NCBI GenBank assembly: GCA_958295695.1
Contig: OY282363.1
Coordinates: 1,802,225 to 1,866,224 of the forward strand
DNA: 64,000 bases
From: an uncultured Alphaproteobacteria bacterium
GTDB taxonomy: Bacteria; Pseudomonadota; Alphaproteobacteria; SP197
Reading direction: 5' to 3'
The position numbers were made by a program, and so were the translations under genes. Of the stretch, positions 1 to 64,000 are shown piece after piece; within the stretch, counting starts at the first letter, position 1; each line of letters opens with the position of its first letter. The notes beneath the pieces are model-generated. The model worked only from the letters and a program-made list of their open reading frames with translations, was not told the DNA's origin and did no database searches.

Positions 1-53
1 TCCCCGCGCAGATCGAGCGCGACGGCCTCCTGACCTTCAATCCGCTGGTGTGA
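1..53 (+). CDS. 3' end of an unidentified protein-coding gene (partial)
   Basis: An open frame enters from the left edge and ends at a TGA at 51-53, giving the last 16 residues PAQIERDGLLTFNPLV. The codons use G/C at third positions like the rest of the window, so this is probably a real gene end. Too little remains to name a family. It is 27 bases upstream of the PIN-domain gene; it could be that toxin's antitoxin, but the tail does not resemble an antitoxin I know. Confidence 0.45.
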   Translation, partial: PAQIERDGLLTFNPLV

Positions 54-80
54 ACGACCGGGCGGGGCGGTCCCGCGCCG

Positions 81-470
81 ATGGTCCCGGATGCGTCCGG
101 CGCCGTCGAGCCGCTGTTGAACGCCCCCGCGGGCAAGAGGCGCGCCGCGCGGCTGGAGGACGACGCCGAGGTCGTTCATGTCCCGCATCCCATCGATGTG
201 GAGATCGCCCAAGTGCTGCGCCGCTACGCGCCGCGAAAGACGCTCGACGAACGGTCGGGTATGACGGCGCTTCGCTACTGGCGGGACTTCGATGTCGAAC
301 GACATCCGCACGAACCCTTCCTCGACCGGATCTGGCGGCTGCGCGCCAACGTCACCGCTTACGACGCGATCTATCTCGCGCTGGCGGAAGCCCTGTCGAT
401 GGCGCTCGTCACCGGCGACCGGAAGCCGGTCGCCGTCCCGAGGCTGGCGGTGGCGGTCGAACCGCTTTAG
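81..470 (+). CDS. PIN-domain ribonuclease toxin, VapC-like
   Basis: This 129-residue protein has the size and layout of a VapC toxin, a metal-dependent RNase that cleaves RNA when not bound by its antitoxin. The acidic residues expected of the PIN active site are present: D4 in a VPDAS start, E41 in DVEIAQVLRR, D95 in TAYDAIYLALAE and D113 in VTGD. The first strand is unusual: the usual MIVVDAS is shortened to MVPDAS. No clear Shine-Dalgarno lies before the ATG. No recognisable antitoxin precedes it inside the window; the partial gene ending at 53 is the only candidate. Its last four bases overlap the end of the convergent permease gene. Confidence 0.7.
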   Translation: MVPDASGAVEPLLNAPAGKRRAARLEDDAEVVHVPHPIDVEIAQVLRRYAPRKTLDERSGMTALRYWRDFDVERHPHEPFLDRIWRLRANVTAYDAIYLALAEALSMALVTGDRKPVAVPRLAVAVEPL

Positions 471-1516
471 CCGAGTCCGTGGAGGAGTTGGGTCAGCCAC
501 CCCATGAGGATGGCGCTGCCCAGACCGAGCGCCAGATAGAGGGCGAAGACCTTGCGGCGGACGACGACGAAGACGGCCATGGCCGTCGGGATCGACGTGA
601 CCTCGCCGCCGATCAGGAAGGCGATCGCCGCGCCCGGCTCCATGCCGAGCTGCAGCAGGCCGTCGATCACCGGCACGGCCGCGTAGCCGTTGAGGTAGGT
701 CGGAATCCCGACGAACGCCGCGAGCGGCACGGTCCACCACGCGCCGCCGCCCAGCAGGGCGGCGGCGTGGTCGGCGGGGATCCAGGCGAGCAGCAGGCTC
801 TCGATCGCGAAAGCGAGCGTCAGCCACTTCAGCATGAAGGCGGCGATCGAGCGGGTCTGGCCGGCGAAGCGGGCGCGCCGCGCGGGGTCGCGCCAGAAGG
901 CGAGCATGACGGGGCGCGCGGCCTCGGTCCCGCTGCCGGTGCCGTAGACGGTGTCGAGCCGGTCGAAGGGGATGTCGGGGCGCAGCGGCGAGCGGACCCA
1001 CGCGACGCGGGCGAGGGCCAGCGTCGCGAAGCCGGCCAGGAGGCCCGAAAGGATCGCCGTCATGGCGCGCGTCACGGCGAAGGGCATGTCGATGATGCCG
1101 GCCGTCAGCACGAACATCTCCGGGTCGATCAGCGGGGAGCCGACCCAGAAGGCCATCACCGGCGCCAGCGGCACGCCGGCGCCGAGGAAGCCGGCGACCA
1201 ACGGCACGACGCTGACCGAACAGAACGGCGAGAGCGCGCCGAACACGCCGGCGAGAAGGACGGCCTCGCGCCTGCGGCGGCGCAGGGTCTCGCCGAGGGG
1301 GCGGTCGAGCGCCGTGGCGGCGATCGAGGCCGCCAGCACGCTGGAGATCGCCACGAGGGGGAGCGTCCAGAGCCAGCTTTCGCCCAGAAAGACGACCGAA
1401 GCGCGGAACTGGTCCGCATCGACGGCCAGGACGGCGAGCAGGATCAGCCCGCTCGCCGTCCAGACCTTGTCGATGCGCCGCCAGATCGGGGGCGCCGCCT
1501 GCTCCGCGACCGCCAT
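467..1516 (-). CDS. Permease of the ArsP/YraQ (DUF318) family
   Basis: A 349-residue inner-membrane protein with about eight hydrophobic segments arranged as two similar halves. The first half carries the signature around residues 95-133 (SPFCSVSVVPLVAGFLGAG, then WVGSPLIDPEM). The second half has the matching PTYLNGYAAVPVIDGLLQLG and IGGEVTSIPTA stretches. This is the COG0701 permease family, some members of which export organoarsenicals; the substrate here is unknown. The gene follows the DUF1127 gene by ten bases on the same strand, so the two are probably co-transcribed from the divergent promoter region at 1689-1820. No arsenic-resistance genes are nearby. Confidence 0.82.
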   Translation of the reverse strand: MAVAEQAAPPIWRRIDKVWTASGLILLAVLAVDADQFRASVVFLGESWLWTLPLVAISSVLAASIAATALDRPLGETLRRRRREAVLLAGVFGALSPFCSVSVVPLVAGFLGAGVPLAPVMAFWVGSPLIDPEMFVLTAGIIDMPFAVTRAMTAILSGLLAGFATLALARVAWVRSPLRPDIPFDRLDTVYGTGSGTEAARPVMLAFWRDPARRARFAGQTRSIAAFMLKWLTLAFAIESLLLAWIPADHAAALLGGGAWWTVPLAAFVGIPTYLNGYAAVPVIDGLLQLGMEPGAAIAFLIGGEVTSIPTAMAVFVVVRRKVFALYLALGLGSAILMGWLTQLLHGLG

Positions 1517-1526
1517 GTCGGATGCC

Positions 1527-1688
1527 TTAGCGTTCGAACGGACCGCGGGTCAGCACGAGGATCGGCTCGCGGCGGTCCGCGCCGGCAAGATGGCCGAAGC
1601 CGATGTCGTCGCGCAGGTGACGGTCGAGGCGGGCGACCTGCTCCAGGCTTCTGCCCCGAGCGATCGATTTGCGTAGTCTGTCAAACAT
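1527..1688 (-). CDS. DUF1127 micro-protein (YjiS-like)
   Basis: A 53-residue gene I translated by hand. It reads MFDRLRKSIARG at the start and has the core LDRHLRDDIGF, which matches the DUF1127 signature (LxDRxLxDIG). These arginine-rich small proteins are common in alphaproteobacteria, where some bind RNA and affect phosphate and RNA metabolism. A good ribosome binding site (AAGGAG) lies eight bases before the ATG. The stop is ten bases upstream of the permease start, so it probably leads a two-gene operon. The tail after residue 35 (HLAGADRREPILVLTRGP) is longer than the minimal domain and has no known role. Confidence 0.8.
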   Translation of the reverse strand: MFDRLRKSIARGRSLEQVARLDRHLRDDIGFGHLAGADRREPILVLTRGPFER

Positions 1689-1820
1689 CGTTCGACTCCT
1701 TGTGTGCGCCCTTCGGATCCCGTGGGAGGCCCCTCTGGCCCTCTCGTGGTTGAAATCTGGTCGCGGGCGCCAACATCCGCAAGCGAGAAGTTTGCGAGCG
1801 CACTTTTAGGAAAACTAATC
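1689..1820. promoter_or_regulatory. Divergent promoter region between DUF1127/permease and LysR genes
   Basis: This 132-base intergenic stretch separates two divergently transcribed units, the usual place for a LysR regulator to bind. It contains an imperfect dyad at about 1778-1796 (CGCAA, nine bases, TTGCG), close to the regulator's start, and the sequence becomes AT-richer just before 1821. The minus-strand gene has AAGGAG next to its start. I cannot assign -35/-10 boxes with confidence. Confidence 0.4.
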
Positions 1821-2798
1821 ATGGCCGACCGTCTTCCCTCGTTGGTCGCGCTCCGCGCCTTCGAAGCCGCGGCGCGCCACATGAGCCTCACGCGCGCCGC
1901 GGAGGAGCTCCGCGTGACGCCCGCGGCCGTCAGCCATCAGGTCAAGGCGCTCGAGGAGGATTTCGGGCTGCGCCTTTTCGAGCGCGAGAAACGGCGTCTG
2001 TCGCCGACCGCCGAGGCGCGCGCGGGCCTGACCGAGCTGCGCGGCGGGTTCGATCTTCTGGCCGAGGGCGTGCGGCGGATCCGCGAAAGCCGGTCTGGCC
2101 CGATCCTGCGGGTGACGACCGAGCCGACCTTCGGCGGTCGCTGGCTCGTGCCGCGCCTGGCGAACTTTCATGCGCTCTTTCCCGACCTCGACGTGCTGAT
2201 CGACGCGTCCGACAGGCTCGTCGACTTCGACCGCGATCCGATCGATGTCGGCGTGCGCTGGGGCGCGGGCCGCTACCCCGGCCTCGAGGCCGAGCAACTG
2301 TTCGGCGACGAATCGGTGATTGCCGTCTGCCCGCCGAGCCTTCTCGAGGGGGATCGCGCGCTGCGCGCGCCCGACGACCTGCGCTTCCACCCGCTGATCC
2401 ACTTCGACTGGCCGGCGGGGCAGGGGGAGTGGCCCGACTGGCCGGCATGGCTCGCCAAGGCCGGCGCGCGCAAGGTCGACGGCGCCCGCGGCCTGCGTTT
2501 CACCGCCCACAGCCACGCCATTCGGGCGGCCCTCGACAACGGGGGCGCGGTCCTCGCGACGCCATCGCTCGTGAGCGCCGACCTGCGCTCCGGCGCCTTG
2601 GTCCAGCCCTTCGACGTCACGCTGCCGACCGGCGCCCAGATGCACCTCGTCTACCGCCGCGACCGCGCCGGCGAGCCCGCCATCGCCACGTTTCGCGCGT
2701 GGATCCTGGCGGAGGCGGCGAAGGACGCCGAGGAATGGACCCGGAGCCGGTCCCGTCCGGACGGCAAGCGATCCCGACCGGTCCGCGGCCTGGGCTAG
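1821..2798 (+). CDS. LysR-family transcriptional regulator, GcvA-like
   Basis: A 325-residue regulator with a winged helix-turn-helix at about residues 18-50 (MSLTRAAEELRVTPAAVSHQ) and a two-lobed effector-binding domain from about 90 to 300. The opening LPSLVALRAFEAAARH is typical of the GcvA branch, which often controls metabolic genes next to it. I start at the ATG at 1821; an upstream in-frame extension would run through the promoter region and lacks family similarity. It faces the DUF1127/permease pair and converges on the enolase-superfamily gene, overlapping it by four bases, so either could be its target. The basic C-terminal tail is probably disordered. Confidence 0.85.
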   Translation: MADRLPSLVALRAFEAAARHMSLTRAAEELRVTPAAVSHQVKALEEDFGLRLFEREKRRLSPTAEARAGLTELRGGFDLLAEGVRRIRESRSGPILRVTTEPTFGGRWLVPRLANFHALFPDLDVLIDASDRLVDFDRDPIDVGVRWGAGRYPGLEAEQLFGDESVIAVCPPSLLEGDRALRAPDDLRFHPLIHFDWPAGQGEWPDWPAWLAKAGARKVDGARGLRFTAHSHAIRAALDNGGAVLATPSLVSADLRSGALVQPFDVTLPTGAQMHLVYRRDRAGEPAIATFRAWILAEAAKDAEEWTRSRSRPDGKRSRPVRGLG

Positions 2799-3970
2799 AT
2801 TCGCTTGAAGCGCGTCCGGAAGGCGCGCGGCCCGGCGTCGCTCCGGGGGAACGCGCCTTCGTCGAGATAGCGCTCGTGGCAACGTTTCACCGCGACGGGG
2901 TCGAGCGTGACGCCGAGGCCGGGGCCCGTCGGCACCGGCGCCTTGCCATTCCTGGGAACCGGCGTTCCTTCGTTGCAGACGTCGTCGGCGTACCACCGGA
3001 ACAGGGTCTGGCTCGGTTCGCGGATGTGCTCGATGGCGGCCGAGACCTGGAGGTAGGCGGCGCTCGCCACGCCGGTCTCGCCGCTGTGGAAACGGAAGCC
3101 GATGTCGAAGCGTTCGCAGGCGCGGATGAAATGGACGGTGCGCTGGATTCCGCCCAACTCGACCAGATTGGCGACCATGGTCTCGGGGCAGCGGAGCCGG
3201 ACGGCCTTCTCGAGGTCCATCGCGTGGGTCGAGAAGCTGGCGCGCGTGTAGGGCCGGAGCTGCGCCATCTCCTCGTAGGTCTCGCACGGCTCCTCGTAGT
3301 AGTGGATGCGGTACTCGTCCATGCGCTGGATGACATGGCGCGCGGTCGGCACCGTCCAGGCGCCGTTGGCGTCGAGCCTGAGCGGGCGGTCCCCGATGGC
3401 CTCGCGGATCAGGCGCACCATGCGGACCTCCTCGTCGGTGTCGACGGCGCCGACCTTGCCCTCGAAGTTCGTCGCGCCGTGCTCGTCGATCATCCGCGCG
3501 CAGTAGGCGGCGACCTCCTCGGGCGACTGCTCGCCCCGCTCGACGGGGCCGGGCAGCCGGTATCCGAAGTATTCGGAGAGCTCGATTTCGGTCCGCACGG
3601 CGCCGCCCAGCAGGACATGGAGCGGCGCCTCCTCGATGCGGGCGCGGGCGTCCCACATCGCCATCTCGATGCCTCCGAAGGCGCGCGTCATGGCCTGGAT
3701 GTCGCCCCAGGGCGTGTAACGGTAGCCGGGCAGGCAGCGCCGCTCGGCAATGCCGATCTCGCGCACGTCGAGCCCGATCGCGGCCTCGCCCATCCTCATG
3801 ACGTCGGCGGCCCGGTCGCCGTCGGCGACTTCGCCGAGGCCCGTCGCGCCTTCGTCGGTGTCCACCTCGACGACGGTCTTAGTCAGCGACTTGATCGAGC
3901 CATGGCTGAAGACGTAGGGCGCCGTATAGGGAATGTTGACCGGCGTGGCGCGGACGGCGGTGATCTTCAT
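2795..3970 (-). CDS. Enolase-superfamily enzyme (mandelate racemase / muconate lactonizing / glucarate dehydratase type)
   Basis: A 391-residue protein with the N-terminal capping domain and a C-terminal TIM barrel. Visible catalytic-type residues are K172 (FEGKVG), metal-binding D200 in LRLDANGAW, the EEP motif at 226-228 and a late histidine at H295 in RFHSGETG. The pattern is closest to acid-sugar dehydratases. The second lysine of the usual KxK motif is a glycine (K172-V-G174), so chemistry and substrate are uncertain. A strong GGAGGGA lies before the ATG. The MDR oxidoreductase precedes it on the same strand by about 50 bases, suggesting a shared transcript. Confidence 0.82.
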   Translation of the reverse strand: MKITAVRATPVNIPYTAPYVFSHGSIKSLTKTVVEVDTDEGATGLGEVADGDRAADVMRMGEAAIGLDVREIGIAERRCLPGYRYTPWGDIQAMTRAFGGIEMAMWDARARIEEAPLHVLLGGAVRTEIELSEYFGYRLPGPVERGEQSPEEVAAYCARMIDEHGATNFEGKVGAVDTDEEVRMVRLIREAIGDRPLRLDANGAWTVPTARHVIQRMDEYRIHYYEEPCETYEEMAQLRPYTRASFSTHAMDLEKAVRLRCPETMVANLVELGGIQRTVHFIRACERFDIGFRFHSGETGVASAAYLQVSAAIEHIREPSQTLFRWYADDVCNEGTPVPRNGKAPVPTGPGLGVTLDPVAVKRCHERYLDEGAFPRSDAGPRAFRTRFKRI

Positions 3971-4019
3971 GGGCGTCCCTCCAGGTCCGCGCCGTCCCGG
4001 CGCCGGCGGGAAGCGGGGT

Positions 4020-5045
4020 TCAGCGCGTCGGGTCGTCGCCGAGCTTCACGAGCTGCTTGCCGAAGTTCCGGCCTTCCATCAGGCCGGCGAAGGCCGCCGG
4101 CGCGTTCTCCAGGCCCTCGACGATGTCCTCCCGGTACTTGACGCGGCCCTCCCGCACCCAGCGCGTCAGCCGCGCGAGCCCCTCGCCGTAGCGGGCCCGC
4201 CAGTCGAACACGAGCAGGCCGCGCATGGTGGCGCGCTTGACCAGGAAATGACGCAGGTTGCGCGGGCCCATGGCCTGTTCGGTGTCGTTGTATTGCGCGA
4301 TCTGGCCGCAGATCGCGACCCGCGCCCCCATCGCCATGTTCTCGAAGGCGGCGTCGCTGATCGGCCCGCCGACGTTGTCGAAGTAGCAATCGACGCCGTC
4401 GGGGCAGGCGTCGCGCAGCGCCGCCGACATGTCGGCGGCCGTGCGGCGGTTGATCGCCGCATCGAAGCCGAGATCCTCGACGACGAAGGCGCATTTCTCG
4501 TCCGACCCGGCGATCCCGACTACCCGGCAGCCGGCGATCTTGCCGATCTGGCCCACCACGCCGCCCACCGCGCCCGAGGCGGCGTTGACGACCAGCGTGT
4601 CGCCGGCTCGCGGCGCGAGGACTTCGAGGACGCCGAAATAGGCCGTGAGTCCCGGCATGCCGAGCACGCCCAGGGATGTCGAGATGGGCGCCTCGGCGGG
4701 GTCGAGCCCGCGCAGGTCGCGGGCCGCGGCGACGCCATGGGTCTGCCAGCCGATCCCGGCCGTGACGAAGTCGCCGACGGCAAAGCCGTCGGCCCTGGAG
4801 GCGACAATCTCGCCGGCGACCTCGCCGACCATGACCTCGCCGATCCTCTGCGGTTCGGCATAGGAGGGGCCGGGCCGCAGGCGTCCGCGCATGTAGGGAT
4901 CGACCGTGAGGTAGATGGACCGCACCAGCGCCTCGCCGGGTCCGGGCTCGGGCGCGGGACTCTCGACCAGCTCGAAGTGCTCGGGTCCGGGCGCGCCGGC
5001 CGGATACGCCTTCAGGACAAGCGCGCGGTTGGTGTTGGCGGTCAT
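4020..5045 (-). CDS. Zinc-independent NADP-dependent oxidoreductase (MDR superfamily, CurA/YncB-like)
   Basis: This 341-residue enzyme has the N-terminal GroES-like fold and a Rossmann domain whose nucleotide loop is at residues 155-168 (AASGAVGGVVGQIGK). Its YMRGRLRPGPSYAEP and SLGVLGMPGLTAYFG stretches mark the COG2130 group, which reduces activated double bonds with NADPH (curcumin reductase, leukotriene B4 dehydrogenase). It lacks the zinc ligands of true alcohol dehydrogenases. It lies between acyl-CoA-type genes upstream and the enolase-superfamily gene downstream, all minus strand, so a role in degrading an unsaturated acid is possible. Confidence 0.85.
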   Translation of the reverse strand: MTANTNRALVLKAYPAGAPGPEHFELVESPAPEPGPGEALVRSIYLTVDPYMRGRLRPGPSYAEPQRIGEVMVGEVAGEIVASRADGFAVGDFVTAGIGWQTHGVAAARDLRGLDPAEAPISTSLGVLGMPGLTAYFGVLEVLAPRAGDTLVVNAASGAVGGVVGQIGKIAGCRVVGIAGSDEKCAFVVEDLGFDAAINRRTAADMSAALRDACPDGVDCYFDNVGGPISDAAFENMAMGARVAICGQIAQYNDTEQAMGPRNLRHFLVKRATMRGLLVFDWRARYGEGLARLTRWVREGRVKYREDIVEGLENAPAAFAGLMEGRNFGKQLVKLGDDPTR

Positions 5046-5077
5046 GGCGGTCTCCCCGTGTCGGCCGCCTGTTTAGA

Positions 5078-5102
5078 GCGGTTCCGGTTGTTCTGGAACC
5101 GC
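5078..5102. repeat. Palindromic hairpin of the GCGGTTCC...GGAACCGC type
   Basis: Perfect eight-base inverted arms (GCGGTTCC at 5078-5085, GGAACCGC at 5095-5102) enclose nine bases. It lies between the stop of the dehydrogenase gene (5168) and the start of the MDR gene (5045). Similar GGTTCC palindromes recur as intergenic elements in alphaproteobacterial genomes. It may act as a weak terminator or mRNA-stabilising hairpin; no U-run follows. I found only this copy in the window. Confidence 0.55.
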
Positions 5103-5167
5103 CCCGGGGACGCGAACGCGGCCCCCGCCCTCGCGGCGGATCGCGGCGCTTCCCGACATGGGCCGTT

Positions 5168-6121
5168 TCAGGCCTTGCCCGTCACCTTGTCGAAGTGCCG
5201 GAGGAAGCCGACCAGCGCCTCGTCGCGGAGCCTGTTGAGGTCCTGGATCGAGCGGCCGCCCTGGAGACGCTCGCACCCCGCGACGAACTTCTCGACGAGC
5301 TCGCTGGTGATCGGCGGCGAGGGCAGCCGCGTCCAGGCGTCCGACACGCCGGGGTCGAAGTGTTCGAAGAAATGGCGCATGCCGCCCTTGCCTCCGGCGA
5401 GGTGGAAGAGCAGGCAGTAGCCCATGATGGCGAGACGCGGGCCGAAGCCGTGGACGATCGATTCGTCGATCTGCTCGGGCGTCGCCTCGCCGGCGTCGAC
5501 CATGTGGACGATCTCGTTCCACATGGCCTGTTGCAGGCGGTCGGCGATGTGGCCCGGCGTCTCGCGGTCCATCCTGAGCGGGCGCTTGCCGGCGGCCCGG
5601 TAGAACGCGCAGGCCCAGTCGACGGCCGCGGGATCGGTCCGCCCGCCGCCGACGACCTCCACCAGCGGCATGAGATAGGGCGGGTTGAAGGGATGGCCCA
5701 GCACCATGCGCGAGGGGTTTCCGGCTCCGGCCTGGATGTCCGACACGAGCAGGCCCGAGGTCGAGGACGCGATCACCGCGTCGTTGGGCATGGCCGCGTC
5801 CATGGCGGCGTACATGTCCCGCTTGATGTCGAGGCGCTCGGGCCCGCTTTCCTGGACGAAGCCGGCGTCCGCCACCGCCCCGGCCAGATCCGTCGTGAAC
5901 CGTATCCGGTCCGTCGAGGCGCCCTCGGCGAGCCCCATGGCCTCCAGGCTCGGCCATGCGGCCTCGACGACGCGGCGCATCGGGCCTTCGGCGTCGGGAG
6001 CGATATCCTGCACGACGACGTCGTAGCCGCGGGCCGCGAAGCCCGCGGCCCAGCCGGCGCCGATGACGCCGCCGCCGACGCAGGCGACCGTGCGGACATC
6101 CCGTGGCGCGGGACGGTTCAT
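5168..6121 (-). CDS. 3-hydroxyacyl-CoA dehydrogenase family protein, L-carnitine dehydrogenase-like
   Basis: A 317-residue NAD-dependent dehydrogenase. The Rossmann loop is at residues 16-21 (GGGVIGAGWA). Further on are SSTSGLLVSD, the catalytic-region GHPFNPPYLMPLVEVV, and a helical C-terminal dimerisation domain. The VACVGGGVIGAGWAAGFAARG opening and the length fit the group containing L-carnitine 3-dehydrogenase, but 3-hydroxybutyryl-CoA or a related 3-hydroxy acid is also possible. Its ATG overlaps the stop of the upstream acyl-CoA ligase by four bases (ATGA), implying coupled translation. No carnitine-specific partner (thioesterase or BKACE domain) is adjacent. Confidence 0.82.
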   Translation of the reverse strand: MNRPAPRDVRTVACVGGGVIGAGWAAGFAARGYDVVVQDIAPDAEGPMRRVVEAAWPSLEAMGLAEGASTDRIRFTTDLAGAVADAGFVQESGPERLDIKRDMYAAMDAAMPNDAVIASSTSGLLVSDIQAGAGNPSRMVLGHPFNPPYLMPLVEVVGGGRTDPAAVDWACAFYRAAGKRPLRMDRETPGHIADRLQQAMWNEIVHMVDAGEATPEQIDESIVHGFGPRLAIMGYCLLFHLAGGKGGMRHFFEHFDPGVSDAWTRLPSPPITSELVEKFVAGCERLQGGRSIQDLNRLRDEALVGFLRHFDKVTGKA

Positions 6122-7827
6122 GGCGCGTGTCCCCGGGTTGGGGGCGGTCGGGTCCTGTTGGCGTCGTAGTCCGCCTCGCCGGGCCCGAGCGCGTTGGCCC
6201 GGTCGCGCAGGGCGAACTTCTGGATCTTGCCGGTCGCGGTCTTGGGCAGGGGGCCGTAGACGATCGTCCTGGGCGCCTTGAAGCGCGCCATGGCGTCGCG
6301 GCAGAAGGCGACGAGGTCGGCCGGGTCGGTGTCCTCCCGGCCGGGCTTGAGCGTGACGAAGGCGCAGGGCGTCTCGCCCCATGTCTCGTCGCGGCGCGCC
6401 ACGACGGCGGCCTCCATCACGGCGGGATGCTTGAAGAGCGCGTTCTCGACCTCGATCGAGCCGATGTTCTCGCCGCCGGAGATGATGATGTCCTTGGACC
6501 GGTCCTTGACCTCGATGTAGCCGTCCGGGTGCATGACCCCGAGGTCGCCCGTGTGGAACCAGCCGCCGGCCAGGTCCTCGGCCGTCCGGCCGGGATTGGA
6601 GAGGTAGCCCTTCATCACCGTGTTGCCGCGCAGCACGATCTCGCCGATGGTCTCGCCGTCGGCCGGCGCGGGCTCCAGGGTCTCGGGATCGGCCACCGCG
6701 TGGCCCGCCACCATGGGATGGCGCACGCCCTGGCGCGCCATGACGTGGGCGCGCTCGTCCACCGACATGCCCGTCCAGCCGTCCTGGTATTCGGAAATCA
6801 GCGCCGGGCCGTAGGTCTCCGTCAGTCCGTAGAGGTGGACCACCTTGAAGCCCAGGGCCTCCATGCCGGCGATCACGGCGCTGGGCGGGGCGGCGCCCCC
6901 GGTCGCGACCGTGACCGTCCGCGGGACGCGCCGTTTGTGCTCGTCGGGCGCGTTGAGGATCATGTTGAGCACGATCGGCGCGCCCGCCATGTGGGTCACG
7001 CCGTGCTCCTCGATGAGCCGGAAGATATCCCTCGCGTCGACCTTGCGGAGCAGGACATGGGTTCCGGCGAACGCGGTGACGCCCCAGGCGTGGCACCAGC
7101 CGTTGCAGTGGAACAGGGGCAGGGTCCAGAGGTTCGCCGTGTCGTCCGAGAAGCCCAGCGACATGCCGTTGCCCAGGGCGTTCAGGAAGGCGCCGCGGTG
7201 GTGATAGACGACGCCCTTCGGGTCGCCGGTCGTGCCCGAGGTGTAGTTGAGCGAGATCGCGTTCCATTCGTCGGCGGGCGGGACCGGCTCGTCCGACGGG
7301 TCGCCGCTGGCCAGGAAGGCTTCGTAGGCGATGTCGCCGAAGCCCGTGTCGTTGTCGGTGTCGGGATCGTCGATCGCGATCGTGTGGACCGGTTCGCCGT
7401 GCTCGGCGACGGCGGCCTCGACCGTCGCGGCGAACTCGCGGTCGGCGATCAGCACGCGCGTGCCGGCGTGCCCCAGCATGAACGCGATCGAGGAGGCGTC
7501 GAGCCGGAAGTTGAGCGCGTTCAGCACGGCGCCCGCCATGGGCACGCCGAAATGGGCCTCCAGGATCGCGGGCCCGTTCTGGGCCATGACCGCGACGCTC
7601 TCGCCCCGCGCCACCCCGCGCTTGCGCAGGGCGCTCGCCAGGCGGCGGCAGCGCTCGTGCATCTCGCGATACGCGACCCTCCGGTCGCCGTAGATCCACG
7701 CGATCCTGTCGGGGTGGGTCGCGGCCGAGCGGACCAGGAAGTCGACCGGCGTCAGCGGTTCGTGGTTGGCGGGCGTCCGGTCGAGACCGGTCTCGAACCG
7801 GTTGGGGGCGGTGTCGGGTTCGGCCAC
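6118..7827 (-). CDS. Acyl-CoA synthetase (AMP-forming), AlkK/medium-chain type
   Basis: This ANL-superfamily ligase of 569 residues activates a carboxylic acid to its CoA thioester using ATP. Motifs are in order: the P-loop-like NYTSGTTGDPKGV near residue 194, LYGLTETYGP in the middle, WFHTGDLGVMHPDGYIEVKD near 425, and the C-terminal KTATGKIQKF with the adenylation lysine. I chose the GTG at 7827 because GAAGGGA lies just upstream and the N-terminus then matches the family. It is the first gene of a pair with the dehydrogenase. Together with the MDR and enolase-type genes it suggests a small acid-degradation operon. Confidence 0.88.
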   Translation of the reverse strand: MAEPDTAPNRFETGLDRTPANHEPLTPVDFLVRSAATHPDRIAWIYGDRRVAYREMHERCRRLASALRKRGVARGESVAVMAQNGPAILEAHFGVPMAGAVLNALNFRLDASSIAFMLGHAGTRVLIADREFAATVEAAVAEHGEPVHTIAIDDPDTDNDTGFGDIAYEAFLASGDPSDEPVPPADEWNAISLNYTSGTTGDPKGVVYHHRGAFLNALGNGMSLGFSDDTANLWTLPLFHCNGWCHAWGVTAFAGTHVLLRKVDARDIFRLIEEHGVTHMAGAPIVLNMILNAPDEHKRRVPRTVTVATGGAAPPSAVIAGMEALGFKVVHLYGLTETYGPALISEYQDGWTGMSVDERAHVMARQGVRHPMVAGHAVADPETLEPAPADGETIGEIVLRGNTVMKGYLSNPGRTAEDLAGGWFHTGDLGVMHPDGYIEVKDRSKDIIISGGENIGSIEVENALFKHPAVMEAAVVARRDETWGETPCAFVTLKPGREDTDPADLVAFCRDAMARFKAPRTIVYGPLPKTATGKIQKFALRDRANALGPGEADYDANRTRPPPTRGHAP

Positions 7828-8012
7828 GCGTCGCGTCCCTTCAGGCAACGGCGCCTTCGTCGCCAATCGCGGACCTCCTGTCAACGCCCGGCGGCCCGGC
7901 GCCGGGAGGGGCGGCCGGGGTGTCCGCGAGATGGAGCCGGACTTGCGCCCCGGCCCGGTCGCGCCCATCCTCGCGAAACGACGCCCAATCGCATGAGACG
8001 TTGAAGGCGCCC

Positions 8013-8504
8013 ATGGTGCGAGACATTGAAGCACGGGACGGCCCGGACGCCGCCGCCGATACCCCGCCGGTCGCGAAGGACGAACCCGGCGAGGCGCTGG
8101 CCGACCGGACCGCGGACGATGTCTTCGGCGGCGAGGACAACGCCCGCGACACCGCGGGGCTGATCGCGCGCTTCGCGGCGTCCTGGGAACGGCGCAAGCA
8201 CGAGAAGCCGCCCGCCGTCTGGCTGGCGGACGAGTTTAGACGGTATCCCGACATCTGGACCGGCGAAGAGGAGATCGTATCGACCGCGAACGAGATCGTC
8301 GCCAACGTGGAACGGGCCAACGCGGACAAGGCGTCCCTCCACGCCCATCTGGACGCGGGGAAGAGCAAGGCGAGCTGGCTCGCCGGGATGATCGAACGGG
8401 GCGCGGCGGCGCGGCGGCGTGCCCGGGCCGAGCCCGCGGCTCATGAATTGGGCCCTCGGGAGTATCCGTCTCCCCGGGATTCGAGGGTGAGGAGATATCG
8501 GTAG
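8013..8504 (+). CDS. Hypothetical protein, possibly truncated
   Basis: A 163-residue predicted protein starting at the ATG at 8013. The middle (about residues 40-130) looks like a real helical domain: NARDTAGLIARFAASWERRK, PPAVWLADEFRRYPDIWTG and ASLHAHLDAGKSKASWLAGM. The last 40 residues are arginine-rich and low in complexity. The final 64 bases overlap the end of the convergent SulP gene. That suggests the domain once continued and the present end is a random read-through. I recognise no family, signal peptide or membrane segment. A real but truncated gene is my best reading. Confidence 0.5.
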   Translation: MVRDIEARDGPDAAADTPPVAKDEPGEALADRTADDVFGGEDNARDTAGLIARFAASWERRKHEKPPAVWLADEFRRYPDIWTGEEEIVSTANEIVANVERANADKASLHAHLDAGKSKASWLAGMIERGAAARRRARAEPAAHELGPREYPSPRDSRVRRYR

Positions 8505-10642
8505 AGTTTCAGGACCAGTTGCTTTTCATTCTCTTCCAGCCACAGCCGGGCGGCGGGGGTCAGCATCATCGTTCGGCAGGGCCGGTCCGCGATCGTGGCG
8601 GTCTCGGCCGTATACTCGCCGAAGGCGGCTCGCGGCTCGACCGCGTCGCCCGGGCCGCACTGGAACAGCCGCTCGCCCGTGGAATCGTAGGCGGAGGCCT
8701 GGCCCTTTATCAGCAGTTGCAAACCCTTCCGCGCCTCGCCTGTCGAGACGAGGGCCTCGCCGGTGTCGTATTCGCGAAGCTCCAGCCAGTCCCGGAGCTC
8801 ATCGACCAGGTCCTCGAAAAGGGCCTGCCTGTCGAGATGGCGCTCCATATCGCCGGCCACGCGCTCCAGCAGCGTGTCGCCCAGGCCCCTGTCTTCGTCC
8901 GGGTCCGACCGCCACGCCGCGAGGACGATGTCCTCGCAGCGCTCCAGGGCGCGGTCCGCGTCCGGCTCGAACAGCAGGTTGTCATGAACGGGACGGGGAA
9001 GGTTGCGCTCCAGTCCGTCCTCGAGTTTCTCCGGAACGGCGCTCAGAACCACCCGCGCTCCGACGGCGTGCGCGGCGTGCATGAACCTGCACAGGGCGTT
9101 GACGGCCGAGAAATCGAAACCGGAGACGCCGCCGAAATCCAGCAGGATGCAGGCCGGCCGCGGGGTGTTGTCCAGGAACTGCTTGAGGCGATCGAGCAGG
9201 GGGCCGACGCCGCCGAAGAAAATATAGCCGCGCAGCCGGCAAGCCTGTATCCGCTCTCCCTCCGCCCGCAGGAGGGCTCGATCGGGAATGGGACGGATCT
9301 TGTTGCTGCGACGCTCGCGGGCGGTGAAGCTGGCCTCGATCGAGTCCACGCGGCTGAGGCGGACGGCGAAGAAAACCATGGCGATCGCTATTCCGACGCC
9401 CACCCCCTCGAGAAAGCCCAAGGACACGGTGGTGACGGCGATCAGCAGGAGAATCGCGTATTCCGTCCAAGGCAACCGCCCGCGTCTATTCACGACCCAT
9501 TCATACAGTAGACTGAAGCCGATGAAGAACAACGACCCGGCGATGAGCGGCATGGGGACAAATTTCAGGACCGAGTCGCCCAAAGGAACGACGGAGACTA
9601 TCACCAGAGCGGTCACGGCGCCGGTCAGCCGTGTTCTCGCCCCGAACCTGTCGCTCAATATCGAGGATGGAATGATCACGCCACTTGGGCCGCCGCCCAG
9701 GCCGGCGATCACACCGGCCCCACCCGCCGCCCTGAATTCCCTGTTCCACTCCAACTCCACGTTCGTAGCCAGTTCAAGGGCGCTCAAATACACAGCCACG
9801 GCGATCAGGGTCACCACGATCAGGACCAGTATGTTGGGAATCTGCGCGGTTACCGCGGCCCAATCCACATGCGCCAGATCGCCGGGTTGAAAGGGAGGCC
9901 AAAGGCCTCCTTCCGCCGTGCCGGCGAATAGCAGGCCCGCCGCCCTAGCCTCGTCTCCAGAGACGCCGAGGAAGGCAAAGACCAGATGATAGAGCATGGC
10001 GATGAGCAGGAAACTCGCCGGCAGAATGAAATGTCTATTCCAACGTTTCGTGGCAAGGAACAGGCCGAGACCGTAGGCCACGCCCGGACCCCATCTCCAC
10101 AGCAAGTCGGGCTCCAGGAGCGAGGGAAGCGTTCGCCAGTCCCGCGCGATCCCCATCAGTGACAGGGCGTCCATGCACAGGACCGCCCCCGCCCCGGCGA
10201 TGAACCCGCCCGCCACGGAATAGGGGATGAACCGGATCAGGTTGGCGAGCCGGAAATGTCCGACCGCCAGAAAGCAAACGCCCGTCGCCACCGAACCGAC
10301 GATCACGACCGTGACCGCGGTCATGAAACGCTCGAGCGCATCGCCTTCCACGCCGATCGTGGAGCCGATCTCGACCAACACCACCCCGGAAGGCGCCGCT
10401 ATCATCGCGACCGCGCCACGGTAACCGCTGGTGAGGGCGATCCACAGACAGACGACGAAACCGCCGAACACCACCATGATCGTGCCTTGGGAGAGAAATG
10501 GCGCCGATGGGCCTGAAAAAATGAGGGCGCCCATGGAAATCAGGTATGCCAAGCCGGTCGCGCCCATGACCAGGCCGACCGACAGCGCCGGGAACATTTT
10601 CGCCGAGAGCATGTCGGCTCGGAGTTCGGATATCAGGTTCAT
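8441..10642 (-). CDS. SulP-family anion transporter with STAS and cyclic nucleotide-binding domains
   Basis: A 733-residue inner-membrane protein. Residues 1 to about 440 form the multi-helix SulP transport core (GGGPSGVIIPSSILSDRFGA lies in its later part). A STAS domain follows near residue 497 (ACILLDFGGVSGFDFSAVNA). From about 610 to 715 there is a CAP_ED-type cyclic nucleotide-binding fold (YDTGEALVSTGEARKGLQLL). SulP proteins move sulfate, bicarbonate or dicarboxylates; the added domain suggests gating by a nucleotide. The conserved phosphate-binding arginine of cNMP domains is not obvious, so ligand binding is unproven. I start at the ATG at 10642; a 30-residue upstream extension is Arg-rich and unlike the family. 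Confidence 0.85.
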   Translation of the reverse strand: MNLISELRADMLSAKMFPALSVGLVMGATGLAYLISMGALIFSGPSAPFLSQGTIMVVFGGFVVCLWIALTSGYRGAVAMIAAPSGVVLVEIGSTIGVEGDALERFMTAVTVVIVGSVATGVCFLAVGHFRLANLIRFIPYSVAGGFIAGAGAVLCMDALSLMGIARDWRTLPSLLEPDLLWRWGPGVAYGLGLFLATKRWNRHFILPASFLLIAMLYHLVFAFLGVSGDEARAAGLLFAGTAEGGLWPPFQPGDLAHVDWAAVTAQIPNILVLIVVTLIAVAVYLSALELATNVELEWNREFRAAGGAGVIAGLGGGPSGVIIPSSILSDRFGARTRLTGAVTALVIVSVVPLGDSVLKFVPMPLIAGSLFFIGFSLLYEWVVNRRGRLPWTEYAILLLIAVTTVSLGFLEGVGVGIAIAMVFFAVRLSRVDSIEASFTARERRSNKIRPIPDRALLRAEGERIQACRLRGYIFFGGVGPLLDRLKQFLDNTPRPACILLDFGGVSGFDFSAVNALCRFMHAAHAVGARVVLSAVPEKLEDGLERNLPRPVHDNLLFEPDADRALERCEDIVLAAWRSDPDEDRGLGDTLLERVAGDMERHLDRQALFEDLVDELRDWLELREYDTGEALVSTGEARKGLQLLIKGQASAYDSTGERLFQCGPGDAVEPRAAFGEYTAETATIADRPCRTMMLTPAARLWLEENEKQLVLKLYRYLLTLESRGDGYSRGPNS

Positions 10643-11215
10643 GACCAACGACCTCGTCGACCGGACCCGCGAATGCGCGGAAACGAGTTGGATCGCGATC
10701 CGTCGCCGGTTACGGCCGTCCCACGGGGGCATGGGCGCCGACTCGTTCAGCGTCGTCTTTCCGTTCCTCCCGCGGTGACCGCGCGGCCGCGGCGGCGGCG
10801 GGAATCGCGGCGGCGCCGGGACGGGTTGGATGGCCTGCCTCCGCGGATCGCTCCCAACCCCGCAGCGTCAATGTACACGCCGACCGCCGCGGATCAACGG
10901 AGGGGGCGTAACCCGACTTCGCGATCGAATCCGTGCAGCGCCCATCTTTCGACCGGTGACCGTATGCCTGTTCGCCGCGGAAGCGGCCTCCTGACATGTC
11001 GATACAGAACGATTGTCGCGTTCTCGGCGACAAAGGGTAAGGAACGTCCGAGGTCGGGCCGTTCGGGCCGCCGTCGTCGCGGCCGGCATGTTGCCGTTCG
11101 TGACGGCCATCGGTCCGATGCGGCGCCGCTCGACCGGGTCGACCGGACGGTCTGACGCGGCCCTTGGCGTTTGCCGCCCGTTGCCCTGTAATGGCGGGGG
11201 AAGGGAGGGGCGCTC
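10643..11215. other. Intergenic region of about 570 bases without a convincing gene
   Basis: Open frames here on both strands are arginine/proline-rich shadows without family resemblance. The right end has a clear ribosome binding site (GGGGAAGGGAGGGG) for the SDR gene at 11216, so a promoter for that operon must lie within. A slightly AT-richer patch around 10990-11045 is the best location, but I cannot name promoter boxes. Confidence 0.5.
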
Positions 11216-11977
11216 ATGGCGCGATGCGACGGCAAGGTCGCGCTCGTCACTGGAGGCGGCTCCGGCATCGGGGCGGCTTCCGCGCGGTTGCTGGCGGCCG
11301 AGGGCGCGAAGGTCATGCTGGCCGACATCGAGGCCGACGCGGCGGCCGGGATCGCCCGGGAGATCGGCGACGCGGCGGCGGCGGTCGCGCTCGACGTGAC
11401 GAGCGGGGAGTCCTGGGACGCGGCGGCGGGGGCGACGGTCGAGGCGTTCGGCGGCTGGAACGTGCTGGTGAACTGCGCGGGCGTCCTGCGCCGCGGCACG
11501 GTCGAGAGCGCGTCGGTCGCCCAGTGGCGCGAGGTGATCGACGTCAACCTCACCGGCGTCTGGCGCGGCTGCCGGCTCGCGGTCGCCCACATGAAGGACC
11601 GCGGCGGCGGTTCGATCGTCAATCTCTCGTCGGTCTCCGGCATCGTGGGCGACGCGGATCTCTGCGCCTACGACGCCAGCAAGGGCGGCGTCCGGCTGCT
11701 CACCAAGTCGGTCGCGCTGTGGTGCGCCGAGAACGGTCGCGCCATCCGCTGCAACTCCGTCCATCCCGGCGTCATCGAGACGCCGATGGTCCACGCCTAC
11801 ATTGCCGAGAGCGACGACCCCGCCGCCGAGCGCGTGCTGTGGGACAGCTTCATGCCGGTCGATTTCCGGGGCCGGGCCGAGGACGTGGGCCTGATGATCG
11901 TCTATCTGGCGAGCGACGAGTCGCGCCTCGTGACCGGCGCCGAGCTGGCGATCGACGGCGGGACGACGGCCGGATGA
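11216..11977 (+). CDS. Short-chain dehydrogenase/reductase (first of tandem pair)
   Basis: A 253-residue classical SDR. The NAD(P)-binding loop TGGGSGIG is at residues 12-19, NNAG appears as NCAG at 86-89, and the catalytic Ser-Tyr-Lys is S139, Y152 and K156. D37 after the second strand (LADIE) favours NAD over NADP. A strong Shine-Dalgarno precedes it. It is the first gene of a four-gene operon whose next start overlaps its stop (ATGA). Its neighbour is a diverged paralogue; tandem SDRs with an amidohydrolase suggest successive steps on a hydroxy compound or its amide, but the substrate is unknown. Confidence 0.88.
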   Translation: MARCDGKVALVTGGGSGIGAASARLLAAEGAKVMLADIEADAAAGIAREIGDAAAAVALDVTSGESWDAAAGATVEAFGGWNVLVNCAGVLRRGTVESASVAQWREVIDVNLTGVWRGCRLAVAHMKDRGGGSIVNLSSVSGIVGDADLCAYDASKGGVRLLTKSVALWCAENGRAIRCNSVHPGVIETPMVHAYIAESDDPAAERVLWDSFMPVDFRGRAEDVGLMIVYLASDESRLVTGAELAIDGGTTAG

Positions 11978-12732
11978 CGGGACGGCTGCGACACAAGGCG
12001 GCGCTCGTCACCGGCGGCGCGTCGGGCCTCGGGCGCCAGAGCGCCATCCGGATGGTCGAGCAGGGCGCGCTGGTCTGCGTCACCGATATCGACGGGGAGC
12101 GCGGCGAACAGACGGCCGCCATGCTGGGCGGACGCGGCTTCTTCCTTCGCCACGACGTCTCCAGCGAAGCCGACTGGGACCGCGCGGTCCGGACCGCGGT
12201 CGACCGTTTCGGCAAGCTCCAGGTCCTCGTCAACTGCGCGGGCGTCGGGCTCGCGAACGACAACATCGCCGACTGCGACGACGCGGTGTGGGACGGGATC
12301 ATGGACGCCAACCTGCACGGCGCGTTCCTGGGATGCCGCGCGGCGATCGCGCCGATGCGCGGGGCCGGGGGCGGCTCGATCGTCAACCTCGCCTCGGTCC
12401 TGGCCCTGCGCGGAGCGTCCGACGCCCTGGCCTATTGCGCCAGCAAGGGGGCCGTGCGGCTGCTGACGAAATCGGTCGCGCTGCATTGCGCGCGGGAGGG
12501 GACGAACATCCGCTGCAACGCGATCTGTCCGGGCTACATGGACACGAACATGGTGCGCGCCTTCATCGACGGGACCGGCGAGGAGGAGCGCCGCAGGCTC
12601 ACGGCCCTCCATCCGCTGGGCCGGATGGGCGACGCCGACGACGTCGCCCACATGGTCGTCTACCTGGCGAGCGACGAGTCGACCTTCGTGACCGGCGCCG
12701 AAATGGTCGTGGACGGCGGCTACACGGCGTGA
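11974..12732 (+). CDS. Short-chain dehydrogenase/reductase (second of tandem pair)
   Basis: A 252-residue classical SDR with the loop TGGASGLG at 13-20, NCAG at 87-90 and the triad S141, Y154 and K158. An aspartate after the second strand (VTDID) points to NAD. It shares the RLLTKSVALxCA and IRCN stretches with the preceding gene, so the two arose by duplication. Start and stop codons overlap both neighbours (ATGA before, TGATG after), so translation is coupled through the operon. The C-terminal VTGAEMVVDGGYTA is the standard family ending. Confidence 0.88.
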   Translation: MTGRLRHKAALVTGGASGLGRQSAIRMVEQGALVCVTDIDGERGEQTAAMLGGRGFFLRHDVSSEADWDRAVRTAVDRFGKLQVLVNCAGVGLANDNIADCDDAVWDGIMDANLHGAFLGCRAAIAPMRGAGGGSIVNLASVLALRGASDALAYCASKGAVRLLTKSVALHCAREGTNIRCNAICPGYMDTNMVRAFIDGTGEEERRRLTALHPLGRMGDADDVAHMVVYLASDESTFVTGAEMVVDGGYTA

Positions 12733-14141
12733 TGGACGACCGCTCGACCGGGGTCGCGCGGGCGGCCTGGGCCGCCGTCGAGCCCGAGGCGCGGGCCATG
12801 TTCCGGCGGATCTGGGAGACGCCGGAACTCGGCATGATGGAATACGAGGCCGAGGCGGCGCTCTCGGCCTGGCTGTCCGATCACGGCTTCGCCGTCACGC
12901 GGGGCGTCTGCGGCCTGCCCACGGCCTTCAAGGCGGTCCGGTCGAGCGGCGAAGCGGGACCCGTGCTGGGCTTCATGGCCGAATACGACGCGCTGCCGGG
13001 CCAGGGCAACCGGCTCGAGCCTCTCAGGGCGCCCGACGGCAAGCGCGCCGGCCACGCCTGCGGCCACAACATCATCGCCGGCGCCGCCGCCGGCGGCGCC
13101 ATCGCGGCCCGCCACACCATGGAGGAGCTGGGCCTGGAAGGGACGATCGTCTGCCTCGGCGCCCCGGCGGAGGAGATCCTCTGGGGCAAGATCGCGCTGC
13201 TGCGGGCCGGCGCCTTCGACGGCATCGACGTGCTGTTCGCGAACCACGCCGACTACCAGACCGGCGCGGTCTCGCGGCCTTGCCTCTCCTGCATTTCCAC
13301 GGAGTTCGTGTTCTCCGGCGTGTCCGGCCATGGCGGCTCGCGCCGGTCCCGGAACGCGCTCGATGCGGCGGAGCTCTTCGTCCAGTCGATGGAGCGTCTG
13401 CGCGCCCACCAGTTCAACGACGCGGTCATCGGTCACGTCCTGCGTTTCGCGGGCTACATGCCGTCGATCACGCCCGACGAGACCCGCCTGTGGCTGACCG
13501 TGCGGCACGAGTGCTTCGAGCGCGCCGAAGAGGTCTACAACGGAATCCTGCCCATCGCCCACGACGCGGCGAAGTACACGGCGACGAGCGTCAAGGAGAT
13601 GCTGATCTCGGCCTCGCGCGGCTATCTCCCGAACCACGCCGTCAATCGGGTCCTTTTCCGCAACATGGAAGCGGTCGGTCCTCCCGCCTGGGACGACGCG
13701 GACGAGACCTTCATGCGGCGGCTCGCCGAAAGCCGCGGCCCGGGGCGCGACTTCGCGTGGGACCGGGGCCTCGGCTTCCACACCGAAGGCTGCGACCCCT
13801 TTGGCCAGGATGACGGCGAAGCGAGCTGGCGCATCCCGCTCGCGCGCGTCAACTGGTCGAATCCGCTGGGCGTGCTCTTCCACAACTGGGCGCTGACCGC
13901 CGCGTCGGGACACGAAAGCCAGTTCAAGGGCGGATGTTTCGCCGGGGAGTCCATGGCGCTCGCGGCGGTCGACCTGCTCGGCGATCCGTCCCGGATCGCG
14001 GCGGCCAAGGACGAGCTGGCGGATCGCGTCGGCGGACGCGCGCTCTCGCCGCCCCGTTGCGGCGGGTTCGACGCGATGACCCGGAATCCGGAGAGCTTCT
14101 GGGACGGCGTCTGGCTGAGCGACGACAGGCTGGGTCCGTGA
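12732..14141 (+). CDS. M20-family amidohydrolase (AbgB/aminobenzoyl-glutamate hydrolase-like)
   Basis: A 469-residue dinuclear metal hydrolase. The metal site is visible as EYDALPG (about 84-90), ACGHN with H112, the AEE pair near 147-148 and the late H in a GHESQFKG stretch. The dimerisation domain starts near FSGVSGHGG. Length and the GHACGHN motif fit the amidohydrolase group that cleaves N-acyl or aminobenzoyl-glutamate-type amides. It follows two SDR genes with a one-base overlap and is followed by a CobW-type GTPase with a GTGA overlap. That chaperone could supply its metal; this is inference from gene order. Confidence 0.85.
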   Translation: MDDRSTGVARAAWAAVEPEARAMFRRIWETPELGMMEYEAEAALSAWLSDHGFAVTRGVCGLPTAFKAVRSSGEAGPVLGFMAEYDALPGQGNRLEPLRAPDGKRAGHACGHNIIAGAAAGGAIAARHTMEELGLEGTIVCLGAPAEEILWGKIALLRAGAFDGIDVLFANHADYQTGAVSRPCLSCISTEFVFSGVSGHGGSRRSRNALDAAELFVQSMERLRAHQFNDAVIGHVLRFAGYMPSITPDETRLWLTVRHECFERAEEVYNGILPIAHDAAKYTATSVKEMLISASRGYLPNHAVNRVLFRNMEAVGPPAWDDADETFMRRLAESRGPGRDFAWDRGLGFHTEGCDPFGQDDGEASWRIPLARVNWSNPLGVLFHNWALTAASGHESQFKGGCFAGESMALAAVDLLGDPSRIAAAKDELADRVGGRALSPPRCGGFDAMTRNPESFWDGVWLSDDRLGP

Positions 14142-15130
14142 CCCGGCTCGCGACCGACGCCGAACCGATTCCGGTCACCGTGCTGACCGGTTTTCTGGGA
14201 AGCGGCAAGACGACGCTGCTGCGCCATCTTCTCGGCCATCCCGGCATGGGCGAGACCGCCGTGATCGTGAACGAGTTCGGCGAGATCGGGCTCGACCACG
14301 CGCTCATCGAGACTTCGGACGAGGACACGCTCCTGCTCGACAACGGCTGCCTGTGCTGCGGGCTGAGGGGCGACCTCGTGGACACCCTGATGTCGCTCCT
14401 CGAGCGGCGCGAGCGGGGCGAGACGCCGGCATTCGGGCGAGTCGCGATCGAGACCACCGGGCTGGCCGATCCGGTCCCCGTGCTCCAGACCTTCCGTACC
14501 GACCCGCTGCGCCTGTCCCGGTTCGAGTTCGAGGGCCTCGTGACCTGCTGGGATGCGGTCAACGGCGCACGGTCGGCCGCGAACCACCGTGAGGCGGCGC
14601 GTCAGGTCGCGCTGGCCGACACGGCGATCGTCACGAAGACCGATCTCGGCGACGGCGCCGCGGCGCGCGCCGAGGTCGCGCGGCTCAACGCCCGCGCCGT
14701 TTTGAGGGAAGCGGTTCACGGCGCGGTCGACCCCGCCGACGTTCTGAACGGCGCCGCGCGCCTTGCGGCGCCGGAGACCGATGGCGGCGAGCCGCATCGT
14801 CACGGCCGCCGTCGCCACGACCGGATCGTGTCGGTCTCGGCGTTCGGAAACAGGGCGCTGGACTGGGACCGTGTCCGACGCGCCGTCGCCGGCCTCGTCG
14901 AATCCCACGGCGACCGTCTCCTGCGTCTCAAGGGCCTGTTGAAGGTCGAGGGCCGGGAAGGGCCCGTCGGCGTCGACGGCGTCCAGCACCTGTTCCACCG
15001 GCCGCGGCCTCTGGAGGCGTGGCCGCCCGGACTCGACCGGCCGTTCCTGGTCGGCGTCGCCGAGGGCGCGGCCCGCGAGGAGTTGCGTGGCTGGCTTCTC
15101 GCGATCCTGTCGCCCGGCGACGGCGTTTAG
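14138..15130 (+). CDS. CobW/COG0523-family metal-chaperone GTPase
   Basis: A 330-residue G3E GTPase. The P-loop GFLGSGKT is at residues 18-25, the family's metal-binding CxCC appears as CLCC at 71-74, the ETTGLADP switch region follows, and the guanine motif is TKTD near 166. A histidine/arginine stretch (HRHGRRRHDR) near 221 probably binds metal. A CobW C-terminal domain ends the protein (FHRPRPLEAWP). Such proteins deliver zinc or cobalt to client enzymes. The GTG start overlaps the stop of the M20 hydrolase gene, making that metalloenzyme the obvious candidate client. No zinc-uptake repressor site was recognised upstream. Confidence 0.88.
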   Translation: MTRLATDAEPIPVTVLTGFLGSGKTTLLRHLLGHPGMGETAVIVNEFGEIGLDHALIETSDEDTLLLDNGCLCCGLRGDLVDTLMSLLERRERGETPAFGRVAIETTGLADPVPVLQTFRTDPLRLSRFEFEGLVTCWDAVNGARSAANHREAARQVALADTAIVTKTDLGDGAAARAEVARLNARAVLREAVHGAVDPADVLNGAARLAAPETDGGEPHRHGRRRHDRIVSVSAFGNRALDWDRVRRAVAGLVESHGDRLLRLKGLLKVEGREGPVGVDGVQHLFHRPRPLEAWPPGLDRPFLVGVAEGAAREELRGWLLAILSPGDGV

Positions 15131-15324
15131 GGCGGGCGGAGCCCGTTCGGATCGCGCCGGCCGAACCCGCCGCATCGCGCGGGGCGTCATCGACCGCCGC
15201 GAGGTGACGCTGGCGTTCACGGGCCACGGCGAGGACGAACGCGCGGCCTGCCCCGCCCGTTTCGACCGCGCCTACCAAAGGGGCGGGGGATAGCTAAAAG
15301 CGTTGACGATGGGTTTGTGCGCAG

Positions 15325-18300
15325 TCAGGAGCGTCGAAGCGTCCGGTTGGTTGCTTCGGCAAGCAACCGGTCCCGCACCATCTCGATTTGGGCGATGACC
15401 GGGGCGATATCTTCATAGCACCGCCAAGCTGGTATGCGCAGGACGGTCCAGCCGAGACGGTCAAGCAGGCGATCTCGGGTGACGTCTTGTCGCCGTTGCC
15501 GTCTCCGGACGTCGAGGTGCTGGTCGCCGTCTACCTCGATGTTCAGTTTGATCCCTCGGTCCATCAGCGCGAAGTCCAGCTCGTATCCCTGCACGTTGAG
15601 CTTGGCATAGGGAGCAAGGCCCCCGAGCTGCATCGCGTTGAGCAGCAGTCGCTCCGATCCGCTGGCGAGATGGTAGTTGGCATGAGGCGGTGCGTCGTCC
15701 TCGTTCTGGTCAACCTCGTCGCACAGATAGGCGCGCAGAGAGGCTAGGGTCGAGCTTCCCAATGCGCCGACGGACGGGTGGCCGAACACGATCAACGCCC
15801 GGCGGGCGCGGCTGACCGCGACGTTCAGGAGGTTTTTTCCCTTTCCACCCAGCGAACGCCGCTCTTCGACATTTCGGGAGACAGAACGGCGGAAATGATG
15901 ATCGCGTCGCGTTCGTCTCCTTGGAGGCGGTGCGCGGTTCCGCATACGAAGTCGGCTTCATCCAGAACAGGCTTGCCGAACCGCCTTTCTGCCAGAGATC
16001 CGACGAGTTGCGCTTGTGCGGCGAACGGAGTAACGACGCCGACGCTCAAGCCGGATTTCAGCAGGACGCCAAGCTGTTCCACCGCCCGCTCTGCTTCGGC
16101 GCGGTTGCGCCAGCTTCTTCCGGAGCGAGGTCGTTCCGCCGCGCCTTCGACGTCCCACCACCCGATCGCGCGTTCTTTCTCGTTGACATTCGTCAGCACC
16201 GTCAGTTCGTCGTTGTAGAATGTTCGATTGAACCAGCGGGCGATGTGCGGATGGCAGCGGTAATGCTCGTTGAGGAGGATCGGGATGTCGGGCCTCGCTG
16301 CGAACTCGCACGCCAGATAGGCCGAACCGGCCTTGTGATGGATGCCTTGCCGGCGCAGGTCTCCGTCGTCGAACCCGGCCTCCTCGGCGATCCTTTGCAA
16401 GAGCCGGTCGCCGAGGGGAACGATCGGCTGCAGCTGGCAGGGGTCTCCCACCACCGCCAGACGCTTGGCGCGGTAGGCCAGCGGCAGCACGGCCGCCAGA
16501 GTGCACTGGCTGGCCTCATCGACGATCACGAGATCGAACAGCCCAGCCTCAAGGGGGAAGTTCCCGTTCGCCGACAACGCCGTGCACGCCCAGCCGCGCA
16601 AGTCATGAAGAACGCTGCCGACGAGGTTCGGAAACGCTTTACCGGCGGGGGCTCCACCGAAAACGCCCAGTCGGCCTTCGCCGGCGCGAATGCGCGCCGC
16701 CGTGTCCGTCCGGATCGCCCCGAGGCTGGCTTCCGTCCATTTCCGGTCTTCCTCCGGGATGCTGACCGTGGGATCGCCCACATCCCCCTCAAGTTGTCGA
16801 TACTCATTTCGTCCGGTTTCCAATTCGCGGATCAGCGCTGATTGGCGCCAGTCGAGCTGGGCCCAGGCTGCGATCCGTTTCAGGGAAACGGTCTCGACGC
16901 AGCCGAGCCGCCGGCGCAAGCGCCGCGCCCGGAAACGCGGGAAGAACCACGTTCGAGACAATCGGTCGGCTCGCCGCTCGATCCGGTCGGAATCGGGGAG
17001 AAGGGCGGGAGAGTTCGCGTCAGGCCAGAGCTCTCGCGCGGCCGTTTTCAGCTTCTCCCTGATTGGCTCCAGATTCTCCGCGAGCAACAACAACTTGTCT
17101 TCCAACTTGTCTAGCGACGTCAGCTTCTTCATTAACCGTTCGCGTTCGTCGGTAATTCGTGTCATTTTGGCACGCTCTTGAGCCTGATTACCGACATGCT
17201 TTTTCGCCTGATTCAAAGCAACAATGATGCGTCCCGGAACTTGCTCTCGGGCGTCACGATTTCCTGTCCGTATCAGCAGTCCGGCGCATATGTTTTGTCG
17301 CGCTCGCTCGGTAGCGACGTCGACCGCGGCATTGTTTGTCGAAGTCACGAGGACTTTGTCGCCGTCCAGCCATGCGTTTGTCACTGCGTTCACAACGAGT
17401 TGCGTCTTCCCGGTGCCAGGCGGGCCGGTCACAATCGTCAGCGGTTTCCTACGAAGGTGTTCGAGCGTTTCCTCCTGTGACTGGCTGCACGGAAGTGGCG
17501 CGGCGAGCGGGCCGGACGGAGAGCGTTTGTTTTGCTTCGGAGCGAATCCGCTGGAAACGAGATGAACCGCCGCCGTATCCACCCAATCCTTTCTGGTCTG
17601 GAGTTGTCTCAGTTCTGCAAGAAGGCTGGCGCTGAACACGGATTTCTCGGCTAAGACCGATATGGCGGCGTTATAAACGCCTTCCCCGCAGCGAACACGA
17701 GGTTCGAGCGCCCTCGCGTCGAATGGCGAGAGCACGGGCAACCCGAGTAGTCCGGCGGTTGCCCCGGCAAGATCTGCGAACGCTTTGGCATCGTCGAACG
17801 AGGGACCGTTGCCGAGAAGATCGCCGATTTCTTCGGCGGTCGAGGGATCGAAGATGCCGCCGGCTGTGATAGCCAGGTTGAACTCGGGATCACCGGTCGC
17901 ATGGAGTCGCCACACCTTGGCGGGAGATTGCTCCGGTTCGGTCTGGACAACAAAGAGAGGAGCAACCTTGATCTTGCGGTCATGGTCTTTCATGACGACG
18001 GTTGGCCAGCCGTAGAGGATTGATCGCCTGTCCCGTGATGGAGCGAGAGCGTTCAACCTTCCGGCGAGCTCGCCGGATACGGGTATCGAGTCGCTGTGTC
18101 CGACCACCAGTTTCTCTTCTCCGGTATGGGAGAACCAAAGGGTGTTCTCCTCTTTGTGGAGAACCAGAGATTGGGTCGCCTCCGCTTCGATGCACCGTCG
18201 CACGTATTCGCACAATTGCCGCCATGGATCCCGCGGCGCCGGCGTCGTTTGGTCCGAAGAGTTCCGATCCGCGGCGCAGGCATCGCATATGACGTCTTTC

Positions 18301-18392
18301 GTCGATGGCGACCAGTGCGCCCGCGTTCCCGCGTCCAGCCCCGCTCCGCACGACCGGCAACGGCCGGCGTACCGCAGAGAGATGACCTGCAT
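15325..18392 (-). CDS. Zinc-ribbon, SF1 (Dna2/Upf1-like) helicase, PD-(D/E)XK nuclease; interrupted by a one-base frameshift
   Basis: The gene encodes a zinc ribbon (C12, C15, C36, C39), an SF1 helicase with Walker A GPPGTGKTQ near residue 322, a coiled coil near 395-460, Walker B VIVDEASQ near 622 and GTAHRLQGDERD. The frame stops at 15825 just after RWVEREKTS. The missing continuation NLLNVAVSRARRAL, and a nuclease domain of the MTES_1575/DUF559 type (YELDFAL, IEVDGDQHLD), lie in the neighbouring frame down to 15325. Adding one A to the six-A run at 15835-15840 would join them into exactly 1,022 residues. I start at the ATG at 18392; a TTG 33 bases earlier is possible. GC is visibly lower than in neighbours. 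The architecture suggests nucleic-acid defence or repair. Confidence 0.75.
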
Positions 18393-18449
18393 GTCTCTGG
18401 AGAGTTCCACGGCTTCCCTTTGCAACGCACAACAGGTCCGCGTTGGCGG

Positions 18450-19409
18450 CTACACGATACGTCCCAGCCGGACGGCCGTCTTGCCCTTCGCCGGCTCGCG
18501 CGCGGGCATGACCATGACGCAGTCGGGGTAGGGGGTGCGGATATCCTTGCCGCCGTCGGCGCCGATCAACGCGCCTTCCCTCGGCACGACCTCGAAACCC
18601 TCGAAGGCGCGGGCGAAGGCGAAGTCGTCGGTCTCGACGGTGACGGGACCGGACACCTCGATGAAGAGCTGCTCCCCGTCGTCGGTCTCGCCCAGGTGCT
18701 CGGCGAGAAAGGCGGGGTCGACGGCGTCGTGGCAACGCAGGAAGCGCAGGCTCGTTTCGATCGCGACCCGCGCCGCCGCTTCGTGGAAGTGGTAGCCGCA
18801 CTCGACGAGGCAGGACGCCCGCCCGGTCGAGGGATCGTCGAACCGGACGTAGTCTCGGAGCCGTTTGCCCGCGGCGTGGCCGGCGTCGATCACCACGTGA
18901 CGGGGCGCGCCGAGCGCCGCGGCGAGGGCGCGGCCCTCGGCCCGGACGCCGGCGAGCAGCATGGGCGCCTGCGGCAGGTCGACCGAGTGGATGTCGAGCA
19001 GGCGGTCCACCGTGTCGATGACGGGCCTGATCTCCCGGGCGCGCGCGAGCTCGACGCTCTCGCGCCCGACGTCGAGCGTCTCCTCGTCCCACAGCCGGTT
19101 GAAGTCCTCCTCGACGAAGCGGGAGAGATAGGGATGGCTGGCGTCGAAGGTCTCGTAGGCCGCGACGTTGGCGAAGCCGAGCGTGAGCTTCCCGCGCGTC
19201 GGCCGCACGTCACGCTCGAAGAGGAAGCGCAGGGCGTGCGCGCCGCAGACTTCGTTGCCATGGGTCAGGGCGTTGATCATGAGGTGCGCGCCGGGCTCTC
19301 CGCTGTCGAAGGTCGTGACGTAGTCGACGCCCGTGTTGCCCGCCCTGTAGGGCGCGATGTCGCAGGGCGTCAGGTGGACGCCATGGGGCGCCGCGGCGCT
19401 TTCGGTCAT
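18450..19409 (-). CDS. Succinylglutamate desuccinylase/aspartoacylase family hydrolase
   Basis: A 319-residue zinc hydrolase of the M14-like AstE/AspA family. Zinc ligands are H50 and E53 in LTHGNEVCG and H141 in LLDIHSVD; a catalytic-type glutamate sits in LVECGYHF. The C-terminal beta domain (residues about 230-319) is present. Enzymes of this family remove acyl groups from N-acyl amino acids; substrate is not clear. It follows the NAD kinase gene by 19 bases on the same strand and precedes the helicase gene by about 57 bases. Confidence 0.85.
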   Translation of the reverse strand: MTESAAAPHGVHLTPCDIAPYRAGNTGVDYVTTFDSGEPGAHLMINALTHGNEVCGAHALRFLFERDVRPTRGKLTLGFANVAAYETFDASHPYLSRFVEEDFNRLWDEETLDVGRESVELARAREIRPVIDTVDRLLDIHSVDLPQAPMLLAGVRAEGRALAAALGAPRHVVIDAGHAAGKRLRDYVRFDDPSTGRASCLVECGYHFHEAAARVAIETSLRFLRCHDAVDPAFLAEHLGETDDGEQLFIEVSGPVTVETDDFAFARAFEGFEVVPREGALIGADGGKDIRTPYPDCVMVMPAREPAKGKTAVRLGRIV

Positions 19410-19428
19410 GGGGGGCTCCGGCGGCGGG

Positions 19429-20196
19429 TCAGGTCTGGAACTGCTCCATCAGGATGCGTTCCTCGAGGTCGTGCTCGGCGTCGAACAGCAGGCGCGCCGC
19501 GCGGGTCTCGTCGGTTTCGACCGCGACACGGACCGCGTCGCGCACCTCGGTGGAGTCGGCCGACGCGCTCACCGGACGCTTCCCGTGCTCCAGGACCTCG
19601 AAGCCGACCCTGGTGCGCTCGGGCAGGATGGCGCCGCGCCAGCGGCGCGGCCGGAAGGCGCTGATCGGCGTCAATGCGAGGCTGCGCGAGCCGATCGGAA
19701 GGATGGGGCCGTGGGCCGAGAGGTTGTAGGCCGTGCTGCCGGCGGCGGTGGACACCAGCACGCCGTCGCACATCAGCTCCTTCATGCGCACGACGCCGTC
19801 GACCGTGACGCGGATCTTCGCGGTCTGCCGTGTCTCGCGAAAGAGCGCGACCTCGTTGATCGCCAGGGCCTCCCCGACCGCGCCGTGGATGTCGGTCGTG
19901 GTCACGCGCAGCGGGTTGAGCGCGGTCGTCTCGGCCGCCTCGATGCGCTCGACGAGGCCGTCCTCCTCGTAGGCGTTCATCAGGAACCCTACCGAGCCCC
20001 GGTTCATGCCGTAGACCGCGACCTCCTCGCCCAGGCGCCGGCGCAACGTCTCCAGCATGAATCCGTCGCCGCCCAGAGCCACGATCACGTCGGCTCCGGC
20101 CGTGTCCCGGACGCCGTAACGCTCCTCCAGCCGCGCCTTGGCGCGACGGGCCTTCCGGGCGTCGGACGCCACGAACGCGATCTTCGGTCTGGCCAC
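19429..20196 (-). CDS. nadK: NAD kinase
   Basis: A 255-residue NAD kinase, which phosphorylates NAD to NADP with ATP. The GGDGFML motif near residues 38-44 is the ATP/NAD site, and [17 protein letters not shown] is the second family signature. I chose the GTG at 20196 because the protein then begins [10 protein letters not shown], the usual first beta strand; a longer frame upstream runs through the divergent gene's leader. The sequence ends with an acidic tail typical of alphaproteobacterial NadK. The gene faces away from the isomerase gene at 20330. Confidence 0.9.
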
Positions 20197-20329
20197 GCGG
20201 GTCTCCGCTCGAAAGGGCCGCGCGACATGTATAATGGCGAACGGCCGGGCGGGGAACGACCGTTCGCCATTGCCCGCCGCCCGCCCGCGGGCGCGGGTCC
20301 CCTCCCGCCGTTGTCCGGAGCCGCGTCCG

Positions 20330-21199
20330 ATGCCCCGCTTCGCCGCCAACCTCTCCACCCTGTTCGGCGAGTCGCCCTTCCTGGACCGCTTCGCCGCCGC
20401 GAAGGACGCCGGGTTCGCGGCCGTCGAGGTGCAGGACGCCTACGACACGCCCGCCGGGGAGGTGAGGGCGGCGCTGGACGACGCGGGCCTGGAGCTGGTG
20501 CTGGCCAACGCGCCCTCCGGCGGCGCGGCCGCGGGCCACGGCGGTCTCGCCGCGCTGCCGGGCCGCGAGCGGGAGTTCGCCGAGACCGTGGACACCGCGC
20601 TCGCCTGGGCGGCGGTCGCCGGCTGCCCCAGGCTCCACGTCATGTCGGGCGTCCTTCCCGCCGGCGCCGGCGTCGGCGACTGCGAGGAGGTCATGGTCTC
20701 CAACCTGAGGACGGCCGCGAAGCGGGCCGCGGCCCAGGGCGCGACGCTTCTGGTCGAACCCATCAACACGCGCGACGCGCCGGGCTACATCGTGAGCCGC
20801 CAGCGCCAGGCGCGGCGCATCGTCGAGGCCGTCGGCGCGGACAACGTGCGCGTCCAGTTCGATTTCTACCACTGCCAGGTCATGGAGGGCGATCTCGCGC
20901 GCCGCTTCGCCGAGCAACTCCCGTTGATCGGCCACGTCCAGATTTCCGACAACCCCGGCCGCCACGAGCCCGGCTCCGGCGAGATCGCTTGGCCCTACCT
21001 CTTCGAGCTGATCGACCGGAGCGGCTACGACGGCTGGGTCGGCGCGGAATACACTCCAAAGGGAGAAACGGCCGCCGGCCTGGGGTGGCTCGCGGCGGCG
21101 AGGGGTTGGCGTGGCCCCGTTATCCGCGATGGGGTTTCCTTGGCCACGACCTACCCGGACCGCAACAGGCGCACCGCCGCGTCGCGTTCGAAGAGATAG
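20330..21199 (+). CDS. Hydroxypyruvate isomerase-family TIM-barrel protein
   Basis: A 289-residue sugar-phosphate-isomerase-like TIM barrel. Recognisable strands include [69 protein letters not shown] and GAEYTPKG. These carry the metal-binding E, D, H and E of the Hyi family, which interconverts hydroxypyruvate and tartronate semialdehyde. The start at 20330 fits the family's first strand. Its last 49 bases overlap the end of recG on the other strand, so the C-terminal tail (residues after about 270, Arg-rich) may be an extension by read-through. Confidence 0.85.
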
Positions 21200-23232
21200 A
21201 GCAGGATTCGCAGCGCCTTGCCGCGCTCGCCGGCGAGCGCGGGGTCGCGGGAGAGGATGAGACGCGCGTCGTCGCGCGCGGCGGCGAGCAGGTCGGGCCG
21301 TTCGACGACGTCGGCGACGCGGAACTGGGGCAACCCGCTCTGCCGGGCGCCCAGGAGCTCGCCCGCGCCGCGCAGCTTCAGATCTTCCTCGGCGATGACG
21401 AACCCGTCCTCGCTCCGGCGCAGAATGTCGATGCGCGACCGCGCGGTCTCGCCCAGCGGCCGGGCGTAGAGCAGCAGGCAACTGGACGGCCGGTCGCCGC
21501 GTCCGACGCGGCCGCGAAGCTGGTGGAGCTGCGCGAGGCCGAAGCGTTCGGCGTGCTCGACCACCACGATCGTCGCGTCCGGCACGTCGACGCCCACCTC
21601 GATCACCGTGGTGGCGACCAGGATATCGAGCCCGCCCGTGACGAAACGCTCCATGACATCATCGCGGTCCGGCCCCTTCATGCGTCCGTGGATCAGCCCG
21701 ACGCGGTCGCCGAAGACGAGCGAGAGCGCCTTGTGCCGTTCCTCTGCGGCGGCGAGGTCGCTGTCCTCGCTGTCCTCGACCAGTGGGCAGATCCAGTAGA
21801 CCCGGTCGCCCTTGGCGGTGGCCCGCCCGACGGCCCGCGCCACCTCGTCCAGACGGTCGAGCGGCATGGCCCGCGTCGCCACCGGTTTCCGGCCCGCGGG
21901 CTTTTCGGTGAGCTGCGAGACATCGAGGTCGCCGAAGGCGGTCATTTGCAGCGTGCGGGGAATCGGCGTCGCCGTCATGACCAGGACATGGACGCCCCGG
22001 CCCTTGGCGGTCAGGGCGAGGCGCTGGTGGACGCCGAAGCGGTGCTGTTCGTCGATCGCCACGAACGCCAGGTCGCGGAACGCCACATCCTCCTGGATCA
22101 GCGCATGGGTGCCGACGACGAGCCGCGCGGCGCCTCCGGCGAGGGCGTCGAGTTTCGCCTCGCGCGCCTTCCCCTTGTCCCGTCCCGTCAACAGCGCGAT
22201 TTCGACGCCGGCCTCGGCGGCCGCCCGGTTCAGCGTCGCGTGGTGTTGACGCGCCAGGAGTTCGGTGGGCGCGAGCAGGGCGGCCTGCCTGCCCGCCTCG
22301 ACGGCGTTGAGCATGGCCATGAGCGCCACCAGGGTCTTGCCGCTGCCGACATCGCCCTGCAGGAGCCGCAGCATCCGGTCTTCGCCGGCCATGTCGCCGA
22401 GAATCTCGCCGATGGCGGTTCGCTGCGAGGGTGTCAGGGAGAACGGCAGGGACCTCTCGACGGCCCGGCGCAAGGCCCCGCCGCCCGCCACCGCGCGGCC
22501 TTTGGTCCTCTTCTGGGAAGCGCGGACGAGGGCCAGGGCGAGCTGGTTGGCGAGCAGTTCGTCGAAGGCGAGGCGCTCGCGGGGCGGGGCGTCCCGCTCC
22601 AGATCCCGCCGGTTCTCCGGGGAATGGACCGCCTTGACCGCGTCGCGCCAGGCCGGCCAGCCCCGCTGGGCCAGATGGGCCGGGTCGAGCCATTCGGGCA
22701 GCGGCCCGAGCCGTTCGAGCGCGCCGGCGACGGCCTTGCGCAAGACCTTGGGCGTCAGGCCGTCCGTCAAGGGATAGACGGGCTCGATCCGCGGCAGGCT
22801 GTCCCGGTCGGCCGGCGCGACCACGTGGTCGGGATGAACCATTTGCAGGTCGTCGCCGTAACGCTCGAGCCTGCCGCTGACGACACGGGTTTCGCCCGCG
22901 GGAAGCAGGCGCGCCAGATAGTCCTCGTTGGCATGGAAGTAGACCAGGGTCAGGAGGGCGCCGCGGTCGTGGCATGCGATCCGGTAGGGCTGGCGCTTGT
23001 TGTGCGGTTTGCGGTGTTCGTCGATCGCGACCGTCGCGGTCACGACGCCGCCCGGCGCGGCGCTCGCCAGGTCGGGCGCCATGGTGCGGTCGATGACTCC
23101 CGTGGGCAGATGCCAGAGGAGGTCGACGATCCGCGGACCCGCGACCTTGTCGACGAGCTTGGCGAGGCGGGGGCCGATACCGTCGATCCCGGTGACGGGC
23201 GCGAACAGGGGGAAGAGGATCTCCGGCCTCAT
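21151..23232 (-). CDS. recG: ATP-dependent DNA helicase RecG
   Basis: A 693-residue RecG, which remodels stalled forks and branched DNA. The wedge/OB domain is at about 60-160. Walker A is GDVGSGKT near 294, the DEQH box is near 392 (AIDEQHRFG), then TATPIPRTL and the motif-VI region QLRGRVGRG, followed by the C-terminal FRVADVVERPDLL helix. I choose the ATG at 23232 (MRPEILFPLFAPV, the usual alphaproteobacterial start), although GGAGG is only two bases before it; the ATG at 23244 is an alternative. It stands divergently from sdhE and mfd, a conserved alphaproteobacterial arrangement. Confidence 0.95.
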   Translation of the reverse strand: MRPEILFPLFAPVTGIDGIGPRLAKLVDKVAGPRIVDLLWHLPTGVIDRTMAPDLASAAPGGVVTATVAIDEHRKPHNKRQPYRIACHDRGALLTLVYFHANEDYLARLLPAGETRVVSGRLERYGDDLQMVHPDHVVAPADRDSLPRIEPVYPLTDGLTPKVLRKAVAGALERLGPLPEWLDPAHLAQRGWPAWRDAVKAVHSPENRRDLERDAPPRERLAFDELLANQLALALVRASQKRTKGRAVAGGGALRRAVERSLPFSLTPSQRTAIGEILGDMAGEDRMLRLLQGDVGSGKTLVALMAMLNAVEAGRQAALLAPTELLARQHHATLNRAAAEAGVEIALLTGRDKGKAREAKLDALAGGAARLVVGTHALIQEDVAFRDLAFVAIDEQHRFGVHQRLALTAKGRGVHVLVMTATPIPRTLQMTAFGDLDVSQLTEKPAGRKPVATRAMPLDRLDEVARAVGRATAKGDRVYWICPLVEDSEDSDLAAAEERHKALSLVFGDRVGLIHGRMKGPDRDDVMERFVTGGLDILVATTVIEVGVDVPDATIVVVEHAERFGLAQLHQLRGRVGRGDRPSSCLLLYARPLGETARSRIDILRRSEDGFVIAEEDLKLRGAGELLGARQSGLPQFRVADVVERPDLLAAARDDARLILSRDPALAGERGKALRILLYLFERDAAVRLLRSG

Positions 23233-23320
23233 GGCCTCCAGCATAAGGCCGCCGCGGGCGGGTGACATCCCGCGGGGGGCGCGTTACACGGAGCGCCTTC
23301 CACAAGCGTCCCGCACCCTC

Positions 23321-23584
23321 ATGCCGTTCACGCGCGAGCAGATCGTCAAGCGCCTTCGCTACCGTTCCTGGCACCGCGGCACACGGGAACTCGACCTGCT
23401 CGTGGGCCGCTTCGCGGACGAGACCCTGGAGTCGATGGACGACGGGCAGCTTCTCCGGTTCGAACGGCTTCTCGACCGGCCGGACCCGGACATCCACGAC
23501 TGGATCCTCGGCCGGAGACATCCTCCATCGGTGCAACGAAGCGATGTTCTCGATCTGTTGATCGAGTTCAACAAAGATGAATAA
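23321..23584 (+). CDS. sdhE: FAD assembly factor SdhE (succinate dehydrogenase assembly)
   Basis: An 87-residue all-helical protein of the SdhE/Sdh5 family, which helps attach FAD covalently to the succinate dehydrogenase flavoprotein. The defining RGxxE motif is present as RGTRE at 19-23, followed by LDLLVGRFAD and the acidic tail EFNKDE. Length matches the family. The gene overlaps the start of mfd by eight bases, so the two are translationally linked. The small 89-base gap to recG must hold both divergent promoters. Confidence 0.93.
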   Translation: MPFTREQIVKRLRYRSWHRGTRELDLLVGRFADETLESMDDGQLLRFERLLDRPDPDIHDWILGRRHPPSVQRSDVLDLLIEFNKDE

Positions 23585-26500
23585 CTTTATGAAAAACATA
23601 CAGGAAAGTCTCGTCAGAACCGGGCGCAACGTCATCTGCGGCGCTCCGGAAGGCGTCGACGCCATGGTGCTCGCCACGCTCGCCCGCGAGCTCGGCGGAC
23701 GCGACGCTCTCGTGGTGTTGCGGGACGCCGAGCGCGCCCGGCGCCTGTCGGACGCCCTGGGTTTCTTCGCGCCCGACGCGGCGGTCGTCTCGTTCCCCGG
23801 CTGGGATTGCCTGCCCTACGACCGCGTGTCGCCTCATCCCACCGTGGCGGGCCAGCGGCTGGCCGTCATGGGCGACCTCTGCGAACGCGCGGCGCGCGGC
23901 GGCGCGATGGTTCTGACCACCGCGGGCGCCTTGATCCAGCGCGTTCCGCCGCCCGATGTCCTGGCGCCGCTGCGGCGCCGCCTGGCGGAGGGCGACGAGG
24001 TCGACACCCATGCGCTACTGCGCGACCTCACGGCGATGGGCTACCACCGGGTCGGCACGGTGATGGAGCCGGGCGACCTGGCGCTGCGCGGCGACATCGT
24101 GGATGTCTTTCCGCCCGGCGCCGGAGAGCCCGCGCGAATCGAGTTCTTCGGCGACGAGATCGAACGGATCCGCGCCTTCGATCCCTTGAGTCAGCGGTCG
24201 TCCGGGAGACGCGAAAGCGTCGTCCTCGATCCGGCCAGCGAGGCCCTGCTCGACGAGGCCTCGATCGAACGGTTCCGCAACGGCTGGCGCGAGCTGTTCG
24301 GCGTCTCCGCGCGGGAGGACCCGGTCTACGAGGCCGTGGCGTCGGGCGCGCGCCATCCGGGCATGGAACACTGGCTCGGACTGTTCCATGACCGGCTCGA
24401 GCCTTTCGCGAGCTATCTCGAAGACCCCGTCGTCGTGTTCGACCATCGCATCGTCGAGGCCCGCGACGCCCGGCTCGAAACCGTCCGCGATCACTACGCC
24501 CACCGGCGGGACGAGGGCGACGGGGGCCTTTCCGACGGCGCGCCGCCCTACCGCGCCGTGGAGCCCGGGCGCCTCTACATGACCGTACCCGCCTGGGACG
24601 ACATGTTGGCCGGCAAGACCGTCGTCGAGCTTTCGCCGTTTTCGGAGCCGCCGTCCGGCGACGTTCGGGTGCTGGAGGCCGGAGGCCGGCAGGGTCACGC
24701 GTTCAACGCCGAACGACGGCGGAGCGACATCAACCTGTTCGACGCCGTCGCGGATCACCTGGCCGGTCATCGCGCCGGGAACCGTCGCGTGATCGTCGCC
24801 GGTCTGTCCGTCGGCAGCCGCAACCGCTTGGTTCGCCTGCTGAACGAACATGGCGTCGACCGCATCGAACCGGTCGTCAACGGCGAAGGGCCGCGGGGAC
24901 TCGCCGCCGATACGGTCGCCGCGGCGGTTCTGGGGCTGGAGCGCGGGTTCGTCACCGACGATCTGGCGCTCGTCACCGAGCAGGACATCCTGGGCGACCG
25001 TATCGCACGGTCGACGCGCCGCCGCGCGCGGCGCGACACCGAACGTTTCCTGGAGGAGGCGTCCCAGCTCTCCGAAGGCGACATCGTCGTTCACGTGGAG
25101 CACGGCATCGGACGCTTCGACGGCCTGCAGACCCTCACGCTGGGCGATGCGCCCCACGACTGCCTGAGACTGGTCTACGACGGCGACGACAGGCTCTTCG
25201 TTCCGGTCGAGAACGTCGAGGTGCTGTCGCGCTACGGCTCCCACGACGCGGTCGTGCAGCTCGACAGGCTGGGCAGCGCGAGCTGGCAGTCGCGCAGGGC
25301 CCGGCTCAAGGAGCGCATCGCCGAGATGGCGGGCGAGCTGCTCAAGGTCGCGGCCGAACGCAGAACCCGGCCCGGCCCGCGGATACGGGTGGCGGAGGGC
25401 CTCTACCAGGAGTTCTGCGCCCGGTTCCCGTTCCAGGAAACCGACGACCAGGAGAAGGCCATCGGAGACGTGCTGGACGATCTTGGGTCGGGCCGCGCCA
25501 TGGACCGTCTGGTGTGCGGCGACGTCGGTTTCGGCAAGACGGAGGTCGCCCTGCGCGCGGCGTTCGCGGCGGTCGTGGAGGGCTTCCAGGTGGCCGTCGT
25601 GGCGCCGACGACCCTGCTTGCGCGCCAGCACCACGCGACCTTCGCCGAGCGGTTCCGGGGCTCGCCGGTCGAGCTCCGCCAACTCTCCCGGCTCGTCGCC
25701 CCGAAGGAGGCGCGGCGGACGAAGGCGGAGATCGAGAGCGGCAAGGTCGATATCGCGATCGGCACGCACGCGCTGCTCGCCAGGGATGTCTCGTTCGGGA
25801 ACATGGGGCTGTTGATCGTCGACGAGGAGCAGCACTTCGGCGTGGTCCACAAGGAGCGCCTGAAGCAGCTCAAGGCGAACGTCCACGTCCTCACGCTGAC
25901 CGCGACGCCGATTCCGCGCACGCTCCAGATGTCTCTGGCCGGCGTGAAGGACCTCAGCCTCATCGCCACCGCGCCGGTCGACCGGCTGGCGGTGCGCACC
26001 TTCGTCGGCCCGTTCGATTCCGTCACGGCGCGCGAGGCGATCCGCCGCGAACGGTTCCGCGGCGGCCAGACCTACTTCGTCTGCCCGCGCATCGCCGATC
26101 TCGGACGGATCCACAAGCAGCTCGAACAGCTGATTCCCGAAGCCCGGTTCGCGGTCGCCCACGGGCGGATGCCGGGCGCCGCGCTGGAGAAGGTCATGGA
26201 GGCGTTCTACGACGGCGACGTGGACGTGCTGATCTCGACCGCGATCGTGGAATCCGGCCTCGACATCCCCAACGTCAACACCATGATCGTCTACCGCGCC
26301 GACATGTTCGGCCTGGCCCAGCTCTACCAGCTCCGCGGCCGGATCGGCCGGTCGAAGGCCCGCGCCTACGCCTACCTGACGCTGCCGCAAGGCAAGAAGA
26401 TAACGCCCGCGGCCCTGCGCAGGCTCGAGGTCCTTTCCCGCCTCGACACGCTGGGCGCGGGTTTCAGCCTGGCGAGCCACGATCTCGACATCCGCGGCGC

Positions 26501-27098
26501 GGGCAACCTTCTGGGAACGGAGCAGTCCGGCCACATCAAGGAGGTCGGCGTCGAGCTCTACCAGCAGATGCTGGAGGAGGCGGTGGAGGCCCTGCGCGCC
26601 GAACGGGAAGGGATCGAGCCCCGGCGCGGCGCATGGACACCGGAGATCGCCGTGGGTTCGGCGGTCCTCATTCCCGACGACTATGTCCGCGACCTCGACG
26701 TCAGGCTCGGTCTCTACCGCCGCATCGCCGCCCTGGAGGACAGGGAGGAGATCGACGACCTCAGGATGGAGCTCGACGACCGTTTCGGCGAGCCGCCCGT
26801 GGCGGTCGACAACCTGCTCGAGATCGTCGCGATCAAGGCTTCGTGCCGCAAGGCGGGGATCGCCAAGCTCGACGCCGGCCCGCGCGGCGCCATCGTGTCG
26901 TTTCGCGACGACGCCTTCGCCAATCCGGCCGGCCTGGTCGACTGGATCGCGGGCCAGACCGGCGCGGCGAAGCTGCGGCCCGACCACCGGGTCGTCGTCA
27001 TGCGGAACTGGGACAAGGTGGACGCCCGTCTCGCCGGCGCCCGGGATCTCGCCGAAATCTTCGCCGGCATCGCCGAGGCGCGGGACGCGGCCGCGTAG
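23577..27098 (+). CDS. mfd: Transcription-repair coupling factor Mfd
   Basis: A 1,173-residue translocase that removes stalled RNA polymerase and recruits UvrA. The UvrB-like N-terminal module fills about residues 1-400. The RNA polymerase-interaction (CarD-like) domain is near 500 (GDIVVHVEHGIGRFDGL). The RecG-like motor has GDVGFGKTEVALRAAFAA near 647 and DEEQHFG near 747, then TATPIPRTLQM and QLRGRIGRSKA. The C-terminal D7 domain is complete. Length is close to the E. coli protein, with no internal break. The ATG at 23577 lies inside sdhE; a second in-frame ATG at 23589 is possible. Confidence 0.96.
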   Translation: MNNFMKNIQESLVRTGRNVICGAPEGVDAMVLATLARELGGRDALVVLRDAERARRLSDALGFFAPDAAVVSFPGWDCLPYDRVSPHPTVAGQRLAVMGDLCERAARGGAMVLTTAGALIQRVPPPDVLAPLRRRLAEGDEVDTHALLRDLTAMGYHRVGTVMEPGDLALRGDIVDVFPPGAGEPARIEFFGDEIERIRAFDPLSQRSSGRRESVVLDPASEALLDEASIERFRNGWRELFGVSAREDPVYEAVASGARHPGMEHWLGLFHDRLEPFASYLEDPVVVFDHRIVEARDARLETVRDHYAHRRDEGDGGLSDGAPPYRAVEPGRLYMTVPAWDDMLAGKTVVELSPFSEPPSGDVRVLEAGGRQGHAFNAERRRSDINLFDAVADHLAGHRAGNRRVIVAGLSVGSRNRLVRLLNEHGVDRIEPVVNGEGPRGLAADTVAAAVLGLERGFVTDDLALVTEQDILGDRIARSTRRRARRDTERFLEEASQLSEGDIVVHVEHGIGRFDGLQTLTLGDAPHDCLRLVYDGDDRLFVPVENVEVLSRYGSHDAVVQLDRLGSASWQSRRARLKERIAEMAGELLKVAAERRTRPGPRIRVAEGLYQEFCARFPFQETDDQEKAIGDVLDDLGSGRAMDRLVCGDVGFGKTEVALRAAFAAVVEGFQVAVVAPTTLLARQHHATFAERFRGSPVELRQLSRLVAPKEARRTKAEIESGKVDIAIGTHALLARDVSFGNMGLLIVDEEQHFGVVHKERLKQLKANVHVLTLTATPIPRTLQMSLAGVKDLSLIATAPVDRLAVRTFVGPFDSVTAREAIRRERFRGGQTYFVCPRIADLGRIHKQLEQLIPEARFAVAHGRMPGAALEKVMEAFYDGDVDVLISTAIVESGLDIPNVNTMIVYRADMFGLAQLYQLRGRIGRSKARAYAYLTLPQGKKITPAALRRLEVLSRLDTLGAGFSLASHDLDIRGAGNLLGTEQSGHIKEVGVELYQQMLEEAVEALRAEREGIEPRRGAWTPEIAVGSAVLIPDDYVRDLDVRLGLYRRIAALEDREEIDDLRMELDDRFGEPPVAVDNLLEIVAIKASCRKAGIAKLDAGPRGAIVSFRDDAFANPAGLVDWIAGQTGAAKLRPDHRVVVMRNWDKVDARLAGARDLAEIFAGIAEARDAAA

Positions 27099-27104
27099 GA
27101 CGGC

Positions 27105-27743
27105 TCAGGCGGCCGAGGTCCGATGGGCCGTGTCGATCATGCGCTGCAGCACTTCGGGCGACTGCGCGCCGGACACGGCGTAGCGGCCGTCGAGGATGAA
27201 GCAGGGCACGCCGTCGATCCCGATGCGCTGGGCCAGATTGTGCTCGGCCAGCACGGTGTCGGCGCCGTCGCCGCTGTCCAGGAAGGCTTCGGCGTCGTCG
27301 CGGGCGAGACCGGACGCCTCGGCCAGGTCGGCGAGGAGGCCGGGATGTCCGATGTCGACGCCCCTGATGAAGTAGGCCGCGAACATCTCCTCGACCAGCC
27401 TGTCCTGAACGCCGCGTTCGCCCGCCCAGCCGATCAGCCGGTGGGCCGCCACGGTCGAAGGCGTGCGGTGGATATCGCCGAAGGCGAACGCAATGCCTTC
27501 CTCCAGGCCGGCTTGGGAAATCGTGCGGTAGAACGCCGTCGCGCGACGCGAACCGCCGAACTTGAGCGCGAGATAGGCGTTTCGCTCCATGCCGCCGACC
27601 GGCATGTCCGGATTCAGCATGAAGGCGCGCCACCGGATCTGGGGCCGTCTGGCCTCCGGCGCCGTCCCGAGCGATTTCTCGAGCCGCCGCTTGCCGATGT
27701 AGCACCAGGGGCAGACGGGATCGGAGAAGACGTCGAGGATCAT
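27105..27743 (-). CDS. DsbA-family oxidoreductase, FrnE-like
   Basis: A 212-residue cytosolic-type thioredoxin-fold protein. The active site is CPWC at about residues 11-14 (VFSDPVCPWCYIGKRRLE), followed by the helical insertion and the cis-proline region GIDGVPCFIL. There is no signal peptide. The COG2761/FrnE group catalyses disulfide isomerisation or glutathione-type reactions (2-hydroxychromene-2-carboxylate isomerase is related). It converges with mfd, the two stops being only six bases apart, and follows an SDR gene on its own strand by about 50 bases. Confidence 0.88.
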   Translation of the reverse strand: MILDVFSDPVCPWCYIGKRRLEKSLGTAPEARRPQIRWRAFMLNPDMPVGGMERNAYLALKFGGSRRATAFYRTISQAGLEEGIAFAFGDIHRTPSTVAAHRLIGWAGERGVQDRLVEEMFAAYFIRGVDIGHPGLLADLAEASGLARDDAEAFLDSGDGADTVLAEHNLAQRIGIDGVPCFILDGRYAVSGAQSPEVLQRMIDTAHRTSAA

Positions 27744-27792
27744 GGCGCACTCCAGCTTGCGGCGAACCGGGCCGGAAGGGACCGGGCCCCGA

Positions 27793-28554
27793 TCAGGGCT
27801 GCGGGGCCCTGGCCGTGAGCCCGCCGTCGCAAACCATGAGCTGGCCGGTCGTGAAGGCCGATTCGTCGCTCGCCAGCCACAGGGCCAGGCCCGCGATGTC
27901 GCCGGGCCGTCCGATCCGCCCGATGGGCTGGTTGGCGTCCAGCGCCTTGGCCGCTTCGGCGGGGTCGGCGACGCTCGCCAGATAGGCGTCCATCATGTCG
28001 GTCTCGATCCAGCCCGGACAGATCGCGTTGCAGCGGATGTTCCGGCCGCCGTGGTCGACCGCGATCGCGCGGGACAGCGCGTGCACGGCGCCTTTCGTGG
28101 CGCAGTAGGCCGCGAGGCCCGGATCGGCCACGAAGCCGTCGTAGCTTCCGATGTTGACGATCGAGCCGCCTCCGGCCTCGGCCATCGAGGGGATCGCCGC
28201 GCGGCAGGTCAGGAAAACCCCGCGCACGTTGACCGCGAAGATGCGGTCCCATTCCTCGTCGGTCGTCTCGACCACCGTCTTCTCGATCTGGATCGCGGCG
28301 TTGTTGACGAGAACGTCGAGACCGCCGAACAGCGCGCCCGCCGCCTCGATCAGCCGGTTGGCGTGGTCCGCCGAGGCGATGTCGCCCGGAATGAAGACGA
28401 CCGGGCCGTCGTCGGCGAACGCCTCGGACGGCGCCGACCGCGCGGTCGCCACTACCCGGGCGCCTTCGGCCGCGAAACGCTCCACGATGGCGCGGCCGAT
28501 GCCCTTCGATCCGCCCGTCACGACGCAGCGCTTGTTCTCGAGCCGTCCGCCCAT
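27793..28554 (-). CDS. Short-chain dehydrogenase/reductase
   Basis: A 253-residue classical SDR with the nucleotide loop TGGSKGIG at 13-20, NNAA at 84-87 and the catalytic S137, Y150 and K154. An arginine after the second strand (ATARS) favours NADP. The C-terminal FTTGQLMVCDGGLTA is the expected substrate-loop end. It lies upstream of the FrnE-like gene on the same strand. The region upstream (28555-28853) contains no gene apart from a stem-loop. Confidence 0.87.
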   Translation of the reverse strand: MGGRLENKRCVVTGGSKGIGRAIVERFAAEGARVVATARSAPSEAFADDGPVVFIPGDIASADHANRLIEAAGALFGGLDVLVNNAAIQIEKTVVETTDEEWDRIFAVNVRGVFLTCRAAIPSMAEAGGGSIVNIGSYDGFVADPGLAAYCATKGAVHALSRAIAVDHGGRNIRCNAICPGWIETDMMDAYLASVADPAEAAKALDANQPIGRIGRPGDIAGLALWLASDESAFTTGQLMVCDGGLTARAPQP

Positions 28555-28796
28555 CGCGACTCTCCCCGGAATGAACGCCGCGCCGACCTTAGTCGACCGG
28601 CCGTCCGATGTCAGGCGCCGGGCCGGATGCGGCCTGTCTCGGTTCGGGACCCGTGAGACGCGGGGGCCTCCGGGCCGATTGTCGGTCGAGATGCCGTTTG
28701 GGTGTCATGCGGCCAAGGGCGCGATGGGGTCTGGAAGGTGTCGACTCCGTTGGCGAGGACGTCACCCGGCCAGCCAAGCGGCAGGACCGCGAGGCG

Positions 28797-28828
28797 GGAC
28801 GGGCCGGCGCGCCAGCGCCGGCCCGTCC
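28797..28828 (-). terminator. GC-rich stem-loop after the substrate-binding protein gene
   Basis: A perfect 14-base-pair stem (28797-28810 with 28815-28828) closes a four-base loop, 25 bases past the stop of the substrate-binding gene ending at 28854. It is the strongest hairpin I found in the window. No U-run follows on the minus strand, so it may work as a Rho-assisted terminator or as an mRNA 3'-end stabiliser for an abundant transcript. Confidence 0.6.
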
Positions 28829-28853
28829 TTTGGGAACTCCGACGGGAACCGGC

Positions 28854-30020
28854 TCAGAATCCGGCTTTGATCTCGTCGAAGAGGTTGATGTACTTCTCGC
28901 GAACGTCGGGCTCGATCTCGCCGAAGAAGCGGCTGCTCGCCATCATCGTGGCGGGATCGGAGATGCCCAGGTCGCTCAGGGTGGCGGGATCGACCAGCTC
29001 GAACGACTTGGCGTTCGCGTGGCCGTAGCCGTACATCTCGATCAGGTTCTTGCCGGACTCCGGCGCGAGCCACGCATCGATGAACTCGTAGGCCTTGTCC
29101 CGGTCGCCGGGACCGTCGTTGAGCAGCACGAGGCCGCACACCCACGTCCAGATGCCCTCCTTCGGGTTCATGTAGACGACATCGACACCCTGGTTCTTGA
29201 GCTCGACGACCGCGCTGTTCCAGGCGTAGGAGGCGACGAGCTCGCCGGAGGCCAGGGCCTGCTCGACGCTGCTCTGGTCGGTCCAGTAGAAGCGCAGGAC
29301 CTCGCGCTGCTTGCGCAGCAGTTCGGCGGCTTCCTCGAGTTCCGCGTCGGTCATGTCGAAGACGTTCTCCGCGCCGATGACGGATCCGACCACGGCCATC
29401 ACGCCGTCGACGGAATCGAAGATGCCCAGCCGGTTGGCGTACTTCTCGTCGAACAGGATCGCCCAGGACTCGTTCTTCTCGGTCTCGGTGTCGACGTATT
29501 CCGGCGCGAGGTCGGGACGGAACAGCACCGACGAATTGCCCCAGTCCGCGGGGACGAACCAGTCCTGCCCGGACTCGTCCTGACTGCCCGGCAGGGTCTT
29601 CAGGCTCGGGAAGACACCGCCCCAGTTGGAGAGCCGCGACGTGTCGATCGGAGCGAGCACGCCGGCGTCGCGCCAGCGCCGCGTGCTGTAGGTGCAGGGA
29701 TGCCCCACATCCGCGGTGAAGCCGGCGCGCAGCTTCTGGAGCGCCTCCTCCTCCTCGCCGAAGAGGGTGTAGGAGGGCTGCATCTTGTACTTGTCGACAT
29801 AGGTCGTGTAGAACTCGGGCAGCTCGTAGCCGCCCCAGTCGAAGACGTAGAGCGAGTCGTCGATGGGGTACTCCGACTGTGCGCGCGCCATGCCGGGCCC
29901 GAAGGTCATCGTCGCCATGCCGACGCCGGCCGACGCCAAGACCGCGGAAGCCTCGCGGCGGGTGATCTCCACGTTCGCGAGCCGTTCGCGGAACTCCTCG
30001 ACTTTCATTGTCTTGGTCAT
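28854..30020 (-). CDS. ABC transporter substrate-binding protein, PotD/spermidine-putrescine type (copy 2)
   Basis: A 388-residue periplasmic binding protein. A twin-arginine-like signal is near residues 20-45 (TRREASAVLASAGVG, cut after ARA). The mature part begins near YVFDWGGYELPEF and includes VPADWGNSSVLFRPD, typical of family-1 polyamine/opine-type binders. It is a close paralogue of the protein encoded just upstream at 30184-31329; sequence such as SGELVASYAWNS and VYMNPKEGI is shared. The cognate membrane and ATPase genes are probably those at 34327-37096. Different ligand pockets for the two copies are likely but unproven. Confidence 0.88.
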   Translation of the reverse strand: MTKTMKVEEFRERLANVEITRREASAVLASAGVGMATMTFGPGMARAQSEYPIDDSLYVFDWGGYELPEFYTTYVDKYKMQPSYTLFGEEEEALQKLRAGFTADVGHPCTYSTRRWRDAGVLAPIDTSRLSNWGGVFPSLKTLPGSQDESGQDWFVPADWGNSSVLFRPDLAPEYVDTETEKNESWAILFDEKYANRLGIFDSVDGVMAVVGSVIGAENVFDMTDAELEEAAELLRKQREVLRFYWTDQSSVEQALASGELVASYAWNSAVVELKNQGVDVVYMNPKEGIWTWVCGLVLLNDGPGDRDKAYEFIDAWLAPESGKNLIEMYGYGHANAKSFELVDPATLSDLGISDPATMMASSRFFGEIEPDVREKYINLFDEIKAGF

Positions 30021-30122
30021 GTGAAATCCTCCTCCCTGTGGTCGGGACCGTCCGGGTCCACGGACAGACAGACTAGACCGGATCGGCCTCCTACGCCAAG
30101 GCCGCGCGGCGGGGGAACGAAG

Positions 30123-30159
30123 CGGGACGAAGCCGGCGTCCGCGCGCGGGCTCGTCCCG
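30123..30159 (-). terminator. Stem-loop between the two substrate-binding protein genes
   Basis: Inverted arms CGGGACGA (30123-30130) and TCGTCCCG (30152-30159), with partial inner pairing, lie 24 bases past the stop of the upstream binding-protein gene (30184). It may end that transcript or limit read-through into the second copy, giving the two paralogues different expression levels. Confidence 0.5.
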
Positions 30160-30183
30160 TTTCAACACCGGTGGGACCGCGGC

Positions 30184-31329
30184 TCAGAAGCCGGCCTTGA
30201 TCTCGTCGAAGAGCGCGATGTACTTCTCGCGGGTCGCGGGCGGAATCTCCGAGAAGTAGCGGCTGCTCTCCATGAAGGCGACCGGATCGGAGATGCCGAG
30301 GTTGTCGAGGGTCTCCGGATCGACCTGCTCGAAGGCTTTCATGTTCGAGTGGCCGTAGCCGAACTCGGTGATCTCGAAAACGCCCGTCTCCGGCGACGAG
30401 ATGGCGTTGAGGTAGTCGTAGACCTTCTCGTCGGGGGCCTCGCCCGTGGCGATGTGCACAACGCCGCAGACCCAGGTGTAGATGCCTTCCTTCGGGTTCA
30501 TGTACTCGACCGGGACGCCCTGCTTCTTGAGTTCCAGCACGGAGCTGTTCCAGGCGTAGGACGCCACGAGCTCGCCGCTGGCAAGGCCCTGCTCGACGGC
30601 CGTGATGTCGGTCCAGTACCAGCGCAGGACATCGCGCTGCTCGCGCATCATCTCCGTGGCCCGCTCAAGCTCCTCGTCGGTCATGTCGAAGGGGTTCTCG
30701 GCGCCGATCACCGCGCCGACCACGCCGAAGACGCCGTCGACCGAGTCGTAGATGCCCAGCCGGCCGGCGTACTTTTCGTCGAACAGGATCGTCCACGAAT
30801 GGTTCTCCGGCCCCGCGTATTCGGGCGCCAGATCGGGACGGAAGAGCACGGAACTGTTGCCCCAGTCGATCGGCAGGAAGACCTGCTGGCCGTCCAGCAC
30901 CGCGCCTTCCACGGTCTTGAGGCTGGGGAAGATGTCGTCCCAGTGCTCGAGCCTCGAGGTGTCGAGGGGCTCCAGCAGGCCGGCGTCGTACCAGCGCCGC
31001 AGGCTGTAGGTGCAGGGCGCGGCGACGTCGGGCTGGAAGCCGGCGCGCATCTTCTGGAAGCCCTCTTCCTCTTCGCCCCACAGCGAGAACGAAGGCATCA
31101 TGCCGTGCTTCTCGATGTAGCTGCCCGCGAACTCCGGGATATCGTAGCCCGCCCATGTGAACACCATCAGGTCGGGGTCGGTTTCGACATTCTGGGCCTG
31201 GGCGCGAACCACCGGGACCGCGATCGTCGCGACCCCGAGCGAGGCCAGCGCCTTGTGCGCGTCGCGCCGCGTGATGTCGCGGTTCGCGAGGCGTGAGCGG
31301 AACTCCTGAATATCCATGATCTTGCCCAT
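30184..31329 (-). CDS. ABC transporter substrate-binding protein, PotD/spermidine-putrescine type (copy 1)
   Basis: A 381-residue periplasmic binding protein with a twin-arginine-like leader (DITRRDAHKALASLGVA) ending near VVRAQAQ, and a mature domain starting DLMVFTWAGYDIPEF. The hinge and pocket segments (DWGNSSVLFRPDLAPEYAG, SYAWNSSVLELKKQGVPV, YMNPKEGIYTWVCGV) match the downstream paralogue. It is divergent from the LLM flavoprotein gene at 31455, with about 125 bases between them for both promoters. It is probably the first binding component for the Pot-type importer encoded further right. Confidence 0.88.
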   Translation of the reverse strand: MGKIMDIQEFRSRLANRDITRRDAHKALASLGVATIAVPVVRAQAQNVETDPDLMVFTWAGYDIPEFAGSYIEKHGMMPSFSLWGEEEEGFQKMRAGFQPDVAAPCTYSLRRWYDAGLLEPLDTSRLEHWDDIFPSLKTVEGAVLDGQQVFLPIDWGNSSVLFRPDLAPEYAGPENHSWTILFDEKYAGRLGIYDSVDGVFGVVGAVIGAENPFDMTDEELERATEMMREQRDVLRWYWTDITAVEQGLASGELVASYAWNSSVLELKKQGVPVEYMNPKEGIYTWVCGVVHIATGEAPDEKVYDYLNAISSPETGVFEITEFGYGHSNMKAFEQVDPETLDNLGISDPVAFMESSRYFSEIPPATREKYIALFDEIKAGF

Positions 31330-31454
31330 GAGCCTTTTCCTCCCGAGGCTGGACGGTTCGGAACGACCGCCTGTCGGCCAACCTTACCAAATTTCGGCCG
31401 TCTTGCCCAAGTCCCGGGTTGACGCGACACTCGCGCGCCATTCGAGTGGGAGTC

Positions 31455-32483
31455 ATGCGCTTCAGTTTCTATCTGCCTTGCTACTGGCCCGACCTGAGCT
31501 ATCCGGCGTGGCGCATGTATCGGGATGCGGTCGAGCAGAGCCGTCTGGCCGAGAACCTCGGCTTCGACACGCTGTGCATCCCCGAGCACCATTTCATCAA
31601 CTACCTGACCCATCCGCAGCCCTTGCTGACGGCCGTGAAGGTCGCCGCCGCGACGCGCTCGATCCGGATCGTCACCTCCGTCCTCGTGCTGCCGTTCTAC
31701 GACATGCGCCGCCTCGCGGGCGAGATATGCCAGGCCGACTGCCTGATGGACGGACGCCTGGAACTCGGCGTCGGGCGGGGCGCGTTCGCCTACGAGTTCG
31801 ACCGCTTCGGCGTGCCGCGGGCGGAAAGCCGGGAGCGCTTCGACGACGCCCTGGCGCTCCTGGAAGAGCTGCTGACCGGCAAGGAGGTGGGGTGGAAGAG
31901 CCGTTGGTACGACTTCGAACCCATCGCCATCACGCCGCATCCGGCGCGGCGGCCCATCCCGATCTGGATCGCCGCCATCACCTATCCCGCGATCTACCAT
32001 TCGGTGAAGCGCGGCTACCACGTCCAGACCACGCCCCTGCGCGGCGGCATGGACACCGTGCGCATGCAGGCCGGCGCCTTCAACGACGCGGTGCGGGACG
32101 CGGGGGGCGGGCGCGACGACGTGAAGTTCTCGATGCTTCGGATGCTCTACGTCGCCAGGGACAAGGCCGACGCCGACGACAAGGTCGCGATGGCTTTCGA
32201 GAACCACCGCCGTTTCCGCAACGTGTTCGATACGCCCGGCACGGTCAGGGACGGCGTCGTCGCGCCGATCGACGTGGAGGAAACCGTCGAGGACGTGCGC
32301 GACGCCCTGCCGATCGGCACCGCGTCGGAGGTGGTCGACAAGCTGGGCGCCTATGAGGACCTGAACGTGCGGGACCTTCTGCTCAACATGAGCTTCGGCG
32401 CGAGCCATGACGATGTCCTGGGCTCGATGGAGCGTTTCGCGCGGGATGTCATGCCGCACTACCCACGGGCGGAGGCGGCATGA
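31455..32483 (+). CDS. LLM-class flavin-dependent oxidoreductase (luciferase-like)
   Basis: A 342-residue TIM-barrel flavoprotein of the bacterial luciferase family. The start MRFSFYLPCYWPD, IPEHHFINYLTHPQPLLTAV, GRLELGVGRGAFAYEFDRFG and PIPIWIAA are typical. Such enzymes use reduced FMN or F420 for monooxygenation or dehydrogenation. The ATG at 31455 follows GTGGGAG. The next gene's start overlaps its stop (ATGA). Placed between substrate-binding protein and transporter genes, it may oxidise the imported compound. Confidence 0.87.
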   Translation: MRFSFYLPCYWPDLSYPAWRMYRDAVEQSRLAENLGFDTLCIPEHHFINYLTHPQPLLTAVKVAAATRSIRIVTSVLVLPFYDMRRLAGEICQADCLMDGRLELGVGRGAFAYEFDRFGVPRAESRERFDDALALLEELLTGKEVGWKSRWYDFEPIAITPHPARRPIPIWIAAITYPAIYHSVKRGYHVQTTPLRGGMDTVRMQAGAFNDAVRDAGGGRDDVKFSMLRMLYVARDKADADDKVAMAFENHRRFRNVFDTPGTVRDGVVAPIDVEETVEDVRDALPIGTASEVVDKLGAYEDLNVRDLLLNMSFGASHDDVLGSMERFARDVMPHYPRAEAA

Positions 32484-33487
32484 ACGCGCTGCACGAGAAG
32501 GCGCTCATCGTCGACGGGCTGAACTTCCACGGCGACGGCGATCCCGCCGTCCTCGGGGACGCCGGCGTTTCAGCCGTGAACCTGACCGTGAGCCACTTCG
32601 AGGCGGACTTCGAGGAGGCGATGGACGGCATGGCCCGCTGGCTGGCCGTGCTGGGGGACGAGGGCAGGGGGTGGCGCAAGGTCGAAAGGGCCGCCGACAT
32701 CGAGGCCAGCCACGGCGACGGCCGGCCGGGCCTCATCATGGGCTGGCAGAATCTCAGGCCCATCGGCGACAAGCTGGATCGGCTGGTCATGCTCCACGGC
32801 CTCGGCTTGCGCGTCGCCCAGCTCACCTACAACCGGCGCAACTTCCTGGGCGACGGCTGCCTAGAGCCGGAGGACGGCGGCCTCTCCGGCATGGGGCGCG
32901 ACGCCGTGCGCCTGATGAACGATCTCGGGATCGCCATCGACCTGTCCCATGTGGGGCAACGCACGTCGGTCGAAGCCGCCGAGGCCAGCTCCCGGCCCGT
33001 CCTCGCGACCCACGCCAACGCGCGTTCGGTGACGCCGGCCCCGCGCAACAAGTCCGACGACGCGATCGCGGCCATCGCGGCGACCGGAGGCGTCATCGGC
33101 GTCAGCAACTATGGGCCCATGTGCTGGGACGGCGATCCGTCGCGCCGCCCCTCGCTCGACGACTTCGAGCGCCATCTCGACTTCGTGGTCGATCTCGTCG
33201 GCGTCGACCACGTCGGACTCGGCACCGACATGCCGGCCGTCGCCGATCCCGGGACCGTGGCGCACATCACCAAGTTCACGCTCGACGCCTTCCCGGCGGC
33301 GATCGCGGCGTATGCCGAAGCCTTCGGCAACGACATCCGCGACCGCTACCTCAGCGACTGCGCGAGCCACAAGGAGCTCGTCCGCGTCACCGAGCGCCTG
33401 CAGCGGCGCCGGTGGGCCGACGGCGACATCCTGAAGCTCCTCGGCGGCAATTTTCTTCGCGCCTTCCGCGCGATCTGGGCGCCATGA
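32480..33487 (+). CDS. M19 (membrane dipeptidase) family protein lacking the usual N-terminal metal ligands
   Basis: A 335-residue protein with the M19 TIM-barrel pattern. DLSHVGQRT, ATHANARSVTP, GGVIGVSNYGP, DHVGLGTDMPA and the late GGNFLRAFR are all in the right order. The N-terminal metal motif, normally DGHND, reads DGLNF, so both ligands are gone. The bridging glutamate region (normally GxEG) reads MGWQN. The subfamily may therefore bind one metal or have another reaction; several proteobacterial M19 proteins look like this. It is translationally coupled to the LLM flavoprotein gene, suggesting a joint role. Confidence 0.75.
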   Translation: MNALHEKALIVDGLNFHGDGDPAVLGDAGVSAVNLTVSHFEADFEEAMDGMARWLAVLGDEGRGWRKVERAADIEASHGDGRPGLIMGWQNLRPIGDKLDRLVMLHGLGLRVAQLTYNRRNFLGDGCLEPEDGGLSGMGRDAVRLMNDLGIAIDLSHVGQRTSVEAAEASSRPVLATHANARSVTPAPRNKSDDAIAAIAATGGVIGVSNYGPMCWDGDPSRRPSLDDFERHLDFVVDLVGVDHVGLGTDMPAVADPGTVAHITKFTLDAFPAAIAAYAEAFGNDIRDRYLSDCASHKELVRVTERLQRRRWADGDILKLLGGNFLRAFRAIWAP

Positions 33488-33612
33488 GCGGCGTCGGCGA
33501 CTCGCGCGGCCCGGCCGCGGCGACCCCGCGCCCGTGAGAGAGGGCGAGGTTCCCGAGTTCCGGGCCCGCGGCGTGACGCCCCAGGCCGCCATCGAGTGGA
33601 CCGGGCCGGATC

Positions 33613-34272
33613 TCAGGAACGCCGCGCTCGCCAGGTCCCGATCGTTTCCATCAGCGTCTGGAGCATCGGCCCCGACACCGGACGCGCGCGGACGAGATCG
33701 AACAGGCGCCGGCTGGCGGGCAGGTCGTCGAGCAGGTCGCCGGGTTGGCGGAAGCCGTAGGCGGCCCACATGGACATGTGGAGGTCGAGCAGGCTGAACC
33801 GCTCGCCCAGGTGATAGGGGCCGTTGCCGGCCAGCCAGTCCTCGAGCACCCGCCAGCGTTCCAGCGCCATCGCTTCGGATTGCGCGCCGACGGCGTCGAC
33901 GTCGGCGTCGCGCAGGGCGTAGCGGCGCGGGTAGTAGGCGCGCTTGAGCGACGGCTGGACGTCGTTGGTGAAGTAGAAGAGCTTGCCGAGGAAAACGCCG
34001 CGCCGCGGGTCGTCGATGGCGGGCGCCAAGTCGGTCAGGCCGTGGCGATCGGCGAGGTAGAGCATGATGGCGGCGGCCTCGTGCAGCACGTCGCCTTGCG
34101 GGGTCGCGAGGGCCGGGACATAACCCGCCGGGTTCACCTCGAGGAACGCTTGGCGGCGGTGCTCGCCCGCCCGGATGTCCACATCGCGCAGCTCGTAGGG
34201 CAGGCCGCCTTCCTCCAGGACCATCTGCGGCCCCAGCGCGCGGGTCGCGTTGCCGCCGTAGAGGATATACAT
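33613..34272 (-). CDS. Glutathione S-transferase family protein
   Basis: A 219-residue GST. It has an N-terminal thioredoxin-like domain (MYILYGGNATRALGPQMVLE start, NPAGYVPAL with the cis-proline, LHEAAAIMLYLADRHG with the glutathione-binding EA/S equivalent) and an all-helical C-terminal domain (SLLDLHMSMWAAYG). I start at the ATG at 34272; a GTG nine bases earlier is less likely. It lies 54 bases downstream of the transporter permease gene on the same strand and probably shares its transcript. Substrate unknown. Confidence 0.82.
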   Translation of the reverse strand: MYILYGGNATRALGPQMVLEEGGLPYELRDVDIRAGEHRRQAFLEVNPAGYVPALATPQGDVLHEAAAIMLYLADRHGLTDLAPAIDDPRRGVFLGKLFYFTNDVQPSLKRAYYPRRYALRDADVDAVGAQSEAMALERWRVLEDWLAGNGPYHLGERFSLLDLHMSMWAAYGFRQPGDLLDDLPASRRLFDLVRARPVSGPMLQTLMETIGTWRARRS

Positions 34273-34326
34273 CTCACGCACCCACCCCGATGTTCCCGTT
34301 CCCCGCGGGCGGCATGCCGCGCCGGC

Positions 34327-35124
34327 CTACTCCTTGGGCGTCCAGGCGCCGAGCAGCTTCGGCAGGTCGCCGAAACGCGCCACGGCGCTGAAGACGACCA
34401 CGGCGAACAGAATGAACATGACGGCCACCGCGGCGATCACCGGCGTGTAGCCGGACCGCAGGCTGGCCAGGACCTGGACGGGGAGCGTGATGGTCGCGTG
34501 CTGGCCGAGGAAGAACGAGATGATGTACTCGTTCATCGAGAGCACCAGCACGAAGGCGTAGCCCGCCACCATGTAGGGCAGCACCATCGGGAAGATCACC
34601 GTCGCGAACATGCGCCGGCCGTCCGCGCCCATGGTCCGCGCGGCTTCGACGATCTCGTCGTCGATCGATTCGAGCCCCAGGGAGATCATCACCAGCGGCA
34701 GCGTCACGAGGAAGACGCCATGGCCGATCATGATGTTCCACATCTTGCCGACGAAGCCGATCTCGCCCCAGAACACCAGCATGCCGAGCGCGGTGATGAC
34801 GGGCGGAAGGGCGAAGGGCACGAGGCCGGCGACGAAGAGCGCCTTGGCGTAGAACACCTTGTGGCGCCACAGGAAGTAGGCGATCGGCAGCGCGATGGAG
34901 ACCGCGATGAACGCCGCGCTGACGGCGATGACGACGCTGTTGGTCAGCGCCTCCAGCCACTTCGCCGTCTCGAAGATTTCGGGGAACCAGCGCAGGGACA
35001 CGCCGTCGGGCGGGAAGAACATGCGCTTCTTGGCGTTGAGCGAGACGCCCGCCACGATCAGCAGCGGCGCGGCCGTCATGCCGAAGACCAGCGTCAGGAA
35101 GACGGTCTTGCCCCAGCGCGTCAC
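34327..35124 (-). CDS. ABC transporter permease, PotC-like
   Basis: A 265-residue inner-membrane permease with about six membrane helices and the ATPase-docking EAA-type loop at EAARTMGADGRRMFATVIFP (about residues 160-180). The start (GKTVFLTLVFGMTAAPLLIV) and size match the PotC/YdcV half-transporter. It lies two bases after the PotB-like gene, completing an ATPase-permease-permease operon read from 37096 leftwards. The substrate is presumably delivered by the binding proteins at 28854-31329. Confidence 0.9.
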   Translation of the reverse strand: MTRWGKTVFLTLVFGMTAAPLLIVAGVSLNAKKRMFFPPDGVSLRWFPEIFETAKWLEALTNSVVIAVSAAFIAVSIALPIAYFLWRHKVFYAKALFVAGLVPFALPPVITALGMLVFWGEIGFVGKMWNIMIGHGVFLVTLPLVMISLGLESIDDEIVEAARTMGADGRRMFATVIFPMVLPYMVAGYAFVLVLSMNEYIISFFLGQHATITLPVQVLASLRSGYTPVIAAVAVMFILFAVVVFSAVARFGDLPKLLGAWTPKE

Positions 35125-35126
35125 GG

Positions 35127-36044
35127 TCAGGCTCCGCTTGTCCGGTCGCCGCGCCTCAGCCGGACGGCAAGGAGGCTCAGGACCAGTGTGACCGCCATGA
35201 AGAACACCGAGAGGGCCGCGGCGAACGGGATGTTGCCGCGCCCCAGCGCCTGCTCGGCGATGAGCTGGGCCATCATGGTGTCCTCGGGCCTCGCGAGCCA
35301 GGTCGGCGTGACGAAGGCGCCCATGGTGAAGACGAAGAGCAGGACGAAGGCGGCGAGAATGGTGCGGTCGAGCAGCGGCAGGACGACGGTGAAGAACGCC
35401 TTCGCCGGCGAGGCCCCCATGGTTTGCGCGGCCTCCGTCAACTCACGGTCGAGCCGGGTGCAGGCCGGGTAGAGAACCAGCACGGCGAACGGGATGTTGA
35501 AGAAGGTGAGTCCGAACAGGTTCGCGAAGTAGCTCGGGTACCAGGACTTCGCCCGATCGACGAAACCGAGCCATTCGAAAACGTTCGGCAGGCCGCCGCT
35601 GCGGCTCATCACCACCGACAGCGAATAGGCGATAATCACCTCCGACAGCGTCAGCACGCACAGGATGAAGACCAGGGCGACGACCTGCGGCCGGCGCCGC
35701 AAGCGGCTGACGAAGAACGTGAACGGAACGGCCACCACCAGCGACAGCGCGCTCGCGAGCGCCGCGAACTGCACCGTGACCCAAAGGTGCGTGGTGAAGA
35801 GCGGCGAGAAGAAGCGGGCGTAGTGGGTGATCTCGAAGCCGGCCTCGTAGGTCGATTCCGTCCGGTGGGCGAAGCTGATCGCGAACATGATCGCGAACGG
35901 GATCATGAAGAAGACCCCGATCATCAGCGTCGGGTAAAGACCGAAGGGGAACCGCCTCAGCGGCGCGACGAGGCCATCCGTCAGGACGCGGCCGACAGGC
36001 CCGCGCCCCGCCGCGGGAGGCCGCCGGAAGGCCCGGTCGCTCAT
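35127..36044 (-). CDS. ABC transporter permease, PotB-like
   Basis: A 305-residue inner-membrane permease with the EAA-type loop EAAQTMGASPAKAFFTVVLP near residue 195 and about six helices, as in PotB/YdcU. I choose the ATG at 36044 (MSDRAFRRPPAAG), which overlaps the ATPase stop by four bases; the upstream in-frame part lies within the ATPase gene. A cytoplasmic N-terminus of about 30 residues precedes the first helix. Confidence 0.9.
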   Translation of the reverse strand: MSDRAFRRPPAAGRGPVGRVLTDGLVAPLRRFPFGLYPTLMIGVFFMIPFAIMFAISFAHRTESTYEAGFEITHYARFFSPLFTTHLWVTVQFAALASALSLVVAVPFTFFVSRLRRRPQVVALVFILCVLTLSEVIIAYSLSVVMSRSGGLPNVFEWLGFVDRAKSWYPSYFANLFGLTFFNIPFAVLVLYPACTRLDRELTEAAQTMGASPAKAFFTVVLPLLDRTILAAFVLLFVFTMGAFVTPTWLARPEDTMMAQLIAEQALGRGNIPFAAALSVFFMAVTLVLSLLAVRLRRGDRTSGA

Positions 36045-37096
36045 GCCTTCAGCACCACGCAGCATTCGGCCGGAAGCTCGACCTTGACATCGTCTCCCTT
36101 GTGGACATCGGGCCGGTCCTTGGGCGTCGCCATGGCGACGATCTGGAGGTCGCCGCAAGCGACGAAGGTCTCCACGCTGGCCCCCACGTCGCGCACGAAG
36201 GTGACCGTGCCGTCGAGACGGTTGGGGCCCTCCCCGCTGGCCGGGAAGACATGGACGTCCTCGGGCCGCACCGACACCACGACGTCCCCGCCGGCCGCGA
36301 CGCCGTCGGGCTTGCCCCCGGTCCGGAACGTCTGGCCGCCGATGCGGACGGAATCGCCGTCCGCCTGCCGCGCCTCGATGAGGTTGCTGGTGCCGATGAA
36401 CTCGGCGACGAAGGCCGACGCCGGATTGCGGTAGATCTCCAGAGGGGCGCCCATCTGCTGGACCCGCGCCGTCGACATCACCACGACCTCGTCCGACATG
36501 GTCATCGCCTCGCGCTGGTCGTGGGTCACGATGATGGTCGTGATGCCGAGCCGTTCCTGGAGCATGCGCAGCTCGACCTGCATCTCCTCGCGCAGCTTGG
36601 CGTCGAGCGCCGAGAGCGGCTCGTCGAGCAGGAAGAGCTTGGGCTCGAGCGCCAGCGCCCGGGCGATCGCGACGCGCTGGCGCTGGCCGCCCGAAAGCTG
36701 GGCGATGTTGCGGTCCGCCACGCCGGGCAGGCGCACCAGCTCGAGGAGCTCGTCGGCCCGCTTGCGCCGCTCGGCCCGGCCGGCGCCCCGGATCTTCTGC
36801 GAGTAGGTGATGTTCTCGCCGACCGAAAGGTGCGGGAAGAGAGCGAGCGACTGGAACACCATGCCGATGTTGCGCCGGTGGGTGGGCCTGTCCGTCAGGT
36901 CCTCGCCGTCGAGCACGATGTGGCCGGCCGTCGCGGTCTCGAGGCCCGCGATCAGGCGCAGGAGCGTCGTCTTGCCGCAGCCAGAGGGACCGAGAAACGA
37001 GACGAACCGGCCCTCCGGGATGTGGAGGTTGATGTCGGCGACGGCCGTCACCGGGCCGAAACGCTTGGAGATGTCCCTGAGTTCGAGTCCGCTCAT
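36041..37096 (-). CDS. ABC transporter ATP-binding protein, PotA-like
   Basis: A 351-residue ATPase of the spermidine/putrescine (Pot) class. Walker A is GPSGCGKTT near residue 36, the Q-loop is MVFQSLALFPH, the signature is LSGGQRQRVAIARALA, Walker B is LFLLDEPLSALD and the switch is IVTHDQREA. The C-terminal TOBE-type regulatory domain covers about 240-351. It is the first gene of the transporter operon. No binding-protein gene follows the two permeases, so the orphan pair at 28854-31329 is the likely partner. Confidence 0.92.
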   Translation of the reverse strand: MSGLELRDISKRFGPVTAVADINLHIPEGRFVSFLGPSGCGKTTLLRLIAGLETATAGHIVLDGEDLTDRPTHRRNIGMVFQSLALFPHLSVGENITYSQKIRGAGRAERRKRADELLELVRLPGVADRNIAQLSGGQRQRVAIARALALEPKLFLLDEPLSALDAKLREEMQVELRMLQERLGITTIIVTHDQREAMTMSDEVVVMSTARVQQMGAPLEIYRNPASAFVAEFIGTSNLIEARQADGDSVRIGGQTFRTGGKPDGVAAGGDVVVSVRPEDVHVFPASGEGPNRLDGTVTFVRDVGASVETFVACGDLQIVAMATPKDRPDVHKGDDVKVELPAECCVVLKA

Positions 37097-37199
37097 GATG
37101 CCAACGCCCCGCGCGACCGTAGCGCCATTCGGATACTATTCGGTGTCGACCGTGGAGGTCGACTGTCGGGTCGGCGCGTGTCGCCGGTCCACGATCTGT

Positions 37200-38498
37200 C
37201 TAAATCGCCGCGGCGGTCGCGTCGGCGGCGTCGAGGACGAAGGCGATGTCCTCGTCCGTCAGCACGGCGGGCATGAACCATGTTCCGCGCGCGGTGACGC
37301 GGACGCCGCGGTCCTGCAGGCCCTGGACGAACCGCGCGCGCATCGGTTCGTCCGTCGCCTTGTAGTCGCGATAGTTCAGGAGCGGCGGGTCCCCGGCGAA
37401 CGTCGTCGAGAAAATCTGGCCCAGTCCCTGGGCGTGGAGCGGCAGCCGCCGGCGCCGGGCGATCTCCCTCAGGCCCTCCATCAGGGCCTGGCCGTCCCGT
37501 TCGACCTTGCCGTAGATCGCGCCACCGTTGGCGGCGAGCATCTCCACCGACGCGCCGCAGGCCGCGATGCTGGAGGTGACGCCGTTGTAGGTCCCGCCGT
37601 GCGCGACGCCCCTCGTCACCCCTTCCATCGCCCCGGCCCTGCCCGCGACGACCGCGAGCGGAAAGCCGGCCGCGGCCGCCTTGGCGAAGACGGCGAGATC
37701 GGGCGTGACGCCGTAGCGCGCCTGCGCGCCGCCCAGCGCCACGCGGAAGCCGGTGATGACCTCGTCGAAGACCAGCACGATCCCGTGGTCGTCGCAGAGC
37801 CCGCGCATGCCTTCGAGATAGCCCGGCTCCGGCGGGATGACGCCGCAGTTGCACGCCACGGGCTCCAGCACGATGGCGGCGATCTCGTCGGCCCGCGCGT
37901 TCACCGTGTCGGTCAGGACGGCGAGATCGTTGTAGGGCTGGACGATCAGGTCGTCGCGGATGTTGCCGGGTTGGCCGAGGCTCTGCGCCAGCACCCGCGG
38001 GTTGTCGCGCGGGCCGGCCTCGTTCAGTCCCGGCGCGACGCTCGCGAAGATGTTGTCGGCCCAGCCATGGTAGTGGCCCTCGAACTTCACGACCTTCGCG
38101 CGACCGGTATGGGCGCGGGCCAGCCGGATGGCGACCTGGCCGACCTGGGTGCCCGAGACGTCGAAGCGCACCCGTTCCGCGCAGGGAACGATCTCGCAAA
38201 GCCGCCGCGCCAGGTCGATCTCGGCCTTGTGGACCGTGGTGAAGGCCTGGCCGCGATCGAGGGACGCGCGCACCGCGTCCAGGACGGGCCGCGGGCTGTG
38301 GCCCAGGAACGCCGGGCCGTTGCCCAGGACGAAGTCGATGTAGCGGTTGCCGTCGGCGTCCCAGAGATAGGCGCCCTCGCCGCGCTCGATCGCCAGCGGC
38401 GCGGGCATGGCGTGGTAGCGGAAGTTGCTGGACACGCCGCCCGCCAGGACCTTCTTGGCCTCCTCGTAGCGCGCGATCGAAGTATCGTAGCGACCCAT
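37200..38498 (-). CDS. Class III PLP aminotransferase, glutamate-1-semialdehyde aminomutase-like
   Basis: A 432-residue PLP enzyme of aminotransferase class III. PLP-contact D245 is in LVFDEVITGFR and the catalytic lysine K273 in LAVFAKAAAAGFP. The GSA-type landmarks KFEGHYHGW and THGGTYNG-like AHGGTYNG are present. The usual SGTEA motif reads SGTQVGQVAI (115-124), unlike true HemL, so a catabolic transaminase or mutase is more likely than tetrapyrrole synthesis. It sits upstream of the Pot-type operon on the same strand, with about 100 bases between, consistent with deaminating an imported amine or omega-amino acid. Confidence 0.85.
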   Translation of the reverse strand: MGRYDTSIARYEEAKKVLAGGVSSNFRYHAMPAPLAIERGEGAYLWDADGNRYIDFVLGNGPAFLGHSPRPVLDAVRASLDRGQAFTTVHKAEIDLARRLCEIVPCAERVRFDVSGTQVGQVAIRLARAHTGRAKVVKFEGHYHGWADNIFASVAPGLNEAGPRDNPRVLAQSLGQPGNIRDDLIVQPYNDLAVLTDTVNARADEIAAIVLEPVACNCGVIPPEPGYLEGMRGLCDDHGIVLVFDEVITGFRVALGGAQARYGVTPDLAVFAKAAAAGFPLAVVAGRAGAMEGVTRGVAHGGTYNGVTSSIAACGASVEMLAANGGAIYGKVERDGQALMEGLREIARRRRLPLHAQGLGQIFSTTFAGDPPLLNYRDYKATDEPMRARFVQGLQDRGVRVTARGTWFMPAVLTDEDIAFVLDAADATAAAI

Positions 38499-38575
38499 GC
38501 CTCGCCTCCCGCGCGCCGGATTGCCGAGCCGCGAGATTCGGCTAGGCTTCGACGGACTTCAAGGGGGAGGCGGAC

Positions 38576-40537
38576 ATGGCGCGGTTTCCGCATCTGATGT
38601 CGCCGCTCGGGATCGGGCCTGTCACCCTGCGCAACCGCATCGTCTCGACCGGCCACGACACCGGCATGTCGGGCCCCGGCGGGCTGATCGGCGACCGTCT
38701 TGTCGCCTACCAGGAGGCGAGGGCGAGGGGCGGGGCGGGCCTGATCGTCCTGCAGGTCGCGGCCATCAGCGAGCAGGCGTTCTACACGTCCCACATCCTC
38801 CAGGCGATGAACGACGACTGCATCCCCGGCTATGCGCGGATGGCCGAAGCGGTCCGCCGTCACGGCGCCGCGGTGTTCGGCCAGATCTTCCACCCCGGAC
38901 GCGAGATGCTGGGCAGCGCCGACGGGACGCTGGGGGTTTCTTGGTCGGCCTCGGCCGTTCCCAACGAGCGCTACCACGTGCAGCCGCGCGCCATGACCGC
39001 CGACATCATCCGCCGCACGGTGTCCGATTACGCCGACGCGGCCGGACGCCTGAAGGAAGGCGGCGTTCAGGGCGTCGAGGTCGTCGCCAGCCACGGCTAC
39101 CTGCCGGCCCAGTTCCTCTCGGCCAGGACCAATCGCCGCGCGGACGGCTACGGCGGCGGTCTCGACAACCGTCTGCGCTTCCTGCGCGAGGTGCTGGCGG
39201 CCGTGCGCGGGCGCGTCGGGCCGGAGACGGCGGTCGGCGCGCGCATCTCGGGCGACGACCGGGACGGCGCGGGCCTCGAGCCGGATGAATCGCTCCACGC
39301 CTGCGAGGCGCTCGCCAGGGACGGCCTGGTCGACTACCTCAGCGTCGTGGCGGGAAGCTCGGCCACCCGGCCGGGCTCGTTCCATATCGTGCCGCCCATG
39401 GCCCAGGAGACGGGCTACACGGCCCCGCTGGGACGCGCGGCCAGGGCGGTCGTCGATGTGCCGGTGATCGTGACCGGCCGCATCAACCAGCCGCAGATCG
39501 CCGAGCGGATCGTCGCCGAGGGCGACGCCGACGCCTGCGGCATGACCCGCGCGCTCATCGCCGATCCCGAGATGCCGAACAAGGCCCGCGAGGGCCGCGT
39601 CGACGACATCCGCGCCTGCATCGCCTGCAACCAGGCTTGCATCGGCCACTTCTTCATGGGCGCGGCCATCTCCTGCATCCAGCATCCCGAGACCGGGCGC
39701 GAGCGGGAGTTCGGCGATCCGGCGCCCGCCGCCGCTCCGCGCGCCGTCCTGGTCGCGGGCGGCGGGCCCGCCGGCATGAAGGCCGCCGCCGTCGCGGCCT
39801 CGCGCGGCCATCGCGTCACGCTCTGCGAGGCGGGCCCGAGGCTCGGCGGCCAGGCGCTTCTGGCGCAGCTCCTGCCCGGCCGGATGGAGTTCGGCGGCAT
39901 CGTCACGAACCTCGCCCGCGAGCTGGAGCTGGCGGGCGCGGCCGTGCGCCTCGACACCCGCGTCGACCGCGCCCTGGTGGAGGCCGAGAAGCCCGACGCC
40001 GTGATCGTCGCGACCGGCGCCCGGCCCTCGAAGCCGGAGATCGAGGGCGCCGGCGAGGGCCATGTGGTCGATGCGTGGCAGGTGCTGAGGGGCGAGGCCA
40101 ACGTCGGCCGGAGCGTCCTCGTCGCCGATTCCCGCTGCGACTGGATTGGCGTCGGGCTGGCGGAGAAGCTGGCGCTCGACGGCTGCCGGGTGCAGCTCGC
40201 CTTCAACGGCGCCCAGCTCGGCGAGAGCCTCATGCAGTACATGCGCGACCACGCCGCGGCCCGCATGTTCGACCTGGGCGTCACGCTCCACGCCTACGCC
40301 CGGCTCTACGGCGTCGACGGCGACGCCGTCTTCCTGGAGCACGCCATGGCCCGCAAGCCCATCGTCTGCGAAGGCGTCGACACGCTGGTGACGGCGCTCG
40401 GCCACGAGTCCGTCGACGGCCTCGGGGCGGAGCTCGCCGACCTCGGCGTCGACCTCCGCATGGCCGGCGACTGCCTCACGCCCCGCACGGCCGAGGAGGC
40501 GGTGCTGGAGGGCATGAAGGCGGGCCGCGCCGTCTGA
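38576..40537 (+). CDS. Old Yellow Enzyme-type NADH:flavin oxidoreductase with Fe-S and FAD domains (FadH/TMADH-like)
   Basis: A 653-residue three-domain flavoenzyme. Residues 1 to about 340 form the FMN TIM barrel (NRIVSTGHDTGMS; GQIFHPGRE). C348, C351, C355 and C367 bind a 4Fe-4S cluster. From 385 on there is an FAD/NAD(P) module starting VLVAGGGPAGMKAA. This is the layout of 2,4-dienoyl-CoA reductase, trimethylamine dehydrogenase and related dealkylases. A strong GGGGGAGG precedes the ATG. Beside an aminotransferase and amine-type importer, a demethylase or dehydrogenase of an N-methyl compound is possible, but the substrate cannot be read from sequence. Confidence 0.88.
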   Translation: MARFPHLMSPLGIGPVTLRNRIVSTGHDTGMSGPGGLIGDRLVAYQEARARGGAGLIVLQVAAISEQAFYTSHILQAMNDDCIPGYARMAEAVRRHGAAVFGQIFHPGREMLGSADGTLGVSWSASAVPNERYHVQPRAMTADIIRRTVSDYADAAGRLKEGGVQGVEVVASHGYLPAQFLSARTNRRADGYGGGLDNRLRFLREVLAAVRGRVGPETAVGARISGDDRDGAGLEPDESLHACEALARDGLVDYLSVVAGSSATRPGSFHIVPPMAQETGYTAPLGRAARAVVDVPVIVTGRINQPQIAERIVAEGDADACGMTRALIADPEMPNKAREGRVDDIRACIACNQACIGHFFMGAAISCIQHPETGREREFGDPAPAAAPRAVLVAGGGPAGMKAAAVAASRGHRVTLCEAGPRLGGQALLAQLLPGRMEFGGIVTNLARELELAGAAVRLDTRVDRALVEAEKPDAVIVATGARPSKPEIEGAGEGHVVDAWQVLRGEANVGRSVLVADSRCDWIGVGLAEKLALDGCRVQLAFNGAQLGESLMQYMRDHAAARMFDLGVTLHAYARLYGVDGDAVFLEHAMARKPIVCEGVDTLVTALGHESVDGLGAELADLGVDLRMAGDCLTPRTAEEAVLEGMKAGRAV

Positions 40538-40596
40538 CGGCCCTTGGCGGGGCTGCGCGAGGGAAGCCCGAGAGGGCATAACGAAGGGAGTAACCC

Positions 40597-41355
40597 ATGA
40601 AGATCGACCATGCGGGACGGCGCGTTCTCGTGACCGGCGGCACGCGGGGGATCGGCCGCGCCATCGTCGAGGCGTTCCTCGAGGCCGGCGCCCGGGTGGC
40701 GCTCAACGGCGGCGCGGAGGCGACCGCGGCGAAGGCCGTCGGCGAGCTCGGCGCGGGCGGGCGCGTCGTCGCGGCGCCGGGGTCGGTCGCCGAGGTCGCC
40801 GGCTGCGAGGCGGTCGTGGCCGCGGCCGTCGAGGGGCTGGGCGGCCTCGACGTGCTGGTGAACAACGCCGGCCGGGGCGGCGGCGCGGCGATCGACGACT
40901 TCACCGAGGAACTCTGGGACCGCATCGTCGACACCAACCTCAAGGGCGTCTTCTTCACGATCAAGGCGGCGGTTCCCTACTTGCGCGAGAGCGGGGGCAA
41001 CATCGTCAACATCGCCTCGGTCAACGGCATGACGGGCGTGACGGGAAGCACCGCCTACGGGCCGTCCAAGGCCGGCGTCATCAACATGACCAAGTGCCTC
41101 GCCAGGGAGCTCGCGCCCGGTGTGCGGGTCAACGCCGTCTGTCCCGGCGGCGTCGACACCGACATGCTGCAAAACCTCGCCGTCCGCATGGCCGGGAACG
41201 TGCCGGACGGCTACGCCATGCTGGCCGGGGACTGCCCGCAGCGCCGGATCGCGGACGCCGCCGAACTGGCGGGGCCCGTGCTGTTCCTGGCGTCGGACGC
41301 GGCCAGCTTCGCGACCGGCTCCATCGTCGCCATCGACGGCGGCGAGACGGCGTAA
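40597..41355 (+). CDS. Short-chain dehydrogenase/reductase
   Basis: A 252-residue classical SDR with the loop TGGTRGIG at 13-20, NNAG at 89-92 and the catalytic S141, Y154 and K158. GAAGGGAG lies before the ATG. It follows the Old Yellow Enzyme gene by about 60 bases on the same strand and probably shares its transcript. Immediately downstream, at about 41404-41490, is the decayed C-terminus of a second SDR, so a tandem pair once existed here. Confidence 0.88.
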   Translation: MKIDHAGRRVLVTGGTRGIGRAIVEAFLEAGARVALNGGAEATAAKAVGELGAGGRVVAAPGSVAEVAGCEAVVAAAVEGLGGLDVLVNNAGRGGGAAIDDFTEELWDRIVDTNLKGVFFTIKAAVPYLRESGGNIVNIASVNGMTGVTGSTAYGPSKAGVINMTKCLARELAPGVRVNAVCPGGVDTDMLQNLAVRMAGNVPDGYAMLAGDCPQRRIADAAELAGPVLFLASDAASFATGSIVAIDGGETA

Positions 41356-41403
41356 CGGGCGCCCGCCCCGACTTCGCCGGCGCGGTCGTCCCGGCGACCG
41401 GCG

Positions 41404-41490
41404 GTGCGCGCGCTATCCGGTTCCGGTCCCGCGAACTACGTCACCGGCTCCATCCATGTCGACGGCGGCGGCGAGGCGGTCGATTGGCTA
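41404..41490 (+). pseudogene. C-terminal fragment of a second SDR gene
   Basis: The frame reads SGSGPANYVTGSIHVDGGG followed by EAVDWLA and a stop. That matches the last strand of SDR proteins (compare FATGSIVAIDGGETA of the intact gene just upstream). No SDR sequence precedes it, so only about 25 residues of the former gene survive. It may be left from a tandem duplication followed by deletion. Confidence 0.5.
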
Positions 41491-41916
41491 GCGGTCGCCT
41501 TTCGGCAACAGGCGCTTGATGACGGCGCTCGCGGTCATGCACACGCGGTCGCCGACGAGGACCTCGCAGTTGACGAAGCTGAACTGGCGGGTGCGGCGCA
41601 CGACGCGGGTGCGGGTTCGCAGGAACTCGCCCGTCCGGGCGCCCTTCACGAAATTGTTCGTGGCGCTCACGGTGATCGCGCCTTCGGCGGGGTCGCGCCA
41701 GCGGGAGTTCATGCACATCGCGGCGTCGGCCATCGTCATCATGACGCCGCCATGGACCCAGTCGTATTCGTTGATATGCCGGCCGTCCGCGAGCAGGCCG
41801 ACCTCGACCCGGCCGTCGCCCATGTCGTTGCGGTAATCGAGCCCGTTGTGGCGCTCGTGGGGATCGTCCGTCCCGACCGGAACGAAACCTTCCGGGACCG
41901 CGTCCGGCGCGCTCAC
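41488..41916 (-). CDS. PaaI-family hotdog-fold thioesterase
   Basis: A 142-residue hotdog protein. The helix-containing motif WVHGGVMMTMADAAMCMNS carries the HGG and catalytic aspartate of PaaI-type acyl-CoA thioesterases, and VSATNNFVKGARTGEFLRT is the second strand block. I choose the GTG at 41916 since the family start falls there and no ATG is available. It is divergent from the acyl-CoA dehydrogenase gene, with about 290 bases of gene-free DNA between. Together they point to acyl-CoA metabolism. Confidence 0.83.
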   Translation of the reverse strand: MSAPDAVPEGFVPVGTDDPHERHNGLDYRNDMGDGRVEVGLLADGRHINEYDWVHGGVMMTMADAAMCMNSRWRDPAEGAITVSATNNFVKGARTGEFLRTRTRVVRRTRQFSFVNCEVLVGDRVCMTASAVIKRLLPKGDR

Positions 41917-42210
41917 GGGACCGTCCCGTCCTTGGGGGCGCCGGCCATCGCCGCGCCGGCGTTCCCCGCGCGACAGGCGCGGTTGCCCCCGTCCGGCATG
42001 ATCGCCCCTCCCGGTGAACGGACGGAGGCTGATAGCCCATCGGCCCGCCTCTTGCCAGTCGTTCCCCGGCGCGGTCTCGCCGCCACGCCTCGACGCCCTT
42101 GTCCTCGGGGCCTGCGTCGCCGGAGCGTGCGACCCGTGGGCGGAGTAGTGATGGGATTGCCGTCCCGCGGCGGATAGTCTCGATCCGTCCCCATTTGTCG
42201 TGGAGGCTCC

Positions 42211-43374
42211 ATGCCGCTTGACCGCGCCACGCTCGACCGGTTTCTCGAGACCGTCGACAGTTTTGTCGCCGAGCGCCTGATTCCCGCCGAGGCGGAGGTC
42301 GATGCGACGGACAGGATTCCCGACGGCCTCGTCGAGGAGATGAAGCGCCTGGGCCTCTTCGGGCTGACCGTCCCGGAGGACTACGGCGGGCTGGGCCTCG
42401 CGCCGCCCGAGGAGATGGAAGTGGCCTGGGCGGTGTCCCATGCCGCGCCGGCGTTCCGTTCGGCCTTCGGCACGAACGTGACGATCGGCTCCCAGGGGAT
42501 CGCGATCGACGGCACCGAGGAGCAGAAGCGGAGGTATCTGCCGAAGATGGCCTCCGGCGAGATCGTCGCGTCGTTCGCGCTGACCGAACCGGGCGCCGGC
42601 TCCGACGCGGCCTCGTTGACGACGCGGGCGGACCGCGACGGCAACGGCTACGTCCTCAACGGCGTCAAGCGGTTCATCACGAACGCGCCCGTCGCCGGCG
42701 TCTTCACGGTCATGGCGCGGACGAACCGGGAGGAGAGGGGCGCCCGCGGGATTTCGGCCTTCATCGTCGAGGCCGGCGCGCCCGGCGTCCGGCTGGGCGG
42801 GCCCGAGAACAAGATGGGCCAGAAGGGCGCGCCCATCTGCGACGTGATCTTCGAGGACTGCCGCGTCCCCGGCGACGCGCTCATCGGCGGCGTCGAGGGC
42901 CGGGGCTTCAAGACCGCCATGAAGGCGCTCGACCGGGGCCGCCTCCACCTCGCGGCGACCTGCTGCGGCCTCGCCGACCGCCTGATCCGGGAATCGGTCG
43001 ATTTCGCGCTCGGGCGAGAGCAGTTCGGCAGGCCGGTCGCCGAGTTCCAGCTCGTCCAGGCCATGCTGGCCGACAGCCGGACCGAGCACGACGTCGCCTG
43101 GGCGCTGGTGCGCGACGCGGCTCGCCGCGCCGGGGAGGGCGAGCCGATCGCCCGGCTCGGCGCCGAGGCGAAATACTACGCCAGCGAGATGGTGGGCCGC
43201 GTCGCCGACCGCGCAGTGCAGATTCACGGAGGCTCGGGCTACATCGACGATTATGCGGTGGCCAGACTTTACCGGGATGTCAGAATCTACAGGCTCTACG
43301 AAGGCACGTCGCAGATCCAGCAACTCGTGATCGCGCGCGACATGCTGAAGGAAGCCGGGGGGAGCCCACCGTGA
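42211..43374 (+). CDS. Acyl-CoA dehydrogenase
   Basis: A 387-residue FAD enzyme that introduces the alpha-beta double bond in acyl-CoA. The FAD-binding FALTEPGAGSDAASLTT block, the RITNAP-type FITNAPVAG, and the catalytic glutamate E364 in LYEGTSQIQQ (isovaleryl/short-chain position near the C-terminus) are all visible. The GTGA overlap with the next gene (GST) starts a tight operon that continues to the creatininase gene. An arrangement with GST, phosphatase and amidase genes is uncommon and hints at a specific catabolic pathway. Confidence 0.92.
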   Translation: MPLDRATLDRFLETVDSFVAERLIPAEAEVDATDRIPDGLVEEMKRLGLFGLTVPEDYGGLGLAPPEEMEVAWAVSHAAPAFRSAFGTNVTIGSQGIAIDGTEEQKRRYLPKMASGEIVASFALTEPGAGSDAASLTTRADRDGNGYVLNGVKRFITNAPVAGVFTVMARTNREERGARGISAFIVEAGAPGVRLGGPENKMGQKGAPICDVIFEDCRVPGDALIGGVEGRGFKTAMKALDRGRLHLAATCCGLADRLIRESVDFALGREQFGRPVAEFQLVQAMLADSRTEHDVAWALVRDAARRAGEGEPIARLGAEAKYYASEMVGRVADRAVQIHGGSGYIDDYAVARLYRDVRIYRLYEGTSQIQQLVIARDMLKEAGGSPP

Positions 43375-44006
43375 CCTATACGCTCTACGGCCGGCCCCGG
43401 TCCGGGTCGCTCACCGTCGAATTCCTGCTCGAGGAAGTGGGCGCGCCCTACGAACGGAAGCTCGTCACCGGCTACCGCGACCGGATCCGGCCGCCCGGGT
43501 TCGCGGAGATCGATCCGTTGCGCCAGGTCCCGGCGCTCGTGCTGGACGACGGTTCGGCGATGACCGAATCGGTGGCCATCCCGATGTGGCTGGCCGAGAC
43601 GCATGGCGACGGAACCCGGTCGCCGGCCGCGAACGCGCCGGAACGGATCGCCCGCCTGCGCTGGATGTCCTACATGGCGGCGGCGCTCTGTCCGGCTTCG
43701 ATGCAGATCGTCCATCCCGAGAACTACACCGACGAGCCGTCCCACCGCGACGGCGTCGTGGCGCGGGCGCGCCGCGTGCCGAGCCACAACCGGTCGGTCG
43801 TGCGCGACGCCATGGCGGGGCGCGGGTACATCGTGGGCGAGCGCATCGCCGCGGCGGATCTCTATCTCGCGATGTTCGCCCGCTGGTTCGCGGGCATGGA
43901 CGGAATCGGGGACGCCGCCTCGATGGCGTCGTTCCGCGACCGCGTCCTGGCGCGTCCCGCGATCGCGGGAGTCCTGGCCCGCCACGAAAGCGGCGACTGG
44001 ACGTGA
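43371..44006 (+). CDS. Glutathione S-transferase family protein
   Basis: A 211-residue GST with the thioredoxin-like N-terminus (YTLYGRPRSGSLTVEFLLEE), a PxxFxxIDPLRQVPAL cis-proline block, and MTESVAIPMWLAETHG with the glutathione-binding ES. The helical domain contains AAADLYLAMFARW with the conserved capping aspartate. It starts with GTG overlapping the acyl-CoA dehydrogenase stop, and its own stop overlaps the next GTG, so translation is coupled. Substrate unknown. Confidence 0.85.
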   Translation: MTYTLYGRPRSGSLTVEFLLEEVGAPYERKLVTGYRDRIRPPGFAEIDPLRQVPALVLDDGSAMTESVAIPMWLAETHGDGTRSPAANAPERIARLRWMSYMAAALCPASMQIVHPENYTDEPSHRDGVVARARRVPSHNRSVVRDAMAGRGYIVGERIAAADLYLAMFARWFAGMDGIGDAASMASFRDRVLARPAIAGVLARHESGDWT

Positions 44007-44788
44007 GCGGGATCGACATGGCGCGCGCCGTCGCGATCGCGCGGCGCGCCGCCGAGGCGCCCTCCGGGATGATCGCCGCGGCGGCGCGCGAGCGGTCCTT
44101 CGCCGTCGCGGTCAAGGACGACGGCAGCCATCTGACCGAGACCGACGCCGAGGCCGAACGGGTCGTGCGCGGCGTGTTGCGCGAGGCCGGGTATCCCAAG
44201 GGCGCGGCGACCATCGGCGAGGAGGAGGGCGAAGAGGGGGGCGACGCGCCCTGGCGCTGGATCATCGACCCGATCGACGGCACCCATCCGTTCTCGCGGG
44301 ACATCCCCGTCTACAGCACGCTCGTGGCGCTGGAGAACAGGACGACCGGCGAGGTGATGGTCGGCGCGGCCCACCTTCCGGGCCTCAAGGAGACGTTCTG
44401 GGCCGCGCGCGGCGGCGGCGCCTTTCGCGACGGCCGGCCGATCCGCGTGTCGAACCGGACGGACCTTGAGGATTCGATGATCTCGATGGGAACGCCCTAC
44501 CAGTTCCGCCGCAGCGGACTGGAGCACCTCTACCGGCGCCTGTTCGACGCCACCAAGGACCTGCGCGCCTTCGGCGACGCCTTTCCGCACATGGCCGCGG
44601 CGCGCGGCGCCATCGACGCGGTGTTCGACCCCGACCTCTCGCTGTGGGACCTCGCGTCCAGCAAGGTCATTGTCGAGGAAGCCGGCGGCTTGTGCCTGGT
44701 TCGCGAAACCGGCCGCGGCCGCGGCCACGACGTCCTTCTCGGCGCGCCCGCCATCGTCGAACAGCTCGCCGGGATTCTGGAGTTCTAG
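44003..44788 (+). CDS. Inositol-phosphatase (IMPase/HisN) family phosphatase
   Basis: A 261-residue magnesium-dependent phosphatase. The metal site is E73/E74 in IGEEEGEE, D89 and D92 in the hallmark IIDPIDGTHPF, and the later WDLASSKVIVEEAGG. The DGTHPF variant (rather than DGTxNF) is common in the HisN-like branch, which dephosphorylates histidinol-phosphate or related monophosphates. No histidine genes are near. The GTG start overlaps the GST stop. Confidence 0.86.
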   Translation: MSGIDMARAVAIARRAAEAPSGMIAAAARERSFAVAVKDDGSHLTETDAEAERVVRGVLREAGYPKGAATIGEEEGEEGGDAPWRWIIDPIDGTHPFSRDIPVYSTLVALENRTTGEVMVGAAHLPGLKETFWAARGGGAFRDGRPIRVSNRTDLEDSMISMGTPYQFRRSGLEHLYRRLFDATKDLRAFGDAFPHMAAARGAIDAVFDPDLSLWDLASSKVIVEEAGGLCLVRETGRGRGHDVLLGAPAIVEQLAGILEF

Positions 44789-44790
44789 CG

Positions 44791-45630
44791 ATGCCGTTGC
44801 GCACCGTCCGGCTTCACGAACTGCGCTGGCCCGAGGTCGAGGCCCATCTCGAAGACGACGATGTCGCGCTCGTCCCGGTCGGCGCGACCGAGCAGCACGG
44901 CCGGCATCTCCCGCTCCTGGTCGACACCGGATGGGCCGAGGCGGCCTCGGAGCTGGCGGCCAAGCGCGAAAACGCGGTCGTCGCGCCGGTCGTGCCCTAC
45001 GGCTGGTCGCCGCATCACATGGGCTACCCCGGCACGGTCACGCTGGGCGCCGCGACGTTGCAGGCCGTCATCGAGGACATCGGGCGTTCCCTGATCCACC
45101 ACGGCTTCCGGCGCCTGATCGTCGTCAACGGCAACCGCATCGCGAACCTGCAGCCCCTGGAGATCGCGGCGGTCCGGTTGACGAACCGGACGGGCGCCTA
45201 TGTCGCCGTCGCCGACGCGGGTCTGATCGCCCGCGAGGAGGTCAAGGCGCTGTGCGCCCTCGGCGGCGGCGGACTCGATCACGCCGGCGAGGCCGAAAGC
45301 GCCTTCGCCCTTCATTGGGCCGGCCCGCACGTCGCGATGGGCGAGGCGCGCCGGGGCGCCGCCCCGAACGAAGGCGGTCCGGCGTCGTCGTCCTTCGCCT
45401 TTCCGGTGGAGCTCGACCCCGCGCTCGGCGGAAACGCGGCGTCCCGCTTCGCGACGCCGGACGAGCATCGGAGGCGGACGGCGCCCGACGGATCGGCCGG
45501 CGATCCCACGCCGGCCTCGGCCGAGAAGGGGCGCGCCATGATCGAGGCGGTCGCGGCCAATCTGGCGCGCCTGATCGCCGAGGCGAGGGCGACGGATGTC
45601 GGCGACGTCCGGGCCGGTGTTCCCGTGTGA
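44791..45630 (+). CDS. Creatininase-family amidohydrolase
   Basis: A 279-residue member of the creatininase/MftE family. Metal-binding E34, H36 and D45 lie in PVGATEQHGRHLPLLVDTG, and the second-metal HAGEAES stretch lies near 150. YGWSPHHMGYPGTVTLG and IVVNGNRIANL are further signatures (the N in VNGNRIAN replaces the commoner GHGGN). The family hydrolyses cyclic or linear amides, such as creatinine. It is two bases after the phosphatase gene and just before an amidase, consistent with an amide-breaking operon. Confidence 0.87.
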   Translation: MPLRTVRLHELRWPEVEAHLEDDDVALVPVGATEQHGRHLPLLVDTGWAEAASELAAKRENAVVAPVVPYGWSPHHMGYPGTVTLGAATLQAVIEDIGRSLIHHGFRRLIVVNGNRIANLQPLEIAAVRLTNRTGAYVAVADAGLIAREEVKALCALGGGGLDHAGEAESAFALHWAGPHVAMGEARRGAAPNEGGPASSSFAFPVELDPALGGNAASRFATPDEHRRRTAPDGSAGDPTPASAEKGRAMIEAVAANLARLIAEARATDVGDVRAGVPV

Positions 45631-45693
45631 ACCGGAATCCGGGATAAGGGTCCGGGAGGGGCGTTGGATCGCCTCCGCGGGCAAGGGAAGGTC

Positions 45694-47106
45694 ATGGGCG
45701 ACAACCTCTGTTTCGCTTCGATCGGCGAACTCAACACCGGGTTCCGATCCGGAGCCGTCACGCCGGTCGATGCGCTGGAAACCTGCCTCGCGCGGATCGA
45801 GGAGCACGACAGCCTGCTCAATGCGTTCGCCCACGTCGACGCCGGGGGCGCGCGCGAAGCGGCCCGCGCCTCGGCCCTGCGTTGGCGCGCCGGCGCGCCG
45901 CTGGGGCCGCTCGACGGCGTGCCGGTCGGCGTGAAGGACCTGATCCCCGTCGCCGGCATGCCGTTGCGCTACGGCTCGCTCGCTTCCGACGCCGCGCCGG
46001 TCGAGGAAGACGCGCCGTCGGTCTCCCATCTGCGCGAGGGTGGGGCCGTCATCGTCGGCAAGACATGCACGGCCGAACACGGCTGGAACGGCGTGTGCGA
46101 GAACAGGCAGACGGGCCTGACGCGCAATCCCTGGAATCCGGAGAAGACGCCGGGCGGCTCCAGCGGGGGGAGCGGTGTCGCGGTCGCCACCGGCATGGTG
46201 GCGCTGGCGCTGGGCGGCGACGAGGGCGGATCCATCCGCATCCCCGCGAGCTTCTGCGGGATCGCCGGCTTCAAGCCGACCTGGGGCCGGGTCCCGCTCC
46301 ATCAGCCCGCCCACTGCGGCACCTGGAGCCATGTCGGTCCCATGGCCCGCTCGGTCGTCGACCTCGCGCTCTCGCTCAACGTCATCGGCCGGCCCGACCC
46401 GCGCGATTGGGAAAGCCTGCCCGACGACGGCGCGGATTACGCGGCGGATCTCGAAGGCGGCGTGGCGGGGCTGCGCGTGGCGCTCAGTCCGGGCCTGGGT
46501 TTCGTGGAGGTCGCGCCCGAGGTCGAGCGGGCCGTGAGGGCCGCGGCCGACGTGTTTCGCGGCCTGGGCGCCGAGGTCGTCGAGGCGACGCCGGATATCG
46601 CCAACCCGATCGAGTCCTATTACGTGCTGGCGCGGCTTGCCGCGCGCGCCATCGTCGACTCGATTCCGGGCCGGAAACGCCCGCTGCTCGACGAGCGGTT
46701 GCGCAAGGACGCCGCCGACGCCGACCGCCACGGCGCGATGGACGTGAAATACGCCGAGCTGGAGCAGCGCCGGGTCGGCGCGCGGATGGCCGGGTTCTTT
46801 TCCGACTTCGACATCGTGCTGACGGCCACCGCCGGCGTGCTCCCCTTCGATGTCGGCCGGACCGACCCCGATGGCGGCGACCGCGCGGATCTGCCTTGGA
46901 GCGGCGCGCTCTACACCACGAACTTCACGCGCCAGCCGGGCTTGAGCGCGCCGTGCGGCCTGAGCGCCGACGGTCTGCCGATCGGTCTTCACGTCGTCGG
47001 CGCCCGTCACAACGACGCCCTGGTTCTGAGGGCGGCCAGGGCCTATGAGGCGTCCGCGCCGGGCATCGGGCGTCCGCCTGCCGTCCGGCCGAGACGGCGC
47101 GCCTAG
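45694..47106 (+). CDS. Amidase (amidase-signature family)
   Basis: A 470-residue amidase-signature hydrolase. K81 is in VGVKDLIPVAG, the serine pair lies within PGGSSGGS at 153-160 and the nucleophile S180 is in GGDEGGSIRIPASFCG, the Lys-cisSer-Ser triad of the family. The C-terminal LSAPCGLSADGLPIGLHVVG closes the fold. I choose the ATG at 45694, preceded by GGGAAGG; an earlier TTG is less likely. It follows the creatininase gene by about 60 bases. GatA is unlikely, since GatB/GatC are absent and the length is short. Confidence 0.88.
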   Translation: MGDNLCFASIGELNTGFRSGAVTPVDALETCLARIEEHDSLLNAFAHVDAGGAREAARASALRWRAGAPLGPLDGVPVGVKDLIPVAGMPLRYGSLASDAAPVEEDAPSVSHLREGGAVIVGKTCTAEHGWNGVCENRQTGLTRNPWNPEKTPGGSSGGSGVAVATGMVALALGGDEGGSIRIPASFCGIAGFKPTWGRVPLHQPAHCGTWSHVGPMARSVVDLALSLNVIGRPDPRDWESLPDDGADYAADLEGGVAGLRVALSPGLGFVEVAPEVERAVRAAADVFRGLGAEVVEATPDIANPIESYYVLARLAARAIVDSIPGRKRPLLDERLRKDAADADRHGAMDVKYAELEQRRVGARMAGFFSDFDIVLTATAGVLPFDVGRTDPDGGDRADLPWSGALYTTNFTRQPGLSAPCGLSADGLPIGLHVVGARHNDALVLRAARAYEASAPGIGRPPAVRPRRRA

Positions 47107-47115
47107 GTTTCGGGC

Positions 47116-47808
47116 ATGGATCGCGACGTCATCGCGCCGCCGACCCGTTCAGCCGTGGACGACGCGGCCAGACGCCGCCGGGAGTGGTACGCCTACTATT
47201 CGGAGAAGCGCATCGGCCACCAGTGGATGCAGGCGAGGCTGCTTGAGGGTCTCGAAGTCCGCACCGTGCTGGAGGTGGGGCCGTATCTCGGGCTGGTCAC
47301 CGCGATGCTCGACAACGCGGGCTATGACGTCACGACGCTCGACCTCTTCCCTCCGCCTTTCGAGCGGCCCCGGCGGCCTCACATCGAGGCGGATCTCACG
47401 ACCTTCGAGACCGGCCGGATCGCCGGATTCGACGCCATCCTGTGCTGCGAGACGCTGGAGCATCTGCCCTGGGACGATGCGCTGTCGACCTTGGCGAAGT
47501 TCCATGAGAGCGGCGCGCGGCACCTCGTGCTGTCGGTGCCCTACGAGGGCTTCCAGCTCGCCTGGTCGGTCTACCTGAATCCCTTCACGTGGCGTCACGC
47601 CTTCGCGCTTAAGAAGTTCAGGAGCCGAAAGGTCTTCAAGGCCCACGACGACCCCCGGGGCCACAAGTGGGAACTGGGCTACCGCGGCCATCCCGTCCGG
47701 CGCTGGGAGCGCCTCGTCGAGGACGCCGGATGGCGCATCGTGAGGCGGGCCTTCACCCATCCCTGCCGCAGCGTCTTCCATCTCTGCGAGCGCCGGGACG
47801 GACCGTGA
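47116..47808 (+). CDS. Class I SAM-dependent methyltransferase
   Basis: A 230-residue protein with a Methyltransf_11-type Rossmann core. VLEVGPYLGLVTAMLDNAGY is the SAM-binding loop, the acid after the next strand is in TLDLF, and FDAILCCETLEHLPW is the motif-IV/post-IV block. The C-terminal part contains a basic segment (KKFRSRKVFKAH) that could contact nucleic acid or a phospholipid. It is nine bases after the amidase gene. Substrate cannot be named. Confidence 0.78.
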   Translation: MDRDVIAPPTRSAVDDAARRRREWYAYYSEKRIGHQWMQARLLEGLEVRTVLEVGPYLGLVTAMLDNAGYDVTTLDLFPPPFERPRRPHIEADLTTFETGRIAGFDAILCCETLEHLPWDDALSTLAKFHESGARHLVLSVPYEGFQLAWSVYLNPFTWRHAFALKKFRSRKVFKAHDDPRGHKWELGYRGHPVRRWERLVEDAGWRIVRRAFTHPCRSVFHLCERRDGP

Positions 47809-47862
47809 GGCTCGCCGCTCCGCTCCCGCAACCATTTATCGTAATCATATCAATCGGTTATA

Positions 47863-48276
47863 TCATACTCCAGCGCGCCCGTGCGGCGCGATCGCCAATG
47901 GATGACCGAGAAGCCGCCGGTCGGCGGTGAGAAGCCTGAGACCTTCTTCCTGGGCCTGAACGAGCAGGAGCTCGTCGAACGGGTCCTTGTGGTCGAGCGG
48001 TGTTTCAAGCGACCGCGCGGCATGAAGCACGGTCATCGGCAAAAACGTCGCCTCCTGATCTTCGAGAGCGGCGATGATGTCTTCCGGAGAAAAGCGGCGC
48101 TTGCGCGCGCCCGACGCGTGGCGGGCGTCGTGCTTGAGCCGCATCTCCCAGACCGACACCGCGCTCGCATAGAACCGAGCCTCGCGCGCCGTCAGGAACC
48201 GGCGCTCGGCTTCCAGGAACTTTCCCGGCCTGTCCATGAAGTCGTACAGGTAGGACGTGTCGAGAAGAATGCGCAT
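47863..48276 (-). CDS. PIN-domain ribonuclease toxin, VapC-like
   Basis: A 137-residue PIN-domain protein with all active-site acids: D6 in MRILLDTSYL, E44 in SVWEMRLK, D98 and D101 in LDHKDPFDELL, and D119 in LLTADRRL. It matches the antitoxin-linked VapC/COG3744 group. The frame is intact and in good codon context. Its start lies 11 bases after the end of a Phd/YefM-type antitoxin gene, which is frameshifted. An AT-rich tract (about 47830-47870) follows downstream of the gene. Whether the toxin is active without an intact antitoxin is the open question. Confidence 0.8.
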   Translation of the reverse strand: MRILLDTSYLYDFMDRPGKFLEAERRFLTAREARFYASAVSVWEMRLKHDARHASGARKRRFSPEDIIAALEDQEATFLPMTVLHAARSLETPLDHKDPFDELLLVQAQEEGLRLLTADRRLLGHPLAIAPHGRAGV

Positions 48277-48287
48277 TGCCGAGCCGG

Positions 48288-48549
48288 CTATTCGCCGTCG
48301 AGACCGAGCACGCGGCGGCCGAGGGCGGGATCGTTGAATCCTTCCGGCCATCCTTCTCCGTCGCCCTCGATCCCGAGACGTCGGCGCGCCGCTTCCAGCT
48401 TGTCGAAGTCGATGCCGCCACGCCGGTCGCAGCGTACCAGTTCGGCGGCCGGTCGGCCGTGCTTTGTGATTGACGACGCGCTCGCCGTTGCGAGCGGCGG
48501 CGACGAGTTCGGAGAGGCGCGCCTTCGCCTCGCGCAAGGCGAGTTCCAT
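48288..48549 (-). pseudogene. Phd/YefM-type antitoxin gene with a one-base insertion
   Basis: The first frame reads MELALREAKARLSELVAAAR then NGERVV, the classic Phd start. It then breaks; the continuation (ITKHGRPAAELVRCDRRGG to FNDPALGRRVLGLDGE) is in the next frame and stops at 48288. One extra A after GTCGTC, at about 48470 on this strand, accounts for the break. Without it the product would be about 86 residues, normal for the family, with the toxin-binding C-terminus intact. The toxin gene follows by 11 bases. Confidence 0.75.
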
Positions 48550-48604
48550 GGTCGACTCCTCCCGCTGGACCGTTTCGTTCCCGCACCGCGCCCCAACCCT
48601 CGCC

Positions 48605-49262
48605 TCAATTCAAGACTACATGGTAACCACTCATCTCGGCCACGAGCGAATATCGATCTCGGCCAATGCGCGCCCCCACGACCACCGAGACCGGCATTCC
48701 GGGCGCCGGCGCGCCGGCGCCCGTTCCCCTTGGCGTCCCTCGCCGTCCATTCGAGGACGGCGCCGAGGTCGCCATGAAGCGTCGCGTCCATCCGCTCCCG
48801 TTTCGCGCCGGGGGTGAGCACGATGCGTTCGATCGGTCCCCGGACTTGCCCCGCTCCGCCCGACCCCGAAGGCTGCGCCAGGTCTTGGCCGCGAGGTCTT
48901 TCAGGAACAGCGCGTTCATCGTCCCCTTCAGGCCGACGTGAAGCTCCGCGATCTCGCCTTCCGCCGGGGTGACGAATCGTCACCCCGGCGAAGCGCGGAT
49001 GCTTGAACGGCATCGCCACGTCCGTCTGGTCCCGGTCCAGCGCCTCCGACAGCACCACGTCGAACGAACCCGCGCGGGCGTCCTCCAACAGCGCCTGTAC
49101 ACCCGGACGCAGGACCGTGCTGGCGCCCGAGACGGCGGCGTCACGGTAGGCGCCGGCGACCGTCCAACCCTCTCGTTCCGCATACGACCGGCAGACCCGG
49201 AACCGGTCTTCGATGGATGCCTCGCGTTGCAGGTCGGACGAATATCGGGCGTAGGGCGCGGG
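48605..49262 (-). pseudogene. Decayed large serine recombinase (resolvase/invertase family)
   Basis: From 49253 downwards the frame reads YARYSSDLQREASIEDR, RVCRSYAEREGW and AYRDAAVSGA, the resolvase N-domain with the catalytic serine and arginine. It continues to FDVVLSEALDRDQTDVAM, then shifts frame after FAGVTI into AEGEIAELHVGLKGTMNALF and DLAAKTWRSLRGR. A large internal deletion joins this to the C-terminal IERIVLTPGAKRERMDATLH. There is no start codon near the N-terminus. The element once encoded a site-specific integrase of a phage or island, now inactive. Confidence 0.7.
48962..48990. repeat. Perfect 29-base palindrome inside the decayed recombinase
   Basis: Fourteen bases (48962-48975) are exactly inverted at 48977-48990 around a single A. 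The natural recombinase sequence at this point (GTGACGATCGTCAC) is already nearly palindromic; an extra base in the centre creates the frameshift. This looks like a hairpin-mediated mutation rather than a regulatory site. Confidence 0.6.
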
Positions 49263-49388
49263 GCCTCCTATCGCTCGTCGGTCCTCCCGACCGGCGCGTT
49301 GTCGTTGACGCCGCCCGGCGGTGTGCGCCGTTCGCGTTTGGCGAGCACGGCGCGCCGCCGTCCGAACCGCATATGGGCGGAGAACCCG

Positions 49389-49873
49389 TCAGACCGCGAA
49401 CCGGCGCGCCGCATCGCAACCGCACAGAAACTCCACGCGGATGCCGTTCGCCGCCAGCACCGTCCGCTTATCGAGCCAGTCCCGGTCCATCGCGTTGACC
49501 GCCAGGATTCGCTCGCGTTTGGCCAAGGCCGCGAACTTGCGGTCGTTCGGATCGAACCCGGCGTCGGGCGTCCGCTCGATGACCCGAGCCACCCGATCGT
49601 CCTCGATGGTCCGTGGCCGCCCAGACCGAGGATCGTCCGACAGCCCGTCCAGGCGCCCCTCGGGAAGCGGCGACGCCATGTGCCGACCGTGTGCTCATGC
49701 ACGTCCGGTTCCGCCGCCACCGCCTGGTTCGGCAAACCTTCGGCGCGACGCAAGATCATGCGGCAGCGATCCGACATCGACCGGGCGATCCGGTGGCGGC
49801 GGACCTGACTTTCCAGAAAAGACCGCTCTTCCGCGCCCGGAACCGGCGCCGCAACCGGCCGACCCCCTGCCAC
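49389..49873 (-). pseudogene. IS630-family transposase fragment fused to the 3' end of an unrelated gene
   Basis: The N-terminal part reads EERSFLESQVRRHRIARSMS and DRCRMILRRAEGLPNQAVAA, with HTVGTWRRRF, the helix-turn-helix of IS630 transposases. A frameshift follows, and the next frame continues RLDGLSDDPRSGRPRTIEDD and ARVIERT. The sequence then changes to AGFDPNDRKFAALAKRERIL and ANGIRVEFLCG, which resembles the C-terminus of a small PIN-like or DUF protein. The catalytic DDE core is missing, so the element is dead. No terminal inverted repeats were found. Confidence 0.65.
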
Positions 49874-50114
49874 GCGCCATCGGAAAACCCCTTCCGGTCA
49901 ACTCCCATGGCCATCCCGGTATCGATTTGACTTCAATTCCAGGACGCCCGGCTCGCCATCCGTTCAATTCTTGCGCCATTCGCGCGACGCCTTCGAAGGG
50001 CGGTCGGCCCGGTAAAGGCTTCGTTCCGGGACGGCCCGCCGTGGAGTCTCCAACCGGCCTTCGACCGGCCGGGCGCGGCTCGGAGGGCGGGGCCCGCGCC
50101 GGACATACGCCGCG

Positions 50115-50627
50115 TTACGGCTTCCGCCACTCGCAGTTTCTCCGTGAGACGACCCAGCCGTCCGGCAGGTAGCTGGTGGTGTAGCGGCAGGTCCCGGTTA
50201 CGCCGGCATACTTGCCGGTGCCGCCCTCGATCTCCTGGCTACCGCCGCCGCCGCCGCCGACCTCGACGTCGCCCGCGCGCCGCTTCGACATCGCATACCA
50301 CGTATCGCCCCCGGTATCGGTGAACGCGCACGGTGCTTCGAGATCGAGGCCGGCCTCCGACTTCTTCGAGTAAACCACGCATCTCACGCGGTAGTTCGCG
50401 CCTTCCGCGAACGGGCCGCCGCTGGTCTCGATGACGGTGCCCGTCCCGTCGAGCGGACCGCCCTTGATCGTCTGTCCCGCATAGTCCACCGACGCGTAGC
50501 CGTGGACGTAGCTGGTGAGAACCTCGAAGCCGCCACTCTCTCCGGCGGCGAGCGGCGCCGCACAGGCGACGCTCGCGGCGGCGGTGAATGCCGCGGCGAT
50601 TGCGATTTTTCCGGAACGGATTTCCAT
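50115..50627 (-). CDS. Secreted small beta-rich protein, tandem paralogue 1
   Basis: A 170-residue exported protein: signal peptide about 1-30 (basic start, hydrophobic core, cut after ACA or LAA), then a domain with two visible cysteine pairs (RCVVYSKK, APCAFTDT, GTCRYTTSYLPDG, RRNCEW). It contains a GGGGGGS-like glycine stretch and the motif GGTGKYAGVTG, which also occurs in barrel proteins of the allene-oxide-cyclase-like type. It ends CEWRKP. GGGAGAAG precedes the ATG. It is about 32 bases after a close paralogue; function unknown, probably periplasmic. Confidence 0.72.
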   Translation of the reverse strand: MEIRSGKIAIAAAFTAAASVACAAPLAAGESGGFEVLTSYVHGYASVDYAGQTIKGGPLDGTGTVIETSGGPFAEGANYRVRCVVYSKKSEAGLDLEAPCAFTDTGGDTWYAMSKRRAGDVEVGGGGGGSQEIEGGTGKYAGVTGTCRYTTSYLPDGWVVSRRNCEWRKP

Positions 50628-50659
50628 TCTCTTCTCCCAAGGTGCCGACGCGCGTCGGG

Positions 50660-51166
50660 TCACGGCTTCCGCCATTCGCAGGCGGAGGTCGAAACGAGCC
50701 AGTTATCCGGCAGGTAGCCGGTGGTGTAGGGGCAGTTCCCGGCCACGCCGGCATATTTGCCGGTGCCGCCCACGATCCTCTGATTGCCTTGGCCGCCGCC
50801 GCCGGCCTCGACGTCGCCCGCGCGCCTCCCCGCCATCGCGTACCACGAATCGCCGTCGGCGTCGGTGAACGTACAGGCTGCTTCGAGATCGATGCCGGCG
50901 TCGGACTTCTTCGCATGGACCAGGCACGTCGCGCGGTAGTTCGCGCCTTCCGCGAACGGGGCGCCGCTGCTCTCGACGACGACGCCCGTCCCCTCCAGCG
51001 GGCCGCCGGTGATCGTCTGTCCCGCATGTTCCAGCACGGTGTAATCGTGGACGACGCTTTCGAGAAACGCGAATTCGCCGCTTTCACCGGCGGCCAGCGG
51101 GGCCGCGCAAGCGACGCTCGAGGCGAAGGCGAGAACCGCGACGACTCGAGCGGAGAGAATGCGCAT
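50660..51166 (-). CDS. Secreted small beta-rich protein, tandem paralogue 2
   Basis: A 168-residue exported protein with a signal peptide (MRILSARVVAVLAFASSVAC) and the same body as the downstream copy: GQTITGGPLEGTG, APFAEGANYRATC, the GGTGKYAGVAG motif and the CEWRKP end. A strong AGGAGG lies eight bases before its ATG, stronger than in the other copy. It appears to be the first gene of a two-gene unit arising from duplication. Cysteine positions are conserved, suggesting structural disulfides. It lies between recombinase and integrase remnants, so it may be cargo of the decayed island. Confidence 0.72.
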   Translation of the reverse strand: MRILSARVVAVLAFASSVACAAPLAAGESGEFAFLESVVHDYTVLEHAGQTITGGPLEGTGVVVESSGAPFAEGANYRATCLVHAKKSDAGIDLEAACTFTDADGDSWYAMAGRRAGDVEAGGGGQGNQRIVGGTGKYAGVAGNCPYTTGYLPDNWLVSTSACEWRKP

Positions 51167-51454
51167 CGGAACCTCCTGGATCGTCGACTCACTGGTTCGT
51201 TCGGCCGAAGGCGGGCCGCATCCACGACGCACGGAGTGTATTTTCCGAACCGGCGGCGTCAAGACTCGGGCGCCGATCCCGACGCGCGCTTCCGTGCGCC
51301 TCCCGCCTTCGGCGCAAGGCCGGCCGCGCCCCATTCCTCATCGCCGCCGGCCCGCGCGCATCGCCCGCGAACACCGATGCTCCCTGCCGTTCCCGGACCC
51401 CCAAGCCGCCACGGTCGGACGGGAGTCCCGATGAATCCGACGACGGGTCAAGCC

Positions 51455-51600
51455 ATGGCGCGGACGCCGTCCAACCGGATCGACGAGAGTACCCCGACGA
51501 AAGGGCAGCTCCGCAAGCTCACCGCGCTCCGCGGATTCATCGGCGGCGAGATCGGCGAGCGGGCGTTCGCCGAGTGGTTGTCGTCGCGGCCGGGGAGAAG
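51455..51600 (+). pseudogene. N-terminal fragment of a conserved hypothetical protein
   Basis: From an ATG at 51455 the frame reads MARTPSNRIDESTPTKGQLR, KLTALRGFIGGEIGERAFAE and WLSS, then becomes low-complexity. The TKGQLRKLxALR...IGExAFAxWL pattern resembles a conserved alphaproteobacterial hypothetical family as I remember it. The rest appears lost where the integrase remnant begins. No function known. Confidence 0.35.
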
Positions 51601-51659
51601 CGGAAGCCGCGCTGGCGCCGCGGCGATCCCGCGTTCGCGCGGCGGCTTGTCCATCGTGG

Positions 51660-51998
51660 CGTTCGAGAACGCCCCGCCCGAGGAACCGCCGGCCGAGCTC
51701 GCGCACGGTCGGCGCCTTGGCGTCCGGCCGGTTCCGCGCCGCCGGGTCCTTCCCGGCGCGCGCGCCGGACACGATCTCGGCGGCCCCGGTCCGCGCGTCC
51801 GCCGGCGTGACCGCGCCATGCGGGCCGATGGTCGCCTTCACCGGCCGTCCCCGATACCGGGTCTTGACGATATGGACCTTGCGCCCGGTGGGATGGACGC
51901 GCACGCCGAAGCCCTTGAGGTCGTCGTCCCAGACGACGCGCTCGCGCTCATGGGCCTTCAGGGCATCGACGGTCCGCTTGGCGATCTCGGAGTGCGCG
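51660..51998 (-). pseudogene. N-terminal remnant of a tyrosine integrase (DUF4102/P4-type)
   Basis: The frame reads EIAKRTVDALKAHERERVVW, DDDLKGFGVRVHPTGRKVHI and VKTRYRGRPVKATIGPHGAV, then TPADARTGAAEIVSGARAGKD and PTVRELGRRFL. This is the arm-binding domain of phage P4-like integrases. The catalytic R-H-R-Y domain is absent and no start codon is present. No tRNA gene, the usual target, was seen next to it. Confidence 0.65.
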
Positions 51999-52216
51999 AC
52001 AGCGCGGTGAGAATGCCACTAACTACCTGTTGTGTCGCGCCCTATCGGGCTTGGGCGCATGTGTGTCACAATATCGCAACCAAACTCGCGACACGAGCCG
52101 CGACTCCTGCTTCAGTTCTTCGATTCCGGGCGACAGTCCGCGATCGGGCGTTTCCCTTCAACGGTTCCGTCGGGTCGCGACCCGCTTTAGGCTGGAGACG
52201 GGAAGGGGGAGCCGTC
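51999..52216. other. Gene-free, slightly AT-richer leader of the M20 peptidase gene
   Basis: No gene is visible here. The stretch around 52020-52130 is less GC-rich than its surroundings and contains CGCGACACGAGCCGCG, a short dyad. It probably holds the promoter for the peptidase/gamma-glutamyltransferase unit. A T-loop-like TTCTTCGATTCC at about 52116 does not fold with neighbours into a tRNA. Confidence 0.35.
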
Positions 52217-53491
52217 ATGGTCGATCGGACGCCTGCCGACGCCATCGCCGCGGCCGTCGATGCCGGTTTCGACGAACAGGTGGCGTTCACGCGGGAGCTG
52301 GTGCGCCGGCCGTCGCTCAGGGGCCGGGAAGCGACCGCCCAGGACCTTCTCGCCCGCGAACTGACCCGGCGCGGTTTCGCTGTCGACCGCTGGCGGATCG
52401 ACGTGGCCGACATCGAGGCGATGCCCGGCTATTCGCCCAAGCCGGATGGCTACCGGGACGCTTGGATCACCGTCGGCTCCCTGCGTTGCGCCGCGCCGGA
52501 AGGCCGGTCCCTGATCGTCAACGGGCACATCGATGTGGTGCCCGAAGGTCCCCACGACATGTGGTCCACGCCGCCGTTCGATCCCGTCATCAGGGACGGC
52601 TGGATGCACGGTCGCGGAGCGGGCGACATGAAATCGGGCTGGGTCTGCGGGCTGTTCGCCCTCGAGGCCCTGAAACGGGCGGGCTACCGGCCCGCCGCCG
52701 ATGTCGTCGTCGAGGCCGTGATCGAGGAGGAGTCGACCGGCAATGGCGCGCTCGCCTGCTTGCAGAGGGGCTACAAGGCCGATGCGGCGCTCATTCCCGA
52801 GCCCATGGGCCACGCCGTCATGCGCAGCCAGGTCGGCGTGATGTGGTTCCGCTGCATGGTGCGCGGCCATCCCGTTCACGTCGCCCATGCCGGTTCGGGC
52901 GCCAACGCGATCGAGGCGGCCTACCGTCTGATCGCCGACCTCCATGGCCTCGAGGAGGAATGGAATGCGCGAGGCCATGAGAACTACGCCCATCTGGACC
53001 ACCCCCTGAACTTCAATGTCGGCAGAATCGAGGGCGGCGACTGGGCGTCCAGCGTGCCGGCCTGGTGCCGCTTCGAGATGCGCGTGGGACTGTTCCCGGG
53101 GCGGGACCTCGCGTCGGCCCGCCGGGAGATCGAAGACCGCATCGCGGAAGCCGCGCGCGACGACAGCTTCCTCGCCAACAATCCGCCCGAGATCGTCTGG
53201 GACGGCTTCCAGGCCGAAGGCTACGTGCTGGAACGCGGAACCGAGGCCGAGACGCTTCTGGCTCGGAGCCATGAGGCCGTGTTCGGCGAGGAGTTGGCCG
53301 AACGCGCGCTCACCGGCGCCACCGACGCCCGTTTCTTCGGTCTCTATGCCGGTATGCCGGCCCTGGTCTATGGCCCTGTCGCCGAGAACATCCACGGCTT
53401 CGACGAGCGGGTGAACCTCGAATCCTGTCGTCGGGTGACGAAGACCATCGCGCTCTTCATCGCCGACTGGTGCGGGCTGCGGGCGGCCTGA
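52217..53491 (+). CDS. M20-family metallopeptidase (ArgE/DapE/acetylornithine deacetylase-like)
   Basis: A 424-residue dizinc hydrolase. H104 and D106 are in VNGHIDVVPEG, the bridging D137 in GRGAGDMKSG, the catalytic pair at about 170-172 in VIEEESTGNG, and PEP-type EPMGHAVMRSQ follows. A late histidine lies in VAENIHGFDERV. The lid/dimerisation domain covers about 195-310. AAGGGGGAG precedes the ATG. The gamma-glutamyltransferase gene follows by four bases, suggesting that the two break down gamma-glutamyl or N-acyl peptides together. Confidence 0.9.
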   Translation: MVDRTPADAIAAAVDAGFDEQVAFTRELVRRPSLRGREATAQDLLARELTRRGFAVDRWRIDVADIEAMPGYSPKPDGYRDAWITVGSLRCAAPEGRSLIVNGHIDVVPEGPHDMWSTPPFDPVIRDGWMHGRGAGDMKSGWVCGLFALEALKRAGYRPAADVVVEAVIEEESTGNGALACLQRGYKADAALIPEPMGHAVMRSQVGVMWFRCMVRGHPVHVAHAGSGANAIEAAYRLIADLHGLEEEWNARGHENYAHLDHPLNFNVGRIEGGDWASSVPAWCRFEMRVGLFPGRDLASARREIEDRIAEAARDDSFLANNPPEIVWDGFQAEGYVLERGTEAETLLARSHEAVFGEELAERALTGATDARFFGLYAGMPALVYGPVAENIHGFDERVNLESCRRVTKTIALFIADWCGLRAA

Positions 53492-53495
53492 GCCG

Positions 53496-55214
53496 ATGAC
53501 GAAGTCCCATCGCCCGTCCGTTCGCGGCCGTCACTGGGCGGTCTCCACGAACCACTGGCTGGCCTCGCTGGCGGCCTCGCGCATCCTCGACCGGGGCGGA
53601 AACGCGATCGACGCGGGTGTCGCGGCCGGTCTGGCCCTGGGCGTGCTACAGCCCGACATCGTGGGCTCGGCCGGCGTCGCGCCGATGATCGTCTATCTCG
53701 CCGAAACCGACGAGGTGGCGACGATCTCCGGTCTCGGCCGGTGGCCCAGGGCCGCCTCGGCGCGATACTTCGTCGACCGTCACGGCGGCGACCTGCCGCT
53801 CGGCGTCTTGCGCTGCGTGACGCCCGCGGCCATCGACGCCTGGTGCCAGGCGCTTCGGCGTTATGGAACCCTCGGCTTCGGCGATGTGGCCGAGGCCGCG
53901 CTGGAGCTGGCCTCCGGCGGTTTCGCGACCCATCGTCTGCTCGCCGAGACCATCGCGGAAGACGAGGAGCTCTACGCCTCCTGGGAGAGTTCGCGGTCGG
54001 TGTTTCTGGCGCGCGGCAAGCCGCCGCGCGTGGGCGACCCGTTCGTCCAGGCCGACCTCGGCCGCACGTTCGTCCGGCTGATGGAGGCCGAGGCGCGGTC
54101 GGGCGGCGGCCGCGAGGCGGGCCTCGAGGCGGTGCGCGACGAGTTCCACCGGGGCGCCATCGCGTCCGAGATCGTCGCGCACTTCGAGGCCGAGGGCGGT
54201 CTGATGACGGCCGAGGATCTGGCGGGCTTCCGCGCGGGCCACGAGGAGCCAGAGCGGGCGCGCTTCGGCCCATGGGAGATCTACAGTTGCGGACCTTGGT
54301 GCCAAGGGCCGCTGCTGTTGGAGATAGCTAACCTGGTTTCGCATCATGGGTTCGATGAAATTCAAGAATTTTCCGAGGATTACGTTCATCGGTTGACAGA
54401 ATTGTTGAAGTTGGGGTTTGCCGACCGCGAAGCCTATTTCGGCGATCCCGAGTTCGTCGACGTGCCCCTCGACGACCTTCTTTCCGACGCCTTCGCCGCC
54501 GAGCGCGTCAAGGCGGTCGACAGGGCGAGGGCCTGCCCGGACCTGCCGCGGGCCGGCGAAACGCGCCTGGGGCGGCCGGACATGCCCTGGGTCCGGGAGG
54601 CGGTCGAAGGCGCGCGACGAAACCGCGCGCATCGGGACACCACCTACCTGTGCGTGGTCGATGCGGCGGGCAACGGTTTCTCGGCCACGCCGTCCGATGG
54701 CTACGGCACGGCCGGGATCGTTCCCGGCCTCGGCTTCGCGGTCAGCACGCGCGGCGACCAGAGCTGGATCGACAGCCGCCACCCCAGCGTCATCGAACCC
54801 TGGAAGCGGCCCCGGCTGACGCCCAATCCCGCGCTCGCGAAGAAGGACGGCAAGCTGGCCTTCCTGTTCGGCACGCCCGGCGGCGACGTGCAGGTTCAAG
54901 CCATGCTGCAGGTCTTCCTGAACCACGCCGTCCGCGGCATGGACCCGCAGGCCGCGATCGAGGCTCCCCGGTTCGCGAGCGAGAGCTTCCCGGGCTCCTT
55001 CTGGCCCCATACCCACAAACCGGGGGTCCTGAGACTGGAACCGGGCTACATGCGGCATGCCGGGGGACTGGAAGCCAAGGGACACACGATCGCGCCCTGG
55101 CCGGACCTGGGCTGGCGCGCCGGCGGTGTGTGCGCCATCGCGATCGACGGGGAGAGTGGCGACCGCATCGCGGGCGCCGACCCAAGACGGGAGTGCATGG
55201 CCCTTGCCTGGTGA
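53496..55214 (+). CDS. Gamma-glutamyltransferase (Ntn hydrolase)
   Basis: A 572-residue gamma-glutamyltranspeptidase homologue made as one chain and self-cleaved. The nucleophile is T382 in HRDTTYLCVVDAAGN, followed by SATPSDGYGTAG. GGNAIDAGVAAGLALGVLQP and PGLGFAVSTRG are typical. No signal peptide is seen, so it may act in the cytoplasm like the CapD/YwrD branch. Bases from about 54313 to 54420 are visibly AT-richer (ttg, gaa, gat, aat-type codons) than the rest of the gene although the reading frame is unbroken. Confidence 0.9.
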   Translation: MTKSHRPSVRGRHWAVSTNHWLASLAASRILDRGGNAIDAGVAAGLALGVLQPDIVGSAGVAPMIVYLAETDEVATISGLGRWPRAASARYFVDRHGGDLPLGVLRCVTPAAIDAWCQALRRYGTLGFGDVAEAALELASGGFATHRLLAETIAEDEELYASWESSRSVFLARGKPPRVGDPFVQADLGRTFVRLMEAEARSGGGREAGLEAVRDEFHRGAIASEIVAHFEAEGGLMTAEDLAGFRAGHEEPERARFGPWEIYSCGPWCQGPLLLEIANLVSHHGFDEIQEFSEDYVHRLTELLKLGFADREAYFGDPEFVDVPLDDLLSDAFAAERVKAVDRARACPDLPRAGETRLGRPDMPWVREAVEGARRNRAHRDTTYLCVVDAAGNGFSATPSDGYGTAGIVPGLGFAVSTRGDQSWIDSRHPSVIEPWKRPRLTPNPALAKKDGKLAFLFGTPGGDVQVQAMLQVFLNHAVRGMDPQAAIEAPRFASESFPGSFWPHTHKPGVLRLEPGYMRHAGGLEAKGHTIAPWPDLGWRAGGVCAIAIDGESGDRIAGADPRRECMALAW

Positions 55215-55929
55215 CGACGACAACCGCGAGAAGGTCGGCAAGGCTGTCGACGACGCGTTCGACCTGACGCGCCGGAGCCGCTCGTCCAGGCGGAACCTCC
55301 TGTGGATCGCGGGCGTCGTGGCGGTCGTCTTCCTGTTGTCGGAAGCGGGGTTGTTCGGCGAGCGCCGCGGCGGCGTTCCGCTTGTCGAAATCGATCCCGG
55401 CCGGATCGACCGGTTGCTGGCCGAGGCGCCGCTCCTGCCCGAGATCGGCCACGCCGGACAGGCCGGCGGCGTCCGCCTGATCGAGTTCTCCGACTACGCC
55501 TGCGCCCATTGCCGGCGCATGGCGTTCGTGATCGGCGAGGCGGTGGCGTCCGACGGGGACCTCCGCGTCGTGATGGTCGAATACCCCGTCCTGGGCCCGG
55601 AATCGGAGCTGGCCGCCCGCTACGCCCTGGCGGCGGAGCTCCAGGGCGGCTACGGACCCTACCACCGGGCGCTCATGTTCTCGGCCATCGCCTACACCGA
55701 CGAAAGCCTGACGCTCCTCGGGAACGGCCTCGGCCTCGACGCGGATCGGCTCCGGGCCGACGCCCACGGCGAAACGGTCGGCGCGGCGCTGGCCGCCAAC
55801 CGCGGGATCGCCGCCGCGCTCGGGATCGAGGGCGCGCCGGCCTTCGTGGTCGGCGACTTGCTGTTCGTCGGCGCCATCGACACCGGCGGCCTTCTCGGCC
55901 TGATCGCCTCTCAACGCGGCGCCGAGTAG
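55204..55929 (+). CDS. Membrane-anchored DsbA-family thioredoxin-fold protein
   Basis: A 241-residue protein with a short cytoplasmic N-terminus (SRSSRRN), one membrane helix (LLWIAGVVAVVFLLSEAGLF, about 31-50) and a periplasmic thioredoxin domain with an active site of CAHC in FSDYACAHCRR. The cis-proline is in GIEGAPAFVVG. I choose the TTG at 55204, since GGGAG lies ten bases before it and it overlaps the gamma-glutamyltransferase stop; no ATG is available before the membrane segment. It precedes a soluble DsbA homologue by about 60 bases, giving a pair of thiol oxidoreductases. Confidence 0.8.
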   Translation: MPGDDDNREKVGKAVDDAFDLTRRSRSSRRNLLWIAGVVAVVFLLSEAGLFGERRGGVPLVEIDPGRIDRLLAEAPLLPEIGHAGQAGGVRLIEFSDYACAHCRRMAFVIGEAVASDGDLRVVMVEYPVLGPESELAARYALAAELQGGYGPYHRALMFSAIAYTDESLTLLGNGLGLDADRLRADAHGETVGAALAANRGIAAALGIEGAPAFVVGDLLFVGAIDTGGLLGLIASQRGAE

Positions 55930-55989
55930 GTCCGTCGGCCGGACCGCCGTTTGACCGCGTTTTTCCGGGCTGGTATCGGGAGAGGGACG

Positions 55990-56739
55990 ATGTGGAGCTT
56001 GCCGATGGGATCGCCGCCGCGCCGGTTCCTTGCCGCCGCCCTGGTTCTGGTCGCCGTGGCCGCGCGGGCGGACGATCCGCCGACAAGTCTGACGCGCGGG
56101 GAGGTCGAGGCCATCGTGCGTGAGTATCTGGCCGAGAACCCGGACGTGGTGGTCGAGGCCTTGCGCGAGTACGAGCGCCGCGTGGCCGAGCGGGAGGCCG
56201 CCGAGGCCGAACGTGTCATGGCCGAACGCGCGGACGAGATCTTCCGGGACCCCGAAACGCCCGTCGGCGGCGACCCCGACGGCGACATCGTGATCGTGGA
56301 GTTCTTCGACTACCGTTGCGGCTATTGCCGTCGCGGCGCGCCCGACCTCTTCGCGCTCAGGGACGAGACCGACGGCGTGAAGGTGATCTACAAGGAGTTC
56401 CCCATTCTCGGCGACGCCTCCGACATGGCCGCGAGGGCCGCCCTCGCGGCGCGCAACCAAGGGCTCTACGAGCCCTTCCACGAGGCGTTGATGACCGTCG
56501 ACATCGGTTTCGGCAGGGACGAGATCATGGCTGTCGCCGCGGCGGTCGGACTGGACACCGCGCGTCTCGAGCGCGACATGGCCGATCCGGCGATCCGGGC
56601 CTATCTCGACCGCACCCACGCCCTCGCTCTCGCCTTGGGCGTCAACGGCACGCCCGCCTTCATCGTGAACGGAACGCTTTATGCCGGCGCGCTGAGCCGA
56701 TCGGACTTCGACCGGATCCTCGCCGCCGGCGATGGCTGA
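55990..56739 (+). CDS. Periplasmic DsbA/ScsC-family thiol oxidoreductase
   Basis: A 249-residue exported protein. The signal peptide is about 1-27 (RRFLAAALVLVAVAARA). Then comes an N-terminal helix LTRGEVEAIVREYLAENPD, as in ScsC-type trimerisation segments, a long charged helix, and the thioredoxin domain with CGYC in FFDYRCGYCRR. VNGTPAFIVNG carries the cis-proline. AGAGGGA lies before the ATG at 55990. The helical N-terminus suggests an oligomeric isomerase or copper-stress protein. It ends four bases before DNA-ligase debris on the other strand begins. Confidence 0.87.
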   Translation: MWSLPMGSPPRRFLAAALVLVAVAARADDPPTSLTRGEVEAIVREYLAENPDVVVEALREYERRVAEREAAEAERVMAERADEIFRDPETPVGGDPDGDIVIVEFFDYRCGYCRRGAPDLFALRDETDGVKVIYKEFPILGDASDMAARAALAARNQGLYEPFHEALMTVDIGFGRDEIMAVAAAVGLDTARLERDMADPAIRAYLDRTHALALALGVNGTPAFIVNGTLYAGALSRSDFDRILAAGDG

Positions 56740-56915
56740 GGCATCGCCGCCAGGGTCTCGAGGGTGTCCGCCTCGGCGGCCGGTTTGTCCCAGCGGATAC
56801 GGGAGACGCGCGGGAAACGCATGGCGACGCCGGACTTGTGACATCTGGAACGTCGCAGGCCCTCGAAAGCGACCTCCAGCACGAGTTCCCGGGCGACCGC
56901 GCGGGCGCGTCGGAC
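56679..56915 (-). pseudogene. C-terminal fragment of an ATP-dependent DNA ligase (LigB-type)
   Basis: The minus-strand frame reads ARELVLEVAFEGLRRSRCHK followed by SGVAMRFPRVSRIRWDKPAA and EADTLETL. This matches the OB-fold end of bacterial ATP-dependent DNA ligases of the ligase-associated DNA damage response group (VFEIAFEGIxxSxRHKSGIAVRFPRxxRxRxDKPxxEAD). The nucleotidyltransferase domain is missing; upstream lies the beta-sandwich gene at 56932. The fragment overlaps the end of the DsbA-type gene. It is the 3' remnant of a full gene that once extended rightwards. Confidence 0.75.
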
Positions 56916-56931
56916 GCGAAAGGAGACAGTG

Positions 56932-58164
56932 ATGCGTGGATTGTCGTTGCCGTTGCTCTTCGGGATGTTGTGCTCGATGGCTCCGGCCGCGGCGGCCCAG
57001 GAACTGGAGTCCTTGCAGGTATACGCAGGCTCGCTGAGCGAAACGCCTGAAGACCTGCCGCTGCAATTGCCGGTGGTCGCTCTGAGTCCCGCCTACGACG
57101 ATGAGACGACATCCTACACGGCGAACCTGCCATACTCGGCGGACGGAATCTCGCTGGCGGTCGAAGTAGTCGGATACGGTCATGAGGTTGTCGGGGTCGA
57201 AGGCAAGGCCGCCGACGGCGCCGAGCTGGAATTCCGGGCCTGGGACTACTCGAAGCCTTTCGGGCGGAAGGGCCACATTATCTCGTTCGATGGTCTGCCG
57301 GATGGCGACACCACCATTCGTATCGCGGTAGAAAGTCCCTGGGGTCGCACGATCTATTCGGTCGTCGCGAGCCGCGCCGCCACGGCGTCCAGCAGCGCAA
57401 GTCTCACCCGGCTCGAGCTGGCGCCCGCGGGGGAAGACTCGGGCGCGTATACGCTCACGCCCGAGTTCGGAGCCGCCACGACGCGGTACGCGGCCGACAT
57501 TCCCGCCAGCGCGGACGATCTCGTCGTGAACACGGCGACGGAGCATGCCGGGAGCGTGGTGGAGGTGCATGGCGTGGCGGCGGATGGACAGCCGCTGGCG
57601 CTGGAGGGCTCGCGCGTATCGGGCCTCGTCCCGGGTTCGAACACGCTGGAGATCGCGGTGACCGCCGAAGACGGAACGACGACATCCGCCTACACCGTGG
57701 CGGTGACGCGTCCGGTCCCCGACGATGACGCCACGCTGCACGACCTCCAGCTGTCGGAAGGTCCACCTTCGACGGGCTCCGGCCTCTTCGATGTGTTTTC
57801 TGCGACAATGGATGTGTTTTTTGCGACAAACGGCGAGTCGCCGGAAGGCGGCGTGGCGCCGTCGCCCGCGTTCGACCCGGGAGTGGCTTTCTACGCGGTT
57901 GCCGTGGGTGAAGCCGAGCTTACCATCCGTTCGCGCGTGGCCGGCACATCGGACGTGGCTGTATCGGGCCGTTCGCCCGCGGGGGCGGAATTGTCCGTCG
58001 GCAACATTTTCTCCTTCGAGGACATCTACAGAGACAATGTGTCTGTCGGTTCGTTTCTGAACGCCACGGTATCGGGTCTCTCAACCGGTGAGAACACCAT
58101 AGAAATCGTGGTTACCGCCGAGGACGGAACGACGCGATCCTACACGTTGATCGTGACGAGATAA
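56932..58164 (+). CDS. Secreted protein with three cadherin-like beta-sandwich repeats
   Basis: A 410-residue exported protein: signal peptide about 1-21 (LSLPLLFGMLCSMAPAAAAQ) and three beta-sandwich modules of the Cadherin-like/DUF type, each ending in a TAEDGTTxSYTxxVTR motif (VTAEDGTTTSAYTVAVTR near 250, VTAEDGTTRSYTLIVTR at the end; first copy degenerate, ESPWGRTIYSVVASR). AGGAGA lies before the ATG. Near residue 290 it carries the tandem heptad DVFSATMDVFFATN, encoded by an imperfect 21-base duplication. It is probably an outer-surface or periplasmic adhesion protein. It is somewhat less GC-rich than host genes. Confidence 0.78.
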   Translation: MRGLSLPLLFGMLCSMAPAAAAQELESLQVYAGSLSETPEDLPLQLPVVALSPAYDDETTSYTANLPYSADGISLAVEVVGYGHEVVGVEGKAADGAELEFRAWDYSKPFGRKGHIISFDGLPDGDTTIRIAVESPWGRTIYSVVASRAATASSSASLTRLELAPAGEDSGAYTLTPEFGAATTRYAADIPASADDLVVNTATEHAGSVVEVHGVAADGQPLALEGSRVSGLVPGSNTLEIAVTAEDGTTTSAYTVAVTRPVPDDDATLHDLQLSEGPPSTGSGLFDVFSATMDVFFATNGESPEGGVAPSPAFDPGVAFYAVAVGEAELTIRSRVAGTSDVAVSGRSPAGAELSVGNIFSFEDIYRDNVSVGSFLNATVSGLSTGENTIEIVVTAEDGTTRSYTLIVTR

Positions 58165-58722
58165 GAAAGAAAACGGCATGACGTATTCGGGCTACGAGAC
58201 CTTCAACTGAAGGGATTGAAACCGGTCGACGGTCCCAGAGCCCGATCCATAAGTGTTGAGTGGTTCCGCCATGCGGTATTCCGAGTTGGTTGCGATACCA
58301 AGCTTGGAGGGGCTCATCTCTTGGAGCGGGAGCACCCGGAAGAAACACAGGCGCGTCACCGGGGATTTTGAAAGTGACGTGATAGGCGGGGAATGGGCGC
58401 CGATCGTTGCGCATTGGGGCCGATGTCCAGGACCGCGACAGTGCGTCGCCGGCGATCCTGGAGATGTTTGAGAAGGCCCCGGCCGCGTTCGGTTCCGTCC
58501 TTATCGTCGAATTCGAGTTCGAATAGCCGGCCGGTTTCGGCGTTTGTCCGAGAAACGACCGGCCGAGCCGACTCGAACGCTCGGCGTCCACCAGGGAAAG
58601 TCCTTCGATACGGTTTTTCGTATCCGCTCAAGATGATGGAGTGAGTATTCGTACGCCCAAACCCTATCCCACCCCGAGGCGTCGCCGAAAACGGCGTATC
58701 GAAGGGCGGCGGTCTGGTCGCT
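58165..58722. other. Gap of about 560 bases without a convincing gene
   Basis: Competing frames on both strands lack family resemblance. GC is lower than in host genes. The minus-strand frame over about 58356-58640 contains LFELEFDDKDGTERGRGLLK, which looks protein-like but has no start or recognised domain. A single CTGAAGGGATTGAAAC at 58206-58221 resembles the end of a CRISPR repeat but is not repeated nearby. This stretch is probably part of the insert between the ligase and PdeM fragments. Confidence 0.4.
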
Positions 58723-59400
58723 TCAAAACAACCCGATCCCTTTCCGATTATCGATGATGTTTTTCTTGAACTCATACTTCTTGTAAAAATTGGGATAATC
58801 GTTCCTGAAGCGCTCTTCGGCATTCGTTTGATCGTCAACGATTTCATATTGTAAAGCTTCTTCAAACACGCTGTACTTCCATTGCCCGAAATCAAAAACT
58901 TTCGGACGAACGGTTTCATCGATATCGATAACAATCTTTCCCACATAGTTGATTTTGTTTTCTTCAATATTCATCTCCAGAGGAAGGCTGGCCTCTTTCC
59001 CCGACACCACAAATATCCAATACCAATATCTGCCTTCGGCCAGATGGGCGACAATGAAGCCGTTGCCTTCCTTCTTTACCGGAATCGAGCGTTTTAGTCC
59101 AAATGTCGGTTGAAAGAGCAACTCTCCATCGACATTGGACATTGTCTCCATAAGGAGAATTCCATAACCGTCTTTCAAATCGGAGTCGTCATCGTGCACG
59201 TTATCCAAAACGTTCTCGTATAAAATAGAATCGAGATGGTCAATGCCGCTACAAGCGCCAATTTGAATTGAACATACGAGGATCAACATGAGGAAAGACA
59301 AGGTTCGAGAATTCGATTTCCGTTCGGCGCATGGCGCTATCGCCCGCGCGCCGCCGCGGCCGAGAGACGCCGCGTTTGGTGTGTCGAAGCTGGAGTTCAT
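58723..59400 (-). CDS. Low-GC lipoprotein of unknown function
   Basis: About 225 residues with a lipoprotein-type segment RTLSFLMLILVCSIQIGACSG (lipobox cysteine in IGAC). A body of about 175 residues rich in Asp/Glu/Asn/Lys/Tyr follows (GYGILLMETMSNVDG; HLAEGRYWYWIF; FDFGQWKYSVFEEA). Codon use is strikingly AT-rich compared with everything around, indicating recent transfer. The start is uncertain: the N-terminal part before the lipobox is GC-rich host-like sequence, so the native start appears lost and the ATG at 59400 may be accidental. Family not recognised. Confidence 0.6.
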   Translation of the reverse strand: MNSSFDTPNAASLGRGGARAIAPCAERKSNSRTLSFLMLILVCSIQIGACSGIDHLDSILYENVLDNVHDDDSDLKDGYGILLMETMSNVDGELLFQPTFGLKRSIPVKKEGNGFIVAHLAEGRYWYWIFVVSGKEASLPLEMNIEENKINYVGKIVIDIDETVRPKVFDFGQWKYSVFEEALQYEIVDDQTNAEERFRNDYPNFYKKYEFKKNIIDNRKGIGLF

Positions 59401-59517
59401 GAGTGATATACCCCTGTCTCGCCGCATGGCTGTGCTGGCGCCGTGTTCATCCAGACCATTCTATACCCCTTGCCATCGGCATGCCAGAACCGGCCGCGCC
59501 ATGCCGGCCGGAGCGGT

Positions 59518-59745
59518 GCGCCCGTCCGCGACGAGACAACCCGGTGGATCGCGCCGGCCTTCGGAGCCTACGCGGGCGGCCTCGATGTCCACGAGGACGC
59601 CATCCGCGGCCTGTTCCCCGGCGGGTTTGACGTCTGGCTCCTCGGCCGCGATCATGTCCGGAGGGGCGAGCGGGAACGGCTGTCGGCGCCCCGACGCCTC
59701 GCGCGGGCGACCGGGCCGTCCATGGCGAATGAAGAGGCGCCGTGA
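59518..59745 (+). pseudogene. C-terminal fragment of PdeM (ligase-associated DNA damage response endonuclease)
   Basis: The frame reads TTRWIAPAFGAYAGGLDVHE, DAIRGLFPGGFDVWLLGRDH and V, matching the C-terminus of PdeM-type metallophosphoesterases (xLPAFGAYxGGLxVxDxAxxxLFxxGFxxxxLGRDRV). The metal-binding N-terminal half (DLHLEK, GDxxH, GNHD) is missing. Its stop overlaps the GTG of the VOC gene, so the two were once translationally coupled. Together with the ligase fragment at 56679-56915 it brackets an inserted segment. Confidence 0.7.
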
Positions 59746-60179
59746 CCGTCAAGAGCAACCCCGACGAATGGTGGATGTCCACGGGAGACTACGCCCGGCG
59801 GCTCAAGGGGCTGACCGTCAACCTCCTCTACAGGGACGTGATGGCGGCCGTGCCCTTCCACACCGAAGTGCTGGGCGCCGACCTGGAGTACGCCTGCGTC
59901 GATTTCGCGTCCTTCGGCTTCGACGGCTGCGTCTGGATGCTGCACGCCGACCACACCTACGACCGCCACCCTCTCCATCGCGTTCTGAACGCCGGCGCGG
60001 ACCGCGGCGTCGGCGCGGAATTGCGCCTCCACGGCCGCGACCCGGACGAGGCCTGCGCGGCCGCCGACAGGCTGGGGTTCCGGGTTCTGGAGCGCGCGAC
60101 CTCGAAGGGCCACGGTACGCGCGAAGCCTTCATTCTCGACACCGAGGCCTATCTCTGGGTGCCCGACATTCCGGTCTGA
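59742..60179 (+). CDS. VOC (glyoxalase/bleomycin-resistance) superfamily protein
   Basis: A 145-residue single VOC fold: RRLKGLTVNLLYRDVMAAVPFHTEVLG is the first beta-alpha-beta unit and EAFILDTEAYLWVPD the last strand with the metal-type glutamate. HADHTYDRHPLHRVLNAG supplies histidines in the middle. The GTG at 59742 overlaps the stop of the PdeM fragment; the ATG at 59775 is an alternative. It is intact although its upstream neighbour is not, so its promoter may now be different. Confidence 0.75.
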   Translation: MTVKSNPDEWWMSTGDYARRLKGLTVNLLYRDVMAAVPFHTEVLGADLEYACVDFASFGFDGCVWMLHADHTYDRHPLHRVLNAGADRGVGAELRLHGRDPDEACAAADRLGFRVLERATSKGHGTREAFILDTEAYLWVPDIPV

Positions 60180-60269
60180 CGGACGGGACGCGGGGCGAGT
60201 CCCGGTAAATCCGCCGGTAGGACGGACTGGAGAAATCAATGGCCGTTGCCGCCTCTCGCGTTCGAGAAG

Positions 60270-60509
60270 CCCCAGCGCCATGCTCGCGGCCGGGTGCGAG
60301 AGGACCGGGTCGACACCGCCCTCGGCGCCATCGAGAGCGCCATCGCCGGAACCTACCGCGGGCGCGGACCCGACCGCGCCGACCGCCGCCTCGCCAGCTT
60401 CTCCCGGCGCCGCGACCGGCGTTACCAACTCCGGACCGCGATCCCGCGCCTCCTGAACGACGCCGTCCGCGCCCAACCCATCCCTACGGAACCCTCATCG
60501 CGGGTTGAG
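60270..60509 (+). pseudogene. C-terminal fragment of an IS1595-like transposase
   Basis: One frame reads IESAIAGTYRGRGPDRADRR, LASFSRRRDRRYQLRTAIPR and LLNDAVRAQPIP. That resembles the end of IS1595-group transposases (GTYHxV...RYLAEFxxRFNRRxxLxxMLPRLLxxAxRTPPMPYRLL). A further frameshift moves the last residues to PYGTLIAG and a stop at 60510. The catalytic part is absent. No terminal inverted repeats were located. Confidence 0.5.
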
Positions 60510-60581
60510 TCTCATTGTTCCAGGCCGCCGAGCGGATGGCGCGCGATCCCTACGGAACCCTCATCGCGGGTTGAGTCTCAT
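60480..60581. repeat. Two identical 36-nt direct repeats separated by 30 nt (CRISPR-like spacing)
   Basis: Bases 60480-60515 and 60546-60581 are identical over 36 positions; the flanking bases differ on both sides. The 30-base spacer (60516-60545) reads as non-repetitive. Inside each repeat AACCC and GGGTT can pair across seven bases. The geometry equals that of 36/30 CRISPR arrays, but no cas gene lies in the window and only one spacer exists. The repeat begins within the last codons of the IS1595-like remnant, so tandem duplication of an element end is an equally good explanation. Confidence 0.5.
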
Positions 60582-60730
60582 GGACAAGCAGGCAAGTACA
60601 TGAGCGTGATCGCTTTTACCGGACGGACGACCGGCGCCGAATCCCCCCGCGGGGAACCTCGCCCCCTGTCTCTTGAACCGCGTCCGCGAGCGAGTTAAGC
60701 AGCGCCCGATGGGCGGCGCGGGTGGGACCC

Positions 60731-61285
60731 ATGCAAATCGAAACGCTGAACATTCCGGCGGTGAAGGTGCTGACGCCGGCGAAACACGGCGACCGCCGCG
60801 GGTTCTTCTCCGAGACGTACAACCGTGAAGCGCTGGCGGAGGCGGGGATCGACATCGAGTTCGCGCAGGACAACCACTCCCTTTCGGCGGAGAAGGGGAC
60901 CGTCCGCGGGCTACACTTCCAGGCGCCGCCCTTCGCCCAGGACAAGCTGGTGCGTGTCGTGCGCGGCGCGGTGTTCGACGTCGCCGTCGACCTGCGCCGG
61001 GGTTCGCCCAGCTACGGCCGGCACGTGAGCGCGATCCTGTCGGCCGAGGCGTGGAACCAGATCCTGGCGCCCGTCGGGTTCGCCCACGGGTTCATGACGC
61101 TGGAACCGGACACGGAGGTGGTCTACAAGGTCAGCCGCCGCTACGCGCCGGACCACGACAGGGGGATCCTGTGGAACGACCCGGCGCTCCGCATCGCGTG
61201 GCCGCTGCCGGAGGCCGAAGCGGTCCTCTCGGACAAGGACCGGAAGCAGCCGCTTCTCGCTGACATGGAAACGCCGTTCGCGTAA
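60731..61285 (+). CDS. rfbC: dTDP-4-dehydrorhamnose 3,5-epimerase
   Basis: A 184-residue cupin enzyme converting dTDP-4-keto-6-deoxyglucose to the L-lyxo form. RGFFSETYNREAL, the catalytic-histidine VRGLHFQAPPFAQDKLVRV, the HGF in VGFAHGFMTLE, and the tyrosine-containing YKVSRRYAPDHDRGI are all family signatures. The ATG at 60731 follows GGTGGGA. It heads an operon with an epimerase, rfbD and rfbA in that order, for L-rhamnose or a related sugar in surface polysaccharide. Confidence 0.92.
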   Translation: MQIETLNIPAVKVLTPAKHGDRRGFFSETYNREALAEAGIDIEFAQDNHSLSAEKGTVRGLHFQAPPFAQDKLVRVVRGAVFDVAVDLRRGSPSYGRHVSAILSAEAWNQILAPVGFAHGFMTLEPDTEVVYKVSRRYAPDHDRGILWNDPALRIAWPLPEAEAVLSDKDRKQPLLADMETPFA

Positions 61286-61304
61286 CGCTGGCGAGGAAGA
61301 ACTT

Positions 61305-62393
61305 ATGACACGTGTGCTCGTCACCGGCGCGGGCGGCTACATCGGCGCCGTGCTGACCCCCATGCTGCTCGACGCGGGTTACGCCGTCAGGGCGCTGGAC
61401 CGGTTCTTCTTCGGCCGCGACCTGCTCGCCGCGCACGACCGGCTGGAGGTGGTGGTCGAGGACTGCCGGAAGCTCGCTCCCGCCCATTTCGAGGGCGTGG
61501 ACGCCGTGATCGACCTCGCCGCCATCTCCAACGATCCGTCGGGCGAGCTGTTCCAGGAGGCGACGTTCCAGATTAACCGCGATTCGCGGGTGCGCGCCGC
61601 CCGCATGGCCAGGGAGGCCGGCGCGCGGCGTTACGTCCTGCCGTCCTCGTGCAGCATCTACGGCTTCCAGGAGGACGGCGTCGTCGCCGACGAAGGCAGC
61701 CCGGCCAACCCGCTCACCACCTACGCGCGCGCCAACGAGATGGCGGAGCGGGGCGCGCTGCCGCTCGCCGACGAGAGTTTCTGCGTCGTCGTGCTGCGCC
61801 AGGCCACCGTCTACGGCCTCTCGCCGCGCATGCGCTTCGATCTCGCCGTCAACGGCATGACCTTCGGCGCCTGGAAGACCGGCCGGCTGCCGTTGATGCG
61901 CGACGGTTCGCAGTGGCGTCCCATGGTGCACGTGCGCGACGCGGCGCGGGCGCAGATGTTCATGCTCGAGGCCGATCCGGCCCGGGTGAACGGGCGGGTC
62001 TTCAACGTCGGCTCCGCCGGCGACGTGCACCGGATCGGTCCCCTGGGCGAGCTCGTCGCCGCATGCGTTCCGAGGGATGTGGAGATCGAATGGTACGGCG
62101 ACCCGGACCGGCGGAGCTACCGGGTGGCGTTCGACCGGATCGAGGCGCTCGGCTGGCGGGCCGAAAAGACCGCCGCCGACGGCGTGGCGGAGATCTGCGC
62201 GGCGCTGGAGGCGGGGGCCGTCGACAAGACGGCCCGCACCGTCACCCTCGAATGGTACAGGGAGCTCGAACGCTGGAGCCGCGTCGTCCGCGCTGGAGGA
62301 GACCCGCGGGATCGCGCCCGGCGCAAGGAGCTCGCGCGCTGGCGCCGCGTCGTCCGCGAGGTCGAGATGTACGGGGGCATTGTCGAGATATGA
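61305..62393 (+). CDS. NAD-dependent epimerase/dehydratase (extended SDR), catalytic lysine replaced
   Basis: A 362-residue extended SDR. The NAD loop GAGGYIG lies at 8-14, DAVIDLAAISNDP follows, then SSCSIYG and TTYARANEMAE. The YxxxK motif reads Y140-A-R-A-N144: the lysine is missing, as also seen in some sugar-epimerase subfamilies with TTYAxxN. Substrate-binding VHVRDAARA and FNVGSAGDV fit nucleotide-sugar epimerases/reductases. The C-terminal 40 residues contain a repeated ERWSRVVR / ARWRRVVR helix. It lies between rfbC and rfbD and its stop overlaps the rfbD start. Confidence 0.82.
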   Translation: MTRVLVTGAGGYIGAVLTPMLLDAGYAVRALDRFFFGRDLLAAHDRLEVVVEDCRKLAPAHFEGVDAVIDLAAISNDPSGELFQEATFQINRDSRVRAARMAREAGARRYVLPSSCSIYGFQEDGVVADEGSPANPLTTYARANEMAERGALPLADESFCVVVLRQATVYGLSPRMRFDLAVNGMTFGAWKTGRLPLMRDGSQWRPMVHVRDAARAQMFMLEADPARVNGRVFNVGSAGDVHRIGPLGELVAACVPRDVEIEWYGDPDRRSYRVAFDRIEALGWRAEKTAADGVAEICAALEAGAVDKTARTVTLEWYRELERWSRVVRAGGDPRDRARRKELARWRRVVREVEMYGGIVEI

Positions 62394-63280
62394 GGGTCGT
62401 CCTGCTGGGGCCGAACGGCCAGCTCGGCCACGACGTCCAACGCGCGTGCGCGGAAGCCGGGGAACCGTTCGAGCTGGTCCCGCTGGCGCGCGACCGGCTC
62501 GATGTCTCGGTGGCGGGGGCGGTCGAGCGGGTTCTCGGCGAGACGAGCTTCGACGCCGTCCTCAACTGCATCGGCACCAACGCGGAGGATATGGAAGACA
62601 ACGCCACCTTGGCCTTCTCCATCAACACGCACGCGGTGAAGGCGATGGCGCGGGTCTGCGCCGCCAAGGGAGCGCGGTTCGTCCATCTCAGCACCGACTA
62701 CGTGTTCGGCGGCGACACCGCGCGCGCCCGGCCGTTCCGCGAGGACGACCCGACCGCGCCTGTCAACGTCTACGGCGCGTCCAAGGCCATGGGCGAAACC
62801 CTTGTCCGCCTAGTCTGCGAGGACGCCATCGTCCTTCGCGTCGCGGCGCTGTTCGGCGTGGCCGGCTCCAGGAGCAATAGCGGCGGCAACTTCGTCGAGA
62901 CCGCGATCCGCGTCGCCCGCGAGAAAGGCGCGCTCCAAGTCGTCGACGACCAGACCATATCGCCGACCTCCACCGCCGACGTGGCGCGCATCCTCTCGCG
63001 GGTGCTGCGGGAGGGGTGCGAACCCGGGATCTACCACGCGGTCAATTCGGGCATAACGACGAGGTTCGCATTCGCGTGCGAGATCGTCCGCCGCGTTGGA
63101 GTCGACGCCACGGTGACTCCCTGCTCCAGCGCCGACTATCCCTCCCGCATCATGCGGCCCAGATATACCCCCCTTGACAACGCCAAGGTCTCGGCCGCTT
63201 TCGGCCCGCCGCCGCCTTGGCAAGATGCGCTCGATCGTTACCTCCGCGCCAAGGGACACGCGGGTGGGGCAGCGGCATGA
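62390..63280 (+). CDS. rfbD: dTDP-4-dehydrorhamnose reductase
   Basis: A 296-residue reductase making dTDP-L-rhamnose with NADPH. The nucleotide loop [10 protein letters not shown] lies at 7-16, then [31 protein letters not shown], the catalytic YGASK and [26 protein letters not shown] and the [10 protein letters not shown] end also match RfbD. ATGA overlaps occur at both ends, so it is translated in step with its neighbours. Confidence 0.9.
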
Positions 63281-64000
63281 AAGGCATTCTGCTCGCCGGC
63301 GGCGAGGGCACGCGGCTCCGTCCCGTGACGACGGCGGTGAGCAAGCAGCTCCTGCCGGTCTACGACAAGCCGATGGTCTACTACCCGTTGAGCGTCCTGA
63401 TGCTGGCGGGTGTCCGGGACATCCTGGTGATCGCCACTCCGCGCGACGGCGACGGTTATCGGCGGCTGCTCGGCGATGGAAGCCAGTGGGGCCTGACGCT
63501 CCGGCACGCCGCGCAGCCGCGCCCGGACGGTCTGGCCCAGGCCTTCCTCATCGGCGAGTCGTTCATCGACGGCGATTCCTGCGCCCTGATCCTGGGCGAC
63601 AACATTTTTCACGGCAGCGGGCTGACCGGGTTGCTGCGCCGCGCCGCGTCCCGGCGGGAGGGAGCGACGGTTTTCGCCCACCGGGTCCCGGATCCGGAGA
63701 GCTACGGCGTGGCCGCGTTCGACGCGGCCGGCCGCGTCGTCTCGATCGACGAGAAGCCCGCCCGCCCGCGCTCCGAATGGGCGGTGACGGGCCTCTACTT
63801 CTACGACAACGACGTGGCGCGCATCGCGTCCGAAGTGCGGCCGAGCGCGCGGGGCGAGCTGGAGATCACCGACGTCAACCGGCGCTACCTCGAGCGCGGC
63901 GACCTGCGCGTGGAACTTCTGGGCCGCGGCTTCGCCTGGTTTGACGCCGGGACGCACGACGGCCTCCTGGAGGCCGGGAACTTCGTGCGCGTCGTCGAGA
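63277..64000 (+). CDS. rfbA: Glucose-1-phosphate thymidylyltransferase (partial, cut at the window edge)
   Basis: The first 241 residues of RfbA, which makes dTDP-glucose. The nucleotide site [20 protein letters not shown] lies at 8-27, followed by [29 protein letters not shown] and [22 protein letters not shown], and [14 protein letters not shown] also match. The ATG overlaps the rfbD stop. The C-terminal helices and any rfbB lie beyond 64000. Confidence 0.93.

Follow-up and report, generated by a model that had tools for sequence, protein, structure and literature searches.

Does the abrupt end of a helicase gene at a short run of As reflect a real mutation, an error of the assembly or a switch between two proteins? 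In the window (the whole 64,000-nucleotide stretch of alphaproteobacterial DNA analysed here), an open reading frame on the minus strand runs from an ATG at 18392 to a TGA at 15827–15825 and comprises 855 sense codons, or 866 if an alternative TTG start at 18425 is used. The −1 frame of the same strand stays open between 15945 and 15325, and the two frames meet at a run of six As (15833–15838, minus strand), the gene’s sole homopolymer of six or more, with the stop of the first frame lying just past it. Reading across the run gives a joined product of 1,022 residues, and apart from the junction the gene contains no stop or frame change. A preliminary description of the locus had correctly placed the stop at 15825 and six As at the frame change, but counted 852 codons instead of 855 and put the run at 15835–15840 instead of 15833–15838. 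Its account of a resumption in the −1 frame, giving 1,022 residues, agrees with our finding that the two parts match an intact homologue end to end and that helicase motif VI falls at the junction.

The 5′ part (15825–18392, minus strand) matches Pfam families PF13086 (AAA_11, 90.9 bits) and PF13087 (AAA_12, 70.3 bits) and carries Walker A (GPPGTGKT), Walker B (DEAS), motif III (GDPCQLQP) and motif V, ending in EREKTS and the stop, ahead of motif VI. The 3′ part in the −1 frame (15325–15832, minus strand) begins with motif VI (NLLNVAVSRARRAL) and continues into a PD-(D/E)XK nuclease of the MTES_1575/DUF559 kind (ELDF...IEVDGDQH...RDRLLDRLGW), matched by PF18741 (MTES_1575; 41.1 bits against a cut-off of 38.2) and also, over cut-off, by DUF559. 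With PF13086, PF13087 and PF18741 all over their cut-offs, the pairing of an SF1 helicase with an MTES_1575-type nuclease, as first described, holds. At the N-terminus, a CxxC...CxxC zinc-ribbon-like motif can be seen by eye in the split gene and in two of its homologues (L022 and L024, introduced below), is incomplete in a third (L023), and has no Pfam match. In the nuclease, residues D940, E953, D955 and H959 are identical in the three sequences compared, and the xDGDxH motif and acidic residues are preserved across all three close sequences.

The closest solved structures for the helicase are UPF1, NAM7 and SEN1 (PDB 2xzo, 8rd3 and 5mzn), with Walker A, Walker B, motif III and the motif VI region aligning with UPF1 (E 7e-21). 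The present protein differs from these SF1 helicases in its nuclease fusion, and also in an extended N-terminal region and an inserted helical segment, neither of which has a match. When the protein is aligned with UPF1, the junction falls immediately before motif VI (LNVAVSRARRALIVFG in the split gene, LNVALTRARYGVIIVG in UPF1). The stop at 15825 thus parts motifs I–V from motif VI and the nuclease, and the motifs do not stand in one continuous frame. The arginine of motif VI is required for ATP hydrolysis in SF1 helicases. The 855-residue product, without motif VI and nuclease, would therefore not be a working tail-less helicase.

This bears directly on a suggestion of the preliminary description, that transcriptional slippage on the A-run controls whether the nuclease tail is made. 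Since the truncated protein, lacking motif VI, would have no helicase activity, the proposed switch loses its rationale. Comparison with homologues points the same way. The closest, L022 in a Gammaproteobacteria metagenome-assembled genome (MAG; JAJEAD010000011.1), encodes 1,047 residues with 65% identity over residues 2–1003 and aligns end to end. It shares the domain order of the split gene and is likewise a lone gene amid metabolic genes, but it is intact and codes the junction as GAG AGG AAC, without an A-run. A second, L023 in an Alphaproteobacteria MAG, is also intact (1,100 residues, ~50% identity), can likewise be aligned over its whole length, though less closely, and reads ACG AAG AAT at this point. 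The earlier suggestion to look for the A-run among homologues gave a clear answer: none of 16, these two included, carries the run at this position, the longest stretch being four As, which rules out a conserved slippage site.

Programmed or incidental recoding on the A-run, by transcriptional slippage or −1 ribosomal frameshifting, to yield both short and full-length proteins, is in our assessment very improbable. The frame does change right at the run, constraint acts on the sequence to either side, and a precedent exists in Citrobacter rodentium tssM, a broken gene shown experimentally to be rescued by slippage at 11 As (PMC4256274). In both genes the run lies shortly ahead of a premature stop, but tssM has 11 As and demonstrated slippage, against six As and no sign of slippage here. 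Bacterial transcriptional slippage has been reported at runs of more than seven As (PMC3711429), and six fall short of this. The codons at the site (AGG GAA AAA ACC) place the run in the wrong phase for an X_XXY_YYZ heptamer, and the RNA downstream of the run folds no better than shuffled sequences (z = +0.77), so that −1 ribosomal frameshifting, having neither an in-phase heptamer nor an RNA stimulator here, is not supported either. We give equally little credence to a lineage-specific variant, in which low-level slippage or −1 frameshifting on the six As would rescue a little full-length protein and so hold a potentially toxic nuclease at trace level. Separate translation of the nuclease part from the ATG at 15945 is unlikely as well: ~37 out-of-frame residues would come first, and no clear ribosome site is visible by eye.

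Least probable of all is phase variation, with replication slippage altering the length of the run and turning the gene on and off within the population. The break at a homopolymer would suit it, and certain DNA-metabolism genes are known to be phase-variable (PMC3711429), but six As lie below the 7-nt minimum of that study and the run is not conserved among homologues. What the locus holds is a known kind of helicase–nuclease with one frame-breaking indel, real or artefactual, and a switch is unsupported.

How the indel arose was approached through constraint and through the rest of the genome. Against L022, pN/pS is 0.37 after the break, within the range of 0.25–0.52 found before it. Since the lesion is single and constraint persists downstream, the break is either recent or artificial; the equality of constraint on its two sides marks it, if real, as recent. 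An assembly or consensus error, in which the run was miscalled by one and the cell has an ordinary intact helicase–nuclease gene, would look identical to a real loss of one base. The indel sits in the gene’s longest homopolymer, a second lesion is absent, constraint downstream is full, and in a study of prokaryotic frameshifts, singletons with full-length matches are expected to be sequencing errors (PMC3711429). We regard such an error as a serious contender, though short of an even chance, and it would make the gene one more candidate defence helicase–nuclease.

Against a miscall, the genome is a near-complete assembly in two contigs, and its other homopolymers are mostly well behaved. We scanned 1.6 Mb of the same genome, sampled as stretches, with a codon model whose frameshift flag has a sensitivity of ~69% (55/80 simulated deletions) and many of whose flags are ordinary gene ends. 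Inside coding segments, at least 159 homopolymers of 6–8 had equal frame on both sides. There were 35 runs of at least six at frame changes on one strand; viewed overall rather than singly, most of these look like ordinary gene junctions. Two frameshifts were confirmed by Pfam domains divided over two frames, both without a homopolymer: one near 10584 in a sulfatase gene (L038:10025–11556, plus strand), the other near 13099 in a GMC oxidoreductase gene (L127:11917–13400, minus strand). Possible frameshifts, each with a Pfam match on one side only, were seen in a D12 adenine methyltransferase gene (L092:2238–3016, minus strand; junction near 2533), a RecX-like gene (L138, near 5243) and a TauD-like gene (L105, near 4137 and 3689). 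In none of these five confirmed or possible cases (L038, L127, L092, L138 and L105) does the junction coincide with a homopolymer of at least six. Because at least 159 runs stay in frame and the five other confirmed or possible frameshifts lie off such homopolymers, run-length miscalls are not rife in this assembly, and this pattern in the sampled stretches leads us to lean slightly towards a genuine mutation.

The gene is foreign to its surroundings. Its GC content is 62%, against ~70% around it, its third-position GC is 70–77%, against a threshold of 80% for training on host genes, and the host codon model scored most of it as non-coding. Upstream, an AstE/AspA-like gene (18450–19409, minus strand) forms with an NAD kinase gene (19429–20358) a block conserved in the genus; downstream, a CobW GTPase gene (14141–15130, plus strand) forms a second conserved block with an M20 peptidase gene and two SDR genes. 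The AspA–NAD kinase and SDR–SDR–M20–CobW blocks lie apart in relatives, and here the split gene stands between them. It is a solitary acquisition, placed where synteny breaks. Atypical codon usage, lower GC, the breakpoint and homologues in other phyla together bear out the horizontal transfer proposed earlier. The immediate neighbours are metabolic and no defence island was seen around the gene; no second copy of it was found in the host genome. Elsewhere in the window, at 58001–60000, GC falls to 52–61% and the codon model finds scant host-like coding, possibly a further acquired stretch.

We put a probability of roughly 0.53 on the reading that this is an acquired, single-copy UPF1-like SF1 helicase–PD-(D/E)XK (MTES_1575) gene that recently came to be one base short in its A-run and is most likely inactive. 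On this reading a helicase–nuclease fusion gene, acquired horizontally and present in one copy, would recently have dropped a single base from the one long run of As that it has, bringing a stop codon immediately ahead of motif VI. At most, a protein of 855 residues would be left; lacking the nuclease as well as the arginine motif of the ATPase, it would most likely be inactive. We infer that the lesion is present in the living cell and that activity has been lost there. In its intact form the protein probably translocates on nucleic acid and cuts it, plausibly against invading DNA.

An antiviral or defence role of this sort, suggested by sequence likeness, is plausible. The architecture had been likened to that of defence genes, and the part of this that stands is a similarity, confined to the core, to the anti-phage helicases Mokosh (MkoA/MkoC), Hhe and ProA, in the helicase for all three and also in the nuclease region for Hhe and ProA. 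PADLOC models gave up to 188–203 bits for MkoC/MkoA, no cut-offs being given for Mokosh, and NCBIfam models on the intact homologues gave 125–143 bits for ProA and 61–70 bits for Hhe. Curated scores, however, lie far under their cut-offs (ProA 97–143 bits against 1500, Hhe 61–70 against 2000), the Hhe and ProA models are 1,797–1,903 positions long against 1,022 residues here, and the DUF4011 domain, a further difference from this comparison set, was not found in the split gene’s product.

The subfamily is rare and patchy, a pattern of mobile genes. Searches of 385 genomes of the class and 398 of the phylum for close homologues yielded distant members only (~38–40% over the core) or none; in viral contigs no close homologue was confirmed, and plasmids and phages gave distant core matches alone (24–34% identity). 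In favour of true inactivation, a clearly decayed copy occurs in another host, an Acidobacteria MAG (L024), where residues 1–79 and 477–734 only are retained, at 63% identity, the middle having been lost (remnant at L024:6001–7088). Across hosts, represented by MAGs of Alphaproteobacteria, Gammaproteobacteria and Acidobacteria, the gene thus occurs intact, freshly broken and fully decayed, the picture one would anticipate for accessory genes that carry a cost. The attractive claim of recoding is removed as unsupported, and a rare mobile helicase–nuclease subfamily is documented. Around the intact L023 homologue (L023:1074–5332) we observed genes for an rve integrase, an AAA_22 ATPase, an AAA_25 protein and a Toprim protein, surroundings with the look of a transposon or of a mobilisable element. 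A distant homologue, L027 (G375:C115:17049–18269), has a single in-frame TGA within an open stretch and is possibly another broken copy.
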